From the NCBI GenBank assembly GCA_014381825.1, contig JACNKX010000077.1, positions 62,001-126,000 of the forward strand: a stretch of DNA of 64,000 nt. Reading direction: 5' to 3'. Under the pieces are notes generated by a model. It was not told where the DNA came from, did no database searches, and saw nothing but the letters and a program-made list of their open reading frames with translations. Positions 1 through 64,000 of this stretch are shown here, one piece after another. This stretch comes from Planctomycetota bacterium (lineage in GTDB: Bacteria > Planctomycetota > Planctomycetia > Pirellulales > Pirellulaceae). The translations under genes were made by a program, and so were the position numbers. How positions within the stretch are numbered: the stretch's first letter is position 1; every line of letters begins with the position of its first letter.

Positions 1-140
1 ACCGAAATCGGGGCTAGATCAACAGTTGAGGCCCTTTCACGTCGATAAATATCATTGAACGGATCAACGAACCTTGATAAGATCGGGGCGGTTCAAGTTA
101 GACATATTGTGTTCCCTCGCGCGAAGCAGGAGCTTCCATC

Positions 141-1511
141 ATGTTGACGATATACGGTCGAAGCCAACGACGCAGCGGATTTTGTGATGGTGTGAACCGT
201 CGCGACTTCCTAAAGATCGGCGGTTTGGTGATGGGTGGCATCTCGTTGCCACAGCTGCTGGCAGCCGAATCACAAGCCGGCATTAAGCGATCGCACAAAG
301 CAGTCATTAACGTCTTCCTGCCTGGTGGACCACCTCACCAAGACATGTGGGACATCAAGCTCGATGCGCCATCCGAGATTCGCGGCGAGTTCCAACCAAT
401 CAATACAAATGTCTCAGGCATCGAAATCGGTGATCAGTTCCCGATGATCGCCGGCATGATGGACAAGTTCGTTCCGATTCGCTCCATCGTCGGCGCACGT
501 GGTTCACACTATGCCGTCGAAGCCATGACGGGGCGAGGCGAGAACAACCCGCCGGCTGGCGGTTGGCCTTCGATGGGCGCTTGGGTTTCGCATTTGGAAG
601 GCCCCGTTAGTCCGACGATCCCGCCGCATCTCAGCTTGATGTATAAGACGAGTCACCAACCCTGGGGCGATCCAGGTGCTGGCGGCTTCCTCGGTGTGAA
701 GCATGCTCCATTCCGGTTGGCTGGCGGCAACGACGACAAGCGTCGAGTCGAGTCGCGCGAAAACATGACGCTGAAGGACATCACGCTCGACCGTCTTGGT
801 GATCGGCAAGCGTTGTTGAATTCCATCGATGGCTTTCGCCGCGAAGTTGATTCGAGCGGAGTGATGGATGGCGTTGATGCTTTCACGCAGCAAGCGATGG
901 GAATCCTTACATCCTCTGCGCTTGCCGAAGCTCTCGACTACACGAAGGAAGATCCCAAGCTCGTCGAACGATATGGCAAGGGCAATCCCGCGTTCACCTC
1001 CGACGGCGCACCGAAGGTAACCGAGAACTTCCTGGTCGCACGCCGCTTAGTCGAAGCGGGCGCGCGAGTTGTCTCGTTGAACTTCAGCCGCTGGGACTGG
1101 CACGGTGGCAACTTCAATCGCGGTCGCCAAGACATGCCAATGCTAGACCGAGCGCTCTCGGCTTTGGTCGAAGATCTCGATAACCGAGGCATGTTGCGAG
1201 ACGTTTCCGTCGTCTGTTGGGGTGAGTTCGGTCGCACACCCAAGATCAACGGAAACGCTGGCCGCGACCATTGGCCGCGCGTCTCTTGTGCTATCCTCGC
1301 CGGTGGCGGCATCCGCGCAGGGCAAGTGATCGGCTCGACGAATCGACTTGGCGAATACGCTGTGGATCGACCGGTGACGTTCCAAGAAGTCTTTGCGACG
1401 CTCTACCAGAACCTCGGGTTGAATCTACGAGCGATTCGCGAGTTCGATCTTCGCGGTCGTCCACAGTACTTGGTCGACGAAGGCGTGAAGCCGCTTACCG
1501 AGTTGGTTTAA
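141..1511 (+). CDS. DUF1501 family exported protein (copy 1)
   Basis: A 456-residue protein of the DUF1501 family, which is related to the alkaline phosphatase/sulfatase fold; its substrate is not known. The N-terminus has a twin-arginine-type leader with [10 protein letters not shown] at residues 19-28 followed by a hydrophobic stretch ending near LLAAES, so export in folded form is likely. Family hallmarks visible are [11 protein letters not shown] near residue 61, [11 protein letters not shown], and the C-terminal [11 protein letters not shown] and GRDHWP motifs. AGGAG at 127-131 supports this start. It lies 6 bp before a paralogue and probably shares its transcript. In planctomycetes such genes usually follow a DUF1549/DUF1553 gene, which may lie just outside the window. 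The family call is firm; the function is unknown. Confidence 0.93.
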
Positions 1512-1517
1512 CTCCCG

Positions 1518-2864
1518 ATGTTGAACATTCTCGAAAAGCCCGACCGTCGACAGCGCCTCTGCAACGGGCTGACTCGTCGCGATATGTTACGGATAGGTGG
1601 CACGGCGCTCGGCGGAATGACGCTGCCGCAACTTTTGCGACTCGATGCCGAAGCAGGCGTCAATCGTTCGCACAAAGCATTGATCATGATCTACATGTGT
1701 GGCGGGCCGCCACATCAAGACATGTACGACATCAAGGTCGACGCCCCTGACGAAATCCGGGGTCCGTTCAAGCCAATCGACACGAACGTAGACGGCATCC
1801 AGATCTCGGAGAAGCTGCCTCAACTCGCCAAGATCATGGACAAGATTGTGCCTATACGCTCGATGGTTGGCGCTCGTGATTCGCACTACTCGCATCAGTG
1901 CATGACTGGACACCACGAACAGAATGCGCCAGCCGGCGGGTGGCCGCACATCGGTTCTGCTGTCTCGCATTATCAGGGCCCAGTTCACGCGGGCATCCCG
2001 CCATTCGTGAGCCTTTGTTACACGACACAACATCGCCCATATAACGAACCGACGGCGGGATTCCTCGGGCTCGGCAACTCGTCGTTTCGTCCAACCGGTC
2101 CCAGCCGCGATGATATGGTGCTGCAAGGCATCACCGATGATCAACTTGGTGATCGGCGCAGTTTGCTGACATCGTTCGACCGCTTCCGTCGCGAGTGGGA
2201 TCGCAGCGGCAAGATGGAAGGCATCGACGTTTTCACGGAACGTGCGATGGGCATCCTAACATCGTCCGACATGTTCAACGCGCTGGACCTCAGCAAGGAA
2301 GATCCCGCGATTCGCGAGCGATACGGCGAAGATGACCTGACAAAGCCTAAAGGCGACGGCGCACCGCGCACGCCGCAGAACTTTCTCGCCGCACGTCGCT
2401 TAGTCGAAGCGGGTGCTCGGGTCGTTACGATCAATTACGGATTTTGGGATTGGCACAGCAGCAACTTCAAAACCGCCGAGGATGAGTTCCCGGTCTTCGA
2501 GAAAGCTCTAACGGCCTTGGTTGAAGACCTGCACGAACGCGGTATGGATAAAGATGTAAGCGTACTCGCTTGGGGCGAGTTTGGTCGCACGCCAAAGATC
2601 AACCCCAAGGCAGGACGTGATCATTGGCCGCGCGTATGTTCCGCATTGCTCGCTGGCGGAGGCATGAACACAGGCCATGTCATCGGTTCGACAGATCGAT
2701 TGGGCGGTGAAGCAGCGGATCGTCCAGTATCGTTCCAAGAAGTCTTTGCGACGCTCTACCGCAATCTGGGCGTCAACTTAAACTCCGAGCGGCTGTTCGA
2801 CTTTCGTGGCCGACCGCAATATCTCGTCGATCCGGGCGTCCAGCCGATCGCCGAGTTAGCATGA
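1518..2864 (+). CDS. DUF1501 family exported protein (copy 2)
   Basis: A 448-residue tandem paralogue of the preceding gene. It shares the leader type (TRRDMLRIGG at 19-28), the [12 protein letters not shown] motif, RSMVGARDSHYSHQ, the [20 protein letters not shown] block and the C-terminal [15 protein letters not shown]. The phosphatase-fold relationship is family knowledge; nothing here identifies the substrate. It begins 6 bp after copy 1, so the pair is almost certainly an operon produced by local duplication. The two copies differ most in the middle section, where copy 2 lacks several residues around position 190. A twin-arginine route to the periplasm is likely. Confidence 0.93.
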   Translation: MLNILEKPDRRQRLCNGLTRRDMLRIGGTALGGMTLPQLLRLDAEAGVNRSHKALIMIYMCGGPPHQDMYDIKVDAPDEIRGPFKPIDTNVDGIQISEKLPQLAKIMDKIVPIRSMVGARDSHYSHQCMTGHHEQNAPAGGWPHIGSAVSHYQGPVHAGIPPFVSLCYTTQHRPYNEPTAGFLGLGNSSFRPTGPSRDDMVLQGITDDQLGDRRSLLTSFDRFRREWDRSGKMEGIDVFTERAMGILTSSDMFNALDLSKEDPAIRERYGEDDLTKPKGDGAPRTPQNFLAARRLVEAGARVVTINYGFWDWHSSNFKTAEDEFPVFEKALTALVEDLHERGMDKDVSVLAWGEFGRTPKINPKAGRDHWPRVCSALLAGGGMNTGHVIGSTDRLGGEAADRPVSFQEVFATLYRNLGVNLNSERLFDFRGRPQYLVDPGVQPIAELA

Positions 2865-3059
2865 GCGGCAACTAGAGCCACATCAAGCTCTTCGTCCTCG
2901 GCTTTGCTCCCGTTTCAAGGCTGGCGATTTACGAAAGTTTCGTCTAGTCGCTTGCACGTCTTTTCGGCAGATCGCATATTGAGTTCGGCACTGGCAATGC
3001 TAGTGGCACACAGACGATCTATTCTCCAATTGTTCAAACTAGTCATACAGGGCTGAACG

Positions 3060-3992
3060 ATGCCACGTTATCACGTATACCGCTCGAATCAAATCAACGC
3101 GACTCCACAGAAAGTCTTCGATACGATTTCCGACTTCCGAACTTGGACGACCTGGTCGCCTTGGCTCGGCGCGGAACCAGATGCGAAGGTCACCGTGACC
3201 GAGAATGCTTCGTCAATCGGTTCGATCTATTCGTGGCAGGGCGAGCTCGTTGGCCAGGGAGAAATCGAACATCGCGACCTGCAACCTGGTCGCTTGATCA
3301 AGGAAGAGATTCGATTCCTCAAGCCGTTCAAGTCAAAATCCGAAGTCGCCTTCGAAATGGAACTGGTGGGCGACGGCACCAAGCTCACTTGGCACATGCG
3401 CGGAGCGTTGCCTTGGTTTTTGTTCTGGATGAAGCCTCAAATGGAAGTGTTCATCGGGATGGACTACGAACGCGGATTGAAGATGCTGAAAGAGTTGCTT
3501 GAGACGGGACAGATTCTTTCGGAGACGAAGATTCGCGGCGTGGAGCCTGTCGGACCGTTGCGCATGGCAGGCGTACGCAAGAAGTATTCGCTAAACGACA
3601 TCGGTCCGTCGATGGCGGCCATGTTGGCGGATGCAACAGAAAAGTTCTCAAAACACAATTTGCCGACTGACGGCGAACCGATGTCGGTCTATCACGACTT
3701 TGACATGAAGTCCGGGATATTCGACTACACGGCAGGGTTCGCACTTCCCGAATCGGTCGGCTCCGTCTCCGAGGAACTTTCGTGTTGGTCACTCTCGGCG
3801 ACGAAGGCCCTTCGCGTCGATCACATCGGCAGCTACGAAAACCTTGGCAACGCTTGGAGCGCGGCGAATCAATTCGCCCGATACAAAAAGCTCAAACAGA
3901 GCAAGGCGGGTGCCTTCGAAATCTACAAGAACAATCCAAATGACACGTCGCCCGCCGACCTGCGCACCGAGATCTCTTTGCCCTTGAGATAG
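3060..3992 (+). CDS. SRPBCC domain fused to GyrI-like effector-binding domain
   Basis: A 310-residue two-domain cytosolic protein. Residues 1-145 form an SRPBCC/polyketide-cyclase-like domain, recognised from NATPQKVFDTISDFRTWTTWSPW and the later TKLTWHMRG strand; such domains bind hydrophobic ligands in a deep cavity. Residues from about 155 to the end resemble the GyrI-like/AraC effector-binding domain, with YHDFDMKSGIFDYTAGFALP and the LRVDHIGSYENLGNAW motif. No DNA-binding domain is present, so it is more likely a ligand-binding or modifying protein than a regulator. It stands alone, 195 bp after the DUF1501 pair. The domain calls are by pattern only; the ligand is unknown. Confidence 0.85.
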   Translation: MPRYHVYRSNQINATPQKVFDTISDFRTWTTWSPWLGAEPDAKVTVTENASSIGSIYSWQGELVGQGEIEHRDLQPGRLIKEEIRFLKPFKSKSEVAFEMELVGDGTKLTWHMRGALPWFLFWMKPQMEVFIGMDYERGLKMLKELLETGQILSETKIRGVEPVGPLRMAGVRKKYSLNDIGPSMAAMLADATEKFSKHNLPTDGEPMSVYHDFDMKSGIFDYTAGFALPESVGSVSEELSCWSLSATKALRVDHIGSYENLGNAWSAANQFARYKKLKQSKAGAFEIYKNNPNDTSPADLRTEISLPLR

Positions 3993-4107
3993 CGGACGGG
4001 CGCGAGCATGCTCGGCACGGCTTCGCCGACTCCTCGATCAATGGCGTCATACTCAGTAAAGTTGTGCTGTGGGCAATTCAATTGAGAGCAAGAAAGAGTA
4101 GGACATC

Positions 4108-5652
4108 ATGATGCGATGCGCTGCGACTACGTTGTTGATACTAACGGCGTTCTTTTCGAAGTCGCGGGCGGCCGACTTGAAGCTGGACAAGATTCAGGGA
4201 GAAAATCCGTTAAATGTAGTGTTCATTTTGTCCGACGATCATCGCTATGACGTGATGAGCTTCCTCGGCCATCCGTGGGTCGAAACGCCAGCGATGGATG
4301 CGATGGCTCGCGACGGTGTCTACTTCGAGAATGCGATGGTCACGACTTCACTTTGCTCGCCGAGTCGCGCTTCGATCTTGACCGGCCAATACATGCACAA
4401 CCACGGTGTTGTCGATAACAACGTGCTGACGCCACCAGACACGAAGTTCTTTCCGCAGTATCTGCAAGCTGCCGGTTATCAGACCGGTTACTTCGGCAAA
4501 TGGCACATGGGTGGACATTCCGATGCACCGCGCCCTGGGTTCGATCGTTGGGTGTCCTTCAAAGGACAAGGGCATTACTATCCGCCGGAGAATCTGAAAA
4601 ACTGGTCGCTGAACGTCGATGGTGAATCGATTCCGCAGAAGGGTTATATCACCGACGAGTTGACTGATTATGCGATCGACTGGTTGGACTCCAGTGTCAA
4701 AGGAAGCGACAAGCCGTTCTTCATGTACCTTTCGCACAAGGGCGTCCACGGGATGTTCCATCCGGCAGAACGCCATGCCGGTCGGTACGCAGGCAAGCTG
4801 CTGCCTGAACCCAAGACTATGGCTGACACGCCGGAGAACTACAAAGACAAACCGATGTGGCTAAGGAACCAACGCAACAGCTGGCATGGTGTCGATTTTG
4901 CCTATCATCAAGACACCGACATTGCGGAACATTACCGGTTGTACTGCGAAGCGCTTCTAAGTGTTGATGACTCAATCGCCCGAGTTCGAAAGTGGTTGAA
5001 AGAGAACGGCGTCGCGGACAACACGCTGGTGATGTACATGGGCGATAACGGTTTTCAGTGGGGCGAGCATGGATTGATCGACAAACGCACGGCGTACGAG
5101 GCTTCGATGCGCGTACCTCTGTTGGGAGTTTGCCCAAAACGGTGGAAGCCGGGAACGAAGGTCGAGCAAGTCGTCGCCAACATCGATATCGGTCCAACCG
5201 CTCTCGAAGCTGCGGGGCTCACGACTCCAGAGCACATGGACGGCCAAAGTTTTCACAGACTTGCCAGCGGCGACATGAAGCCATCCGATTGGCGGCAGAA
5301 TCTCCTGTACGAGTACTACTGGGAATACAACTATCCACATACGCCCACGACGCTGGCGCTGCGCGCGCCGCAGTACAAATTCATTCAATACCACGGCATC
5401 TGGGACATTGATGAGCTGTACGACATGAAGAACGATCCGCATGAACAACACAATCTGATCTTCAGCCCCAAGCACCAACAGCAAATCACCAAGATGCGCG
5501 CCGACTTGCACCAGATCCTGGTCGACGCCGATGCCAATCGCGTACCTTTCAGCCACAAGCGTCGAATGGGCTCAAACCTTCGCCTACAGAGCGGTTCAAC
5601 CCCGGCCGATTTTCCACCTCAATTACTGCGAGAGAAGAATGGGAAAGAGTGA
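4108..5652 (+). CDS. Secreted sulfatase (formylglycine type I)
   Basis: A 514-residue arylsulfatase-superfamily enzyme that would hydrolyse sulfate esters, probably from sulfated polysaccharides. A signal peptide covers about residues 1-21 (cleavage near SRAAD). The metal-binding pair is SDDHRYD (Asp43-Asp44), and the active-site sequence LCSPSRASILTGQ has Cys83 in the CxPSR context that is converted to formylglycine. GKWHMGG, SHKGVH and the C-terminal metal site YMGDNGFQWGEHG are all present, so it looks catalytically complete. A second ATG three bases later is equally possible. No carbohydrate-utilisation gene is adjacent, so the substrate cannot be inferred. It resembles iduronate-sulfatase/heparan-sulfatase-like members. 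Confidence 0.95.
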   Translation: MMRCAATTLLILTAFFSKSRAADLKLDKIQGENPLNVVFILSDDHRYDVMSFLGHPWVETPAMDAMARDGVYFENAMVTTSLCSPSRASILTGQYMHNHGVVDNNVLTPPDTKFFPQYLQAAGYQTGYFGKWHMGGHSDAPRPGFDRWVSFKGQGHYYPPENLKNWSLNVDGESIPQKGYITDELTDYAIDWLDSSVKGSDKPFFMYLSHKGVHGMFHPAERHAGRYAGKLLPEPKTMADTPENYKDKPMWLRNQRNSWHGVDFAYHQDTDIAEHYRLYCEALLSVDDSIARVRKWLKENGVADNTLVMYMGDNGFQWGEHGLIDKRTAYEASMRVPLLGVCPKRWKPGTKVEQVVANIDIGPTALEAAGLTTPEHMDGQSFHRLASGDMKPSDWRQNLLYEYYWEYNYPHTPTTLALRAPQYKFIQYHGIWDIDELYDMKNDPHEQHNLIFSPKHQQQITKMRADLHQILVDADANRVPFSHKRRMGSNLRLQSGSTPADFPPQLLREKNGKE

Positions 5653-5820
5653 GAGATCTCATTGGGACGCGGCAACATCGAGTACCGATCGCCTCGCTAG
5701 AGCAGGTGTTCTGATATCCTGGCTCCGCCCATGGCATGGCACACCCGTGAGCGAAGCAGTCGGATGTATCCAAGGGAACGAGATGTTTGCTTTCAAGGCA
5801 ATTGGGCGGAGCGAGTGCTG

Positions 5821-5918
5821 TTCAAGGCTGCCTTGAATTAGGCTCACTCCGCCCGCTTATATTCAAGGCTACCTTGAATATAAAGGCGGGAAAATCGTAT
5901 ACTCAAGGCTGCCTTGAA
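5821..5918 (+). promoter_or_regulatory. Three-palindrome operator array upstream of fic
   Basis: Three copies of a 17-bp palindrome occur: TTCAAGGCTGCCTTGAA at 5821-5837, TTCAAGGCTACCTTGAA at 5862-5878 (extended to a perfect 25-bp dyad, 5858-5882), and CTCAAGGCTGCCTTGAA at 5902-5918. Each is two CAAGG/CCTTG arms around a 3-bp centre. The centres are at 5829, 5870 and 5910, so the spacing is 41 and 40 bp, close to four helical turns. The middle copy overlaps the proposed -35 and the last overlaps the proposed -10. This is the layout of a repressor operator array. The adjacent Fic protein has its own winged-helix domain and is the obvious candidate ligand, which is inference. Confidence 0.8.
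5874..5903 (+). promoter_or_regulatory. Candidate sigma-70 promoter for fic
   Basis: TTGAAT at 5874-5879 and TATACT at 5898-5903 are separated by 18 bp and lie about 55 bp before the fic start. Both hexamers are embedded in the palindromic operators, so occupancy of either site should block RNA polymerase. Assigned by consensus only. Confidence 0.55.
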
Positions 5919-5956
5919 CTAGAGGGCACTGATTAACCAGCCTCGGGAGCGATGAC

Positions 5957-7147
5957 GTGGCAAAAACACGGCCTACTTCAAACGCAAGTTTCTCTCGCGC
6001 AGGGAGATACGTAAAGCAACCGGCTGATTATCGCGCGTTCATTCCTGAGCCGTTGCCTCCCAATCCTGCTATTCAATTTAACGACGAACTTCAAGTCTTG
6101 CTGTCGCAGGCGGATCGCGCGCTCGGACGACTCGATGGTTCCATTCAGACGTTGCCACATCCCGATCTGTTCGTCTACATGTATGTCCGCAAAGAAGCTG
6201 TCTTGTCCAGCCAAATCGAAGGGACGCAGAGTTCACTACAGGATGTATTGGCCGCTGAAGCAAAGATTCTTACACCGGATCGACCACAGGACGTCGACGA
6301 AGTCGTCAACTATGTACGAGCGATGAACCACGGACTCGACCGTTTGACAAGCCTCCCGATCTCCGTTCGCCTGATCCGAGAGATCCACGCTGAATTACTT
6401 CAGGGCGTCCGCGGTTCGTATCTCACGCCCGGTGAAATTCGCACCAGTCAAAACTGGATCGGTCCTACTGGTTGCACCTTGAACGAAGCTACATTTGTTC
6501 CACCACCACCGCACGAAGTGGCAAACCAGTTGACTGAACTGGAACGCTTCTTACACTCCGATACGCAACTGCCGTTACTGGTCAAAATCGGCCTTGCCCA
6601 CGTTCAGTTCGAAACGATCCATCCGTTTCTCGACGGGAACGGACGTGTTGGTCGTCTGCTAATTACGTTCCTGCTTTGTGAACAGCAGGTACTGCTCAAG
6701 CCTGTCTTGTACCTGTCGTACTACTTCAAACGGAACCGTCAGCAGTACTACGAACAACTACAATCGGTACGTGAGGCGGGGGCATGGGAGGATTGGTTGG
6801 TCTTCTTCTTGCAAGGTGTCGTTGAGGTCAGCCAACAGGCAACCGAAACGGCGCGGCGAATTCTCGATCTCCGCGAAGCACATCGACATGCTATCACTGA
6901 GAACCTTGGGCGCACGGCAGCCAATGGTTATCGAGTCTTGGAGCATCTGTACCAGCACCCGATCGTTTCTGTCAATGAAGTGCAAGAATTGATCGGTACG
7001 ACCTACCAGGCCGCCAATGAGTTGGTATCACGGTTTGTCGAGAGCGGCATTCTTAACGAGATCACGGGCCAAACCCGCAACCGCAGGTTCAAATACGAGA
7101 GCTACATTCGACTATTCCACGACGTCGCTACAGAAGCGAATGCTTAA
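5957..7147 (+). CDS. Fic/DOC family AMPylase with C-terminal winged helix
   Basis: A 396-residue Fic protein, expected to transfer AMP (or another nucleotide moiety) from a nucleotide to a target hydroxyl. The Fic_N domain (about residues 20-110) contains the inhibitory motif Ser84-x-x-x-Glu88-Gly89, matching [ST]xxxE[GN]. The catalytic motif HPFLDGNGRVGR starts at His222 and is complete. Residues about 310-380 form a winged helix-turn-helix (NEVQELIGTTYQAANELV), as in many self-contained Fic proteins. The start is GTG with GGGAG 7 bp upstream. The gene is monocistronic, preceded by three palindromes that overlap its promoter, which suggests autoregulation. No separate antitoxin gene is visible. 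The target protein is unknown. Confidence 0.93.
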   Translation: MAKTRPTSNASFSRAGRYVKQPADYRAFIPEPLPPNPAIQFNDELQVLLSQADRALGRLDGSIQTLPHPDLFVYMYVRKEAVLSSQIEGTQSSLQDVLAAEAKILTPDRPQDVDEVVNYVRAMNHGLDRLTSLPISVRLIREIHAELLQGVRGSYLTPGEIRTSQNWIGPTGCTLNEATFVPPPPHEVANQLTELERFLHSDTQLPLLVKIGLAHVQFETIHPFLDGNGRVGRLLITFLLCEQQVLLKPVLYLSYYFKRNRQQYYEQLQSVREAGAWEDWLVFFLQGVVEVSQQATETARRILDLREAHRHAITENLGRTAANGYRVLEHLYQHPIVSVNEVQELIGTTYQAANELVSRFVESGILNEITGQTRNRRFKYESYIRLFHDVATEANA

Positions 7148-7327
7148 CGATCATATTCGATCACAATATCGTACTTTTCAGTTCTGGGCGACCAACGTCA
7201 CTTCGTTCGAACGAGAGTCGCCTTCGCCTGCGTGTAAGCAAACAAGCCCTTCTTCTCACAAAGCCAACTCGAATGCCTCTTCCGTCGACATACCCACACC
7301 CGACGTGTATCCGTTCTGCTATCGGTC

Positions 7328-7366
7328 GACTTACAACGCCGACTTACAACGCCGACTTACAACGCC
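7328..7366. repeat. Three tandem 13-bp repeats over the ADH stop codon
   Basis: GACTTACAACGCC is repeated exactly three times (7328-7340, 7341-7353, 7354-7366), followed by a partial fourth copy, GACTT. The minus-strand stop codon of the alcohol dehydrogenase (7357-7359) lies in the repeat nearest the gene. Each unit carries the same in-register TTA at its own position, so gain or loss of a unit leaves the protein nearly unchanged. Replication slippage is the likely origin. Confidence 0.85.
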
Positions 7367-8559
7367 GACTTCAAGATGCCGCGCAACTCTTCCAGGCTGG
7401 CTTCTCGCGGGTTCACCCACAGCAGTCTCTTGATTTCGAATGCCTTTTCGGCAAAGCCTAAGAGTTGCTCTTGCGTACCACCGATGTCTCGAATGCGTTC
7501 GGGGATGCTGATGTCGCGTTTCAGTTGCTCGACGGATGCGATGGCGCGCTCGGCCATCGCGTCGACGTCGGACGCGGCTTCAGCGCCCCACAATTCTGCG
7601 ATCTTCGCGAACTTTGCTGTTCGCTCGGGCAAGTTGAATCGCATGACAAACGGCAGCAGCAATCCGTTGCCAGCACCATGCGAGCAATGCAACGCGCCGC
7701 CCATCGGATACTCCAACGCGTGAACCAACCCGACACCGCAATTCGAGAAGGCGATGCCAGCCAGTGTTGACGCGAGCGCCATGTTATTGCGTGCTTCATG
7801 ATTGTCTGGTTCGTTAACAGCGCGAACGAGATTCTCGCCGACGAGACGAATCGCCTTCTCTGCGATGACGTCTCCTAGTGGAAAGCTGCCTTCGTACGCA
7901 CACGCTTCGCCTGGCGGGGTGACTAGCTGGCGATAGTCCGTCGCGGTATATCCTTCGATGGCGTGCGTCAGCGCATCGATCCCGCTGTCGGCGGCAACTT
8001 GCTTGGGGCAACTGTACGTTAGCTCGGGATCGACGACCGCGAGTGTGGGGCGAAGCCAATTGCTGAGCGTGCTGACTTTAATCTTGTTCTCCGTATCGGT
8101 CAGCACCGCTGCGTGTGATACTTCGCTGCCCGTTCCTGCTGTCGTTGGCACACAGATCAAAGGCATGACCGGCCCGGGAATTCGATCAAAGCCAAAGTAA
8201 TCCCGTGGAGTACCACCGTGGCCGAGTACGGTCGCTGTAATCTTGGACAGATCCATGTTGCTTCCGCCACCTAAGCCAAGGATTGCGTCTGGCTTGTATG
8301 CGCGCGCCTGTTCGATTGCGGCGAGTGCAACATGAATCGACGGTTCCGCTTCGCCGCCGTCGAACACTTCAACCGTCATCCCTGCGGCGTGTAACGGTTC
8401 GATCACCCGCTGCGCGACTCCCAGGTCAACCAACGTCTTATCGGTAACGACGTAGACACGACGCAGCCGATGCCTCACCACAAGATCGCCAAGTTGCCGT
8501 ACGGCACCAGGCCCGAACGTCAACTGCCCAGCTGTGTAGAAATTCCAGGTCGCGCGCAT
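7357..8559 (-). CDS. Iron-containing alcohol dehydrogenase
   Basis: A 400-residue group III (Fe-dependent) alcohol dehydrogenase-like enzyme that would oxidise an alcohol or reduce an aldehyde with NAD(P). The N-terminal nucleotide-binding half has the GLGGGSNMDLSK motif; the metal-binding half has DALTHAIEGYTA and GLVHALEYPMGG followed by LHCSHGAGNGLLLP, the expected His-rich iron site. Length and architecture are standard. It follows a small gene with only 2 bp between them, so they are co-transcribed. The substrate cannot be told from sequence; 1,3-propanediol, butanol and lactaldehyde-type enzymes all share these motifs. Its stop codon sits in a 13-bp tandem repeat. Confidence 0.93.
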   Translation of the reverse strand: MRATWNFYTAGQLTFGPGAVRQLGDLVVRHRLRRVYVVTDKTLVDLGVAQRVIEPLHAAGMTVEVFDGGEAEPSIHVALAAIEQARAYKPDAILGLGGGSNMDLSKITATVLGHGGTPRDYFGFDRIPGPVMPLICVPTTAGTGSEVSHAAVLTDTENKIKVSTLSNWLRPTLAVVDPELTYSCPKQVAADSGIDALTHAIEGYTATDYRQLVTPPGEACAYEGSFPLGDVIAEKAIRLVGENLVRAVNEPDNHEARNNMALASTLAGIAFSNCGVGLVHALEYPMGGALHCSHGAGNGLLLPFVMRFNLPERTAKFAKIAELWGAEAASDVDAMAERAIASVEQLKRDISIPERIRDIGGTQEQLLGFAEKAFEIKRLLWVNPREASLEELRGILKSAL

Positions 8560-8561
8560 GA

Positions 8562-8822
8562 TTACTTCTTTTGCATTAGCTCTTGAACAAGTTTGGCGAC
8601 CAATTCCGGGCTATCTTGCTCCTGCAGATATTCGATCTGAGGGGGCTTCACCCCGAGCGATTGCAGATGTGTCGCCAGCGTCTTCCAGTGCTTCGCCCGA
8701 GTCTTGCCTTCGGTGAGATAGAGTTCTGTCACCAACTCCTGAGCTCGCTGCAAGGCGATTCCTTCACGATTATCGTAGAAATTCTTGATTGCTTTTTGTT
8801 GAAATTTCGAGCGTTCAGCCAT
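8562..8822 (-). CDS. Small conserved-looking protein upstream of Fe-ADH
   Basis: An 86-residue protein starting MAERSKFQQKAIKNFYDN, with a mostly alpha-helical, charged sequence and no signal peptide or membrane segment. I do not recognise a family. The ATG at 8822 is chosen over an in-frame start 21 codons further upstream because GGGAG lies 7 bp before it and the extension reads as non-coding. It ends 2 bp before the alcohol dehydrogenase start, so translational coupling is likely. The context suggests a role tied to the dehydrogenase, but nothing in the sequence shows one. It could equally be a small RNA- or nucleic-acid-associated protein. Confidence 0.75.
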   Translation of the reverse strand: MAERSKFQQKAIKNFYDNREGIALQRAQELVTELYLTEGKTRAKHWKTLATHLQSLGVKPPQIEYLQEQDSPELVAKLVQELMQKK

Positions 8823-9232
8823 TCTGTTCTCCCATCTCTTTGGCTCTCTATTCCCGGGGCCTGTCAGTGCCCGGCGCGGTTTCACTACGCGGCATCGTGG
8901 CAGAAACGTGGGACTTCGTAAAGAACGCTAATCGGGCTCGGTACAGCACTCGTCGTACTCGCTTCGGGAAGCTTGCCTTCTGGCCCGAGGCATACGAAGA
9001 CCCGCACGCACTTCTCGGTCGACCACTCGCAGGCAGTACTTGACCACAGCAAAAGCCGGTGGCGATCCAGAGGCCACTCCGGCAAATTCTGAGTAACGCA
9101 TCGTTCGTGTTGCTGCCACGACGCTGACAGTACAACTCCCCCTACCGAAATTCGCTTTATCTACGACTCACCAAGCCTTAAACTGTACGGCTGGCTAAAC
9201 CTCGTCGCCATCCCGCCAATTGAGTCACTCCC
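8823..9232. other. 410-bp divergent intergenic region
   Basis: This lies between the minus-strand ADH pair and the plus-strand DUF1549 gene and must hold promoters for both. The overlapping open frames here have unlike, Arg-rich translations and are not credible genes. I see no clear promoter hexamers, repeat or RNA structure. Confidence 0.6.
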
Positions 9233-10861
9233 ATGGTTCGTGTCATCGCGATTCTGACGGTTTGCTGGTCAGTCACTGGCATACTTTCCGGCACCGTGCT
9301 ACGCGCTTCTGATCCGTCACTTCACGACCGGATTGACGAACTGATCGAGGCGGTTGCAGATGGTCCTTTCGCCAAGCGAGCCGACGATGCGGAGTTTCTG
9401 CATCGCGTTTATCTCGACTTGGCAGGAAGAATTCCGTCGACGACCGAGACGCAGGATTTCCTGAACGATGCGACTACCGACAAACGAACGGCGCTGATCG
9501 ACAAGCTACTGGGCGGAACTGAGTTCCCGAATAGGATGAGTGACTTGTTCGATGTGATGTTGATGGAGCGGCTGGGAGACAACGAGGAATGGACGAAGTA
9601 CCTACGCAAGTCGTTTGCGGAGAACAAACACTGGAGCCAGATGGCTCGCGAGATGACAAGCCCGAATGCCGAAGATGAAGCAACGCGAGGATCAGCGTTC
9701 TTTTTGTCAAAGCGGCTAGAGAACTATGGACAAAACCCTGTCGATTATCCAGGACTGGTTCGCGATGTCGGACGATTTTTTTTGGGAGTCGACGTTCAAT
9801 GTGCTCAGTGTCACGATCATTTGTTCGTCGATGATTACGAACAAGTGGACTATCAAGGTCTGTATGGGTTTCTTGGGACAACGTTTCTGCGACGAGACGT
9901 CAAGTTTCCCGCAGTCGCCGAACACTTGCTTACGAAGAAAGTCGACTTCAAATCTGTCTTTGTTCTGAAAGAGGAGCTAACGGGCCCCAGACTGCCCGGC
10001 GGCATAGAGATCGAGATTCCGACGTTCGATAAAGGCGCCGAGTATCTAACGCCCCCGGACAAGAAAACACGCTTTCCCGGAGTTCTCAAATTCAGCCCGC
10101 TCCGCGAACTGGCTGCGCGGCTTCCCGAACACGCATCCTTTCGGCGTAACATCGCTAACCGGTTGTGGTGGGTGATGATGGGACGCGGCTTGGTCATGCC
10201 GCTGGACCTGCACCACAGCGACAATCCGGCGACGCATCCAGAGTTACTTAAACTGCTGAGCGATAAGCTTGCTGGTCAAGACTACGACATGCGTTGGTTT
10301 TTACGAGAGCTTGCATTGTCGGAAACGTATCAACGATCGAGCGAATTGCCGGACGACGTGAATTCGATTTCCGAGACGAGCTACCGCGTTGCTTTGGAAA
10401 AACCGTTGTCGACCGAACAGCTGCTAGGCGGGATCGTCCAGGCGACTTGGGATGGTAAGGCTCCGACTACGAACGATGAGGCTGCAACCGAAGGCGAATC
10501 GAGTACTAATGTCGATGCATTGCACGAACGGTTCGCCCAGGCATTCGCCAATCCGCCACGCGAGCCCGAAGTTGGTTTTTCTCCATCGGTCAAAGAAGCG
10601 CTATTCCTGTTGAATGACGATGTCGTACTGAGTTGGCTCGAGCCGAACGAATCGAATCTCGTCGGACGACTAAGCTCGATGACGGATTCATTGGGCATTG
10701 CCAACGAATTGTACCTCAGCGTTCTGACGCGACGACCGAGCGACGAAGAGCGCGCGGAACTCGAAGCATATCTGGCTTCGCACAAATCCGATCGATCCGC
10801 TGCGATCGGGCGGTTAGCATGGGCTCTCTTGGCCTCGAACGAGTTTTGCGTCAATCACTGA
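9233..10861 (+). CDS. DUF1549/DUF1553 domain exported protein
   Basis: A 542-residue secreted protein with the planctomycete DUF1549-DUF1553 pairing. A signal peptide covers residues 1-25 (cleavage near LRASDP). DUF1549 follows, with FLHRVYLDLAGRIPSTTETQ and the haem-type motif CAQCHDH (Cys190, Cys193, His194). DUF1553 occupies about residue 285 onward, with NRLWWVMMGRGLVMPLDLHH and the terminal LAWALLASNEFCVNH. It is on the short side for the family: many members also carry an N-terminal cytochrome or a concanavalin-like domain, absent here. Such proteins normally sit beside DUF1501 genes; this one does not. Whether CxxCH binds haem is unproven, because one motif without a cytochrome fold is weak evidence. 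Confidence 0.92.
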   Translation: MVRVIAILTVCWSVTGILSGTVLRASDPSLHDRIDELIEAVADGPFAKRADDAEFLHRVYLDLAGRIPSTTETQDFLNDATTDKRTALIDKLLGGTEFPNRMSDLFDVMLMERLGDNEEWTKYLRKSFAENKHWSQMAREMTSPNAEDEATRGSAFFLSKRLENYGQNPVDYPGLVRDVGRFFLGVDVQCAQCHDHLFVDDYEQVDYQGLYGFLGTTFLRRDVKFPAVAEHLLTKKVDFKSVFVLKEELTGPRLPGGIEIEIPTFDKGAEYLTPPDKKTRFPGVLKFSPLRELAARLPEHASFRRNIANRLWWVMMGRGLVMPLDLHHSDNPATHPELLKLLSDKLAGQDYDMRWFLRELALSETYQRSSELPDDVNSISETSYRVALEKPLSTEQLLGGIVQATWDGKAPTTNDEAATEGESSTNVDALHERFAQAFANPPREPEVGFSPSVKEALFLLNDDVVLSWLEPNESNLVGRLSSMTDSLGIANELYLSVLTRRPSDEERAELEAYLASHKSDRSAAIGRLAWALLASNEFCVNH

Positions 10862-10965
10862 GTGGCGGTTAGCGCTCACCAAGGCGTGGGCAGATGGGCT
10901 CGATTCTCGACCATTCGTCAGAGTACACTAGGTGCGGCACATCTCGTTAACCTGGAGGCACGTTC

Positions 10966-13530
10966 GTGTTACGACTCAAAACCGCGCTGGTTCTTGCCGT
11001 TAGATACTTGTTTTTGACTCGGTATTCGTGGCTGTCGGCACTCGTACTGTTAGCGCTCGCCCCTCTTTCGCGCGATGTATTGCCGCGACTACTAGCGAAT
11101 CTGTTCGTCTTTGATTTGCCGGAACAGATCTATCATGTCTCGTGGATCTCGATGTGGTGCGCGGCGACCATCATGGAAACATTGCGAGCCACGACAATGA
11201 ATGCTCATCTTCGCTTCGATGACTATCGGATCGCGACGGAACGCTTTCGCGAAGCATGGGGAATCGAAGTCGCCGACGAGACGGTCGAATGGTATCGGAA
11301 TCGAGTGGGCTGGTTGATGATGCTACTCGGATTGGCGGTCGCTATCGGCATCTGGCATCGAATCATGCACACGTGCATCGAGAGTACCGTCGAAGATCCT
11401 TCTGCGACTTGGATTGCGCACGTGGGTGCGTCGAGCGAAGCCGCCATGCGAGCGTTCGGCTGGCAACGTGCGATTGCAGGACTCCTCACGACAGTAACGC
11501 TCTTGGCCGTTCTGAACGGAGTGATGATTCTCTTGCACGAAAAGAGAGTCCAAGGCGGCGTCAATGAACAGCCTGAGTGGCTGCGATCGCTCTACGCATG
11601 CCTCAACGCCATCATGGGTCCCGGCTATTTCCGCACGGATTCTCTACATGATTTGCCCACGACGTTGCGGTTGGCACCAGGCCACGTTCGACTTCTTCTA
11701 TACACGGCAACGTTTCTCGTTTGGTATATCGTAAACTACGTCACCGCCACGGGCGATCAGCCGATGCCAACCGAATTGTCGCGCTACGTCGCACTGTTCT
11801 ATGCCTTGCTGTCGTTGCTGTTGCTGCTGTATTTTTTGCCGGGATTCGCGTTCTTTTGGGATCGCTATCGAATCCCCGTACCGCTATTAATCCTCGGCGC
11901 AGTTCTAGTCTTCTACAGTACTTTCGAGACGGATCACTATTACGAGTTAAATCTCACCTCCGAAGAGAACTCACGATACGACGTGCCCGATCTGACAGAA
12001 GTCTATGGAGGTTGGTCGTTTCCCGAGGGACAGGGTGAGCTACGGACTCTTGTCGTTGTCGACGCATCGGGAGGCGGCATTCAGGCATCGGCTTGGACAG
12101 CTCAAGTCTTGACAGGACTCCACGAAGTCTATGGCAATGACTTTTCCACATCGATCGGGTTAATTAGCAGCGTATCCGGCGGAAGTGTCGGGACCATGTT
12201 CTATTTGGCCAATCGAACGGAAATGGCTCGGTCCGCGGACCATACTCTTCCAGCTGGCGATGTACTCACTGCCAAAACAATCAAACGTATCCGGGACGCG
12301 GCCCGATCGTCCGCACTCGAAGCGACCGCGTGGGGACTCGCCTATCCAGACACTTTACGTACCGTCTTCCCCTACGCAGTCGACGAAACTATTGATCGCG
12401 GTTGGGCGATCGAACAGGTATGGCAACAACGAATGCAAACAACGAGTGTCGACGATTTTGATCGCGGCAACTTGAATCTCGTCCAGCTGGGAATGGCGAT
12501 TCGTCAGTATCAATTGCCCGTTCCCGTGTTCAACGCAACACTAATGGAAAGTGGCCAGCGGCTGCAGATTTCTCCCGTTCTCAGTCCTCCTAGAAAACCA
12601 GCCAATCCGGAGAACGAAACGAAGTTGCCAGACAAACCGGATGCCGCAGTGCAATTGATGAAAGAATTCCCGCACGCGCGACCGTTGGTTTCTACCGCGG
12701 CCCGGCTCTCGGCGACGTTTCCTTATGTCACACCCGCAGCTCGTGCAGCGATTCCTCCTGAGTTCGAATGCGAACATACGCGGAACTCGGCGATTTCCAA
12801 ATATCACGTGGTCGATGGTGCCTATGTAGATAACGAAGGCGCAGTTACATCGGTCGACTGGATCGACCGCTTGCTCGCTCACTACAAAGGAAAGAAGAAC
12901 AAAGAACGGCCTTTCGATCGAGTTGTACTCCTGCGAATTCAGGCCTTTCCAACGAACGTCGTCAACACCGCTGACTCCTTTTCCGGCTGGCGGAGCGCTT
13001 TGATCGGTCCAATCGACGCCATGATGACAGTTCGTTCCGCATCACAAACCGAGCGAGGCGACTTGGAGGTTGGATTGCTGAAAAACGTGACGCAATCACG
13101 TCTGGAGACTAAGAACCGCGACGCGGCCTTGGAAAAGGCACTTGCGATTGCAGATGTGATCGCCGACGCTCCCGAGCAAACGGTCGCTGCTCCAGAAGAA
13201 AACGACACCCCAGCGTTATCGGCTGCCGACATCGCTCGCCAGCAAGCGATGTCGCGAGACAACTCGGAGCGAGTACTCGACATTAGCAAAGCGGTTGAAG
13301 AGACGACCAAGAAGAACCTCCGAGAAGAAACGGAAATCCAAGTTTACTCGGTCATGATCGATTTCCACTCGCCGGACAAATCCGTCAAGATTCCAATGTC
13401 ATGGAAGCTGACAACAAAACAACGTAGAAACATCGACGTAGCGTGGGAGTCACTCCTAGCACGCAAACATCCCCAGAAGCCACTCGAGCAGCTCGATAAG
13501 TTCTTCAAACGCGCAGCGACTTCGAAGTGA
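10966..13530 (+). CDS. Polytopic membrane protein with patatin-like phospholipase domain
   Basis: An 854-residue protein. The first 340 residues hold about seven hydrophobic segments (around 10-35, 112-130, 165-190, 240-258, 265-295, 300-320). The rest is a soluble patatin-like domain: an oxyanion-type loop ASGGGIQAS near residue 366, a nucleophile motif SSVSGGSVG near 401 (Ser in SxSxG rather than GxSxG), and the catalytic Asp motif VDGAYVDNEG near 615. It should therefore be an acyl hydrolase acting at the inner membrane. The C-terminal 150 residues are charged and helical. The start is GTG with GGAGG about 9 bp upstream. It is monocistronic and convergent with the EF-hand gene. Confidence 0.87.
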   Translation: MLRLKTALVLAVRYLFLTRYSWLSALVLLALAPLSRDVLPRLLANLFVFDLPEQIYHVSWISMWCAATIMETLRATTMNAHLRFDDYRIATERFREAWGIEVADETVEWYRNRVGWLMMLLGLAVAIGIWHRIMHTCIESTVEDPSATWIAHVGASSEAAMRAFGWQRAIAGLLTTVTLLAVLNGVMILLHEKRVQGGVNEQPEWLRSLYACLNAIMGPGYFRTDSLHDLPTTLRLAPGHVRLLLYTATFLVWYIVNYVTATGDQPMPTELSRYVALFYALLSLLLLLYFLPGFAFFWDRYRIPVPLLILGAVLVFYSTFETDHYYELNLTSEENSRYDVPDLTEVYGGWSFPEGQGELRTLVVVDASGGGIQASAWTAQVLTGLHEVYGNDFSTSIGLISSVSGGSVGTMFYLANRTEMARSADHTLPAGDVLTAKTIKRIRDAARSSALEATAWGLAYPDTLRTVFPYAVDETIDRGWAIEQVWQQRMQTTSVDDFDRGNLNLVQLGMAIRQYQLPVPVFNATLMESGQRLQISPVLSPPRKPANPENETKLPDKPDAAVQLMKEFPHARPLVSTAARLSATFPYVTPAARAAIPPEFECEHTRNSAISKYHVVDGAYVDNEGAVTSVDWIDRLLAHYKGKKNKERPFDRVVLLRIQAFPTNVVNTADSFSGWRSALIGPIDAMMTVRSASQTERGDLEVGLLKNVTQSRLETKNRDAALEKALAIADVIADAPEQTVAAPEENDTPALSAADIARQQAMSRDNSERVLDISKAVEETTKKNLREETEIQVYSVMIDFHSPDKSVKIPMSWKLTTKQRRNIDVAWESLLARKHPQKPLEQLDKFFKRAATSK

Positions 13531-13595
13531 CACTCCAGCACGGATGCGTACCACTGTGTTCGATCACGATCGGCGGCACGGCTGAATGCTGATCG

Positions 13596-14666
13596 TTATG
13601 ACTCGTCAGCAGTCTTTTCCGCAGGCGAATCCGCTTCCTTCGGCGCATCGCCATTCGTCTCGGTCGATGCCTCGGCCTCGCTTGGAGTCGCCTCTGCGGT
13701 AGGTTCCGCAGGAGCTTCCGTCGATTCCTCCGCGGCGGGCGCGGCGCCGGAATCCGCTTCAGCAGCTGGCGCGTCATCATCGCCTTCCAGAGGTGGTCGT
13801 TGACGCCGTCCGCCTTCGCCACCAGCTCCAGCACCGGGACCACCTCGTCCCCCGCGACCGCCGAACTGACTCATACGAGCAAGAAGCTCTTCCTTCGAGA
13901 CCGCTCCGTCACCGTCCGTGTCGATCGCTTCGAGATTCTCTAACATCCTCTCAGACATTTCGTCGCCAGACAATTTTCCGTCACCGTCCGCGTCTCGTTC
14001 GGCGAACATCGCCTCTGGGTCAAAGCCGCGACCGCCACCAGGCGCACCGCCACCGCCAGGTCCACCTCCTCCGGGTCCGCCCATTCCTGGTGCACCGCCT
14101 CCCGGCGGACCACCGCCAAAACTCTCCATGCCAGCTTCACCTTCCTCCATGTCAGCACTACCGTCTGCTGACACGACAAGTTTCTTATCGGCCAATTCTT
14201 CCTCATCTAAATCAAATTTGAAATGTGTCACGAAGGCGAGATCTGGGCCATCTTTGCGATAGACGGCATAGTAGTCGTGTGTCTTCAAACCAAGCCCAGG
14301 TGATTCGTCACCGCTTAGCCCACGCAATTCGATCGGCATACCCGCGCTCCAACGATAAGCTTCAATCGTGTATCTGCCGGAAACAAAAGTTTCACTCGGC
14401 GCTCTGCCGAGCGTGTTTTGCACTTCGACACTAGTCATCCGCTTATGTTGCGCAGCGGCGTTGAATTCGGCATTGGTCGAGACAATTTGAGCATAGGCGT
14501 TTTCTACGGCGGGACGGGCGACCTTGTAGTCGTACCACAGCGCGAAAAGAGCAAGCGCCAACAAACCAACCAAAAGACACAATCTTGTCTTGCTACCTTT
14601 TGCCTCCGGCGCGCCGGTGTCAGAACTCGATACTTGCTGATCGTTCGTTTCGTCGGGCGTTGCCAT
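13596..14666 (-). CDS. Membrane-anchored EF-hand protein with Gly-rich hinge and acidic tail
   Basis: A 356-residue protein. One transmembrane segment (about 28-45) anchors it, followed by an exported domain to about 165, a Gly/Pro-rich hinge (183-213), two consecutive EF-hands (DADGDGKLSGDE at 225-236 and DTDGDGAVSKEE at 249-260) with all calcium ligands in place, a Gly/Arg spacer, and a 65-residue Ala/Glu/Pro/Thr-rich tail. The ATG at 14666 is chosen because GAGGTGG lies about 4 bp upstream; an 89-codon in-frame extension is not protein-like. Calcium binding is well supported; partner and role are unknown. It faces the patatin-like gene across 65 bp. Confidence 0.87.
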   Translation of the reverse strand: MATPDETNDQQVSSSDTGAPEAKGSKTRLCLLVGLLALALFALWYDYKVARPAVENAYAQIVSTNAEFNAAAQHKRMTSVEVQNTLGRAPSETFVSGRYTIEAYRWSAGMPIELRGLSGDESPGLGLKTHDYYAVYRKDGPDLAFVTHFKFDLDEEELADKKLVVSADGSADMEEGEAGMESFGGGPPGGGAPGMGGPGGGGPGGGGAPGGGRGFDPEAMFAERDADGDGKLSGDEMSERMLENLEAIDTDGDGAVSKEELLARMSQFGGRGGRGGPGAGAGGEGGRRQRPPLEGDDDAPAAEADSGAAPAAEESTEAPAEPTAEATPSEAEASTETNGDAPKEADSPAEKTADES

Positions 14667-14775
14667 GGAACCACCTCGAAGTAATAGAAAATTAAAGCCG
14701 CCGCTGCATTGGATCGCGAGCGGTCGAAGACGGCAGTCTACTCTTCCGGAATTGCCGCTGCCAGTATTAAACTCG

Positions 14776-15432
14776 CTAGAGAATCCCGAATTGCTGGTAG
14801 GCGGCGGTCGCTCGCATCCCGGCTTGAATCGCATCCCTGACCTGATTCTCCTGATGAGCCTTATCCCAGGCTCGTTGAATTGCCTCACTCTCCACGTCGT
14901 GAGGTACGACGACGATGCCGTCGATGTCGGCAAACACCAGATCGCCAGGGCAGAAACGAACGCCCGCTATTTCGACGGGGATACCGAACTCGATTACCCG
15001 TTGGCGATTCTGGCTATCGTAGGGACTGGTACCGCGGGCAAACACCGGAAACGCCATTTCGCGAATTTTCGCTATGTCACGAACAGCCCCATCCACAACG
15101 GCCCCCACGCAACCGGTGTTGCGTGACGCCGTTGAAAGTAACTCGCCCCAGAGCGCCGAATGCATCGATCCGTGCGCCGCGCAAACCATCACATCATCCG
15201 GCTGACAGTTATCAACAGCTCGTAACTCCAGCTCATAAGGGTTTGCGACCTCGTGATACATGTCAGTCCAAAGCGTCGTCATACAGCGGCCGACTAACAA
15301 CGACTCCCCCGAGTATGGCGTCAGGGCAACTCGCGGTGATTGGTTCCTCAGACCAAGCGAATCAAGCGCATCGCACACAACTGCCGAGTAAAGTGATTCT
15401 CGCATCATCGAAATCGTGATTTCCGTCGCCAT
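14776..15432 (-). CDS. RraA/HMG-aldolase family protein
   Basis: A 218-residue member of the RraA-like family, which includes 4-hydroxy-4-methyl-2-oxoglutarate/oxaloacetate aldolases and the RNase E inhibitor RraA. The GAVVDGAVRD segment gives the Arg-Asp pair used for substrate and metal binding in the aldolases, and CPGDLVFADIDGIVVVP is the conserved C-terminal signature, so an aldolase or lyase role is more likely than RNase regulation. ATG at 15432 is chosen: AAAGGGA lies 8 bp upstream, while the longer form uses TTG. It is divergent from the MlrC-like gene 145 bp away, an arrangement suggesting shared regulation. Confidence 0.88.
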   Translation of the reverse strand: MATEITISMMRESLYSAVVCDALDSLGLRNQSPRVALTPYSGESLLVGRCMTTLWTDMYHEVANPYELELRAVDNCQPDDVMVCAAHGSMHSALWGELLSTASRNTGCVGAVVDGAVRDIAKIREMAFPVFARGTSPYDSQNRQRVIEFGIPVEIAGVRFCPGDLVFADIDGIVVVPHDVESEAIQRAWDKAHQENQVRDAIQAGMRATAAYQQFGIL

Positions 15433-15577
15433 GTTCTCGATCCCTTTCAATCTGGAACTGCAATCAGTGGACGGGTCGCTCGTGAAGCCATAGGTTACAC
15501 AAATGCGTCACCACCCACACGAAGGTACTGGATACAAACGCACCGCGGCTTCTTAGTTCATCAGGAAAGCGACAACA

Positions 15578-17050
15578 ATGGATTCAAAGCGAGTCGGCAT
15601 CATCGCACTTCTGCACGAATCGAACACGTTTATTGCTCAGCCGACAACGATTGAACACTTTCGCGAGAACATGCTGCTGCATGGCGATTCAGTTCGCGAG
15701 CGGCTCGTCGACACACATCACGAGGTGGGTGGATTCTTTGACGGCTTGGCACGGGAACGAGTCGAAGCCGTACCAATTTTTGCGGCTCGCGCTGTACCGT
15801 ACGGTGCGATTACGCCTGAAGCGTTCGACGAACTCCTGGCGGCGATGTTCAATTCGTTAGACGCAGCAGATACCCTGGACGGAATTCTTGTCGCGCCTCA
15901 CGGCGCGACGGTTTGCGAATCACATCGGGACGCGGACGGGTACTGGTTGGCGGAATTGAGACGACGTGTTGGGCCATCGACGCCGATCGTTGGCACGCTC
16001 GACGCTCACGCGAATCTCTCACAACGAATGATCGATGCGACGGATGCCTTGGTCGCATACCGCTCGAATCCTCATCTCGATCAGCGAGAACGCGGTATCG
16101 AAGCAGCACGGTTAATCGCCGGCACGCTACGCAGCGAGATTCGCCCAACGCAAGCCGCCGCCTTTCCGCCAGTCGCAATCAATATCGAGCGGCAATTGAC
16201 GAGCGAACCGCACCTCGTGCCGCTGTATGACTTTGCCGAGCGGATGCTTAGCCAAACGAATGTTTTATCCAACAGTATTCTGCTCGGATTCCCTTATGCC
16301 GACGTCGAAGAAATGGGCTCTTCAGCGATCGTCGTTACAGATGACAATCTCGGCCTCGCCACGGAACTCGCGTGCCAACTCGGCGACTACATGTCGTCAC
16401 ATCGAGACGAGTTCGCCGGTAGATTGCTCAGTATTGAGGAAGCGATTGCTGGCGCGGTGGACCTTGAGGGACCGGTTTGCCTGCTAGACATGGGAGACAA
16501 CGTCGGCGGAGGTTCACCAGCCGATAGCACACACCTAATTCATGCACTCGCAGGGAGTGAACTCTCGAACGCGTTTATCTGTCTGTACGATCCACCGTCG
16601 GTCGTACAGGCTGCAAACGCCGGAGTCGGCTCGCGACTCAAGATGCATCTCGGCGGAAAGACCGACACGATGCACGGCGAACCGTTTTCTCGCGAATTTG
16701 AAGTTCGGGGGATCTACGACGGTAAGTTCGTTGAGAACGAACCACGTCACGGTGGATTTACGCATTGCGACCAAGGACGAACCGCTGTTGTTTGTTGTGA
16801 TCGCGGCCCTACGGTAATGCTCACCTCGCGCCGCATGCCACCGTTCAGCCTCCAGCAGCTGATCAGCTGCGACATCGAACCTGCTCGTTTTCAAGTGTTG
16901 GTCGCGAAGGGAGTTAATGCCCCGGTGGCGGCATACGCGCCGGTTTGTCCGCACTTGATTCGGGTCAACACACCCGGCTGTACGACGGCCGATATGACGA
17001 CACTCACATTCAAGCATCGACGCCGCCTGATGTTTCCCTTTGAGTCGTGA
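15578..17050 (+). CDS. M81 family (MlrC-like) metallopeptidase
   Basis: A 490-residue protein of the MlrC/M81 family, named for microcystinase C but widely distributed, with mostly unknown amide substrates. The N-terminal domain carries HESNTF and VAPHGATVCESHRD, then GTLDAHANLS; these Asp/His residues form the expected metal site. The C-terminal MlrC domain starts near residue 300 with CLLDMGDNVGGGSPADST. There is no signal peptide, so it is cytosolic. It is transcribed away from the RraA-like gene, and the two likely belong to one catabolic route in which this enzyme opens an amide or ring and the aldolase cleaves the product. That link is inference from position only. Confidence 0.9.
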   Translation: MDSKRVGIIALLHESNTFIAQPTTIEHFRENMLLHGDSVRERLVDTHHEVGGFFDGLARERVEAVPIFAARAVPYGAITPEAFDELLAAMFNSLDAADTLDGILVAPHGATVCESHRDADGYWLAELRRRVGPSTPIVGTLDAHANLSQRMIDATDALVAYRSNPHLDQRERGIEAARLIAGTLRSEIRPTQAAAFPPVAINIERQLTSEPHLVPLYDFAERMLSQTNVLSNSILLGFPYADVEEMGSSAIVVTDDNLGLATELACQLGDYMSSHRDEFAGRLLSIEEAIAGAVDLEGPVCLLDMGDNVGGGSPADSTHLIHALAGSELSNAFICLYDPPSVVQAANAGVGSRLKMHLGGKTDTMHGEPFSREFEVRGIYDGKFVENEPRHGGFTHCDQGRTAVVCCDRGPTVMLTSRRMPPFSLQQLISCDIEPARFQVLVAKGVNAPVAAYAPVCPHLIRVNTPGCTTADMTTLTFKHRRRLMFPFES

Positions 17051-17125
17051 TCAAGCGATCCGAGCACATGTGTCGCTTTTCGCTGCCCAACAGTACGTTA
17101 ATTCGCGGAGCGAGAGACGACCGTC

Positions 17126-18388
17126 CTAATCGCGAGAGATGATGACCGACGCAGCCTGGCCGGGGCCAGCTTGGCTGAGAATCATCGCCACTGACTTCGC
17201 ACCAACAAGCGGTTCGCCTCTTACGACATTCACCGGACACGCGGGGTCGGCCGTTTCGTAATTCAACGTACGCGGCACTTCATCATGTTGGAGCGCCAAC
17301 AAGCTGGCCGCTGCTTCAACCGCACCGCTTCCGACACCAAGGTTGCCGAAATAGCTTTTGATCGCGGTCACGGGAACATTCCCCAGACACTCTTGGATCG
17401 CTTGAGCTTCGAGCGGATCTTCGTGCAGTGTCGCCACGCCGTGAGCATTGACGTGACCAATGCCATCAGCTTCTAGGCCAGCATCCACGAGAGACTGAGT
17501 GATCGAACGACGAATCGCGATTCCGGTCGGAGGTGCAGCAGTCATCCGCGCTTCGTAACTATTCGCAACGCCTCGAATTGTCGCCAGAATCGTCGCTCCG
17601 CGCCGCTCCGCATGCTCTCGCCGCTCGATGACAAGTGCGCCAGCGCCTTCTCCGTTGACCATCCCGTCACGTCCCGCATCGAAGGGTCGAGATGCACCTG
17701 TAGGATCGTCATGACGATGAGAGAGATTGGCATCGCCACGATAAAGCAACTGAGTCAAGTTCAGCCGCGCCCCAGTACCTCCGGCGATCATCACGTCCGC
17801 GTGCCCGCGACGGATGATGTGCGTCGCTTCAATGATTGCGAGCAGGCTTGAAACGTCACCGTGCGTGATCGAATTATTGGGACCTCGTGCATCATGAGCA
17901 ATTCCAATGTGACAGGCGGTCATGTTGGGCAGGTACTTCAACATCCACAGAGGATAGAGATTGCTCATCGCCTGTTCGGCCCACAAGCTTCGGTCGATTT
18001 CGCCTTCTACCTTGCACCTTTCGTAGACCTCTTTCAAATCGTCGAGGGGCCCGTAAAGCATCTCCGATCCGAAGACGACACCGAATCGATCGGGATCAGT
18101 CGTTTCGGCAGCGGCGGCGTTTTCGACCGCCAACGCCGCCGCTGCAAAACCCGTCTGGATGTCGCGACACATCACCTTCAAACTCTTGCGAGGCGTCACG
18201 TACTGCTTCGCGTTGAAATCCTTTAGAACCCCGCCAAACTTAACCGGCATCTCAGTTCCGTCCAGAATCGCGTAAGGCCCGACGCCACTCGTTCCCTCTT
18301 GAAGCGACTTCCAGAATGGTTCGACGCCAATCCCGATCGGGCTGACGACGCCGACTCCAGTAATCACAACTTGGGAGGCTTCTGACAT
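17126..18388 (-). CDS. Ketosynthase-fold protein lacking the catalytic Cys
   Basis: A 420-residue beta-ketoacyl-ACP synthase (FabF-like) homologue. Fold motifs are clear: VVITGVGVVSPIGIGVEPFW, ASRPFDAGRDGMVNGEGAGA and HVNAHGVAT. Lined up without gaps on the FabF segment that starts at ARGP, the nucleophile Cys falls on Asp178 (context SITHGDVSS), the second active-site His falls on Asn349 (KSYFGN), and the FabF C-terminal GFGGTN loop becomes AGPGQA. His316 and Lys344 remain. It therefore should not form an acyl-thioester and may be a chain-length-factor-like partner, a decarboxylase or an acyl-binding protein. AGGA 5 bp before the ATG supports the start. It probably follows the GNAT-like gene on one transcript. 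No ACP gene is nearby. Confidence 0.9.
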   Translation of the reverse strand: MSEASQVVITGVGVVSPIGIGVEPFWKSLQEGTSGVGPYAILDGTEMPVKFGGVLKDFNAKQYVTPRKSLKVMCRDIQTGFAAAALAVENAAAAETTDPDRFGVVFGSEMLYGPLDDLKEVYERCKVEGEIDRSLWAEQAMSNLYPLWMLKYLPNMTACHIGIAHDARGPNNSITHGDVSSLLAIIEATHIIRRGHADVMIAGGTGARLNLTQLLYRGDANLSHRHDDPTGASRPFDAGRDGMVNGEGAGALVIERREHAERRGATILATIRGVANSYEARMTAAPPTGIAIRRSITQSLVDAGLEADGIGHVNAHGVATLHEDPLEAQAIQECLGNVPVTAIKSYFGNLGVGSGAVEAAASLLALQHDEVPRTLNYETADPACPVNVVRGEPLVGAKSVAMILSQAGPGQAASVIISRD

Positions 18389-18486
18389 AAATTCCTACTC
18401 GAACGGTACAGCGATTGACGACAGAGCGAACGGTACTCTTTATTGCAATTGACGGCCCAATTTCAACCGGGAGAGCGGCCGGTGGG

Positions 18487-19635
18487 TTAGGTCTCCTCAG
18501 ACCATTCAGAATTCGGGCCACAGTCGTACACTCGGTATGTCTTCGTCAACTTGGCGCCGCCCCGTTGAAGAGTTTTGTACGAGAGGTGATTACTTTCCAA
18601 AACCCAAGAGAATTCGGCTTCTTCCACCCCCCACGCGATAATCTCCGGAACAAGGCGAGACAAAATCACAAGTCCCAAGCCCCACTTTTGATACTCGGGA
18701 ATGACATTGGTACTGATTAGCCGGATCTGCTTAATTGCGCGTCGATTCCAGAATAGGCTCAAAAAACCGAACGGGAAGAGTTTACCGTCGATCTTTTTGA
18801 TCCGAGGATTGTAGTTGAGCAACGTAAAAGCCGCAGCGACGGGGCGGCCATCGACTTCGGCGATACTTGTCATTTCGGGAACAATCAAGTGCTTCATCGA
18901 CGCGGCCATGTGCTGGATTTCGCCCTCCGACAGCGGTGTGAAACCCCACGTTCCACCCAGCGACGAATTGTAGATATCAAGGAACGTACGGACATCGCGA
19001 TCAAAGTGCTTCTTTTCTATGCGGCGCAGTGTCACGCCGAAACGTCGTGTCGCTTCCTCGACGACAAAGTGCATCTTTTGGTCAAGCGTTTCGAGCATGT
19101 CGACATGTCCCCAAAACGCATACATATCTTGCGACTTACGAAATCCACAGCCTTCGATCAACTTGGCATAGTAGGGCGGGTTGTATGTCATCATGAACTG
19201 GGGCGAGCTATCGAAACCATCGATGAGCAGGCCAATTTCGTAGTTCATCGACGGATTCATCGGCCCACGAATATCCTGGATGTCCCTTTCAGCCAGCCAG
19301 CCCTTAGCCGCCTCGAACAACTCGGTCGCAACCTCCTGGTCATCAATCGACTCGAAGAAACCAAAAAAGCCACGCCGTTCCTTGTATCGCTCGATGTGTG
19401 GGTTGTTAACAATCGCGAGAATTCGACCAACTGGCTCACCGCCGCGCAGCGCAACGAAGGCCTGCCCTTCGGAGTGATCATAAAACGGATGTCGAGCAAA
19501 GCCGGCGAGTTCTTTTTGATTCTGTCGAAGCGGAGGGATCCAGTACGGATCGTCGCGGTAGAGCTTCCACGGCAGCATCAGAAACTGCTTCTGCTGACGC
19601 TTGGTCTGAACAGGAACCACGGAAATATCAGACAT
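18487..19635 (-). CDS. GNAT-like N-acyltransferase (YghO type)
   Basis: A 382-residue protein resembling the large two-lobed GNAT-fold proteins of the YghO group. The N-terminal lobe has the family pattern LPWKLYRDDPYWIPPLRQ (18-35 region) and GRILAIVNNPH; the middle has RGPMNPSMNYEIGLLIDGF; the C-terminal lobe has EVDGRPVAAAFTLLNYN and a late GLGLVIL segment that could be the acyl-CoA loop. A fatty acyl or amino-acyl donor is possible, but the substrate is unknown. GAGG 6 bp upstream supports the ATG. It is the first gene of a likely two-gene minus-strand unit with the Cys-less ketosynthase, and it is divergent from the HpnA-like epimerase 126 bp away. Confidence 0.85.
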   Translation of the reverse strand: MSDISVVPVQTKRQQKQFLMLPWKLYRDDPYWIPPLRQNQKELAGFARHPFYDHSEGQAFVALRGGEPVGRILAIVNNPHIERYKERRGFFGFFESIDDQEVATELFEAAKGWLAERDIQDIRGPMNPSMNYEIGLLIDGFDSSPQFMMTYNPPYYAKLIEGCGFRKSQDMYAFWGHVDMLETLDQKMHFVVEEATRRFGVTLRRIEKKHFDRDVRTFLDIYNSSLGGTWGFTPLSEGEIQHMAASMKHLIVPEMTSIAEVDGRPVAAAFTLLNYNPRIKKIDGKLFPFGFLSLFWNRRAIKQIRLISTNVIPEYQKWGLGLVILSRLVPEIIAWGVEEAEFSWVLESNHLSYKTLQRGGAKLTKTYRVYDCGPNSEWSEET

Positions 19636-19761
19636 CGGCTGCCTCTTCAGATCATGAAGTTCGACCAGCGCCAGCGGGCATACGCTGGGATCAAGGGTTC
19701 TCTATAATACGCTCTCGTGATCCGCGCGTCTTGTGGGTGATCCATTGCCGAAGGAAACGCG

Positions 19762-20736
19762 ATGACAACGCTCGTCACCGGAGCAACAGGGTTCGTCGGA
19801 AACAATGTCGTTCGATTGCTAAGAAATGCTGGCGAAAACGTGCGAGTGTTGGTCCGCGAATCGAGCAACCGGCGGCCATTGGCTGGTTTGGAACTGGAAG
19901 TCGTGGGTGGGGATGTTTGCGACATCGAGTCCGTGCGAGGAGCGATGAAAGGCATATCCCAAGTCGTCCATGCGGCGGCGAGAGTTCACATCGGCTGGAC
20001 GGGACTCGAAGCTCATCGGGCGACGAATTTCGAAGGTACACGAAATATCGCGATCGCGGCGCGAGAGGCAAACGCCAAGATGGTCCACGTATCGAGTGTC
20101 GACGCGCTGGGAGTTGGTTCGCGTGACTTGCCTGCCGATGAGGAATCGCCTCGCCAAGGCAAGATCCCTTGTAGCTACGTGATTTCGAAACGCGAGGCCG
20201 AGGAGGCATTCTTGGCGGAAGTCAACCGTGGCTTAGAAGGCGTCGTCGTGAATCCCGGCTTTATGCTTGGACCTTGGGACTGGAAGCCTTCATCGGGGCG
20301 CATGTTGTTGCAGGTCGCTCAGCGGTTCACTCCTTGCGCGCCGGCAGGCGGATTTTCGGCCTGTGATGTCCGAGACGTCGCCGCAGGAATCTTGTCAGCG
20401 CTCGCTCGCGGAACACCAGGCAGCAACTATATCCTCGGTGGCGAAAACCTCACGTACAAAGAGTTGTGGAAGCGAATCGCGATCATCACCGGGGGAACGC
20501 CGCCCTTTTGTCATGCGGGGCCAATGCTTCGGTGCGTTGTAGGATGCGCCGGTGATGTGATTGGCAAACTCACTGGCCGCGAACCGGATATTAATTCAGC
20601 GGCCGTTGGAATGTCCACTTTGTACCATTACTACAGCATCGCGCGCGCCCAAACAGAACTTGGCTACGTCGTTCGTCCGATCGAAGAATCGATTGCCGAC
20701 GCGTGGGAGTGGTTTCAAGCGGAAGGGTATGTCTAA
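19762..20736 (+). CDS. NAD-dependent epimerase/dehydratase (HpnA-like)
   Basis: A 324-residue extended short-chain dehydrogenase/reductase. The Rossmann motif is GATGFVGNNVVRLL (residues 7-20), the catalytic Ser is in VSSVDALG, and the Tyr/Lys pair is in YVISKREAE. It resembles HpnA and dihydroflavonol-4-reductase-like sugar or sterol/hopanoid-associated reductases. No hopanoid gene is adjacent, so the substrate is open; the divergent ketosynthase-like and GNAT-like genes hint at lipid or glycolipid metabolism. AAGGAAA before the ATG is a good ribosome site. It overlaps the next gene by one base (TAATG), so the two are translationally coupled. Confidence 0.9.
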   Translation: MTTLVTGATGFVGNNVVRLLRNAGENVRVLVRESSNRRPLAGLELEVVGGDVCDIESVRGAMKGISQVVHAAARVHIGWTGLEAHRATNFEGTRNIAIAAREANAKMVHVSSVDALGVGSRDLPADEESPRQGKIPCSYVISKREAEEAFLAEVNRGLEGVVVNPGFMLGPWDWKPSSGRMLLQVAQRFTPCAPAGGFSACDVRDVAAGILSALARGTPGSNYILGGENLTYKELWKRIAIITGGTPPFCHAGPMLRCVVGCAGDVIGKLTGREPDINSAAVGMSTLYHYYSIARAQTELGYVVRPIEESIADAWEWFQAEGYV

Positions 20737-21482
20737 TGAGACAGGGTTTCGGAGTCGAGTTCATGTATGTGTCGATTGATCACTGCGGCCAATCCGAGCA
20801 AGTGCAGGTCGCCAATGCACACACCCGACGCGGCCCATTACGCTGTAAGCAATGCGACGCCTTGATTTCAGGCATCGACGTATCCGGTGCTCAAAGCTGG
20901 ATCGATTCGCAGGTAGCTCGAAAACGCGAGCTAACGCAGACGGGCCAACTTGGAACGCGCAAGCAGTCGGCACATCAGTCGGACGAACAGATCGATCGAG
21001 ATGGTTTATCGGCGGAACTCGCAGCATGCGCGATTCTGTGTCCACATTCGCTCGAGGTATGGCGCAGAGCTGCTCACAAATCCAGGGGAAATCACGGCCG
21101 AGACTTGCTGCGCTATTGGACCGGCCTGAATCAACCCGTCGAAGTAAAGCACACTCGTTATCAAGACGCAAAGCGAGGCTTCTTGCTCGTCAGGCCACCA
21201 CGGCAAACACCAGGTCGCATGGGTGAAGAGTATATCGACGATGCCATTTATGTTCTGATGGTTGGTGAACCCTTCCAGCATCAGTTCGTGGGTTGGACAA
21301 ATCGCGAAGGTTTAGTCCGAGAGGGCCAATTGAACCCGGTTCCGATGCAACCCGGCCAGCGCGAAAGTTGGGGTATGCACTGGTCTCAGCTCAGGCCCCT
21401 GGACGAACTGGCTGGAGATATGGGAAGAGGCGGCATGTTGCGTGCCATCGCTCGCCGCGTTGCCGATTTTGGAGGAGCCTAA
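20736..21482 (+). CDS. Possible PD-(D/E)XK nuclease with N-terminal Zn-ribbon
   Basis: A 248-residue protein of no firmly recognised family. The N-terminus has HCG (16-18) and CKQC (37-40), a possible zinc ribbon like that of CoiA-type proteins. Residues 90-190 show the restriction-endonuclease-like order: helix DGLSAELAAC (Glu94), GRD with Asp123, strand VEVKHTRY with Glu136-x-Lys138, then a long strand LLVRPP and DDAIYVLMVGE. This D...ExK arrangement suggests a metal-dependent nuclease. The start at 20736 is used because it overlaps the epimerase stop (TAATG); Met10 is an alternative. Coupling to an epimerase gene is unexpected for a nuclease. Treat the function as a hypothesis. Confidence 0.72.
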   Translation: MRQGFGVEFMYVSIDHCGQSEQVQVANAHTRRGPLRCKQCDALISGIDVSGAQSWIDSQVARKRELTQTGQLGTRKQSAHQSDEQIDRDGLSAELAACAILCPHSLEVWRRAAHKSRGNHGRDLLRYWTGLNQPVEVKHTRYQDAKRGFLLVRPPRQTPGRMGEEYIDDAIYVLMVGEPFQHQFVGWTNREGLVREGQLNPVPMQPGQRESWGMHWSQLRPLDELAGDMGRGGMLRAIARRVADFGGA

Positions 21483-21511
21483 CGGGGCTGCGAGCAATCC
21501 GGCAAGAAGCG

Positions 21512-21545
21512 AGCAGAGCCGACGATTGCTCGCCGGCTCTGCTCC
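21512..21545. terminator. Bidirectional hairpin between convergent genes
   Basis: GAGCAGAGCCG at 21512-21522 and CGGCTCTGCTC at 21535-21545 form a perfect 11-bp GC-rich stem with a 12-nt loop, followed by a short T-containing run (CTTGTTTG). It lies in the 96 bp between the nuclease-like gene and the convergent cold-shock gene, as expected of a shared terminator. Confidence 0.65.
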
Positions 21546-21578
21546 TTGTTTGCGTCTGTATGCTTCTGATCACTTAGC

Positions 21579-21779
21579 TTAAAGCGGTGTGACACTCTCG
21601 GCGGCTGGACCCTTGGGTCCCTGGCCTTCTACATACTCGACTCGTTGCCCTTCTTGCAGCTCGTCGAAACGCGAGCCACCCTGAAGAGATGACATGTGGA
21701 AGAACAAATCTTTAGTTCCTCCCGTGTCAATGAATCCAAAACCCTTTTCCGTCAACCGCTTGATTGTACCTTCTGGCAT
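21579..21779 (-). CDS. Cold-shock domain protein (CspA family)
   Basis: A 66-residue single cold-shock domain that binds single-stranded RNA/DNA and acts as an RNA chaperone. RNP1 is KGFGFI and RNP2 is LFFHMS, both intact with their aromatic residues. The length is typical. GAGGAAG about 7 bp upstream supports the ATG. It has its own strong promoter about 80 bp upstream and a 5' leader of roughly 70 nt, shorter than the long thermosensor leader of E. coli cspA. It resembles the planctomycete group starting MPEGTIKRLT rather than the enteric one. Whether cold induces it cannot be judged from sequence. Confidence 0.96.
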   Translation of the reverse strand: MPEGTIKRLTEKGFGFIDTGGTKDLFFHMSSLQGGSRFDELQEGQRVEYVEGQGPKGPAAESVTPL

Positions 21780-22194
21780 TCGTCTGCTTCCTCAATAAAA
21801 AACTGTGTAGCGGCACCCGAAAAACGTCCTCGAGTCGTCCCGCCGTAACGCGGCCATTATATAGATTGATAGTTACGAGTCAATTTGTACTGCCAACAAA
21901 AATCTGAGAATTATTAGCCATTCTTCAAACACTGCAATTTCGCTCCATCGCCGGATTTGAGCGAACTGGGAGGATTCTGGATGAAATCCGTGCTAGCTCA
22001 TTCCGATTCGTAGACGGATTGACTTCAGGGCAGCTCTGCTCCTTTGCCGTTCGTGATAATCCCACCCTTCGAAGATTGATCTGGGCACGCTTTCCGGCTT
22101 AAATACGGTCCAGCACGATCGTTGCTCCAGATCCGCGTCAGATCATCGTCGACACACGCCACTTCGACATCACCGCCTCACAATAGGACCCACC
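21780..22194. other. 415-bp divergent intergenic region
   Basis: This holds the cold-shock promoter and leader on the minus strand. The section 21895-22194 upstream of the lactonase contains no recognisable element beyond an AGGA ribosome site just before its ATG. Confidence 0.6.
21856..21883 (-). promoter_or_regulatory. Strong sigma-70-type promoter of the cold-shock gene
   Basis: Read on the minus strand, TTGACT (21883-21878) and a perfect TATAAT (21861-21856) are separated by 16 bp, the best consensus promoter in the window. Transcription should start near 21849, leaving a leader of about 70 nt. Confidence 0.8.
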
Positions 22195-23382
22195 ATGACA
22201 CACTCGCTCCGTCCCTGCCGTTCGTTGGCTTTGAGTCTCTTGATTTACAGCGCCGTATTGGGCATGTCAGCGACGAGCAACATCGCGAACGCGGCTGAAG
22301 ATTATCTCGTTTATGTCGGCACGTACACGCGCGGCAGTGAGAGCAAGGGGATCTATACGCTAAGGCTCAACATGAAAACCGGCTCGCTGAAGCAGATCGC
22401 CGTCGCTGAGGGAGTCGACAATCCCTCCTTCGTGGCGATTCATCCGAGCAACAAGTTTCTTTATGCCGTTGGCGAGATCAGTGAGTTCAAGGGGGAGACG
22501 GCGGGCGGAGTCGCGGCCTTCGCGATCAATCCGAAAGACGGCAGTCTGACGAAGCTGAATGAGAAATCGTCCGGCGGTGCCGGCCCTTGTCATCTCGTGG
22601 TGGATGCCACGGGTAAGAATGTCTTGGTCGCGAACTACGGCGGAGGGAGCGTCGCCTGCCTGCCGATCAACGCCGACGGAACGCTCGAAGACGCCTCGTC
22701 GTTTATCCAACACGAAGGATCGAGCATTGACGAGCGACGCCAGAAGGGACCACACGGTCATTCGATAAACGTATCGCCAGACAACAAGTTCGCTTTCGCG
22801 GCTGACCTTGGACTCGACAAGATTCTGATCTACGCTCTCGATGCCAAGACGGGACAACTGACACCCAACAAACCTGCCGCAGTGAAGGTTAAGCCGGGCT
22901 CCGGCCCGCGTCACTTTGCCTTCCATCCGACCGGCAAGTACGCCTACGTGATCAACGAGATGACGCTCACGGTGACTGCGTTCAAGTACAACGCGAAGCG
23001 GGGACGACTGAAGACGTTGCAAACGATCTCGACGATTCCAGACGACGATCGTGATCAGAAGGGACTTAGCACGGCTGAAATCCGCGTCCATCCTTCCGGC
23101 AAGTTCCTGTACGGATCCAACCGCGGTCACGACACGATCGTCGCATTCAGCATCAATCAAGTTACGGGAGAATTGACTTACATCGAGAACGAATCGACGC
23201 AAGGCAAGACGCCTCGCAACTTTTTCATCGATCCGACGGGCACCTATCTGCTTGCCGAGAATCAATCCAGCAATTCGATCGTCGTCTTGCGAATTAACCA
23301 AGACACTGGCGAGTTGGAATCGACCGGCAACAGCATCGAGATTCCGTCGCCCGTTTGTATTCGGATGATCCCTGCGCCGTAA
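22195..23382 (+). CDS. Secreted lactonase, 7-bladed beta-propeller (Pgl-like)
   Basis: A 395-residue protein of the 6-phosphogluconolactonase/YbhE-like propeller family. A signal peptide covers about residues 1-34 (ANA-A cleavage near EDYLVYVGTYT), so unlike cytosolic Pgl it is exported and probably acts on another lactone or a sugar acid. Blade repeats of the PSFVAIHPSNKFLYAV, PCHLVVDATGKNVLVANY and PRHFAFHPTGKYAYVINE type recur through the chain. It ends 10 bp before the metallopeptidase gene, so the two are co-transcribed. The family call is solid; the substrate is not known. Confidence 0.93.
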   Translation: MTHSLRPCRSLALSLLIYSAVLGMSATSNIANAAEDYLVYVGTYTRGSESKGIYTLRLNMKTGSLKQIAVAEGVDNPSFVAIHPSNKFLYAVGEISEFKGETAGGVAAFAINPKDGSLTKLNEKSSGGAGPCHLVVDATGKNVLVANYGGGSVACLPINADGTLEDASSFIQHEGSSIDERRQKGPHGHSINVSPDNKFAFAADLGLDKILIYALDAKTGQLTPNKPAAVKVKPGSGPRHFAFHPTGKYAYVINEMTLTVTAFKYNAKRGRLKTLQTISTIPDDDRDQKGLSTAEIRVHPSGKFLYGSNRGHDTIVAFSINQVTGELTYIENESTQGKTPRNFFIDPTGTYLLAENQSSNSIVVLRINQDTGELESTGNSIEIPSPVCIRMIPAP

Positions 23383-23392
23383 GGATATGAAA

Positions 23393-25267
23393 ATGCAAAA
23401 TCAAGGACGATCAGCGAGTCACGTTCTGCTTGCTAATGCTCTGGCTTATTGGTCGTTTGCGGCAGGATGCAGTTTAGTTGCAATTGCGACGTCTGGCCGA
23501 GCAACCTATGCCCAACCGGCATCGGCACCAGACCTTGCCAAAGCGATCAGCAAACGGCTGGACGACCATCTGGAGAACGCCGAAATCGCGGAACGGCCGC
23601 TGCGAGTCGTCTATTTTCATCCTGCCGATGTCAAACCGTTCGAGGACTATGAAGAACGACTGACACGCATCGTACTTGACATCCAGGAGTTCTACCGTGG
23701 CGAGATGAAACGCAACGGATTCGGGCCAAAGACGTTCCCACTTGAAATGGCAAACAACAACTTGGTGTTGCATGTCGTAAAGGGCAAACGTCCCGCCGAT
23801 GACTACACAAAAGACTCGGGTGATCAGGTCGAAGGTGAAATAGAGCAAGCGTTAGCACAGAAGTTCGATCTCGCGAGCGAACACGTATTAGTGGTCAATG
23901 CCATGTGCAAAAAGCGCGAGGATGGTAGCTATCTCTTTCATGCTCCGTACCACGGCAGCGGTGGCGCAAAGAGCGGCATCTGTCACGTCGCGGACTGCGA
24001 GCTGATGGATACCTTGCACTTCAAAGAGACCGAGAAGCGAATCCGTTACACCGAAATGAACGGCACTCGGGACCAAACATTGGCCGACTTTTGCTGCTTG
24101 TACATCGGCGGCATTGCCCACGAATTGGGGCACGCGTTCGGCTATCAACACAATACTCAGAAACCGTGGGAGCGGATGTTGCGAGGCACAGCCTTGATGG
24201 GTGCGGGCAACTACACCTATCGGCACGAACTGCGTGGGCGGCGAGGCAGCTTCATGACTTTCGCCACGAGCATGCAGTTGGCTTCTCATCCGCTCTTCAC
24301 GAACACGCGAACCGGTCTCGACCAAAGCCCCGAGACCAAAATCGAGGAACTGAAGTTCTCACAACAAGGCCGTTCGCTGGTCGTGACGGGCAAGATCGAT
24401 ACGGAAATCGAAGCCTACGCAGTGATCGGGTTTACAAATCCTCAGATCGAGAAGGGTTGGTTAAACAGAGACTACGATTCGCTGACTTGGAATTGCGAAG
24501 TTAAAGACGGCGAATTTTCGATCGTCGCCAAGATCAACAAGCCGGGACGATCGGGATTAAAAATCCGCTTTTGCCATCTAAATGGGAAGCAATCTAGCTT
24601 CAAGTTCGAGTACGCGATCGATGACAAAGGCGTGCCGTCGGCGGCCAGCTTGAACGATGATTGGCAAGTGCAGCGAGTCGAATTGACGTACTTGAACGGC
24701 GACCGCGAAGAAGCAACTCGATTGGCAACCAACAGTTTACCAAACGTCACTGACGACAAGGCAAAAGCCAAGCTGGAGCATGTCGCTTATCTGACTGCCG
24801 AACGCAAGCCAATCGAGTTGGCTGAAGTCAAAGCCAACGAAGCTCATTTGTCCGAATCGCAGTGGCAGGCGGCAGCCGTCGGCTGGGGCAAGCCGGCTCG
24901 CGATCAGTACTACTCCGACAGCTCTATACGCGACGGCGTTTTCCTTGAGTTGGGAAACACCTTTTACGATCGAGGTTTATACGCACACGCTCCATCGCGG
25001 TACGAGTTCGATTTGAGTGGTAGTTGGAAGAAGTTTGAAGCGACGGCTGGCCTACAGAAGGGCGTCGCTGAACGAGGGTCCGGTATCTTCATCATCAAGG
25101 GTGACGGCCAAGTGCTCTACACCTCTAAGCTACTAAAGGGCAACGCGACCGACGCGATTCAACTCGACGTCGGCGGCGTCGAAAGTCTCGAGCTGATTGT
25201 CGAATCAGGCAAGCAAGGAAACGGGAACTGCTGGACGATTTGGGGCGGCGCGAAAGTCACGCGATAG
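23393..25267 (+). CDS. Secreted zinc metallopeptidase with C-terminal NPCBM domain
   Basis: A 624-residue exported protein. After a signal region (to about ATYAQP), residues 40-290 hold a zincin-like domain whose motif HELGHAFGYQH (about 243-253) fits HExxHxxGxxH. The C-terminal 140 residues (from HLSESQWQAAAVGWGKPARD) match NPCBM, a carbohydrate-binding module common in planctomycete secreted enzymes. It may cut a glycoprotein or be anchored to polysaccharide. ATG at 23393 is chosen over one six bases earlier because AAGGA is then 7 bp away rather than 1. It forms an operon with the upstream lactonase. The substrate is unknown. Confidence 0.88.
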   Translation: MQNQGRSASHVLLANALAYWSFAAGCSLVAIATSGRATYAQPASAPDLAKAISKRLDDHLENAEIAERPLRVVYFHPADVKPFEDYEERLTRIVLDIQEFYRGEMKRNGFGPKTFPLEMANNNLVLHVVKGKRPADDYTKDSGDQVEGEIEQALAQKFDLASEHVLVVNAMCKKREDGSYLFHAPYHGSGGAKSGICHVADCELMDTLHFKETEKRIRYTEMNGTRDQTLADFCCLYIGGIAHELGHAFGYQHNTQKPWERMLRGTALMGAGNYTYRHELRGRRGSFMTFATSMQLASHPLFTNTRTGLDQSPETKIEELKFSQQGRSLVVTGKIDTEIEAYAVIGFTNPQIEKGWLNRDYDSLTWNCEVKDGEFSIVAKINKPGRSGLKIRFCHLNGKQSSFKFEYAIDDKGVPSAASLNDDWQVQRVELTYLNGDREEATRLATNSLPNVTDDKAKAKLEHVAYLTAERKPIELAEVKANEAHLSESQWQAAAVGWGKPARDQYYSDSSIRDGVFLELGNTFYDRGLYAHAPSRYEFDLSGSWKKFEATAGLQKGVAERGSGIFIIKGDGQVLYTSKLLKGNATDAIQLDVGGVESLELIVESGKQGNGNCWTIWGGAKVTR

Positions 25268-25351
25268 GTTTCTCCCGCTGTCGCCGAGCCTTGCAATCGC
25301 ATAGAATCACAGACTTCTTAAACGTGATTCCACAAGACAAGAGCAAGCTAA

Positions 25352-26107
25352 ATGGCGTTTCAATTGGAAGGACATGTCTCGTTTGTGACCGGCAGCACAC
25401 GCGGACTTGGTAAAGATGTCGCCAAGTCACTCGGTCGCGCTGGGGCGAAAGTGGCGTTCAACTACTTCAACAATCAACGGATTGCTGAAGCAACGTTTGA
25501 AGAATTCAAGGCGTCCGGCGGACAAGGCATGTTGATTCGCGGCGATGCTTCGGACGAAGCCACCGTCAACGAGATGTGTGCCCAAGTCGCAAGCGAACTC
25601 GGCACGATCGACATCCTCGTCCCCAATGCCACGCCTGATCAGCCACAGATGCCAATCGAAGAGTTCACTTGGCAACACTGCCAAGACATGATCGACTTCT
25701 TTATCAAGAGCCCCTTCCTGCTTACGAAGGCCTGCATCGGCGGGATGAAGGAAAAGAAGTGGGGGCGGATCATTAACATTACGAGCGAAGTCTATCATCG
25801 CTCGGTCGGTAATTTCGTGGCGTATGTCTCGGCGAAAGGTGGCCAGATTGGTTTGACACGAAGTTTGTCGACAGAATTTTCTCCATACGGAATCACGGTC
25901 AACTCAGTCGCCCCCGGTTGGATTCCCACGGAACGGCATGAGAACGACCCGCAAGAAGACAAAGACGCCTATCGAGCGTTGATTCCAGCCGACCGCTGGG
26001 GAAAACCGCAAGACATCGGCGACGCAGTGGTTTATTTCGCCAGCGAAGAAGCTTCCTTCGTCACTGGACAAACATTGTGTGTTAACGGCGGTATGACGCC
26101 TTGGTAA
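25352..26107 (+). CDS. SDR family oxidoreductase (FabG-like)
   Basis: A 251-residue classical short-chain dehydrogenase/reductase using NAD(P)H. The cofactor motif is TGSTRGLGKDV, then NATPDQPQ in place of the usual NNAG, with the catalytic Ser in NITSEVYHRS and Tyr/Lys in YVSAKGG. The C-terminus VTGQTLCVNGGMTPW is typical. Length is normal. NNAG replaced by PNAT is a recurrent variant and need not abolish activity. It is followed by a large hairpin and then the sugar importer genes; a sugar or polyol dehydrogenase role would fit, but this is context only. Confidence 0.92.
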   Translation: MAFQLEGHVSFVTGSTRGLGKDVAKSLGRAGAKVAFNYFNNQRIAEATFEEFKASGGQGMLIRGDASDEATVNEMCAQVASELGTIDILVPNATPDQPQMPIEEFTWQHCQDMIDFFIKSPFLLTKACIGGMKEKKWGRIINITSEVYHRSVGNFVAYVSAKGGQIGLTRSLSTEFSPYGITVNSVAPGWIPTERHENDPQEDKDAYRALIPADRWGKPQDIGDAVVYFASEEASFVTGQTLCVNGGMTPW

Positions 26108-26118
26108 TCAGATCATTA

Positions 26119-26195
26119 GTAGGCCGGACCAAGGCTTTGCGCCGTTCCGGCGGCCGATTCATGCCGGAACGGCGCAAAGCCTTGGTCCGGCCTAC
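26119..26195. repeat. Perfect 33-bp inverted repeat (GTAGGCCGGA family)
   Basis: Left arm 26119-26151 and right arm 26163-26195 are exact reverse complements over 33 bp with an 11-nt loop. The ends are GTAGGCCGGA and TCCGGCCTAC. A related element with the same ends is at 51011-51088. It stands between the SDR and the sugar-binding lipoprotein genes, and in RNA would form a very stable hairpin. Confidence 0.95.
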
Positions 26196-26230
26196 ACGAC
26201 TGTCTCATTATTAATCGTAGGAGTTCTGAC

Positions 26231-27268
26231 ATGATCCAAAATCAGTCGCGATGGATGTGGATGGCCTTATTGGTAGCTGCGCTCGGATGCAGCCGTGGCA
26301 GCGGCGTTGACGTCGCGGTTTCCGTCAATGACGACAACGACGCAACAACGCCAACCGCAGCGCGTGAAGGAACCAGCGGGGTAACAAGCGAGTCGAAAGG
26401 CATCATTGGCTTCTCGGCGTTGACGCTAACGAACCCGTTCTTCACGATCATTGCCGACCATCTGACAGAAGAAGGGGCAAAGCACGGTTACGAGGTGATT
26501 GTTGACGACGCGAATCGCGATGTGAAGTCGCAGTCCGAACAAATCGACACCTACATCACGCGTGGGGCCGCCGCGATCGTGATTAATCCATGCGATCGAC
26601 TTTCCATCGGACCCGCGATCAAAAAGGCTAACGACGCGGGGATCCCTGTCTTCACTTCAGATCTTCAGTGCGTCGCGGAAGACGTGAAGATCACCGGGCA
26701 TGTTGGAACGGATAACTTCGGTGGCGGCAAACTTGCTGGTGAAGCGATGATTGAAGCACTTGGCGAGGCTGGCGGCAAAGTCTTAGTTTTGCATTTCGAA
26801 CAGGCTCAATCCTGCGTCTTGCGCGTCGGAGGATTCAAGGAAGTGATCGATGCGTATAACACGGAACGCGAAGAGGAAAAGATCGAGGTTGTCGCGGAAC
26901 TTGATGGAGGTGGATTGCGAGACGAAGGGTTCAAGGCAACATCGGCAGCAATTCAGTCAGATCCCGACATCACGGGGATCTTCGCAATCAATGATCCGTC
27001 GGCGCTGGGTGCTTACGCTGCGCTCGAGCAAGCAGGCAAAGCCGACCAGGTGAAAATCGTCGCCTTTGACGGCCAGATCGACGGCAAGCAAGCGATCAAA
27101 GACGGCAAGATCTACGCCGATCCAATCCAATTTCCTGACCGTATGGGACGGATCACGATGCAGAACATCGTCAAGTATTTGAATGGCGAAGACTTCGAGC
27201 AGATCACGCTCATTCCGACCGAGTTGTATCGCAAGGCGGACGCGGACAAGGATCCCGAGTTGAATTAG
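26231..27268 (+). CDS. Sugar ABC transporter substrate-binding lipoprotein (RbsB-like)
   Basis: A 345-residue periplasmic binding protein of the ribose/galactose group. The signal peptide ends in lipobox ALGC with Cys at about residue 20, so it is lipid-anchored. The mature domain starts GIIGFSALTLTNPFFTII, then VDDANRDVKSQSEQIDTYI and AAAIVINPCD, the typical first lobe of RbsB-type proteins; GIFAINDPSALGAYAAL and VKIVAFDGQIDG mark the second lobe. AGGAG 7 bp before the ATG supports the start. It is the first gene of a three-gene importer and is flanked on both sides by long hairpins, which could protect its mRNA and raise its level above the ATPase. The sugar is not identifiable. Confidence 0.94.
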   Translation: MIQNQSRWMWMALLVAALGCSRGSGVDVAVSVNDDNDATTPTAAREGTSGVTSESKGIIGFSALTLTNPFFTIIADHLTEEGAKHGYEVIVDDANRDVKSQSEQIDTYITRGAAAIVINPCDRLSIGPAIKKANDAGIPVFTSDLQCVAEDVKITGHVGTDNFGGGKLAGEAMIEALGEAGGKVLVLHFEQAQSCVLRVGGFKEVIDAYNTEREEEKIEVVAELDGGGLRDEGFKATSAAIQSDPDITGIFAINDPSALGAYAALEQAGKADQVKIVAFDGQIDGKQAIKDGKIYADPIQFPDRMGRITMQNIVKYLNGEDFEQITLIPTELYRKADADKDPELN

Positions 27269-27285
27269 GACCGCTTTGCAAATGC

Positions 27286-27359
27286 TGAGCCGACGGCGCT
27301 AGCCGCAGGCCTCTGAGAGGAAAACGCGAGGAAGGCCTGCGGCGAGCGCCGTCGGCTCA
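27286..27359. repeat. Long hairpin between binding-protein and ATPase genes
   Basis: The 26-nt arms 27286-27311 and 27334-27359 pair with a single mismatch around a 22-nt loop. The right arm ends 7 nt before the ATPase ATG, so folding would crowd its ribosome-binding site. The arm sequence (TGAGCCGACGGCGCT start) differs from the GTAGGCCGGA elements. Confidence 0.93.
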
Positions 27360-27366
27360 CAAGAAG

Positions 27367-28848
27367 ATGCCACCGCTGCTTCAAATGCGAGGGATCACAA
27401 AGTCGTTTCCTGGAGTTCGAGCGCTCAAGGGGATCGACTTAGATCTTAGTGAGGGCGAAGTACTCGCGTTGCTCGGCGAGAACGGTGCGGGAAAGAGTAC
27501 TCTGATCAAGGTCTTGGGTGGCGCGCATACACCCGAAGAAGGGACCATCGAAATCCATGGCCGTTCCGTTTCCATTGCCAACCCAATCGATTCGCAACAC
27601 GCCGGCATCGGCATCATCTATCAAGAGTTCAATCTTGTCCCCGAGCTGACGGTTCGCGAAAACATTTTCCTGGGGCAAGAAGGCGGCACGATCCGATGGA
27701 TACAAGCTCGCAGCGAACATCAGCGCGCGCGGCAGCTGTTCGAACGGCTCAGTGTCCCGATCGATCCGGAAGCAAGATGCGGATCGCTTACCGTTGCTCA
27801 GCAACAGATCGTCGAGATTGCCAAGGCGCTCTCGCAAGACGCACGAATCATCGTCATGGACGAACCAAGTGCCGCCCTGACTTTGAAGGAGGTCGACAGC
27901 CTGTTTGCGATTATCGGCGAGTTAAAGGCACAAGGCATCGGGATCATCTACATTAGTCATCGCCTGGACGAAATATTCCAGATCGCAGATCGGGTCACCG
28001 TGTTGCGCGACGGCGGTTACGTCGGAACGGAGCCGATTGAAACGCTCACGCGCGACACGATGATCGAAATGATGGTCGGTCGTTCCATCGAGGACGAGTT
28101 TCCGAAAGAGAAAGCCGCGATCGGAGAAGAGAGGCTGATCGCTCGCAATCTCGCTCGTGGTCGCGCCGTGAAGGATGTTTCGCTGTCGGTTCGCCGAGGT
28201 GAAGTACTTGGATTGACCGGACTCGTTGGTGCGGGAAGGACGGAGACCGCGAGGCTAATCTTTGGTGCTGATCGTTCCGAACGTGGCGAGGTGGAATTAG
28301 ATGGCAAGAGGCTGACGATCAACCATCCACGCGACGCCATCGCCGCTGGCATCTGCCTGCTGACCGAAGACCGCAAGTCACAAGGGCTTGTTCTCGCGCA
28401 GACGTGTCTGGAGAATTTTGGCCTCCCAAACGTCATGGCCTTCACTCGATTTGGCTTACTACAGCATCGACAGGAGCAGTCCGCGTTTGCCAGCCATGTC
28501 GACAGCCTGCAAATCAAGCTCACCGACCAAGACCAGCTCGCTGGGACGCTCTCCGGCGGAAACCAACAGAAGATTGTACTCGCCAAATGGTTGGAGCGCG
28601 ACGCGGATGTGATCATCTTCGACGAACCAACTCGTGGAATCGACGTGGGTGCGAAGTACGAAATCTATTTACTGATCAATCGGTTGGCTGCTCAAGGCAA
28701 AGCGATCTTGATGATCAGCTCGGAATTGCCCGAGATCCTGGGTATGAGTGACCGCATTCTCGTCATGCACGAAGGACGCGTGACCGGCGAAATCACAGAT
28801 GTTGCCAGCGCGACACAGGAACAAGTCATGAATCTGGCGATTGCCTGA
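27367..28848 (+). CDS. Sugar ABC transporter ATPase (RbsA/MglA-like)
   Basis: A 493-residue protein with two fused ABC domains, as usual for ribose/galactose-type importers. Domain 1 has Walker A GENGAGKST (about 37-45), signature LTVAQQQIVEIAKAL and Walker B IIVMDEPSAAL. Domain 2 has the degenerate Walker A GLVGAGRTE, signature LSGGNQQKIVLAKWL and Walker B VIIFDEPTRGID. The asymmetry between a full and a degenerate P-loop is normal for this family. The start lies 7 nt after a 26-bp hairpin with only AAGAAG as ribosome site, which may keep its translation below that of the binding protein. It energises the permease encoded 38 bp downstream. Confidence 0.95.
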   Translation: MPPLLQMRGITKSFPGVRALKGIDLDLSEGEVLALLGENGAGKSTLIKVLGGAHTPEEGTIEIHGRSVSIANPIDSQHAGIGIIYQEFNLVPELTVRENIFLGQEGGTIRWIQARSEHQRARQLFERLSVPIDPEARCGSLTVAQQQIVEIAKALSQDARIIVMDEPSAALTLKEVDSLFAIIGELKAQGIGIIYISHRLDEIFQIADRVTVLRDGGYVGTEPIETLTRDTMIEMMVGRSIEDEFPKEKAAIGEERLIARNLARGRAVKDVSLSVRRGEVLGLTGLVGAGRTETARLIFGADRSERGEVELDGKRLTINHPRDAIAAGICLLTEDRKSQGLVLAQTCLENFGLPNVMAFTRFGLLQHRQEQSAFASHVDSLQIKLTDQDQLAGTLSGGNQQKIVLAKWLERDADVIIFDEPTRGIDVGAKYEIYLLINRLAAQGKAILMISSELPEILGMSDRILVMHEGRVTGEITDVASATQEQVMNLAIA

Positions 28849-28886
28849 TGTAGCAACGACAATACGTACACAGACGAAAGAGATCA

Positions 28887-30218
28887 ATGCGGAAGTTTTT
28901 GTCACACTATGGTGTCATCTTCGTATTAGTATTGCTCTGCGCATACTACTCGTTCGCGACGCTGAACCAACAGCATCCGGCTGACGCCAATACCGGCCGA
29001 AAACTGGCAAGCTTCGTCATTCAACAAATGCCGAACGCCAACGTACTGATAGCCGTTCGCGACAGCGATGATGATCGTGTCTTCGCCGAAGCAATTCGGC
29101 AATCGCTGGGAGGGGCAAGTATCCAGCCAGTCGGCATCGTTGCGGGTGAGCCTCGCGACATTGTCGTCGAACTGCGAAGGATGGGCGACGCCGGCACTAA
29201 GCTCGACGCAATCGTCACGCATCACGCCTCTGCTCAATGGACCGTTCTCGGCGAAGCGAGGCTGAAGGAACTAGCAAACGAGTATCCCTCTTTGGCTAAC
29301 GTCCAAGTTCTCAAGCCGTCCAGCTACACATGGCCGACATTTCTGACTCGCGGGAACCTCCTCTCGATTGGCAATCAAGTCGCCGTAACCGCGATCATTG
29401 CGATCGCCATGACGATGGTCATCATTACGGCAGGCATCGACTTGTCGGTGGGAAGTTTGATGGCGTTGTCGGGAGTCCTTGCTGCTTGGACGATCCATCG
29501 GATCGTGGGAGAAGGCGATCCAAGTATGATGACTTTGACGGCCGCCTGCTTCACCGCAATTCTCTTATCTGCTGTGATCGGTCTGTTAACAGGAGTCATG
29601 GTAACAGCGTTCGATATTCCAGCCTTTATCGTGACGCTAGCCGTGATGCGTATCGCGCGCGGACTCGCTTACAAAGTCGCCGATGGACCTTCTCCGATCG
29701 CGATCGAATCTGAGGCCTTTCACAGTTTGAGTGCTGGGAATCTACTCGGCATTCCCAATCCTGTGCTGTTGATGGTGGCACTTTACGTGCTGGCTTACAT
29801 CCTGATGAGCCACACTGCCCTGGGGCGCTATATCTACGCGGTGGGCGGTAATCCAGAAGCAGCTCGATTGTCCGGCGTGCCGGTAAAGCGCGTGTTGCTG
29901 TTCGTGTACGCAATCTGCGGAGCGTTGGCTGGCTTGGGCGGAGTAATGGAAGCGTCACTGTTCAGCGTCGGCAACCCAAATAGCGGGGTTGGTTACGAGT
30001 TACAGATCATTGCCGCAGTAGTCGTCGGTGGCACGAGCTTGATGGGCGGCAAGGGAAAGGTGATCGGCACACTGATCGGCGCTCTAATATTGGCCGTCAT
30101 CAGCAACGGCATGTATCTGACGAAAGTCGATAGCTACACACAGATGATTGTTTTCGGCACGCTGATCTTGATCGCGGTTCTTCTCGATCAATTGAAGACA
30201 AGGCGGTGGAAACCGTAG
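28887..30218 (+). CDS. Sugar ABC transporter permease (RbsC-like) with extra soluble domain
   Basis: A 443-residue permease. The core from about residue 150 is RbsC-like: QVAVTAIIAIAMTMVIITAG followed by the conserved GIDLSVGSLMAL, then VYAICGALAGLGG and GVGYELQIIAAVVVGGTSL. Between the first membrane segment (about 8-26) and the next there is an insertion of some 120 residues (about 30-150), absent from standard RbsC. It contains an alpha/beta-looking stretch (ANVLIAVRDSDDDRVFAEAI) and should lie in the periplasm, where it could contact the binding protein or sugar. It follows the ATPase gene directly. The C-terminus is normal. Confidence 0.92.
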   Translation: MRKFLSHYGVIFVLVLLCAYYSFATLNQQHPADANTGRKLASFVIQQMPNANVLIAVRDSDDDRVFAEAIRQSLGGASIQPVGIVAGEPRDIVVELRRMGDAGTKLDAIVTHHASAQWTVLGEARLKELANEYPSLANVQVLKPSSYTWPTFLTRGNLLSIGNQVAVTAIIAIAMTMVIITAGIDLSVGSLMALSGVLAAWTIHRIVGEGDPSMMTLTAACFTAILLSAVIGLLTGVMVTAFDIPAFIVTLAVMRIARGLAYKVADGPSPIAIESEAFHSLSAGNLLGIPNPVLLMVALYVLAYILMSHTALGRYIYAVGGNPEAARLSGVPVKRVLLFVYAICGALAGLGGVMEASLFSVGNPNSGVGYELQIIAAVVVGGTSLMGGKGKVIGTLIGALILAVISNGMYLTKVDSYTQMIVFGTLILIAVLLDQLKTRRWKP

Positions 30219-30243
30219 CGTCCTGTTGACGACTAACAGCGTC

Positions 30244-31653
30244 TTACGACAACAAACGCTCCGCTGCCAGCTCGCCGCTTCTCACACAAAACGGAATCCC
30301 AACACCTCGGTAGGCATTACCCGCCAACGCGAAATTCGGTAGGTTCGCTGCGGCTTCTTCGATCTTTGCGACTCGATCCAAATGACCGAGATGGTACTGT
30401 GGCATGGCGTTGTTCCAGCGAACGAGTTCACGAACTTGCGGCTCGCCGTGAACACCCAGCAATTCAGCAAGCTCGCGTTCGGCGATCTCATAGAGTTTAT
30501 CATCTGACAGCCCGACCAACTCTTCTTGGCAAGCTCCGCCGATAAAGACTCGAAATAAAACGCTGTCGTCAGGTGCTCGTCCTGGGAACTTGATGCTGGT
30601 GAAGCTGCCCGACAGAATCTGACGCTTCTCGGCGAAGGGCACGACGAAGCCGAAGCCATCCAACGGGTGATGAATCTGCTCGCGCCGATAGCCTAAAACA
30701 GGAACGACCGCGCTGGCGTACTGGATGCTCGCCAACTCGTCCGCCAGACGACTGTCGACATCTTGTAGCAAGGCCGCTGCATGAGGTGCGCGAGTTGCGA
30801 GGATGAGGGCATCGAAACTACGCGATTGCGATTCGCCTTCCAACGTCAGTTGCCACTCGTTCTCATCGCGACGAATGCCTTGGATCGCTGAGTTCAATTG
30901 CACGCAGCCTTGAGGTAAGCGACTCGCGATCGCATCGATCAGCGAACTCATTCCATCACGGAGGCCCAGGAACATACCGTAGCGAGCGCCGGTACCTTCG
31001 CGTTTTAGTTTCGTCGCTTTTTCGCGCACTCCGCGAGTCAAGTTTCCAAATTCCTTCTCCATTCCAACAAACTCGGGCATCGCAGCTTGCATGCTCAGCT
31101 TCATTGGGTCTGCCGTGTAGATACCGCCGATCAACGGCTGCACCAAGCGTTCATAGGCCTCTTGTCCAAGACGACGCGTTGCAAAATCGTGCAAGCTCTC
31201 GTCGGACTTATCTCGGCGCGCCGGCACAAAGCGTTCCCAGCCGAGTCGGGCCTTGCCACGCATGCTGAGAAGCGGCGTCTTCAATATGGGAAGCATCTTG
31301 GCCGGACTCATCAACGTAAAGCCCTCCGGCACCGGGACCAGCTTGCCATGATGCACAACGAACGCGCGGCGAAACGCTTCGTTCGTGTTTAACAACTGAT
31401 CTTCAAGTCCCACGCGTCGACAAAGATCCAATGCCCAAGGATCCTTCGTCGTGAACATGTCCGCGCTGCGTTCGATTAGATAGCCATCGCGACGAACGGT
31501 CTCCAAGATCCCGCCGACTCGATGGCTCGCTTCGAACAGCGTCACTTGGGACGCCGGTTGAATCTCTACGAGCCGATGTGCCGCGGCAAGTCCGGAGATT
31601 CCTCCGCCAATCACGGCGATTCGTCGAGATGCTTCGTTGGACGCTGAGTTCAT
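30244..31653 (-). CDS. hemY: Protoporphyrinogen oxidase (HemY type)
   Basis: A 469-residue FAD-dependent oxidase of haem biosynthesis that converts protoporphyrinogen (or coproporphyrinogen III in some bacteria) to the porphyrin. The FAD motif IAVIGGGISGLAAAHRL starts at residue 13, followed by VTLFEASHRVGGILETV and RSADMFTTKDPWALDLC, all typical of the family. The C-terminal FAD motif is ANLPNFALAGNAYRGVGIP. Length is standard. There is no clear ribosome site before the ATG, and no other haem gene lies nearby, which is common in planctomycetes. Whether it is HemY or a CgoX-like coproporphyrinogen oxidase cannot be decided here. Confidence 0.92.
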   Translation of the reverse strand: MNSASNEASRRIAVIGGGISGLAAAHRLVEIQPASQVTLFEASHRVGGILETVRRDGYLIERSADMFTTKDPWALDLCRRVGLEDQLLNTNEAFRRAFVVHHGKLVPVPEGFTLMSPAKMLPILKTPLLSMRGKARLGWERFVPARRDKSDESLHDFATRRLGQEAYERLVQPLIGGIYTADPMKLSMQAAMPEFVGMEKEFGNLTRGVREKATKLKREGTGARYGMFLGLRDGMSSLIDAIASRLPQGCVQLNSAIQGIRRDENEWQLTLEGESQSRSFDALILATRAPHAAALLQDVDSRLADELASIQYASAVVPVLGYRREQIHHPLDGFGFVVPFAEKRQILSGSFTSIKFPGRAPDDSVLFRVFIGGACQEELVGLSDDKLYEIAERELAELLGVHGEPQVRELVRWNNAMPQYHLGHLDRVAKIEEAAANLPNFALAGNAYRGVGIPFCVRSGELAAERLLS

Positions 31654-31824
31654 GGGTTTAGATGCGATTGGTTCACAAGGTGCTTACTGTCATCGTCGTC
31701 GCAATGCACGGATGACTCAACCACACATCCGCCAGTGGCAGCAGAAAAGGGGCGAGTGATGATGTTCCATCAACCGATGTATAAGAATATAGAGTCAATT
31801 AGTTGCTCCCCTCGAGGCGAATCG

Positions 31825-32163
31825 ATGCATTTCCGATATCACACGGGCTCAAAGCGCAATCCCAGCGGTAAATTCGAACATCGCCCGCGGACGGGGATCG
31901 GTCACGTTGCGCTGGAAGTGATCGGCGATTGGACGCTTGAGCTGGCACATCGACAAGTTGGAGTGTCGATCAAACGCGATCAATACAGCGTGACGATCCG
32001 ACGCGAGTCACCCGCCCACGAGGAGCTACTATCGGGATTTTCTAGCAAGGTAGCGGCGATGGCTGCAGCTCGAAAACGAGTCGATCTATTGAGCCACATG
32101 CGCGAGCCGACCGTTCGTGCTCCGCATCGCCCCAGGACGAACGACGTACCGCGACGTTCGTAG
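31825..32163 (+). CDS. Small basic protein, unknown
   Basis: A 112-residue protein starting MHFRYHTGSKRNPSGK. It is basic and soluble, with one likely beta-rich section (VALEVIGDWTLELAHRQVGVSI) and a disordered Arg/Pro C-terminus. No family is recognised. The ATG at 31825 has GAGGCG 5 bp upstream; an in-frame frame opens 30 codons earlier but looks non-coding. The base composition at third positions is compatible with coding. It faces the PurQ gene across 11 bp and is divergent from hemY. Moderate confidence that it is expressed. Confidence 0.5.
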   Translation: MHFRYHTGSKRNPSGKFEHRPRTGIGHVALEVIGDWTLELAHRQVGVSIKRDQYSVTIRRESPAHEELLSGFSSKVAAMAAARKRVDLLSHMREPTVRAPHRPRTNDVPRRS

Positions 32164-32174
32164 GGCTTTGCGCC

Positions 32175-32954
32175 TCAGCCTTCGAAATAGCGAACGGCAT
32201 TCTGAAACAGCATTAGCCCATCGCCGTGTTCCTGCAGCCCTTCACGAGTCCAGCGAGGGTGTTGCGTTGGGTCGACGAAGCGTTCGGGGTGCGGCATTAA
32301 ACCGAAGACTCGTCCGGTTTCGTCAGACACACCGGCGACCTCCGCTTGTGAACCGTTCGGGTTATCGGGGTACGGCACGTGTCCATTTGATTCGTGAAGC
32401 GACTTGTACCGCAACGAGAGCTGGCCGTTTCCTTTCAAGTGATCTAGCAGCGCTGACGACCGCGTGACGAACTTGCCTTCGGCGTGTGCCACAGGCAAGT
32501 ACATCGATTCGATGCCGCGCAAGAAGACGCTCTTGTCGCCATCGACACCAAGCTTCACCCAACGATCCTCGAACTTACCGGACGTATTCCAAGTCAACGT
32601 CGCTGGCTCGCCTTGGTCATCATCGGCGAGCAAAATGCCGGAACGGATTAGTATTTGAAACCCGTTGCAGATGCCGAGGATCAGTTTTCCCGCCGACTTA
32701 AAATCGACTAACGTATCCTGCAGGTGATGACGAATTTGATTGCCAAGGATTCGTCCCGCGGAGATATCGTCGCCGTAGCTAAAGCCGCCAGGAAGGCAGA
32801 GAATCTGGTACTCGCGAGACAAGGCCGGGTTCTCGAGCAATTGATTGATGTGAACGAGATCAGCTTTGCCACCGGCCTGTTCGAACGCGTACGCCGATTC
32901 GAGATCGCAATTTGTGCCGGGTGCTCGGAGGACTAAGGCGCGAGGTTTGACCAT
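32175..32954 (-). CDS. purQ: Phosphoribosylformylglycinamidine synthase, glutaminase subunit
   Basis: A 259-residue class I glutamine amidotransferase that supplies ammonia to PurL in the fourth step of purine synthesis. The nucleophile is Cys96 in ILGICNGFQIL, and the catalytic His/Glu pair is His222/Glu224 in MPHPERF. PGGFSYGDDISAG is the PurQ signature. It is about 30 residues longer than the B. subtilis enzyme, as in several other phyla. It follows the PurS-PurL fusion gene by 45 bp on the same strand; the partners form one complex. Confidence 0.96.
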   Translation of the reverse strand: MVKPRALVLRAPGTNCDLESAYAFEQAGGKADLVHINQLLENPALSREYQILCLPGGFSYGDDISAGRILGNQIRHHLQDTLVDFKSAGKLILGICNGFQILIRSGILLADDDQGEPATLTWNTSGKFEDRWVKLGVDGDKSVFLRGIESMYLPVAHAEGKFVTRSSALLDHLKGNGQLSLRYKSLHESNGHVPYPDNPNGSQAEVAGVSDETGRVFGLMPHPERFVDPTQHPRWTREGLQEHGDGLMLFQNAVRYFEG

Positions 32955-32999
32955 GTGAATCTGAATTTTCGATGTAAGGTTTTCGACAGGCGACTGTTG

Positions 33000-35921
33000 T
33001 TACCAGCGGAGTGGAGACTGCCAGGATTCTTTAAGATCGGTGATGTTACTATCGATCAGCGACTCGCCGCTAGTGCCAGAAATCGCAACGCGATCAGTGT
33101 CGGTGACTTCGCCAATCTCGGCGTATGGCAGGTCATTTAAGAGTGGTTCGAACTCGGCTTTCTTCTCACCAGCCACTTCGCAGATGAAACGCGAGTTGGA
33201 TTCGGCAAACAGCACGGCGACATCGTATTCGCCGTCAATATCGTTCGGAATATTGGCGAGCGACACAGCCGCGCCCAGGCCGCCGGCAAACGCCATTTCG
33301 GCAATACCAACTGCGAGCCCGCCCTCGCTAAGATCGTGGCACGCTCGGAGGCAGCCAGCTTGGATCGCTTGGTGAATCGCGGCAAACGTTCGCTTGGCAA
33401 CGTCGGTGTTAACTTCTGGCACATTGCCACCCTTCAGTCGTTCGACGAGCGTAAAATGTGATCCGCCGAGTTCGTTACGCGTTAGGCCAATGATATAAAG
33501 CGAGTTGCCGACCTCCTTCAAATCCATGGTCACGCATTTACGAACGTCGTCGACTTGCCCCATGGCGCTGATTAGCAACGACGGTGGAATTGATATGGTT
33601 TGCTTGCCGTTTTCGCCCTCGTAGCTAAACTCGTTGTTCAAGCTGTCTTTGCCGCTGATGAACGGCGTGCCAAAGGCAACCGCCAAGTCGCGACAAGCTA
33701 GCGCGGCTCGCACCAGCGAACCGAGAGTTTCAGGGCGATCGGTATAGCCCCAGCAGAAGTTGTCGAGAATCGAGATGTGACTTGGATCGGCGCCGACGGC
33801 AACGCAGTTGCGAATCGCTTCGTCGATGGCGCTGGCCGCCATATGATACGTATCGAAGTCGCCGTAATGAGGGTTCATTCCGCATGATACTGCGAGCCCG
33901 CGATACGAGTTCAACACGGGACGAACGACAGCGGCATCGCCCGGTCCGTCATTCTCGACGCCAACGAGCGGCTTAATGACACTGCCGCCTTGAACTTCGT
34001 GATCGTATTGGCGAATCACCCATTCCTTGCTGGCGACATTTAACGAACCGAGGATCTTGGCAAGTGTCGCGTTCAGATCGATTGATCCGGGAGCTGGCAA
34101 CTCGAGAGAAACGGATGCGGGAGCCTCGTAAACCGCATCGCGAACGATCGGTGGTCGGCCATCGTGCAGCAGTTCCATCGGTAGATCCGCGACGACGTTG
34201 TCGTTGTATTTCAACTGTAAACGCCCCGTCGCGACAAACTTACCGATGATCGATGCCTCGACGCCTTCGGCTCGACAGAGCGATTCGAACTCGTCCCAAT
34301 TCTCGGGCGGAACGGAGAGCACCATTCGTTCTTGAGCTTCCGAAATCCAAACCTCCGTATAGGACAGACCGTCGTATTTAACTGGCGCCTTGTCGAGCCA
34401 GACTTCCGCACCGGTCTTCTCGCCCATTTCGCCAACGGCACTCGAGAAGCCACCGGCACCGCAGTCGGTGACCGCGCTATACAAACCACGATCGCGGGCT
34501 TGCATAATGACGTCCAGCACCATCTTTTCGGTGATAGCATTTCCGATCTGAACGGCTCCACCAGAAAGGCTTTCACTCTCGCTGGTTAGCTCAGCGGAAC
34601 TGAACGTTGCTCCGTGAATGCCATCACGTCCGGTGCGTCCACCGACCGACACGATCCAGTCGCCAGCCATGACTTCCTTGCTCGATTTGTCGCGCGGAAT
34701 GAGACCAACGTCTCCGCAATAGACAAGCGGATTGCCTAGGTAACGATCGTCGAAGTAAATCGCTCCGTTGACCGTCGGAATCCCCATCCGATTCCCGTAA
34801 TCGCGAACTCCCGACACGACACCCTTCATGACTCGTCGCGGATGAAGCACACCGGGTGGCAAGTCACTGGTTGAAATGTCGGGGGGGGCGAAGCAGAAGA
34901 CATCCGTGTTACAAATCGGCTTCGCCCCCAACCCTGTTCCCATCGGATCTCGAATCACGCCGCCTATTCCGGTGTTCGCTCCGCCATAAGGCTCGAGAGC
35001 GGACGGATGATTATGCGTTTCGACTTTGAATACAACGTTGTAGTCTTCGTCGAACCGCACGATCCCGGCGTTGTCTTCAAAGACGCTGACACACCAATCG
35101 TCTTCGCCAAGGTCGCGGCGGATCTGCCCGGTGGCGGCAAAGATCGTTTCTTTGAGCATGTTCTCGAATCGCTGCTCGCCATTCTCGTCGCGGTAAGCAA
35201 TTCGTCCGGCGAGCGTCTTGTGACTGCAGTGCTCGCTCCAAGTCTGCGCAATTGATTCAAGTTCCGCATCGGTCGGGTCTCGGCCAAGTTCGCGAAAGTA
35301 GTTCTGGATCGTTTGCATCTCGACCAGTGTCAAATACAGCTGACCTTCGCGGCTGAGTCGCGTAAGCCCGTCGTTGTCCAAGTCGCGAATCGCCACGTGA
35401 AGCAACTTGAATTCGTACGGCGAACCGAGCTGCAACCGGTTCAATTCAAGCGCTCCCACGACGACTTGCTCAATCGAATCATTGGCGAGAATCCGCGACG
35501 AGAGAGTCGATACGGTCTCCGGCGAAGACTCAGGAATCCAGAACTTCCGAAAGGTACGAACCGCTTCGACTTGCATGCCGAAATCCGCAATCGCGTTGAG
35601 CGCACTGTCTGCAACAGGATCCATCACGCCAGGCTTCAACATGACATGCAGCAACTGCGGCTTGCCATTGGGCGGCTCGCTTAATCGTTGATCACCGGCG
35701 CGAGCAACCACGGTTCGTTCAACGACGCCGTCGGCAAACAATTCACGAGCGAGCTGGATCGCCTGGGTTTCGTCAAGTTCGCCCTGTACCAGAAAGCCGC
35801 GAGCTGCAGTGACCGACAAATCGCTCGCTAATTCGAGGTCGGCGGCATCACCAGCAACAGCGTCGCCAAGTCGATCGGGTTGGCCTTCGCCCGGATAGAT
35901 ATCAATTTCCCAAAGAGTCAC
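33000..35921 (-). CDS. purL: PurS-PurL fusion: phosphoribosylformylglycinamidine synthase
   Basis: A 973-residue synthase subunit converting FGAR to FGAM with ATP and ammonia. The catalytic PurL part starts near residue 190, with the signature [14 protein letters not shown] and [19 protein letters not shown]. In front are two PurS-like ferredoxin-fold segments, about 1-75 and 88-160 (second: [20 protein letters not shown]), so PurS is fused rather than separate. No stand-alone purS was found nearby. GTG at 35921 is chosen because AGGAAAG precedes it and it then overlaps the tyrA end by only 20 bp; an upstream in-frame start would overlap by 110. The order is tyrA-purSL-purQ. Confidence 0.93.
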
Positions 35922-36756
35922 GGCTTTGCTTTCCTGCTTCCAGCAGTTGAAGGATCTTTTGTTGGTCGTCTCGTTCGAGTGCGCGACGAAACGAAGCGAG
36001 CACTTTCTCAAACTTATCTAATGACTTCAAGACGCCCGCCCGATTCTCGACAAGGATCTGTCGCCAGAGTTCGGGATCGCCGCTCGCGATGCGTGTCGTA
36101 TCGAGCCAACCGGTCGAGGCCAACTGTAATTCCGCGTCGGGCGTTGCGGCGGCGAGCGAGGAAGCCACTAGGTGCGGCATGTGGCTGATCGCAGCAACCG
36201 ACCGATCATGGTCCTTTGGCGACATGCGAACCACGTTGGACCCGAGCTGTTTCCAGAATCGTTCGACTTGTCTAGCAGCTGCCTCGTTGGTCAGCTTCGA
36301 CGGCGTGACCACTGCCACACGGCCCTTAAACAAGTCAGCTTGAGCATGCGCGGGACCGGTCTTCTCGCTGCCTGCCATCGGGTGGCTGCCGACAAATGCG
36401 ACTTCATTCGACGAACGATTCAGAGCCGCGTCAACCACTCGCACGATTTCGAGTTTTGTGCTGCCGACATCGGTAATAACGGCACTCGAGGGGCAACTCA
36501 CAGCGGCGTCCACAGCGAACGCCGCAATTTCTTCAACCGGAGTGCAGATGACAATCAACTGAGAACCGCGAACACCTCGGGACAAATCAGTCGTTGTCGA
36601 TGTGACCGCGCCTCGCTGTCGCGCTTTACGCAAGGTCGAAGATCGACGTCCAACGCCAATCACGAATTCCGCGAGACCTCGCTCGCGCAACGCCAACCCA
36701 ATGGACGCGCCAATGAGTCCGACGCCAACGATCGTTACCGATTCCCAACGCTGCAT
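35902..36756 (-). CDS. tyrA: Prephenate dehydrogenase
   Basis: A 284-residue NAD(P)-dependent enzyme of tyrosine synthesis that oxidatively decarboxylates prephenate (or arogenate). The Rossmann motif [20 protein letters not shown] is at the N-terminus, with [12 protein letters not shown] and [16 protein letters not shown] following, the latter holding the catalytic His. There is no chorismate mutase or ACT domain. ATG at 36756 gives the usual short lead-in; ATG at 36768 and a much longer form are also open, and the ribosome site does not settle it. It overlaps the purL start, so the purine genes are likely co-transcribed with it. Confidence 0.9.
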
Positions 36757-36998
36757 AACTCGCCGCATCCCTATAAGATGCGGAGATTCTAACAGATGCT
36801 CGGCAGCTTGCCTTGGGGGTGGGACTGGCCTTTGATGGGCCAGAATACTAACCATCGTCCGGGCCAATGGAGCTCAACTGTCGGATAAAAAAACCGCTCA
36901 ACTGGGCCGGAAAATGAGTAGCATCCAAGTGGCCGTTCATGTTAAATTATTCAATGGACTGTGACGAACTCCTCTTTGGTAGATTCGGTGATGAAGTA

Positions 36999-37571
36999 AT
37001 GAATGACGACAACTCTGACTTTCGAGATGTATTAGATCGTGTGTGCGCCGGTTCGGACGAAGCCTCGTAGGAGCTGATTGACCGCTATGGCCCGCACATT
37101 CAACGAGTCATTCGTCGCAGGCTGAATCAAAAGATGCGATCAAAGTTTGACTCACTCGACTTCGTGCAAATGGTCTGGGCATCGATCTTCACCGAACGCG
37201 ATAAGTTGGCCGAATTCCGCGAGCCAACCGATCTTATCAAGTACTTGTCAACGATCGCTCAACGCAAGCTCCTGCAAGAGTCTCGTCGTCGACTCCAGGG
37301 CCAAAAGCACAACATTGGACGAGAGCGTGCGCTGGTTGCCGAAACAGAAGACGAATCCACTTACGTCCGCAAGTCCAACACACCCAGCCAGATTGTGATG
37401 GCGAAGGATCGCTTGGAGGTAATGATGAGCGATCGTTCGGAACGAGACCGTCGCGTCGTCGAGCTACGGATGGATGGGCTTACATTCGTCGAGATCGCCG
37501 ATCAACTCGAAATCAACGAACGAACTGCGCGGGACGTCATCGAAAAGTTGGCACTTGTCGAGACGGCTTAG
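36999..37571 (+). pseudogene. ECF sigma factor gene interrupted by an in-frame TAG
   Basis: Read from ATG 36999, the frame encodes a planctomycete-type ECF sigma factor: codons 1-23, then TAG at 37068-37070, then ELIDRYGPHIQRVIRRRLNQ and on without a stop to 37571. The frame is continuous and both sides of the TAG match one protein, so a single substitution (probably TGG Trp to TAG) explains it. Region 2 is SKFDSLDFVQMVWASIFTER, and region 4 ends with GLTFVEIADQLEINERTARD, a normal helix-turn-helix. If translation restarts at Met46 (37134), a 145-residue form without the extreme N-terminus results. It sits 123 bp before a Ser/Thr kinase gene, a pairing typical of planctomycetes. A sequencing error is the alternative. 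Confidence 0.8.
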
Positions 37572-37694
37572 CAACGGCCGAGAAGTGATTGTCGTCGCGG
37601 TGACTTTCAGTTTCCGCCTAGGTAGCAAACTCGATGGCGGCTGGAAGCCACCACTACTTCAAGATCGGACATCTAATTCTCGGGCGGTCCTTAG

Positions 37695-39899
37695 ATGAAA
37701 GAAGTTGATACGGTACGAGCGACTCAGGCCGCTGTTCAGAGCGTGAAATCGACGTGGCGGGCTGCGCCCCACGACCAGCAGCGGCCGGTTGCCATTTCTG
37801 CCGAGTGTCTCGCAAAAGAGAAACTGCTCGACGAAGCCTTGAACAAATACTGCGAGTTGCTGGACGAAGGCACGGCACCGCCACCGAAGCAGTTCTCCGA
37901 ACAGTATCCCAATTACCGCCATTCACTGTGTCGACTGCTTGACGTCGAACTCGCGATGGCAGGGGAACCGGAGTTGGAGGACGCTCTTGAAGAGGCGTGG
38001 CCAAAGCCGATGCAGTCGTTTTTGGGCTACGAGATCATTCACGAGTTGGGAATCGGAGCCTTTGCACGAGTTTATCTCGCCGCTGAGACAGCGTTAGGCG
38101 GGCGACTCGTCGCCATCAAAGTTTCACCGTACGCCAGCGATGAAGCAGAGACATTGGCGAAGCTGACTCATCCAAATATCGTTCCCATTTTTTCCGTGCA
38201 ACAGGAGAAAGAAACGGAGATGACGGCCGTATGTATGCCGTATCGCGGCAGCACGACCCTAGCGGATCTTCTGGAGTCTGGTTTCACTGAAGGAAGGCCA
38301 CCGGCATCGGCAAGAGTCATCACCCAAGTACCGCAGGATCGCGAACCCGTGGTTGGCTTTGTTGAGCGCGCGCTCAAAGAGAACAAAATCGATCCAATAC
38401 TAAAGCGCGGCCGCTACGTCGACGGAATCGTTCGACTTGGAATTCAAATGGCCGAGGCGCTTGCATACACTCACGAGCGCGGCATCTTGCATCGCGATCT
38501 CAAGCTATCGAATGTCCTGCTAACACCCGCTGGCATCCCGATGCTGCTGGACTTCAATCTCGCCAGCGATATCGAGTCTGGTGCGCGGCGGCTTGGGGGC
38601 ACGCTGCCATACATGCCGCCTGAACAAATTCGGGACGCGCATCTTCGACCGCTTCAGTCAGACAATCCCGGCGATCCTAGATCAGACATTTTTTCGTTGG
38701 GTGTCATTCTCTACGAGTTGCTGACCGGCAAACTGCCATTCGGCGACCCACCGGCATCCATGTCGCCATCCGAAGCCGCCACGGAGTACATGAAGCTTCA
38801 AGAGCGAAAACCGACGCCTATCGCGAAGTTGAACCCACAGGTCAGTCCCGCGCTCGCAAAGACGATTGATCGATGCTTGTCGCTTGATATCGAGAAGCGA
38901 CCAAAGTCGGCAGCCGATTTGGCAAAGAGACTGAGGCGACAGTTTGGCTGGGGCGCATGGCTGAACCGATATCGCGTCTTGTTTCTAGTGCTTGTTGCCG
39001 TCGCGATGTTAGCCGCTGCGAATCGAATTCGTGCTTCCTTGGACCGCGTTCCCGATTACGAAAGGCATATGGAAGCAGCGGTGACGGCGCTTGAAGCCGA
39101 AGATTTCGAGAATGCGATTAGATACTTCGATAAAGCCGAAGAAGCTGAAGGCCGTGAGACGGTTTCCATATTGTTCGGGCGCGGATACGCGTCTCAGCAT
39201 GCAGGAAAGCTGCGGACTGCGCTGGACGAATTTAAGAAAGCGTGCAAATTGACATCTAACCCGCTAGTAACGGACTGCTACGCATACACTGCGGCCGTTG
39301 GCGGAGAACGCCATAGCGCAATAGGTCATTACCAACGACCGCTACAACATCGAGGAGTCGATAATCCAGATTCGAATACAGCAATGCGGTTTGTGTCTTG
39401 CGGTTACTGCAAGTTTACTCACAATCGGGAGAAACCTAGTACGGCGATACCTTACTTGACAAAGGCAATTGAAGTCGACCCGAAGCTGCAAATCGCTTTT
39501 CATGTCCGTGCTGAACTAAAGTTAGAATCGCTAGACCCTGAGCGCCGACCAATCGAAGATGCGATAGCAGATATCGAAGACGCCGTTCGACTTGGCTCCG
39601 GATACGGAGAACTTCACTGCGACGCAGCGCGCATCTACGCAGTCGCAGCGATCAACGACTCTGCGTATCTTACGAAAGTGAAAGAGCATCTGCGTGGAGC
39701 GCTCATGCTGGGAATGTCTCCGATCTATTTGAAGGCGCGCGTTGAATTGAGGCCGTGGCGAGACGAAAGTTGGTTCGTGGAAACACTGGATCTCACGCGG
39801 CCCACTTCCGCCACCCGACCGTACTCCCTCGGTCGCCGAGCGTTGCTCGAACGATCGATTCCGGAAGTCACCAGATGGCTGCGCGGCACATTCGAGTAA
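37695..39899 (+). CDS. Membrane Ser/Thr protein kinase with TPR-rich exterior
   Basis: A 734-residue Hanks-type kinase. Residues about 110-415 are the kinase domain: Gly loop LGIGAFARVYLA, VAIK lysine, HRDLKLSNVLL (Asp near 267), metal loop DFNLAS (about 286) where Asn replaces the Gly of DFG, and MPPEQ. A transmembrane segment (about 425-440) follows, and the rest contains TPR-like repeats (EAEDFENAIRYFDKAEEAEG) outside the cell membrane. DFN in place of DFG is seen in other planctomycete kinases and leaves the essential Asp. It lies just downstream of the ECF gene, and kinases of this type are thought to act on the linked ECF pathway. Confidence 0.93.
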   Translation: MKEVDTVRATQAAVQSVKSTWRAAPHDQQRPVAISAECLAKEKLLDEALNKYCELLDEGTAPPPKQFSEQYPNYRHSLCRLLDVELAMAGEPELEDALEEAWPKPMQSFLGYEIIHELGIGAFARVYLAAETALGGRLVAIKVSPYASDEAETLAKLTHPNIVPIFSVQQEKETEMTAVCMPYRGSTTLADLLESGFTEGRPPASARVITQVPQDREPVVGFVERALKENKIDPILKRGRYVDGIVRLGIQMAEALAYTHERGILHRDLKLSNVLLTPAGIPMLLDFNLASDIESGARRLGGTLPYMPPEQIRDAHLRPLQSDNPGDPRSDIFSLGVILYELLTGKLPFGDPPASMSPSEAATEYMKLQERKPTPIAKLNPQVSPALAKTIDRCLSLDIEKRPKSAADLAKRLRRQFGWGAWLNRYRVLFLVLVAVAMLAAANRIRASLDRVPDYERHMEAAVTALEAEDFENAIRYFDKAEEAEGRETVSILFGRGYASQHAGKLRTALDEFKKACKLTSNPLVTDCYAYTAAVGGERHSAIGHYQRPLQHRGVDNPDSNTAMRFVSCGYCKFTHNREKPSTAIPYLTKAIEVDPKLQIAFHVRAELKLESLDPERRPIEDAIADIEDAVRLGSGYGELHCDAARIYAVAAINDSAYLTKVKEHLRGALMLGMSPIYLKARVELRPWRDESWFVETLDLTRPTSATRPYSLGRRALLERSIPEVTRWLRGTFE

Positions 39900-39925
39900 C
39901 ACACCCGCGGCAACGACATCATTCG

Positions 39926-40300
39926 TTATGTGCCGGAAAGTTCCTCTTCAATTGTTTCAGACGTTGCGGTGGTCGTTGAAGCTGTAAACGTGATCGTATC
40001 GCCAGCGACTGCATCAAAATCGAACTCGAATGTACCGTCGTAGTCCGTTGTGGTACTCAGTCCGAAAATCACCCCGCCAAAGTCGATATCGGCAATTTCG
40101 TTCTCTTCTTCGTTAACATCCACCTGACCATAGATCGTCCAGGTTCCGCTTCCCCCATTGTCATCGATGGTATAGTCCGTGATTTCCAGAGCAGATGCGA
40201 CTTGGGGCACTAATCCAAGTCCCAATATGGCCAATGCTAGGGCGAGGTAACGAAGAATCGAGTTACCAGTTGTCCGGGTGGGGATAAAATGTGTGCGCAT
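39926..40300 (-). CDS. Small secreted beta-rich protein
   Basis: A 124-residue protein with a clear signal peptide (MRTHFIPTR..., hydrophobic core ILRYLALALAILGLGLV, cleavage after ASA near residue 38). The mature part is acidic, Thr/Asp-rich and beta-rich (YTIDDNGGSGTWTIYGQVDV), like a single Ig-like or bacterial surface module. No family is named. ATG at 40300 has AAGGAG 7 bp upstream. Two TTGCGCAA palindromes lie just upstream. It is convergent with the kinase gene across 26 bp. Function unknown. Confidence 0.75.
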   Translation of the reverse strand: MRTHFIPTRTTGNSILRYLALALAILGLGLVPQVASALEITDYTIDDNGGSGTWTIYGQVDVNEEENEIADIDFGGVIFGLSTTTDYDGTFEFDFDAVAGDTITFTASTTTATSETIEEELSGT

Positions 40301-40812
40301 AGCTTTCTCCTTGTTGTTGATCAAATTGCGCAAAAACATTGCGCAAGGGTCAGAGTGAGCCCCAAAGACGCTGACCGAGTCCAGCTATGAGCCAAACTCT
40401 CTCGTCACATATCGAGATGCCAGCGGACTTGTCTTTTGAAAAAGACGCTACGGATTCAAAAAACGAAGTAGTAAAGTCTCAATCGTGGGGTGTGCGGCGT
40501 GCAGCATGTGACCGTCGGGGATGCTGCGCCGCTCGAGCGAGCGAGCGTTCTGCCCCTCGCAGTAACTATCCCCAACGATCTACATGTTCGAGGGCGGCAA
40601 ACGACCGCTCTCTAATAACATCTATTGAAAAACGGGGACGAAACCGGGTCGGAATTCCGGAGAATCTTGCTACTATTTTCCGGCGTCGTCATAACTGCTG
40701 AAGAAGTAGTCAGTTATAACGCGTGGAAGAGGCGACTTTTTCTTCGAGTCGAGACATTCAGCCAGACGAAATACCACCAAGAGGAGTGGTTCGATGAGGT
40801 AGTCTAGGAGTT
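40301..40812. other. 512-bp intergenic region
   Basis: This lies upstream of the small secreted protein gene. Apart from the TTGCGCAA pair at its left edge I see no gene, promoter or structured RNA. The short overlapping frames have unlike translations and no ribosome sites. Confidence 0.6.
40326..40346 (-). promoter_or_regulatory. Tandem TTGCGCAA palindromes before the secreted protein gene
   Basis: Two copies of the self-complementary octamer TTGCGCAA lie at 40326-40333 and 40339-40346, 13 bp centre to centre, 26 bp before the ATG. The position, close to the start or in the leader, suggests an operator or an RNA hairpin. The two octamers can also pair with each other around a 5-nt loop. 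Confidence 0.5.
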
Positions 40813-41676
40813 TTAGAGGCGAATTCTCGAAGAGAAATTCGGGGCGTCCGCAGATCGGTTTGCGATCTCAGTCACGCGAGCACGGCGGCGCGTTTCTTCA
40901 AACGGTAACAACGTGTCGAGCAGACCAAGTTCGTAGGCTAGAGCATCCGAGTAGCCTGGCAAGAGAACTCTCACATCGTAGGGAATTCGACCGGGACGGA
41001 GTCGATTGAGATGACTGACGATGTTGGTCGTGCAGTTGTTGCTGAGCGTGTCGTAGAACTCGGGCACTTCGGCCAACTGATTTACACGCTGCATCACGTC
41101 CATGAACAGATCTCGCGATTGCTCCGGCGTGGCGATCGTCCTGTAAACGTAAACTTCGTCGCCTCGGTGTTTGGTGCGACGCAAGATTGCATCGCGTTCA
41201 TCGGCAACCACGTACATCAGCTCGTACTGCCGCAATTCACCCAGGATGGGCGAATATTCTTCATCCTTCTCTAATCTCGCCTCGGCCGAGACAGCAAGAT
41301 GTTCACCGTCCTCAAAACCAAAGCTGAGCATCGTGTGCGCGAGACTTGGCGAGTCCTTGAAAGGGACGACAATGAAGTCCACAAATCGAAGCTGCTGTAG
41401 ATCGAATTGTTTGTCGTAGTAGTTCACGACATAGTCCGCGTCCGACTCGTAGGCACAATGGCGGATGTTCCGCACTGTAACCTGCTCGTCACGAATGTCC
41501 GCGTGGGGAAGAACCGCGAGATCCAGCCTCCAATCTCGATCGTGAGATGGATTGAGTAGCTTCGCCGCTGACAGCGATGCGGGAAGACTCGATGATGAGA
41601 TTGCGCCGCCCGGTCGCGACGCGAGGGTCTGACACCCCGCCAAAAGAATCGTCGACAGCCAGAAAAAGCGGACCAT
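40813..41676 (-). CDS. DUF4105 family lipoprotein
   Basis: A 287-residue protein with a lipobox (LLAGC, Cys near 15), then a domain of the DUF4105/Lnb N-terminal periplasmic type. The hallmark is EFYDTLSNNCTTNIVSHLNR, with the Asn-Cys-Thr motif of a papain-like or NlpC-like cysteine hydrolase fold, and a His in SFGFEDGEHLAVSAEAR may be the partner. It is expected to be periplasmic. DUF4105 homologues often occur with membrane proteins in several phyla, but here the gene is alone. No ribosome site is evident. Family call is good; activity unknown. Confidence 0.85.
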   Translation of the reverse strand: MVRFFWLSTILLAGCQTLASRPGGAISSSSLPASLSAAKLLNPSHDRDWRLDLAVLPHADIRDEQVTVRNIRHCAYESDADYVVNYYDKQFDLQQLRFVDFIVVPFKDSPSLAHTMLSFGFEDGEHLAVSAEARLEKDEEYSPILGELRQYELMYVVADERDAILRRTKHRGDEVYVYRTIATPEQSRDLFMDVMQRVNQLAEVPEFYDTLSNNCTTNIVSHLNRLRPGRIPYDVRVLLPGYSDALAYELGLLDTLLPFEETRRRARVTEIANRSADAPNFSSRIRL

Positions 41677-41838
41677 GAATGCTAGCGGCGCAAGCGACAG
41701 TCGTTTTATGCGGCTGCGCGAGCGCTTCGATCATTACTCACCCCCTGCGAGTAGAAGAGTCTGGCCTTTTAGCGTCCGCCATCAAACCACGCAATAGATT
41801 TCGCAGCGAAATAAGCGATGAAGCGATGGGCGGCGCGC

Positions 41839-43164
41839 TTAGGATTGGCGCTCTCGAAGCTTCGCCCGAATGCTGGCAAGACGCTTGCCTAACTCCTTTT
41901 CAAAGCCACGGTCGACAGGGCGGTAGTATTCTCGTTCGACTCCCAGATAGTCTTGAGCGGCGACACCGTCCTCTGCGTTATGTGCGTATTCGTATCCGTC
42001 GCCGTGCCCAAGTTGCTTCGCTCCGCTGTAGTGGGCGTCGCGCAAGTAAACGGGAACGGGAATCAAGCGGCCTTCGCGCACGTCGCCGAGCGCTTCGCCG
42101 ATCGCAACCGTCGCGGCATTCGACTTGGGAGCACAGGCGAGATAGGTCACACACTGTGACAACGTCAATTGACACTCGGGCAGCCCGACGAACTCACATG
42201 CCTGCATGGCGGCAACGGCCAACGGCAACGCGTGTGGATCCGCATTACCGACGTCTTCGCTGGCGAGTATCACCAGTCGCCGACAGAGAAAACGAACATC
42301 CTCGCCCGCTTCAAGCATCCGAGCCAACCAATACAGCCCGGCGTCTGGGTCGCTTCCGCGAATGCTCTTGATCAGGGCGCTTGCCGCGTCGTAATGCGAG
42401 TCCCCAGTCGCATCGTACTCGACTGCCTTCTTCTGTACGGACTCTTGCGCCAATTCGCGAGTGAACCGAAGCGGACGCTCGTCGCTCGACAAGACACCGA
42501 TCTCCAAGGCAGACAGGGCTCTCCTTGCGTCGCCGTCACAAACATCGGCCAGAAAATCGAGCGAGTTATCATCGATCTCGACTTGGTGCTTGGCGAGTCC
42601 TCGTTCGCGATCGCCGAGCGCTCGCAGCAACAACGCCTTGATATCATCTTGCGATAACGGTTGGAACTGAAAGATCTGGCTACGGCTTACCAGCGCGTTG
42701 ACAACTGCAAAGAACGGATTCGCGGTCGTCGCGCCGACCAAGGTGACGATTCCATCTTCGACGTCAGGTAGCAACGCATCTTGTTGCGTCTTGTTAAAGC
42801 GATGGATTTCGTCGATGAACAGCAGAGTCCTTCGCCCGCCCGTCGCCGCCTCGTCGCGTGCCTCCTGAAGAACTTCGCGTAAATCTTTCACTCCACTCGT
42901 GACGGCGCTCAGTTGTCGAAAGCGGCTCTTCGTTTCGGTTGCCATCAACCGGGCCAGAGTCGTCTTCCCGGTTCCTGGTGGCCCGTAAAAGATCACCGAA
43001 CCAAGTCGATTCGCCTTGAGCAACCGGCGCAGCAACTTGCCTTCGCCCAGGAAGTGCTGCTGCCCAACAAACTCCTCCAACTTCCTCGGCCGCATCCGCG
43101 CCGCCAGCGGCTGTACCGCACGAAGATTTACGGCTTCCGATTGTTCAAACAAGGATTTCGCCAT
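41839..43164 (-). CDS. rarA: Replication-associated recombination protein A (AAA+ ATPase)
   Basis: A 441-residue RarA/MgsA/WRNIP1-type ATPase that acts at stalled replication forks. Walker A is YGPPGTGKTTLA, Walker B LLFIDEIHRF, then LVGATTANPFF as sensor region. The C-terminal part carries the MgsA_C pattern YDAASALIKSIRGSDPDAGL with the later YAHNAEDGVAAQDYL. ATG at 43164 (MAKSLFEQ) is chosen; the longer form adds 24 unlikely residues. It starts 35 bp after an SDR gene on the same strand, and co-transcription with it is likely. Function is well supported. Confidence 0.94.
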   Translation of the reverse strand: MAKSLFEQSEAVNLRAVQPLAARMRPRKLEEFVGQQHFLGEGKLLRRLLKANRLGSVIFYGPPGTGKTTLARLMATETKSRFRQLSAVTSGVKDLREVLQEARDEAATGGRRTLLFIDEIHRFNKTQQDALLPDVEDGIVTLVGATTANPFFAVVNALVSRSQIFQFQPLSQDDIKALLLRALGDRERGLAKHQVEIDDNSLDFLADVCDGDARRALSALEIGVLSSDERPLRFTRELAQESVQKKAVEYDATGDSHYDAASALIKSIRGSDPDAGLYWLARMLEAGEDVRFLCRRLVILASEDVGNADPHALPLAVAAMQACEFVGLPECQLTLSQCVTYLACAPKSNAATVAIGEALGDVREGRLIPVPVYLRDAHYSGAKQLGHGDGYEYAHNAEDGVAAQDYLGVEREYYRPVDRGFEKELGKRLASIRAKLRERQS

Positions 43165-43198
43165 GCGAGCAGTATATCGTACGAATCGTCGCGTGGCC

Positions 43199-43999
43199 TT
43201 AGGCGCTCGGTGGCACACCAAGTGACTTGCCGCCATCGATGGCGATGCACGTTCCCGTCACCATGAAAGAGGCGTCGCTAACAAGATAGAGAATGGCCTC
43301 CGCAACCTCTCGTGGCGAAATCATGCGTTCCGCGACGCGCGCAATTGGGCTGGCCGCTATGAATTGTTTGATGGCGGCTTCGCGATCGTCGGCCTTGTCG
43401 AGATCGGCGTTCATCATGCGTGTGTCGCCGACCGGGCCAGGGCAGACCGCGTTGACTCGAATGCGGTCGATGCTGTGACAGAGCGCGATGCTTTTGGTGA
43501 ATGCGACTAACGCACCTTTGCTCGTCGAGTAGACCGGATCATGAGCCCGCGGCAAGATTCCGGCGTTGCTTGCCAGATTGACGATCGAGCCACCGCCGTG
43601 CGTCTTCATGCGCGGAATCGCGTGCTTCGTGGCAAGGAAGGCTCCCTTCAAATTCGTATCGAGGCACGCATCCCACTCCTGTTCGGTCACATCGGTAATC
43701 TGCTTTACCATTCCAATGCCAGCGTTATTGACGAGGATGTCGAGCCCACCGCCTTCCGATTCAGCGAGGTCAATTAGTTTCATTATATCGGCTTCAACCC
43801 GAACGTCGCATCTCGTTTCGGTGATGTTGAGCCGCGACGTTCCGTCGGAGATTGCCTCGACCGGATCGTAGTCGCCAACGAACACTCTGGCACCACATTC
43901 CGCGAGCAGGACCGCCGTCGCTCGCCCGATCCCCGTAGCACCACCGGTAACGACGGCGATTCGGTTGCTAAGATCACATCGTGGGGACACGGCAGTCAC
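43199..43999 (-). CDS. SDR family oxidoreductase
   Basis: A 266-residue classical short-chain dehydrogenase/reductase. Cofactor motif is TGGATGIGRAT, then NNAGIG, catalytic Ser in NLASNAGIL and Tyr/Lys in YSTSKGAL. It has the C-terminal VTGTCIAIDGGKSLGV. The start is GTG with AAGGAG 6 bp upstream. It precedes rarA by 35 bp. The substrate is unknown. Sequence gives no sign that it takes part in DNA repair, so the shared transcript may be incidental. Confidence 0.92.
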   Translation of the reverse strand: MTAVSPRCDLSNRIAVVTGGATGIGRATAVLLAECGARVFVGDYDPVEAISDGTSRLNITETRCDVRVEADIMKLIDLAESEGGGLDILVNNAGIGMVKQITDVTEQEWDACLDTNLKGAFLATKHAIPRMKTHGGGSIVNLASNAGILPRAHDPVYSTSKGALVAFTKSIALCHSIDRIRVNAVCPGPVGDTRMMNADLDKADDREAAIKQFIAASPIARVAERMISPREVAEAILYLVSDASFMVTGTCIAIDGGKSLGVPPSA

Positions 44000-44033
44000 A
44001 GACGACTCCTTCGTCGTTTCGGTTACTTTCTGT

Positions 44034-44600
44034 TCAATCTCTTTTCCTGACGGCTTCCATCACCTTTTTCCGAGATGCTTCGAAGGGGAAGATCTTCAAC
44101 ACTTCGAAGAAATTCTCTCGGTCCACCAATCCCGGATAAAGAAGCACGGCGGCTTCGATACGCCCGTCATCGAATGACAGTGTCTTCAGGAGCGTAGTCG
44201 CTTGATCGCAATTCAGCGGGCGGCCTTTGAGGAACGTCTCGATGAATTCGACTTTGTCATCATCAAAAGCTTCGTCTTTAATGTTCTCGACAAGCTTCGC
44301 GAAATCCTTCTCAGAAATCGGAGACTTCGCCTGACCACGCGTCGCGCCAGCAAATGACTCTTCTAAATCGTCTGCCTTAAGCGCCGCGCGCGATAACAGT
44401 AATTCAAGCCGTTCCCGCAACTTGAGGTCATCAACATCAGCGAGCAGCTTTCTCGCGTCGCGCAGATCCCTCTGCAAACCGGCGACGGTTGCGACCACCT
44501 GGCTCTGCGCGCGGTCCTCGCGTTCGGTGCGTTGCCCGGCAACAGAACTTGTCACGAGCAAGCCGAGCATCGCCAATGTGGCGCAAGAGATCCGAGACAT
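44034..44600 (-). CDS. Secreted DUF4476 domain protein
   Basis: A 188-residue exported protein. A signal peptide covers residues 1-22 (MSRISCATLAMLGLLVTS). A helical section follows, and the C-terminal 90 residues match the DUF4476 pattern: FAKLVENIKDEAFDDDKVEF, then FIETFLKGRPLNCDQATTLLK and SFDDGRIEAAVLLYPGLVDR. The family occurs mainly in Bacteroidetes, animals and planctomycetes, and its function is unknown. ATG at 44600 has GGAG 9 bp upstream; the longer frame adds 12 residues with no ribosome site. It is divergent from the oligopeptide importer. Confidence 0.85.
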   Translation of the reverse strand: MSRISCATLAMLGLLVTSSVAGQRTEREDRAQSQVVATVAGLQRDLRDARKLLADVDDLKLRERLELLLSRAALKADDLEESFAGATRGQAKSPISEKDFAKLVENIKDEAFDDDKVEFIETFLKGRPLNCDQATTLLKTLSFDDGRIEAAVLLYPGLVDRENFFEVLKIFPFEASRKKVMEAVRKRD

Positions 44601-44914
44601 TTCATTGGCTCCGAAGGCTTTAGATTTTGAACGCACAAACTGGGTGATTCGCTACCCGTTGTCCCTCTTTCCTGCCAGTCCGTCAATCGCTTGCAACTTG
44701 GCTGGTCGGTTAAGATGGGGTTCTCCAACGCGACATTGTCGTATCGGACGTCGGCTCACACGGTTGTTCTTGACCCACCGCAACCCATTCTCTAGCATTC
44801 CTTTACAGCAGATGGAGAATCTGCGTAATGTGACGATGAGCTTTGATCGGTATTGCGACCTGGCTTCCTACCTTTGCCAGTTTCGCCTGTCGCACCTAGG
44901 GAGAGTCTTCGATC
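44601..44914. other. 314-bp divergent intergenic region
   Basis: This separates the DUF4476 gene from the oligopeptide importer. It holds the candidate promoter listed separately; the remainder shows no gene, repeat or obvious structure. Confidence 0.6.
44770..44798 (+). promoter_or_regulatory. Candidate promoter of the oligopeptide importer operon
   Basis: TTGACC at 44770-44775 and TAGCAT at 44793-44798 are separated by 17 bp, giving a leader of about 110 nt before the first ATG at 44915. Assigned by consensus alone. Confidence 0.45.
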
Positions 44915-46759
44915 ATGACCCAACGGATTTCATTTATATCGCTGGCGATCAGCGTGGCCATTCTGGCCGGATGTCGCCAAGACACCCCTGTTACTTCTAA
45001 TCCGACCGGAGGCGGAAGTTCACCTACCAATACGACCAGCGCCGGTGGCGGCGAAGTTGCTGCGGCAAAACCGCTTGGCACCACACGCGGTGGTGTTCAG
45101 GCCGCCGAGAATGACGCGCTAGTTTTGTACTATGCCAGCGACCCGGACACGTTGAACCTGGTAACCGCTTCGGACAACGTAAGCGATGCACTTCATCGGA
45201 CGGTGTACGAGTACCTGGCACGAAGAACGTTTGACGATCCAATGAAATGGGAGCCGCAGCTGGCCGAATCGTGGGAGTTCGATGAAGAGACGCTAGAGTA
45301 CACGATCCATCTGCGCAAAGGTGTGATGTGGCACCCGATGCTGCTGCCGAACGGAACAGAGATCGCCCCCAAAGAGTTCACGTCGCGTGATGTCAAATTT
45401 ACGTTCGACTGTCTGTTGAACGAACATGTCGAAGCCGCCGACAAACGAAGTTATTATCTCGACCCGGACGAAGAAGATCCTGCGAAGCAGGTGAAGATCA
45501 CCGTTTCGGTCGTCGACAAATACACCGTGAAGGTCAAATGGAACAAGCCGTATTTCCAAGCCGATGACTACACGCTGATGATGCAGATGTGTCCGCGTCA
45601 TGTCTACTCGGTTGACGAGAACGGCGAACCGATCTCTTTCGATTTCTCGTCCAAGGAGTTTGCCGACGGCTTCAATACGCACTGGGCGAACTCCAAAATG
45701 TGTGGCACGGGTCCGATGATTCTCAAAGAGTACACGAAGAGTGATAAAGTAGTCCTCGAACGGAATCCGAATTACTGGGGCCAGCCTTACTACTTCAGCT
45801 CGATCCGGTACCGCTATATCAGCAACAACAACACAGCTCGACAACAGTTATTGACGGGCGATCTTGATTGGGGTGGGATTCCACAGATCGATTTGTATAT
45901 GCAGGCCAAGGATCACGAAAGCGTAAAGTCAGGCAAAGTCGAACTCAAAGAATTCAAGCGGACGGCGTATCGCTATTTGGGCTACAACCTGCAACGCAAG
46001 ATGTTCCAAGACAAGAACGTTCGCATGGCACTCAGTCACGCCGTTCCCGTGGATGGAATCATCGAGCAGATTTACCATGGATTGGCCACCCGAATGACCG
46101 GCCCATTCCTACCAGGAGGTCCGTTCTGTCCAGACGATGTAGATCCTGTGCCGCTCGATTTGGAGCAGGCAAAAAAGCTACTTGATGAGGCTGGGTGGAA
46201 GGATACGAATGACAACGGCATCCGAGACAAAGAGTTCGACGGCGAAGTCATCGAATTCAAGTTCGACACGATGATATTCTCGGACAGCCCGCAGTATCTT
46301 TCGATCACCGAGTTGATCAAAGAAAACCTCCGCCAAATCGGCGTCGATATGCAGATTTCGCAAACCAAGTGGTCGTTGTTCCTCGAGAAGCTGAACAAAA
46401 AAGAGTTCGACGCGATGATTCTGGGTTGGGTCAGCGACTGGAAGAGCGACCCGTTCCAGCTGTGGCATAGCAGCCAAGCCGACTTGCTCGACAGCTCGAA
46501 CTTTGGCTACAAAAATCCGGAAGTCGACACGTTGATCGAAGAGTTGCGTGTCACGATGGATGAGGAACGTCAGAAGGAAATCTACTTCCGGTTGCACCAC
46601 TTGATCTACGAAGACCAGCCCTACACGTTTTTATATGCCGAGTTGGCCACGGGCGCTATTAACTCGCGAATCGAGAACGTGAATTTCTATCAATGGTTCC
46701 GCCCACACACCGATGCTCGCGAATGGTCTTCCAAAACGGCTCGTGTTTTGGGTAAGTAG
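44915..46759 (+). CDS. Oligopeptide ABC transporter substrate-binding lipoprotein
   Basis: A 614-residue SBP_bac_5 (OppA/DppA-type) protein. The signal peptide ends in lipobox ILAGC (Cys near 20), then a Thr/Gly-rich linker to about residue 65. The domain begins DALVLYYASDPDTLNLVTAS and includes WEPQLAESWEFDEETLEYTI and LRKGVMWHP; the late DAMILGWVSDWKSDPFQLWH is typical. It should capture peptides or related solutes outside the inner membrane. GGGAGAG precedes the ATG. It is the first gene of a five-gene importer running to 52121. The specific ligand is not known. Confidence 0.94.
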   Translation: MTQRISFISLAISVAILAGCRQDTPVTSNPTGGGSSPTNTTSAGGGEVAAAKPLGTTRGGVQAAENDALVLYYASDPDTLNLVTASDNVSDALHRTVYEYLARRTFDDPMKWEPQLAESWEFDEETLEYTIHLRKGVMWHPMLLPNGTEIAPKEFTSRDVKFTFDCLLNEHVEAADKRSYYLDPDEEDPAKQVKITVSVVDKYTVKVKWNKPYFQADDYTLMMQMCPRHVYSVDENGEPISFDFSSKEFADGFNTHWANSKMCGTGPMILKEYTKSDKVVLERNPNYWGQPYYFSSIRYRYISNNNTARQQLLTGDLDWGGIPQIDLYMQAKDHESVKSGKVELKEFKRTAYRYLGYNLQRKMFQDKNVRMALSHAVPVDGIIEQIYHGLATRMTGPFLPGGPFCPDDVDPVPLDLEQAKKLLDEAGWKDTNDNGIRDKEFDGEVIEFKFDTMIFSDSPQYLSITELIKENLRQIGVDMQISQTKWSLFLEKLNKKEFDAMILGWVSDWKSDPFQLWHSSQADLLDSSNFGYKNPEVDTLIEELRVTMDEERQKEIYFRLHHLIYEDQPYTFLYAELATGAINSRIENVNFYQWFRPHTDAREWSSKTARVLGK

Positions 46760-46841
46760 AGAGCCAAAGCGTATCAAGTCCGAGTTGAATCGACCCCGGT
46801 TCACCACGTTTCTAGCTTCTTGTTTACGGTAGCTGTTTACT

Positions 46842-48668
46842 GTGTGGTCATACATCGTTCGGCGACTGCTGGTGATGATCCCGACACTGTTCGGGGTCAC
46901 GGTCGTTTCGTTTTGCATTATGCAACTCGCCCCTGGTGATCCGCTGCGCACTCAGTTGAGCGCGAAAGGCGAACAGGGAAAATCAAGCGGAACGCGAGAA
47001 GCTTATCTGATTCAGAAACGCGATCTGAAGCTTGATAAACCGCTGTTGCTGAACTTTCGCAATTTTCACGATTATCGCGAGTCAATGCGAGCCGCCGCGT
47101 TCTTTCAGTCTCGCACTAAAAATGAACTGGTCGAAGCGCTCACCAAATTATCCGGATCACCTACCGACGCAGAATCACGGCGGCGACTTAGGTTCCTGCA
47201 CGAGTTGGACATCGACGACTTTGATGAGCGGCTGAATGATCCCGACAAACGCGAGCGTTTCGCAGTTGCGATTTCTGGGTTCGTGCAAATCTATTGTGAA
47301 AACACCGGTGAGTACGGTGTTCCTGCCGCGATCGAGTTGCTTCAGTCCAGCGAATTAGATCGTCGAACGAAAATTGGATTGATTCGCTGCGTCGACCTGA
47401 TGGTCGTTGAGGCACATCAGTTCGTATATTCGCGAAATCTGTCCGACAGCGAAACACCGCTCATCATACGTGTTTGGAAAACATGGTGGGACCGAGAACA
47501 GCACACGATGTCGCCGTTAGATCCGGATCGTCAAGCCGTATTGAAACGGCAACTGGCCACAATGAGCGGCGAACAGTCGCGCTCAAAGCTATTTGCGTTG
47601 ATCGAGGACGAGTTTCTCTTCGATCTTCCCGACATGCGATTTTTCGCCGAAACCTTGTTGGGCGAGTCGACGTTGGCAGAAAAGTCGATCTGCACGATCA
47701 TCCTTAACTTGTATGTAAGTCGCCCGCTGGAAAACATCGCAAAACCAAGTGCGGACGACGCGGAAGTGCAACAGGTAACGGAAAATTGGTTGGCGCATTA
47801 CGAGCCCCGTCAAAGCGTTTATGAGCCATCATTCGTCTCACAGTTGGTGAACGTAGTTGCTGATACGCAATACGCGTATATGGTTCGTCGGCTCGTTACA
47901 TTCCAATTTGGTCGCAGCGCGTTGAAAACGAAGGAACCCGTCAGCGAGAAACTGTGGAGCGCGTTTATTGTCTCGGCACCGCTAATGCTGATGGCGCAAC
48001 TTGCGATCTACTTCGTCTCGATACCGCTTGGAGTCTTTTGCTCAGTGGCGCGCGGCAAGTTGATCGATCGGATCGTTTCGCTGATTCTGTTCTTTCTGTA
48101 CTCCGTCCCACCGTTTGTGGCGGGGATGCTGTTCCTTCTGTTCTTCTGTTATGGGGACTACGTCCGCTGGTTCCCCATGGAGCGTCTCCATGGCCAAGGT
48201 TCTGACGAGTATGGCATGGTGCGATATGGGGTCGACTACCTTTGGCATTCGTTCTTACCGGTAACTTGCCTGTCGCTGTTTAGCCTTGCCGCGCTCGCGA
48301 TGTACTCACGATCAAGCATGCTTGACGTGATCGATCAAGACTACATTCGCACGGCCCGCGCCAAAGGCGTGCCAATGGGCCGTGTTATCTATGTGCATGG
48401 TTTGCGAAACGCGTTGATTCCGATCCTCACGCTCTTCTCGAACTTCCTGCCCGCCATGCTGGGCGGAAGTGTATTGATTGAATACATCTTCAACATCCCC
48501 GGAATGGGACGACTGAGTTGGGAGTCGATCCAGCAGAAAGACTTTCCGACGTTAATGGCACTGGTTTATGTGCAAGCGATCGTCGTGCTATTGAGTATTC
48601 TGCTGACCGACATTCTGTATGTGTTCGTCGATCCGAGGATCAGTTTCGAAGGGCAAGGCAAACGCTGA
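46842..48668 (+). CDS. Oligopeptide ABC permease (DppB/OppB) with large insertion
   Basis: A 608-residue permease, almost twice the usual length of about 310-330. The start and end are standard: first membrane segment in VRRLLVMIPTLFGVTVVSF, LDKPLL near 65, and then from about residue 355 FGRSALKTKEPVSEKLWSAF with the rest of the core, the EAA loop DYIRTARAKGVPMGRV (500-515) and the terminal FVDPRISF. Residues about 76-350 are an inserted soluble, helix-rich region with no membrane segment, placed where DppB has only a short periplasmic loop. The start is GTG. It overlaps the next gene by one base. Confidence 0.92.
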   Translation: MWSYIVRRLLVMIPTLFGVTVVSFCIMQLAPGDPLRTQLSAKGEQGKSSGTREAYLIQKRDLKLDKPLLLNFRNFHDYRESMRAAAFFQSRTKNELVEALTKLSGSPTDAESRRRLRFLHELDIDDFDERLNDPDKRERFAVAISGFVQIYCENTGEYGVPAAIELLQSSELDRRTKIGLIRCVDLMVVEAHQFVYSRNLSDSETPLIIRVWKTWWDREQHTMSPLDPDRQAVLKRQLATMSGEQSRSKLFALIEDEFLFDLPDMRFFAETLLGESTLAEKSICTIILNLYVSRPLENIAKPSADDAEVQQVTENWLAHYEPRQSVYEPSFVSQLVNVVADTQYAYMVRRLVTFQFGRSALKTKEPVSEKLWSAFIVSAPLMLMAQLAIYFVSIPLGVFCSVARGKLIDRIVSLILFFLYSVPPFVAGMLFLLFFCYGDYVRWFPMERLHGQGSDEYGMVRYGVDYLWHSFLPVTCLSLFSLAALAMYSRSSMLDVIDQDYIRTARAKGVPMGRVIYVHGLRNALIPILTLFSNFLPAMLGGSVLIEYIFNIPGMGRLSWESIQQKDFPTLMALVYVQAIVVLLSILLTDILYVFVDPRISFEGQGKR

Positions 48669-49945
48669 TGAGCGAATCGTCTGTCAACACGCCCACCGAA
48701 CAGGCAGCCAATGCCGCTAAGGGCGAAGCCTACTTCACCATCGTTTGGCGGCAATTCAAGAAGCACAAGTTCGCGTATTGGTCGCTTTGGATGCTGGCCC
48801 CGATCTTCGGCCTGGCGATCTTTGCTCCGGCGATCGCATCGAACCAACCATTCATTTTTTTCGATGGTGACGAAACGTTGTATCCTTGGTTTCGCGCGAT
48901 CTTCAATCCGGACGAACCGGTCGACTACTTCTTCAACATGGCGATGATTGCATTTGTTCCTTGGTGCGTTTTAGCAATCGTTTCCAGTTCGCGATGGAAG
49001 AAACGAGGGATTCCGGGGCGCAGCCGAGTACTCTACGTTTCAGCCCAATACATCGCAGCGATCGTCGTTGTCACGTTGCTGTTCATGATCCCAGGCATCC
49101 GACCGAACAACCGGTATTTCTCCAGACAGTTCGTCGCGGAAGAGTTCCAGTCCGAAGGGACGCATGGAATTTACCCGCCAATACGTTTCGGATCCATCGA
49201 AGGCGACTTGCCATCCGCCTATCAACCGCCGATGTATCGCAAGGCAGAAGGTATGAAGGATGTGAACGACGGCGATCTTCATGTAATGGGTACTGACGAC
49301 ATTGGGCGCGACGTACTCGTTCGCATGTTATATGGCACACGGATTTCGATGAGTGTCGGATTCGTTGCCGTCGCGATCTACATGACGATTGGTGTAATCA
49401 TCGGTGCGTTGGCTGGCTACTTTGGCGGCATTATCGACATTATGATCTCGCGTGTGATTGAGGTCGTCCTCCTGTTCCCGGCGTTCTTTCTGATCCTCAC
49501 ACTCGTCGCCATGATCGGGCCAAGCATCTATATGATTATGGTCGTCATTGGCCTGACACGATGGCCGACGATCGCACGATTGATTCGAGGTGAAGTGCTT
49601 AAGCAAAGATCCATCGACTACACCTACGCGGCGCGAGCGCTCGGATCGTCGGATTTCCGCATTATCTTTCGGCATATCCTTCCGAACTCGCTATCGCCGG
49701 CACTAGTCTCAGCTCCGTTCGGGATCGCGGGTGCAATCATTCTGGAAGCGGGATTAAGCTTACTGGGCTTCGGCGTACGTGCGCCCACGCCGACCTGGGG
49801 AATCCTGCTTAAGCTGGGCAACAGTAACTACGAGTACTGGTGGCTAATCGTTATCCCTTCGCTCGCCATGTTCTTTACCGTGACGATCTTCAATCTGGTC
49901 GGCAGCGGCATGCGCGACGCGATGGACCCGCGGCTACGTGTTTAA
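48668..49945 (+). CDS. Oligopeptide ABC permease (DppC/OppC)
   Basis: A 425-residue permease, longer than the usual 300 because the N-terminal third has an additional membrane segment and soluble stretch before the core. The core has GTDDIGRDVLVRMLYGTRIS, the EAA loop YTYAARALGSSDFRIIFRHI and the terminal DPRLRV. ATG at 48668 overlaps the dppB stop (TGATG), which strongly supports this start and coupling; a longer in-frame reading lies inside dppB. It pairs with the B permease to form the channel. Confidence 0.93.
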   Translation: MSESSVNTPTEQAANAAKGEAYFTIVWRQFKKHKFAYWSLWMLAPIFGLAIFAPAIASNQPFIFFDGDETLYPWFRAIFNPDEPVDYFFNMAMIAFVPWCVLAIVSSSRWKKRGIPGRSRVLYVSAQYIAAIVVVTLLFMIPGIRPNNRYFSRQFVAEEFQSEGTHGIYPPIRFGSIEGDLPSAYQPPMYRKAEGMKDVNDGDLHVMGTDDIGRDVLVRMLYGTRISMSVGFVAVAIYMTIGVIIGALAGYFGGIIDIMISRVIEVVLLFPAFFLILTLVAMIGPSIYMIMVVIGLTRWPTIARLIRGEVLKQRSIDYTYAARALGSSDFRIIFRHILPNSLSPALVSAPFGIAGAIILEAGLSLLGFGVRAPTPTWGILLKLGNSNYEYWWLIVIPSLAMFFTVTIFNLVGSGMRDAMDPRLRV

Positions 49946-50007
49946 GCACCGGCGGCTTCGCCATTGAGTTACGGCATCCAAACGAGTTTTAGACAAGCCA
50001 CTTCGCA

Positions 50008-51006
50008 ATGAACCAACCCCTAATCGAAATCAACAACCTCAAGACGCACTTTTTCACCGACGAAGGAGTCGTGAAGGCCGTGGACGACATCTCGCTCACG
50101 ATTCCGAAAGGCAAGACGCTAGGGCTCGTTGGCGAATCGGGTTCCGGAAAATCCGTGACCGCGCTCTCAATCATTCGCTTGATCGCGCCGCCCGGTCGTA
50201 CCGTTGAAGGCTCGGTAACGCTGCATAACGACGATGGCACGGTCGAGCTAACGACGTTGGAAGAATCCGAGATGCGGAAGCTACGTGGTAATACGATCGC
50301 AATGATTTTCCAAGAGCCGATGACGTCCTTGAATCCCGTATTCACCGTCGGGGCACAGATCATGGAGGCGATCCGACTCCACCAAAACGTAGACAAGGCC
50401 GAAGCTCGCAACCGGGCGATCGAGATGCTTCGAAAGGTGAAGGTTCCCGCGCCTGAACAGCGCGTCAAAGAGTATCCACATCAGTTCTCCGGCGGCATGC
50501 GGCAGCGTGTCATGATCGCGATGGCGCTGTCCTGTAACCCGAGACTGCTGATCGCCGACGAGCCGACGACGGCACTGGACGTGACGATCCAAGCTCAGAT
50601 TCTCGACTTGCTGCGCGAGCTCCAAGAAGAAACCGAGATGTCGATCTTGCTGATCACCCATGATCTCGGCATCATCGCGGAAGTTGCCTCGGAAGTCGCC
50701 GTTATGTACGCCTCAAAGATTGTCGAGCAGGCACCGGTCGCGGAGCTGTTCAGCAATCCACGGCATCCGTACACGCACGGTTTGTTCGCATCGAAGCTGA
50801 CGCCCGAAACAAAGCGAGGTGAACGTCTCGTTTCTATTGATGGAATGGTCCCCAGCCCGTTGCGGTTCCCGAGTGGATGCAAGTTTCATCCGCGTTGCCC
50901 TTACCAACAAGAGCGATGTCAAGACGAAGAGCCCGAACTTCGCGAACTCGCGCCGGATCACATTACTCGATGTCATTTCATAGAAGATATTAAGTACGAC
51001 AAATAG
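50008..51006 (+). CDS. Oligopeptide ABC transporter ATPase (DppD/OppD)
   Basis: A 332-residue ABC ATPase. Walker A is GESGSGKSV, signature [15 protein letters not shown] and Walker [13 protein letters not shown], with the H-loop in LLITHDLG. The C-terminal oligopeptide-transporter domain has [14 protein letters not shown] with four cysteines in the pattern that binds a [4Fe-4S] cluster in some DppD proteins (the C-x6-C-x6-C-like spacing is present only in part). No clear ribosome site. It lies 62 bp after dppC. Confidence 0.94.
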
Positions 51007-51010
51007 ATCG

Positions 51011-51088
51011 GTAGGCCGGAACAAGTCTTCGCAGTTCCGGAATGAATTCAAGCTGATGCCGGAACTGCGAGGACTTGTTCCGGCCTAC
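51011..51088. repeat. 30-bp inverted repeat (GTAGGCCGGA family)
   Basis: Left arm 51011-51040 and right arm 51059-51088 pair with one mismatch (a G-T wobble in RNA) around an 18-nt loop. The ends, GTAGGCCGGA and TCCGGCCTAC, are those of the element at 26119-26195, and the order of inner blocks is similar, so both belong to one repeat family. It lies between the two ATPase genes. Confidence 0.95.
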
Positions 51089-51107
51089 TCATTCCAACAC
51101 TCCGTCC

Positions 51108-52121
51108 ATGACGACACCATTACTCGAAATCCAGAATCTCAAAAAGTACTTCGCGGTTCGTGCGGGTGTTCTGCAAGCCGTCGTTGGGCATGTGCAGGCC
51201 GTCGATGGAATTTCGTTTCAAATCGCCGAAGGCGAAACATTAGGTCTGGTTGGTGAGAGCGGCTGCGGTAAGACGACGGCGGGCCGAACGCTGTTGCGGC
51301 TGTATGAACCGAGTGAAGGAAAAATTCTGTTCGATGGCAAAGACGTCACGAATATTCATGGTCGCGAGCTGCGCGAGCTGCGAGCCGACATGCAGATCGT
51401 GTTTCAAGATCCGTACAGCTCGCTCAATCCACGAATGACGATCAAGAGCATCGTTGAAGAAGGGCTTGTCGTTCATCGCATGGGCACGAAACCCGAGCGT
51501 CTGGAGAAAGTCAAAGACACGCTCAGAAAGGTCGGCCTCGACCCAAGTTACATTAATCGCTATCCGCACGAGTTCTCCGGCGGACAACGTCAACGGATCA
51601 GCGTCGCCCGCGCCCTGGCGTTGAACCCACGCTTCATGGTGCTGGACGAACCCATCTCGGCGCTCGACGTATCAATTCAATCGCAGATCATCAACCTGCT
51701 GAACGACTTGAAGGAAGAGTTCAATCTCACTTACCTCTTCATCTCACACGATCTATCGGCGGTAAAATACATCTCCGATCGAGTCGCCGTCATGTACTTG
51801 GGCGAGATTGTCGAAACGGCCACCAGCGACGAACTGTACGTCAACGCGCGACATCCCTACACCAAGGCACTACTCTCGGCGATTCCTTCGATGGATCCGA
51901 AGACAAAGAAGGATCGCATCGTTCTCGAAGGAGACGTCCCCAGTCCGATCAATCCTCCCACAGGATGCCGCTTCCATCCCCGCTGCCCCCTGGCGACTGA
52001 TGTCTGCCGTACCGTCTCGCCCAAGCCGTTGGATATGGACGGCCACATCGTGCGCTGCCATGCTGTAGAGCAAGAAGAAGGACGGCTCGTTAGTCTCGAA
52101 CCATCGAGCATCCCAAGCTAA
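51108..52121 (+). CDS. Oligopeptide ABC transporter ATPase (DppF/OppF)
   Basis: A 337-residue ABC ATPase, second of the importer's pair. Walker A is GESGCGKTT, signature [15 protein letters not shown], Walker [13 protein letters not shown] and H-loop LFISHDLS. The C-terminal domain has [17 protein letters not shown] at 51108 gives the normal [15 protein letters not shown] beginning; an in-frame TTG further upstream falls inside the inverted repeat and is rejected. There is no good ribosome site, so translation may rely on weak initiation after the hairpin. It completes the A-B-C-D-F set. Confidence 0.93.
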
Positions 52122-52157
52122 CCGTTGTGGTGTGGATGAAGTCCAGTGCCTCGTTTT

Positions 52158-52206
52158 ATCCGTGGGGTTCGTAAACGGCCACGGACGGCAGCGCCGGCCC
52201 ACGGAT
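52158..52206. repeat. 9-bp inverted repeat between dppF and the DUF6807 gene
   Basis: ATCCGTGGG at 52158-52166 and CCCACGGAT at 52198-52206 are exact reverse complements with a 31-nt GC-rich middle. It could be a weak terminator or a remnant of another intergenic repeat. Short and less convincing than the longer hairpins. Confidence 0.55.
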
Positions 52207-52235
52207 GAGATGGAAAGCAGACTGCGGAGGAACCT

Positions 52236-53893
<1,658 letters not shown>

Positions 53894-53947
53894 GCGGAAC
53901 CGTGCTCTGCCGCAACTTACTTCAACATCTTGGTGAGGATGGTTCCG

Positions 53948-54418
53948 ATGTCACATTTAATCGAGCTGGCGCGGCAAGTGCGTGCTACGACGATAGAGTT
54001 CGTCGAAGACGTTCCCAACGACTGGCTGCTGTGGGCACCGCCCGGCACATCCAATCATATGATGTGGCACGCTGGTCATTCACTTTGGGTACAAGATTGC
54101 CTTTGCATTGAACGGCTAAGCGGGCGCAGTGAATTACCAGATGGATGGAGCGACAGGTTTGGAATGAATTGCCAACCAGTGGCGGACACTCGCGATTGGC
54201 CCGATCGTGGCGAACTCTTAAAGCTTCTTAGGAACCAGCTGGATCAATTGGTTAGCTTATTTAATGAACACGCCGACCGCTTGACACATATTGGCGAAAA
54301 CATCGATGGCCAATGGGATTTGACTCGAGGCGTGATCCATGGACTGCATGATGAAGCAAGACATCAAGGCGAGATGTACCTGCTCATTAAACTCCGCCGA
54401 GGACCGATCGAATCATAG
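53948..54418 (+). CDS. DinB-like four-helix protein
   Basis: A 156-residue protein of the DinB/YfiT superfamily, small four-helix proteins that often use three His to bind a metal and act as thiol-dependent transferases. The sequence has MMWHAGHSLWVQDCLCIERL and a late DEARHQGEMYLLIKLRRG, giving His residues at two of the expected positions. ATG at 53948 has GGTGAGG about 9 bp upstream; shorter-spaced GTG and ATG codons upstream are poor. Partner and substrate unknown. It is convergent with the TauD-like gene. Confidence 0.82.
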   Translation: MSHLIELARQVRATTIEFVEDVPNDWLLWAPPGTSNHMMWHAGHSLWVQDCLCIERLSGRSELPDGWSDRFGMNCQPVADTRDWPDRGELLKLLRNQLDQLVSLFNEHADRLTHIGENIDGQWDLTRGVIHGLHDEARHQGEMYLLIKLRRGPIES

Positions 54419-54440
54419 CGCAAGCAGCAACATCGTGGGG

Positions 54441-55460
54441 TTACAGGACCTTCATTCCACCACGGATCACACCTGCTTCTGTTGCACTATAGCTGCCGGC
54501 AAATCGTGGATCGATTGGGCGGCTGTTGGGGACAGATAGCCAGATGCGAAGAAGCAGTCGCTTCATGTTGGGTTCGGCGTGGTCGACGAACTCAGAACGG
54601 CGATGAAGTGTTACCCAGTTGTTGAGAAAGACGAGATCGCCGGGTTGCTGACGGAAAGACACATGCATCGTCGGGTCGTCAGCGAGTTGTTCGATGTAAT
54701 CGAGTGCCTCCCGCTGCACGTCGCTCATCGCTGGTGAATCCGGCATGGCGTAGGCGCGTTCGATCAACACTCGCAACAAGTTCGCGGCAAAATGCCCCTC
54801 ATGAATCGAGAAGATCGGTTGCTCGTAGTAGGGCAGTTCGTTGCCAATGTCGACGTTGTGCCGCTGATAGCGATAAGGTTGCATTAGCACATCAACAAGG
54901 TCGGGACGCTGCTGCAACATCTCGTTATAGATCGCGACCGAGCTAACGAGATAGTTTTCGCCACCACTTTCCGCTTGCCGAACACACAGGAACGAAATGA
55001 CATCGCAGCGATCGGTGTGGTAACTCAATCGCTTCCGAGAGCTGGGACCTCGCGCCTTCGGATCACGCTCAGAGTAGCCTTCGTCTCGCACGTGAAACAC
55101 CCGCTCGCCAGCAGGACTCTGCGAAACTGGCGTTCCTACATGTGCGGCCAGCCCCCAAAAAACTCGAGCCGCTTGAACTTCACTGTAACCGTCCATCGGC
55201 AAGCCGCGGATCATTGCTGCTCCCGAACCTTGCTCCAGCGAATGTTGAATCGACTGAAGTTTCAACGCCAATGTTGGCAGCGAGAAGTTCTCGGACGAAA
55301 TCTCTTCGATCGGAACGACGCGAACTGTGTCGAGGGCGGCATCGATCTCGTCGATCTCGGACGCGCTGAAAGTGTGCAGCCAATCATCTCGGCGCAGCAA
55401 TTCTTCGCCGCGCCATGCTGCAGGAATATGGAGAGGTTCAGGCATTGTCAGTGTAGCCAT
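54441..55460 (-). CDS. TauD/TfdA-type Fe(II)/2-oxoglutarate dioxygenase
   Basis: A 339-residue dioxygenase-fold protein. Iron ligands are His148 and Asp150 (YHTDRCDV) and a distal His in NNWVTLHRRSEF near residue 297; the Arg for 2-oxoglutarate is likely in the LLRIWLS segment. It begins after a short N-terminal section with AAWRGEELLRR. ATG at 55460 is chosen; an upstream in-frame start 14 codons earlier lacks a ribosome site. The substrate may be a taurine-, carnitine- or betaine-like compound, but nothing in the neighbourhood narrows it. It follows the aminotransferase on the same strand after 109 bp. Confidence 0.9.
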   Translation of the reverse strand: MATLTMPEPLHIPAAWRGEELLRRDDWLHTFSASEIDEIDAALDTVRVVPIEEISSENFSLPTLALKLQSIQHSLEQGSGAAMIRGLPMDGYSEVQAARVFWGLAAHVGTPVSQSPAGERVFHVRDEGYSERDPKARGPSSRKRLSYHTDRCDVISFLCVRQAESGGENYLVSSVAIYNEMLQQRPDLVDVLMQPYRYQRHNVDIGNELPYYEQPIFSIHEGHFAANLLRVLIERAYAMPDSPAMSDVQREALDYIEQLADDPTMHVSFRQQPGDLVFLNNWVTLHRRSEFVDHAEPNMKRLLLRIWLSVPNSRPIDPRFAGSYSATEAGVIRGGMKVL

Positions 55461-55569
55461 CACTCGCCGAGTGATGAGCCCATTCAGTGTGCGCCCGTGC
55501 AACGTGCCAAGGCCGCTAATTGTTCGCTCGGTCGCGGACCCCGCTGATCACGCCGGAGCGTTATAGCTA

Positions 55570-56763
55570 CTACAAAACACTGGCGATTGCCGTACACAAT
55601 CGATCCATATTCTGCTCAGTCATCCCGGCGACGTTGATGCGACCACCGGCTGTCACGATGTAAACGGAGTGATTGTTCTTCAGCTCGTCAACTTGGACCG
55701 GATTCAGACCAGAAAACGAGAACATCCCACATTGGTTCGTGATGAATGAAAAGTCATGCCGTGGAGCTTTCTGTTTCATTGTCTCGAAGAACAACATTCG
55801 CATTGCGTGAATGCGCTTTCGCATCTCGGCGAGTTCTTCTTCCCACATCGCGCGCAACTCGGCGTCGGCAAGAACCGCGGCGACGATCGCTCCGCCGTGC
55901 TGCGGCGGATTCGAGTAGTTGGTTCGCACCGAGACCTTGGCGTGGCTGAGCGCGACTTGAGCGGCGGCGGCGGTACCCGCGATCAAGGTCAACGCACCAA
56001 CTCGTTCGCTGTACAGTCCAAAGTTTTTCGAGAACGAACTACAGATAATGGCTTCTGCTCCAAGTCGAACAACGGTTCGCAATCCCACCGCGTCGTTCTC
56101 GATTCCTTTTCCAAACCCTTGGTAGGCAAAGTCGATGAGCGGTAGCAACTTTCGCTCATGAACGACGTCGGCGATCTGCTGCCATTGCTCTGGCGTTGGA
56201 TCGATTCCGGTTGGGTTGTGGCAACAGCCATGCAGCAGCACGACATCGCCTGCTGGAATTTGATTCAACGATTCGAGCATCGCTTGGAAGTCGAGTGTCG
56301 TGCCAGAAGCGTCGATGTATTGGTACGCCTCAACTCGCCGATCAGCTGCCTCGAAGACCTTGGGGTGATTCGCCCAAGTCGGCTTACTGAGCCAGATACT
56401 CGAGTCAGGGGCGTTTCGTTTCAGAAAGTCAGCTGCCACCCGCAACGCCCCGGTGCCACCAGGCGTTTGCAGACTGACAGCTCGTTCTGAGGTCAGCACT
56501 TCGTGATCCGCATTGAAGAGCAACTCGCGGGCAAGTCTGCCGAACTCCGGCAAGCCATCGATTCCCAGGTAGCCCTTCGATTGTTGCTGGTCGAGCAACC
56601 GACGCTCGGCCTCCTTGACGCAACGCAAGATCGGAGTCGTGCCGGACGCATCTTTGTAGACGCCGACGCTAAGATTAATCTTGTCAGGGTTCGTGTCCTT
56701 TTTGAAAGCTTCCGTCAATCCGAGGATTGCGTCGGGCGGAGCCATCTCGAACGTCTCAAACAT
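55570..56763 (-). CDS. Aromatic/aspartate aminotransferase (class I)
   Basis: A 397-residue PLP enzyme close to AspC/TyrB. Lys246 in SSFSKNFGLYSERVG binds PLP; Asn183 (CHNPTG), Asp211 and Tyr214 (DFAYQG) complete the cofactor site, and SVGVYKD and NYSNPPQHGG are typical AspC/TyrB blocks. Length fits the family exactly from the ATG at 56763 (MFETFEMAPP); a 61-codon in-frame extension is Arg-rich and rejected. Aspartate versus aromatic preference cannot be decided; the gene is distant from tyrA. Confidence 0.94.
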   Translation of the reverse strand: MFETFEMAPPDAILGLTEAFKKDTNPDKINLSVGVYKDASGTTPILRCVKEAERRLLDQQQSKGYLGIDGLPEFGRLARELLFNADHEVLTSERAVSLQTPGGTGALRVAADFLKRNAPDSSIWLSKPTWANHPKVFEAADRRVEAYQYIDASGTTLDFQAMLESLNQIPAGDVVLLHGCCHNPTGIDPTPEQWQQIADVVHERKLLPLIDFAYQGFGKGIENDAVGLRTVVRLGAEAIICSSFSKNFGLYSERVGALTLIAGTAAAAQVALSHAKVSVRTNYSNPPQHGGAIVAAVLADAELRAMWEEELAEMRKRIHAMRMLFFETMKQKAPRHDFSFITNQCGMFSFSGLNPVQVDELKNNHSVYIVTAGGRINVAGMTEQNMDRLCTAIASVL

Positions 56764-57017
56764 CGTCGGGAATCCTGGTGTTGCATTGTGTCGTGGGCTT
56801 TGTAGACGCGCACGACGAATAGTAATCTTCGCTCTCCGAGTGATAGAAACGTGTCGCTCCGCAAAACGTCTTTCGGCTTCGTCAGTCGGAGAGTGACAGC
56901 CACTCTGGGCTGCTTGACGCTTCGCCAGCTCGCATGTGACAATCAATCGTATCTCGACATTTCACTTCGGTGTAGCCCCCAGCGGCTCGCCACAAATTCA
57001 CCCCTGAAAGCTGTTTG

Positions 57018-58217
57018 ATGGCGGATCGTAAAGTAGGCGTTTGGTTTCTCGGTGCGTTCGGTGGCGTGGCGACAACGACCATTGTCGGACTCGTCGCCTT
57101 GCGAAAGGGGCTGACCGGCAATCAAGGATTGGTCAGCCAATTGCCGCTGTTCGAGAAGCTCGGACTCGTTGGTTGGGACGAGTTGGTAATTGGTGGACAC
57201 GACATCCGCGAGACAACTTTGCTCGAAGAGGCAATCGTGTTGGCCGACGTCAGTCGCGCGATCGATCGACACATCGTCGAACAGTGCGAAGGCGAACTCA
57301 CTGAAATCGACGCAAACATCAAACCGGGTGTCCTCTTTAACGTTGGATCGACCATCGAGAAGTTCGCGACGGACGCATTGCGGGCAAAGATCGAATCGCC
57401 ACGTGAGTCAATCGCTCGAGTTCAAGCCGATTTGAAGGCCTTCGCCGAACAGCATTCGCTCGACCAAGTCATCGTCGTGAACGTTTCTTCGACCGAGCCT
57501 CCGCTTGACGCGAGCGCCCTGCCGGAAAGTTGGGACGAACTTAATCCATTGCTCGACAGTCCAGAAACTTGCCCGCTCGCTGCTAGTTCGCTGTATGCAA
57601 TCGCGGCGTTGGAGTTAGGCTACCCGCACGTGAACTTTACTCCTTCGCTCGGTTCGGCACCGGCGGCTCTGTGTGATCTGGCTCTGCAGAAGGATACGTG
57701 CCACATGGGGCACGACGGCAAGACAGGCGAAACGCTTTTGAAGAGTACTCTGGCCCCGATGTTTGCCGCACGCAACTTGGAAGTGATGAGCTGGGTGGGG
57801 CACAACATCTTTGGAAACATGGACGGCAAGGTGTTGGATGATCCTGCGAACAAGCAAACCAAAGTCACCAGCAAGGATCGGCTGTTACACCAAATCTTCG
57901 GATACTCGCCGCAAACGTTGGTCAGCATCGAGTACATCGAAAGCCTCGGCGACTGGAAAACCGCCTGGGACCACATTCACTTCCGCGGATTTCTCGGCAC
58001 GCCGATGACCATGCAATTCACTTGGCAAGGTTGCGACTCGCTGCTCGCCGCGCCGTTGGTAATCGATCTCGTTAGGCTAACCGAACGAGCCCATCGCCAT
58101 GGCGACCGCGGATTGCTCACTTTCCTGGCAAGCTTCTTTAAGAGTCCGTTGGGCACGACAGAGCATAACTTTACAAAGCAGTTCCAGTTGCTCGAAGAGT
58201 GGGTTGCGAGCATCTGA
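57018..58217 (+). CDS. Myo-inositol-1-phosphate synthase
   Basis: A 399-residue NAD-dependent isomerase that makes myo-inositol 1-phosphate from glucose 6-phosphate, as in archaea, actinobacteria and some planctomycetes. The Rossmann motif is VWFLGAFGGVATTTIVGL, and GHDIRETTL and the late DLALQKDTCHMGHDGKTGET are the family signatures, the latter near the active-site Lys. NFTPSLGSAPAAL is also typical. ATG at 57018 is preferred over the TTG three bases earlier. It is divergent from the aminotransferase and monocistronic. Inositol may serve as a compatible solute or lipid head group. Confidence 0.94.
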   Translation: MADRKVGVWFLGAFGGVATTTIVGLVALRKGLTGNQGLVSQLPLFEKLGLVGWDELVIGGHDIRETTLLEEAIVLADVSRAIDRHIVEQCEGELTEIDANIKPGVLFNVGSTIEKFATDALRAKIESPRESIARVQADLKAFAEQHSLDQVIVVNVSSTEPPLDASALPESWDELNPLLDSPETCPLAASSLYAIAALELGYPHVNFTPSLGSAPAALCDLALQKDTCHMGHDGKTGETLLKSTLAPMFAARNLEVMSWVGHNIFGNMDGKVLDDPANKQTKVTSKDRLLHQIFGYSPQTLVSIEYIESLGDWKTAWDHIHFRGFLGTPMTMQFTWQGCDSLLAAPLVIDLVRLTERAHRHGDRGLLTFLASFFKSPLGTTEHNFTKQFQLLEEWVASI

Positions 58218-58382
58218 TTGCCGCGACTCCCCCCGATTGTGCTGCTAGTATCGACATGATCGCTCCCCCAGGCAGGAGGCGGAGAACGAGTCGAATCCAA
58301 CGTTTTTAATTCGCCTCGCCGTAGCTCGCCTCTTATACTGGAGTCGGTCAGAATGCAGGGCGCATTCGAATTGGATCAGACT

Positions 58383-59588
58383 ATGTCGCGTCATCTCCTA
58401 GCAATTAGCTACTTTTGCGGATTCTTGACGATAGTCTGCGCGCCCACAAACGCGGATGTCTTTCTGCTCACCAATGGCGGACAAGTCGAAGGGACGCTGT
58501 TAAATCCGAAAGAATCGCCGCGCGAGGTCTATATCGTTGAACCGCTTCACGGAGGTCGGCTTGTTCTCCAACCGGCAGACGTCGATCGGTTCGTCGTAAA
58601 GTCTGATGTAGAAATTCGTTACGAAGAAGCGCTTCCACAAGTTGAGGATTCCGAAGCAGGTCATTGGGAGATGGCCAAGAAGTGTGAAGCCGCTGGTCTA
58701 AAAGAGCAGCAAGAATTCCACCTTCAGCAAGTCCTCCGACATGACACGGAACACGAGCCAGCCCGTCGAGCCCTTGGATACAACCGCGTCGACGGTCGCT
58801 GGCAAAGACCCAACGAGTATATGGCCGAACAGGGGTTCATTCGCCATCGCGGTGGCTGGCGTTTACCGCAGGAATTGGCGATCGAGAAACGTGAACGCGA
58901 TAACGAGCGAGAAACCCTGGCTTGGCGAAAAAACGTAAAGCTGTGGCGAGATTGGATTATCAAGGGACGAGATCGTGCGGCACAGGGCCTCGCCAACATG
59001 CGAGCGATTCGCGATCCAAGATCCGCGACGGCACTAGCCGCACAACTGCGCCAATCCAAAGAACCTAGAGCGCTGAAACAATTGTACATCGATGTTTTGG
59101 CCTACTTTCCCGAGAACGGAACTGGTATCGGTGCAATGACTTATGTCGCTTTGCACGACGCTGATGGGCAGGTTCGTGAAAAAGCACTCGACGTATTGTC
59201 ATCGACCGGCTCACGTGTCGCGACGCTCGCGTTTATGAAGGCGCTAGGTGACAATGAAAACAAGATGGTCCAGCGGGCCGGGTTCGCGCTTGGCTACATG
59301 AAACAGCCGGAAATGACGACGCTCAAGCTAATCGATTCGCTCATTACCGAGCATAAGTACACTGTTGGGGGCGGTGGTATCACACCGTCATTCGGCAGCG
59401 GGGGCAGCGGTTTAAGTATGGGCGGAAAACCCAAGACCGTTAAGAAAAATGTGCAGAACCAGGCCGTACTTCACGCGCTGACGGGAATGCACCAAGGGGT
59501 CAACTTCGGCTTCGATCAGGAAGCTTGGCGGCGCTGGTACGTCCAAAATAACACGCCTCGTGACGTGAATCTCCGCCGCAGCAATTAG
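58383..59588 (+). CDS. Secreted HEAT-repeat-like protein
   Basis: A 401-residue exported protein. A signal peptide covers about residues 1-25 (ending near APTNADV). The N-terminal section (DVFLLTNGGQVEGTLLNP) resembles a small beta-barrel; the middle is charged and helical with GYNRVDGRWQRPNEYM, a pattern seen in other planctomycete exported proteins; the C-terminal half has HEAT-like repeats around ALHDADGQVREKALDVLSST and ALGDNENKMVQRAGFALGYM. It probably is a scaffold in the periplasm. ATG at 58383 is chosen; a 10-codon longer form adds nothing. No family is named. Confidence 0.85.
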   Translation: MSRHLLAISYFCGFLTIVCAPTNADVFLLTNGGQVEGTLLNPKESPREVYIVEPLHGGRLVLQPADVDRFVVKSDVEIRYEEALPQVEDSEAGHWEMAKKCEAAGLKEQQEFHLQQVLRHDTEHEPARRALGYNRVDGRWQRPNEYMAEQGFIRHRGGWRLPQELAIEKRERDNERETLAWRKNVKLWRDWIIKGRDRAAQGLANMRAIRDPRSATALAAQLRQSKEPRALKQLYIDVLAYFPENGTGIGAMTYVALHDADGQVREKALDVLSSTGSRVATLAFMKALGDNENKMVQRAGFALGYMKQPEMTTLKLIDSLITEHKYTVGGGGITPSFGSGGSGLSMGGKPKTVKKNVQNQAVLHALTGMHQGVNFGFDQEAWRRWYVQNNTPRDVNLRRSN

Positions 59589-60439
59589 TCGCTCGCATTT
59601 CTCGCCATTCGCATCGGGGCGTCGCCCGTACCAGGCTGTGAGCTACCTTTCTCCATGGCCGGCGGGCGTTGCTGCGCTATTGGCACGCTACCTCTGTCAA
59701 GGGAGCAAAAAAGTTGCAGATAGCCGCCGAAATGCTGGTAATCACGATATTTTCTATAGATAATTGTATTCTGTCTGAATTTAGGGTGGGCGAAAAGCGC
59801 TCATTCGATCGAACCGGCGCGCGCGTCAATGTTGACTTATCCGTTCCGACCTTTCTTGTCGGAGCCGTTATCTACATGCCGCGTGCCTCAACCAATTTCA
59901 CTCCACTACACCTTTCAACGCGAATGAGGCACATCTCCCACTGAGATTATGCAAGTGAGAACATGGCAGCGTGGTTACGCAGAGCGCCACCCGCTTCAGG
60001 GCCGGTAGCGCGACGACCCACCGCGCGATCTAGTCTTCTGCTGCGGCTTTTGAGAGCGGCTCGCCGGTCTGCGCCCTCCGTGCGCGCGTTCCTCCGATCG
60101 TTCGATTTTGCGTCACTATCACTAGTTCAAACTTGGCGTTCCATTCGTCGAGTGCTGGGGCAGCGGCACCAATCGCACTTCGCATGTTCGCATGATTCAT
60201 ATCCTGCACTGCTGGCGACAAATGTAAGGCGTTGCTTCAGCGCGAAACAAGCCGTTCCTTTTCGCGCAAGTAACGCGATGAGTTTATCCGGCTGTGTTCT
60301 TTCAACGGCTGGTCGAACCAGCATTGGCACTCGAGTTGTTCGCAGCCTGAGTGCGCGCATTCATTCTTTCGATATTCAAGTACTTCTTCCCTCGGCCACC
60401 GGACCCCTGTGTCCGCACTATCCCCAAGGCTAACGCAAG
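59589..60439. other. 851-bp region upstream of the giant surface protein gene
   Basis: No credible gene is seen; the longest frames here translate to Arg/Ser-rich sequence with no ribosome site. 59745-59790 is notably AT-rich (CTATAGATAATTGTATTCTG) and might hold promoters. The length suggests a long leader or regulatory region for the giant gene, but no defined structure was found. Confidence 0.6.
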
Positions 60440-63400
60440 ATGTTTCGACAGATCATTCAACGTTATGGGAAACAACTCTCCCGCCGCAAACGATCACGTC
60501 GTTATCGACGCGACGCGTTTCACGCAGAAGTTGCCCGACGCATGCAGCTAGAGCCGCTGGAAGATCGGCGTGTTTTAGCGACGATTACTGTGACGAGTCT
60601 CGCAGATAACACAACTGGCGACAGCTTAGTCACACTACGCGAAGCCATCCAAGCCGCTGAAACCAACTCGTCAGTGGATGGCTCAACCCCCGGCGACTCC
60701 GGCGTCGCCGATGTCATCGTCTTCAGTTCAATCACTCAGGATGAAACGATCACATTGCTCCTTGATGACACGAGTGATATCTTCGGTCCCACGGCATTTG
60801 TCATTACGAGCGATATCACTATTCAGGGAGCGACGAGCGACAATGGCATTACTCTTGATGGCGGCTCTGCGCGCCGTCTGTTCCACGTCACTTCGACCGG
60901 AGATCTGACGCTTAAAAATCTCACACTCCAAGACGGCAACCATGCAGGTGGCGATGGCGGAACTGGTTTTGCTGGCGGTGGAGGTGCTGCAGGGCTTGGT
61001 GGCGCGATCTTCAATCAAGGAACGGTGACAATCGAGTCCAGCACGCTTGTTGGCAATACCGTCCAAGGCGGTAATGGGGCCGATGGCGGTTCAGCGGACA
61101 GCAGCGGTGGTGGAGGTGGCTTAGACACGCCAGGAAATTCAGGAAATGCTGGTTCCGATGTTCCCGGCGGGAACGGCGGTGGCCCTAGCGGTGGAATAGG
61201 TATCCTCGGAAATGGTGGGAATGCGACGGGCATCGGTGGAGGTGGCGCTGGTGGAGGAGATGACTCGGGCAACGCCGGTGGAACAGGAGCATTCGGTGGC
61301 GGTGGAGGAGGAGGAACTGGAAGCGGTTCCGGTGCAAACGGGGGCTTTGGCGGCGGCGGCGGTGGTGGTGGAACTGCCGGCACCGGTGGTTTTGGTGCCG
61401 GCAATGGCGGTGGTGTTGACAGCACACGAGGGGGTGGCGGAGGAGCTGGACTCGGTGGCGCTATTTTCAATTACGACAGTGCGACGCTCAATATCACCAA
61501 CTCGACGTTCTTCGATAATACGGCAACTGGCGGCAATGCGGCCGGTACGGGTACGACTCCGGCGACGGATGGGCTAGGTCTTGGCGGGGCGATCTTCAAT
61601 CGCAATGGAACTGTCACGGTATTGAATAGCACGTTCGCCAGCAACACGGCCGATGCCGCGGGTGCAATCTATGGACTGGGTGACGGCGCGACAGCAACAG
61701 TGGTATTGAACAACGCTCTACTGGCGAACTCCGTGGCCACCCAAGATTACGTGTCCGATAAGATCAACGCCGGTACGATTTCCACGACGGGCGTCGGCAA
61801 CTTGGTGGAAACAAAGACAGAACTAAACGGTACAACTTTTGCGGCCACAATCGTCACGACGATCGATCCAGGGCTGGGCGCGCTAAGCGACAACGATGGT
61901 CCGACAAAAACGTTGGCCATTGGCGTGGCTAGTTCAGCGACTGATGCAGGCGACGACACGGCGGCGTCGGGGCTGACGTTTGATCAAAGAGGCGAAGCAC
62001 GGAAGCAAAATGGTCAAGTGGATATCGGGGCCTACGAGTTGATCCCGCCACCAAAAATCGAAGTCAAAGTCGTTAGTGGCAACCTCGAAGTTGAAGACGC
62101 CGAAGCTGCCGATTCGGACGACGCAATCACGATTGTAGTTGACGGTAGCAACTATCGGCTGACATCAACCGGTGCCGCGGAATTAGTGGCGGATGGTGGT
62201 GGCGTCGTCCAAGATGGAACGACTTCTGTTACCGTTCCCATCTCGGCAATAACTGGCAACATTCAACTTAACACGCTCGCAGGTAGCGACGTATTGACCG
62301 TCGATCTCGGCGGTGGCCTGATCGTTGACGCAATCGTCTACGATGGCGGCAATCCGACGGTCGCAACGGGCGACTCTCTTGTCTTGCAAGGCGGCGGAAC
62401 ATTTGCGACAGGAGTCTTCAACTTCACAGACGCATCCAGCGGTTCTGTCAACATCGCAGGCAATTCGCTAATCACGTATTCCGATCTGGAGCCGATCACA
62501 TCGACGGTGACCATTCAAGAAGTCACGCTGAACTACAACAACACTACCAACCAGACGATCGCCGTTAGTGAGACGGGGGGGGACACGACGGTCTCAGCGA
62601 ATCTGGCCGAGACACTCGTCTTTAAAAACCCAACCACTTCGCTGACGATCAACGCTGGTGACACGGGCAACGACACTATCAATGTAGCTGCATTTGCAAG
62701 CAGTTATGCGTCGCTAACGATTAACGGCGGCACAGGCGACGATACGGTCAATCTGAATGGTGACATTACGTTTGCTGCCAACAAGAATCTCAACGTCGAT
62801 CTTCAAGACGACAACGTGACGCCGGGAACGGACGTTGTCACAGTCAGCGCGAATGCCAAATTGATTCTGTTTGGCACTGGCGCTGCGACGCTCACGGCCA
62901 GCGAGCGCATTACTCTGGCCAGCGGTTCGAGCATCACGACGGTTAGCGGCGGGATCACGCTGAGTGCAAACGCTGCCGGCACGACGGGCGGAACGTTCAC
63001 CGGCATCAGCGCGGACAATGCGGCGGCCACGACGTCAACCGGGGCGATCTCGTTAACCGGAATTGGCGGGACGGCAGGCGGAGCGGGAGTCTTTCTGTCG
63101 AACGAAACCGTGATTGACTCAAACGGCGCGGGAGCAGGGGCCGTAACCATCACGGGCACGTCCACCGGGACGGGTGGCTCGGACGACGGGATTCTGATTT
63201 CGGGCGCAACGTCGAGAATCGAGTCACTTAGCGGGAACATTCAACTGACCGGGCAGACCGCTGGGGACGATGCCGTTCGCATCTCTGACGCGGATGTTGT
63301 CTCGCTGGGAGCTGCCACAATCACGATCCAGGGAACGTCGACGGGCACTGCTGTGGGCTCCGCCGATGGTTTTGCAATCTCGGGTTCGGGAGCAGCGATC

Positions 63401-64000
63401 AGTTCGGCAGGCGGGGCCATCCAGATCACAGGCAACTCCGCACAGGACGATGGTATTGAGATATTCCAGAGCGACGTGACGGGAACTGGATCCGCCACGA
63501 TCACGCTCAGTGGAACTTCGACCGGTGGTTCGGCAACGTCTCATGGCGTGTTGATCCGCCAGGCCACGACCGTCGTCAGCACGGCCAGTGGTAACATCAG
63601 CATCACGGGAACCAGCTCCAACGGCTCCGACTTCGAGCAGACAACCAGTGGAGTAATTCAATCGACATCGGGCGACGTCACGCTCAACACGAACACGGTT
63701 AATCTTGCCTCGGGATCCGTTGCGTCGGGCGGCGCTTTGGTAATTCAGCCTCGTACGGGGAGTACGGTGATCAACCTGGGCACCGGAGCCGCCGACAACG
63801 GCCTGCAGCTCGACAACAACGAACTCGGCCGTTTGGTCAACGGTTTCGGCTCGATCACGATTGGCGACACGTCGAATACCGGAGCGGTGGACGTGAATGC
63901 ATCGACGTTCAACGATCCGGTGAACATCATTGGTGATTCGATCTCGGTGACGGGTCTGAATGCGGGAAGCAACAATGTCACGCTGACCGCCGACAACGGC
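60440..64000 (+). CDS. Giant Gly-rich surface adhesin (N-terminal 1187 codons, partial)
   Basis: An open frame from ATG 60440 runs to the window edge with no stop. The N-terminus is strongly basic (QLSRRKRSRRYRRDAF) and then MQLEPLEDRRVLA, the planctomycete LEPR-xLL-type motif found at the start of giant secreted proteins. Next is a CSLREA-like block (DSLVTLREAIQAAETN). Residues about 170-350 are Gly-rich with GGAIFN repeats, typical of polymorphic-outer-membrane/beta-helix proteins. Later sections are Thr/Gly/Asp-rich with recurring ITGTST-like and NAGDTGNDT-like units, probably further beta-helix or adhesin repeats. It should be a cell-surface or secreted adhesin. The C-terminal anchor is not in the window. 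Confidence 0.9.
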   Translation, partial: MFRQIIQRYGKQLSRRKRSRRYRRDAFHAEVARRMQLEPLEDRRVLATITVTSLADNTTGDSLVTLREAIQAAETNSSVDGSTPGDSGVADVIVFSSITQDETITLLLDDTSDIFGPTAFVITSDITIQGATSDNGITLDGGSARRLFHVTSTGDLTLKNLTLQDGNHAGGDGGTGFAGGGGAAGLGGAIFNQGTVTIESSTLVGNTVQGGNGADGGSADSSGGGGGLDTPGNSGNAGSDVPGGNGGGPSGGIGILGNGGNATGIGGGGAGGGDDSGNAGGTGAFGGGGGGGTGSGSGANGGFGGGGGGGGTAGTGGFGAGNGGGVDSTRGGGGGAGLGGAIFNYDSATLNITNSTFFDNTATGGNAAGTGTTPATDGLGLGGAIFNRNGTVTVLNSTFASNTADAAGAIYGLGDGATATVVLNNALLANSVATQDYVSDKINAGTISTTGVGNLVETKTELNGTTFAATIVTTIDPGLGALSDNDGPTKTLAIGVASSATDAGDDTAASGLTFDQRGEARKQNGQVDIGAYELIPPPKIEVKVVSGNLEVEDAEAADSDDAITIVVDGSNYRLTSTGAAELVADGGGVVQDGTTSVTVPISAITGNIQLNTLAGSDVLTVDLGGGLIVDAIVYDGGNPTVATGDSLVLQGGGTFATGVFNFTDASSGSVNIAGNSLITYSDLEPITSTVTIQEVTLNYNNTTNQTIAVSETGGDTTVSANLAETLVFKNPTTSLTINAGDTGNDTINVAAFASSYASLTINGGTGDDTVNLNGDITFAANKNLNVDLQDDNVTPGTDVVTVSANAKLILFGTGAATLTASERITLASGSSITTVSGGITLSANAAGTTGGTFTGISADNAAATTSTGAISLTGIGGTAGGAGVFLSNETVIDSNGAGAGAVTITGTSTGTGGSDDGILISGATSRIESLSGNIQLTGQTAGDDAVRISDADVVSLGAATITIQGTSTGTAVGSADGFAISGSGAAISSAGGAIQITGNSAQDDGIEIFQSDVTGTGSATITLSGTSTGGSATSHGVLIRQATTVVSTASGNISITGTSSNGSDFEQTTSGVIQSTSGDVTLNTNTVNLASGSVASGGALVIQPRTGSTVINLGTGAADNGLQLDNNELGRLVNGFGSITIGDTSNTGAVDVNASTFNDPVNIIGDSISVTGLNAGSNNVTLTADNG

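What the first reader, a model, noticed from the sequence alone, without database searches (positions are those of the whole stretch)
5804..5956. Three near-identical palindromes at 40-41 bp spacing over the fic promoter
Seen directly: three 17-bp palindromes with the same CAAGG-CTR-CCTTG core, centred at 5829, 5870 and 5910, plus an outer GGGCGGAG/CTCCGCCC dyad with the same centre as the first. The middle copy overlaps a good -35 and the third overlaps a good -10. Known: Fic proteins with C-terminal winged helices occur, but their DNA targets are rarely defined. Inferred: the Fic protein, or a regulator it modifies, represses its own promoter through cooperative binding on one face of the helix. 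This would couple AMPylation and transcription in a single gene without an antitoxin.
Basis: partly seen in the sequence, partly recalled or inferred. Interest (0 to 1): 0.62.

Follow-up and report, generated by a model that had tools for sequence, protein, structure and literature searches.

The report
Triple operator array controlling fic gene
Three evenly spaced DNA palindromes over the promoter of a bacterial Fic enzyme gene look like the docking sites through which the Fic protein's own DNA-binding tail switches its gene off, an arrangement that travels with this gene across many bacterial phyla.

Summary
Three palindromes centred at 5829, 5870 and 5910 (spacing 41 and 40) lie over the only forward promoter-like site in 5660-6000: its -35 is in the right arm of palindrome 2, its -10 in the left arm of palindrome 3. 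The same triple array, consensus CCATATTAAAGGC-N-GCCTTTAATATGG at 40-41 bp, precedes 44 of 46 non-redundant fic genes of at least 65% identity (window included); loci with it bear about 17 phylum labels, and 2 of 219 controls score. A sister clade has three sites at 31 bp built from a related half-site. Operator bases vary with recognition-helix residues of the Fic winged helix: Gln351 with G5 here; residues 350 and 354 in the sister clade. No neighbouring gene is generally shared. Best explanation: autorepression by Fic itself, with promoter hexamers inside the operator arms. Autoregulation by Fic helix-turn-helix domains was suggested in 2009 and shown for CccR of Yersinia, with a different two-box operator. 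New here: the triple layout, its breadth and a draft recognition code. DNA binding and coupling to AMPylation remain untested.

The parts
5821..5837 (.). Palindrome 1 (operator site 1), TTCAAGGCTGCCTTGAA, centre 5829
   Evidence: in register with site 1 of the family consensus
5857..5883 (.). Palindrome 2 (operator site 2, best match to the family consensus), TTATATTCAAGGCTACCTTGAATATAA, centre 5870
   Evidence: profile scores of the three sites 16, 26 and 18
5897..5923 (.). Palindrome 3 (operator site 3), perfect core 5903-5917, centre 5910
5874..5903 (+). Promoter-like TTGAAT-18-TATACT; -35 in right arm of site 2, -10 in left arm of site 3
   Evidence: in 52 loci with the array predicted -10 elements cluster in left arms of sites 2 and 3
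5804..5811 (.). Left arm of outer dyad GGGCGGAG, same centre as palindrome 1; perhaps special to this copy
   Evidence: not seen by eye upstream of L017, L019, L116, L117
5847..5854 (.). Right arm of outer dyad CTCCGCCC
5957..7147 (+). fic gene (GTG start), 396 aa: Fic_N + Fic domain + C-terminal winged helix; proposed autorepressor
6206..6223 (+). N-terminal inhibitory motif SSQIEG (residues 84-89), class II Fic signature
   Evidence: sequence; S85, I87, E88, G89 invariant and S84, Q86 nearly so in 28 sequences
6620..6646 (+). Fic catalytic motif HPFLDGNGR (residues 222-230)
   Evidence: sequence; all but L225 invariant in 28 sequences, L225 nearly so
7004..7042 (+). Recognition helix of the winged helix (residues 350-362, includes Gln351 and Asn354)
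   Evidence: AlphaFold2 model, mean pLDDT 89.1; helices 339-346 and 350-362, strand 377-379

Best explanation
The three palindromes are an operator array for the Fic protein encoded just downstream. Fic dimers dock their C-terminal winged helices on the half-sites CCTTGAAtat (family form CCTTTAATAT) and cover the promoter, so that fic represses itself. The promoter hexamers are part of the operator: the right arm of one site supplies the -35 and the left arm of the next supplies the -10, which would fix the spacing at 40-41 bp. Shown by computation: the array, its conservation with the gene, its overlap with predicted promoters, and the association of operator bases with recognition-helix residues. 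Inferred: that Fic binds, that it represses, that binding is cooperative, and whether one dimer sits on each palindrome or bridges two. The unit looks like a solo gene without antitoxin; inhibition of the enzyme would be intramolecular (class II motif SSQIEG).
For: Unsupervised scan with both spacings free from 25 to 60: among non-redundant named-genome loci the best triple has both spacings 40 or 41 in 30 of 69 upstream regions, 1 of 67 downstream (L153, a real array) and 0 of 68 far upstream. Profile built without the tested locus and its near relatives, spacings 39-42: 50 of 74 loci with at least 55% identity score above 5, and 44 of 46 with at least 65% (window included); 2 of 219 control regions or shuffles score above 0, both real arrays on the 3' side of fic. 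Loci with the array carry about 17 phylum labels. Among ORFs of 60 codons or more within about 1.5 kb, no protein family recurs in more than 9 of 50 loci (HsdM by eye). Sister clade: three sites at 30 or 31 bp in 19 of 38 non-redundant viral-contig loci, 0 of 36 and 0 of 38 in controls, from a half-site in the same register (CTTTACTAG). Recognition: in the window's clade the strongest of all residue-base associations (207 columns x 11 positions) is residue 351 with operator base 5, and recognition-helix columns exceed catalytic-domain columns (Mann-Whitney p 0.0006). Gln351 goes with G5 in 9 of 11 loci against 1 of 41 others (Fisher p 1.4e-7); in 8 path-disjoint pairs on the best tree 6.5 on average agree and 1 opposes. 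Sister clade, 30 loci (20 non-redundant): Lys/Thr350 with A6, Ala/Ser350 with C6, and Arg354 with G at base 2 or 3, without exception. Promoter overlap. Exact full palindrome only here in the genome and absent from the 59 other genomes of a 60-genome set of relatives. Precedent: CccR represses its own promoter through its C-terminal domain (PMC9755527, passages).
Against: No binding or expression data for this protein. A whole-domain Mantel test found no excess correlation of operator with winged helix over catalytic domain in the 40-41 clade (partial r -0.01 and 0.03, not significant). Catalytic columns also appear among the top residue-base associations in both clades; in the sister clade several equal the recognition helix for base 3, so common descent explains part of the signal. 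Only one independent pair remains on strongly supported branches. L120 has Gln351 but T5 in all six arms. L018, 87% identical on residues 48-388 and dropped as redundant, shows no array (47 against a shuffle maximum of 50), though its match starts only at residue 27. Below 65% identity the array fades in this profile: 5 of 13 at 60-65% and 1 of 15 at 55-60% score above 5. The unsupervised scan placed 39 of 69 named-genome loci at other spacings, and I judge two or three of its 30 hits doubtful. The promoter coincidence is partly circular, because the operator word resembles a -10. Many relatives are metagenome-assembled, so phylum labels may include binning errors. Antitoxins under 60 codons or further than the flank would be missed (11 of 50 loci have under 1 kb downstream, 2 under 1 kb upstream).
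Confidence: 0.85

Rival explanations
1. The array is bound by another, host-encoded regulator, for instance one that Fic modifies, and Fic does not touch it.
For: No binding data for Fic; the whole-domain Mantel test is not significant in the 40-41 clade; the short core CAAGGN3CCTTG has 15 further single places in the genome against 5 for the control pattern.
Against: The array accompanies fic under about 17 phylum labels with mostly unrelated neighbours. The exact full palindrome is absent from the 59 other genomes of a 60-genome set of relatives (some of these carry other fic homologues, and variant operators would not match). Operator bases vary with Fic recognition-helix residues. The second fic of the same genome has different half-sites in front of it (by eye). 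CccR binds its own promoter.
Confidence: 0.07
2. The inverted repeats act as RNA hairpins in the leader (attenuation, or hiding of the start codon) and not as DNA sites.
For: All three are perfect or near-perfect hairpins here; in 28 of 50 loci with the array an in-frame start codon lies in the right arm of site 3.
Against: In many relatives one arm is degenerate while the register and the 40-41 spacing are kept. The sites lie partly upstream of and on the predicted promoter, so sites 1 and 2 would not be transcribed from it. No Rfam family reaches its gathering score.
Confidence: 0.04
3. The array is an end or recombination/replication site (iteron-like) of a mobile unit that carries fic, with regulation secondary.
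For: The gene is patchy (36 of 199 family genomes) and found across phyla; L153 has 40-bp arrays on both sides of fic, L183 a second one downstream.
Against: Only 2 of 72 loci with enough downstream sequence show an array on the 3' side with this profile; predicted promoters coincide with the arms; no neighbour family recurs in more than 9 of 50 loci, and the largest looks by eye like HsdM, not a recombinase.
Confidence: 0.03

Closest known systems
CccR of Yersinia pseudotuberculosis (PMC9755527; passages read)
   Same: Class II Fic with C-terminal DNA-binding domain that represses its own promoter by binding inverted repeats near -35 and -10. What I take to be its structure, PDB 7xux (listed only as a Fic domain protein), matches the model (E 8.1e-12).
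   Different: CccR's footprint is two 10-bp boxes with a 26-bp spacer (AGATAATCAT-N26-ATGATAATCT); here three palindromes at 40-41 bp with another sequence. CccR is a type VI effector; that was not tested here. The sequence match to 7xux is distant (phmmer E 1.1e-16 over residues 63-368).
SoFic of Shewanella oneidensis (PDB 3eqx, 3zcn, 9tc4)
   Same: Best structural and sequence match with known structure; NCBIfam NF046030 is the top NCBIfam family; its C-terminal winged helix was noted in 2009 (PMC2686095, passages).
   Different: Scores 167 bits against the family cut-off of 550, so not the SoFic equivalog. DNA binding by SoFic had not been shown as of PMC10628234.
CbFic2 of Coxiella burnetii (PMC10628234; passages read)
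   Same: Class II Fic with C-terminal winged helix that binds DNA; structure 8cil matches (E 8.8e-12).
   Different: Tested with random DNA; no defined operator. DNA binding stimulates its activity and dimerisation, which is untested here.
Fic-HTH fusions as predicted by Kinch et al. 2009 (PMC2686095; passages read, author name recalled)
   Same: That paper already suggested that HTH domains fused to Fic may regulate expression of fic, by analogy with phd autorepression of the doc operon.
   Different: A suggestion from domain order only in the passages read, without operator, layout or recognition data; the term 'promoter' does not occur in the text.
Type II toxin-antitoxin autoregulation (recalled)
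   Same: A toxin-like enzyme whose locus is repressed through palindromes at the promoter.
   Different: No separate antitoxin gene seen; the DNA-binding and inhibitory parts are in one polypeptide.

Membership tests
Class II Fic protein | Fic motif HPFx(D/E)GNGR and N-terminal inhibitory motif (S/T)xxxE(G/N) in the same chain | tested here: met
   HPFLDGNGR residues 222-230 and SSQIEG residues 84-89, invariant or nearly so in 28 sequences; Pfam Fic_N and Fic above cut-off
Class II Fic protein | AMP transfer to a target protein | not testable with these tools
   Target and nucleotide unknown; one of the best structural matches is a Mycobacterium marinum Fic solved with CDP (7cb8)
SoFic equivalog (NCBIfam NF046030) | Score at or above the curated cut-off of 550 bits | tested here: not met
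   167.2 bits
CccR-type autorepressing Fic | C-terminal winged helix | tested here: met
   Model with helices 339-346 and 350-362 and strand 377-379, mean pLDDT 82-95 in the blocks 331-390; no Pfam HTH family was hit
CccR-type autorepressing Fic | Binds and represses its own promoter | not testable with these tools
   Comparative evidence only
CccR-type autorepressing Fic | Operator of two inverted boxes 26 bp apart | tested here: not met
   Three palindromes at 41 and 40 bp
CccR-type autorepressing Fic | Type VI secretion effector | not tested
   -
Fic-containing type II toxin-antitoxin module | Separate antitoxin gene next to fic | tested here: inconclusive
   In the window the next long ORFs look by eye like a sulfatase and an iron-type alcohol dehydrogenase (names recalled, not searched); over 50 loci no partner family recurs in more than 9, but ORFs under 60 codons were not looked at and flanks are short

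The most novel reading that the evidence does not exclude
This large, horizontally mobile Fic family is a one-gene toxin-like and often defence-linked module whose operator array is also an allosteric anchor. Dimers held on the array are kept in one enzymatic state, as DNA binding switches CbFic2 activity, and release from the array (for example by DNA damage or phage takeover) both derepresses the gene and changes the enzyme. In restriction-modification-linked relatives the array sits after fic, before hsdR, hsdS or a Mod-like gene, so that Fic would also time expression of the neighbouring defence gene. The residue-base pairs found here would be a transferable recognition code for the family.
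Probability: 0.15. Interest if true: 0.8.

Novelty: new variant of a known kind. Interest (0 to 1): 0.57.

Why it matters
Fic proteins with a DNA-binding tail are common, but in the listings of the searches made here I saw only one with a defined DNA target. This result gives a predicted operator, its layout and a first residue-to-base code for a clade found across many phyla, with more distant plasmid copies in lab-friendly cyanobacteria. It makes the role of the winged helix, and whether DNA binding and nucleotide transfer are coupled, directly testable.

Tried and rejected
Host-wide regulator: made unlikely by the full palindrome being found only at the fic promoter and not in 59 other genomes of the relatives set. 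The short core has 15 other single places, which I did not follow.

RNA element: Rfam gave only matches below the gathering score, all to microRNA families, as hairpins may.

Mantel tests: not significant in the 40-41 clade once the catalytic domain is accounted for; in the 31-bp clade the wHTH-based values were undefined (nan), probably because L112 has no aligned C-terminus, and I do not use them.

Best-triple scan on the second fic of the genome: 51 against a shuffle maximum of 49 with odd spacings (35, 40). The half-sites TATTTTAATCA / ATTAAAATA at 40-41 bp are my reading by eye, not a test.

Rows dropped or special: of 30 loci listed (L016-L045) I scanned 23; L027, L029 and L041-L045 were left out (partial matches or distant). 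Six triples (L146, L175, L194, L139, L142, L182) were left out of profile training by eye as off-register, tandem or doubtful; the counts include them. L017, L018 and L019 are at least 85% identical to a kept row and so outside the non-redundant counts; L017 and L019 have the array and were added back, L018 shows none. L112 was left out of residue tests. L153 counts as a miss upstream because its match was broken and my anchor fell in the wrong place (arrays at 1613-1759 and 2945-3136). In the 40-41 clade I set G5 and similar states by at least 3 of 6 arms.

Further viral scans returned many contigs already held and were not used in counts. Of 9 plasmid loci fetched as a hold-out (of 166 records with a match), the two most similar (62-63% identity) show sites about 41 bp apart (L328 41/41, score 52 against a shuffle maximum of 48; L329 44/41, 48 against 47); the 7 at 60% or less do not show a 40-41 triple in the scan.

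Searching for a Mycobacterium marinum Fic-CDP paper gave nothing relevant in the listing.

Full report
OBSERVATION. P1 is a perfect 17-mer, P2 a 27-mer with 12-bp arms, P3 a perfect 15-mer. A scan for the best triple of mutually similar palindromes, spacings free between 25 and 60, gives 60 here; of 555 overlapping segments of the window the next best gives 52 (mean 47.4, sd 1.3). In the 9.69-Mb genome exact TTCAAGGN3CCTTGAA occurs only at P1 and P2, and the number of places with up to 2 mismatches (54) is near that of the reversed control pattern (41). The short core CAAGGN3CCTTG has 18 exact places, three here and 15 single ones elsewhere, against 5 for the control. The only forward promoter-like site in 5660-6000 is TTGAAT-18-TATACT at 5874-5903: -35 in the right arm of P2, -10 in the left arm of P3. 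The GTG start of fic is at 5957.

THE PROTEIN. The 396-aa product has Fic_N and Fic domains, the catalytic motif HPFLDGNGR and the inhibitory motif SSQIEG N-terminal to it, i.e. class II. The AlphaFold2 model (28-sequence alignment, mean pLDDT 89.1, pTM 0.87) has a long helix 277-331 and then a C-terminal winged helix with recognition helix 350-362. Best structural matches are SoFic and a Mycobacterium marinum Fic, then 7xux (which I take to be CccR) and CbFic2.

CONSERVATION OF THE ARRAY. I scanned 173 of these 180 loci; 125 remain after removing redundancy at 85%. In the unsupervised scan the best triple has both spacings 40 or 41 in 30 of 69 named-genome loci upstream, against 1 of 67 downstream and 0 of 68 about 600-830 nt upstream. 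Of the 30, six are off-register, tandem or doubtful by eye. The consensus is CCATATTAAAGGC-N-GCCTTTAATATGG, clearest in site 2; the window's P2 is a 27-bp version of it. With a symmetric profile built without the tested locus and its near relatives, and spacings of 39-42, 50 of 74 loci with at least 55% identity score above 5, and 44 of 46 with at least 65% (the window included); of 219 control regions or shuffles 2 score above 0, and both are real arrays on the 3' side of fic. The 50 loci bear about 17 phylum labels (metagenome bins can be mislabelled). Below 65% identity the array fades in this profile (5 of 13 and 1 of 15). L018, a near relative outside the non-redundant set, shows no array.

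A SISTER LAYOUT. A second clade, mostly 40-50% identical to the window's Fic and one side of a fully supported branch, has three sites at 30 or 31 bp in 19 of 38 non-redundant viral-contig loci, 0 of 36 and 0 of 38 in controls. Its half-site CTTTACTAG/CTTGACTAG is in register with CTTTAATAT. The two spacings differ by 9-10 bp, about one helical turn. In each layout predicted promoter hexamers tend to fall in facing arms (promoter weights recalled from the E. coli consensus). In 52 loci of the 40-41 clade the best predicted -10 starts exactly 12 nt before or 28 nt after the centre of site 2 in 24, which are the left arms of sites 2 and 3; in the 31-bp clade 12 of 20 have TTGAC(T/C) at one place in site 1 and a -10 within one nt of the same place in site 2. 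I infer that the spacing is set by the promoter: the operator arms are the promoter hexamers. This is partly circular because the operator word resembles a -10.

WHO BINDS. If the Fic winged helix reads the sites, operator bases should follow recognition-helix residues. In the 40-41 clade (50 loci, 207 variable columns x 11 operator positions) the strongest single association is residue 351 with base 5, and columns 346-360 exceed catalytic columns (p 0.0006), although several catalytic columns follow closely. Gln351 loci have G5 in 9 of 11, others in 1 of 41. The tree needs 8 changes of each trait, and in 8 path-disjoint pairs 6.5 on average agree, 1 opposes and 0.5 tie (median one-sided p 0.035), but only one pair rests on strongly supported branches. 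The window itself has Gln351 and G5 in all six arms; L120 is a clear exception. In the sister clade residue 350 (Lys/Thr against Ala/Ser) predicts base 6 (A against C) in 30 of 30 loci, and Arg354 predicts G at base 2 or 3 in 30 of 30 (20 of the 30 non-redundant), with L080 and L098 showing one change without the other. These states changed only 3 and 2 times on the tree, and some catalytic columns track base 3 equally well, so they are few events. A Mantel test on whole domains showed no excess of winged helix over catalytic domain in the 40-41 clade, which counts against a strong claim from overall divergence.

WHY NOT ANOTHER REGULATOR. Among ORFs of 60 codons or more within about 1.5 kb, no protein family recurs in more than 9 of 50 loci (HsdM of type I restriction systems by eye). 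The exact palindrome is absent from the 59 other genomes of a 60-genome set of relatives. The second fic of the same genome has different half-sites, TATTTTAATCA, spaced 40-41 bp by eye, although the scan gives it only 51 against 49 in shuffles.

MECHANISM. Fic dimers dock on half-sites through the winged helix and shut the promoter; the gene is then a self-contained, self-limiting module. Shown: array, conservation, promoter overlap in prediction, residue-base association. Inferred: binding, repression, cooperativity. Open: one dimer per palindrome, or dimers bridging facing half-sites of neighbouring palindromes, as CccR's boxes 26 bp apart would suggest. Coupling to nucleotide transfer is untested.

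WHAT IS KNOWN. A 2009 paper on the Fido domain wrote that HTH domains fused to Fic may regulate expression of fic, by analogy with phd (PMC2686095, passages), so the general idea is not new. CccR of Yersinia represses its own promoter; footprint AGATAATCAT-N26-ATGATAATCT; DNA-binding helices 70.2 A apart; authors state that regulatory and toxic activities are independent (PMC9755527, passages). CbFic2 binds random DNA and is stimulated by it; that paper says DNA binding by SoFic had not been shown (PMC10628234, passages). A 2026 review names, in the passages and the section on gene expression that I read, only CccR as a Fic that represses its own gene (PMC12894286). Six searches for Fic with operators, palindromes, winged helices or autorepression (listings only, showing 15 of 181 papers) showed me no other case; the library is open-access only. 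So autorepression by a Fic is known; the triple layout, its breadth and the draft recognition code are, as far as these searches go, new.

VERDICT. A real, conserved regulatory array; autorepression by Fic is very likely. New variant of a known kind.

Noticed in passing
L030, L031, L033, L035, L037 (downstream of fic): In fic homologues inside or next to restriction-modification genes an array (spacings 40/30, 41/30 or 30/40; scan scores 50-59, L037 the weakest) lies after fic, before hsdS (L030), hsdR (L033, L035) or a Mod-like gene (L037); in L031 a selA-like gene follows. Fic may time expression of the next gene. Gene names are read by eye.
   Followed up: partly
L153:1613-1759 and 2945-3136: Periodic 40-bp tandem arrays of the operator (3.7 and 4.8 copies) on both sides of a fic homologue; L183 also has a second array downstream.
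   Followed up: partly
G000:C52:21799-22869 (L327): A second fic (38% identical) in the window's own genome with different half-sites (TATTTTAATCA / ATTAAAATA) about 40-41 bp apart by eye.
   Followed up: partly
L335 (Aminobacter aminovorans plasmid pAA04): A fic homologue directly upstream of, and on the same strand as, an annotated Hachiman antiphage gene hamA and a helicase gene.
   Followed up: no
L330 (PCC 7002 pAQ6) and L331 (PCC 6803 pSYSX): Fic homologues on plasmids of two laboratory cyanobacteria with ATTAACGAA/TTCGATAAT-like inverted repeats up to the start codon, by eye; the triple scan finds no 40-41 array there.
   Followed up: partly
50 loci with the array: In 28 of 50 an in-frame start codon lies inside the right arm of operator site 3, so the operator and translation start share bases.
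   Followed up: partly
15 other places in the window's genome (L001-L007, L011-L015 and three more): Single exact copies of the short core CAAGGN3CCTTG, 18 in all against 5 for the reversed control; position relative to genes not checked.
   Followed up: no
window 5719-5731: A further GGCTCCGCCC copy, inverted relative to 5803-5815, upstream of the array.
   Followed up: no
window about 7326-7370: Short tandem repeat (gccgacttacaac, about three copies) just downstream of fic.
   Followed up: no
PDB 7cb8 (matched to the window Fic): One of the two best structural matches is a Mycobacterium marinum Fic solved with CDP, so the transferred nucleotide in this branch may not be AMP.
   Followed up: no
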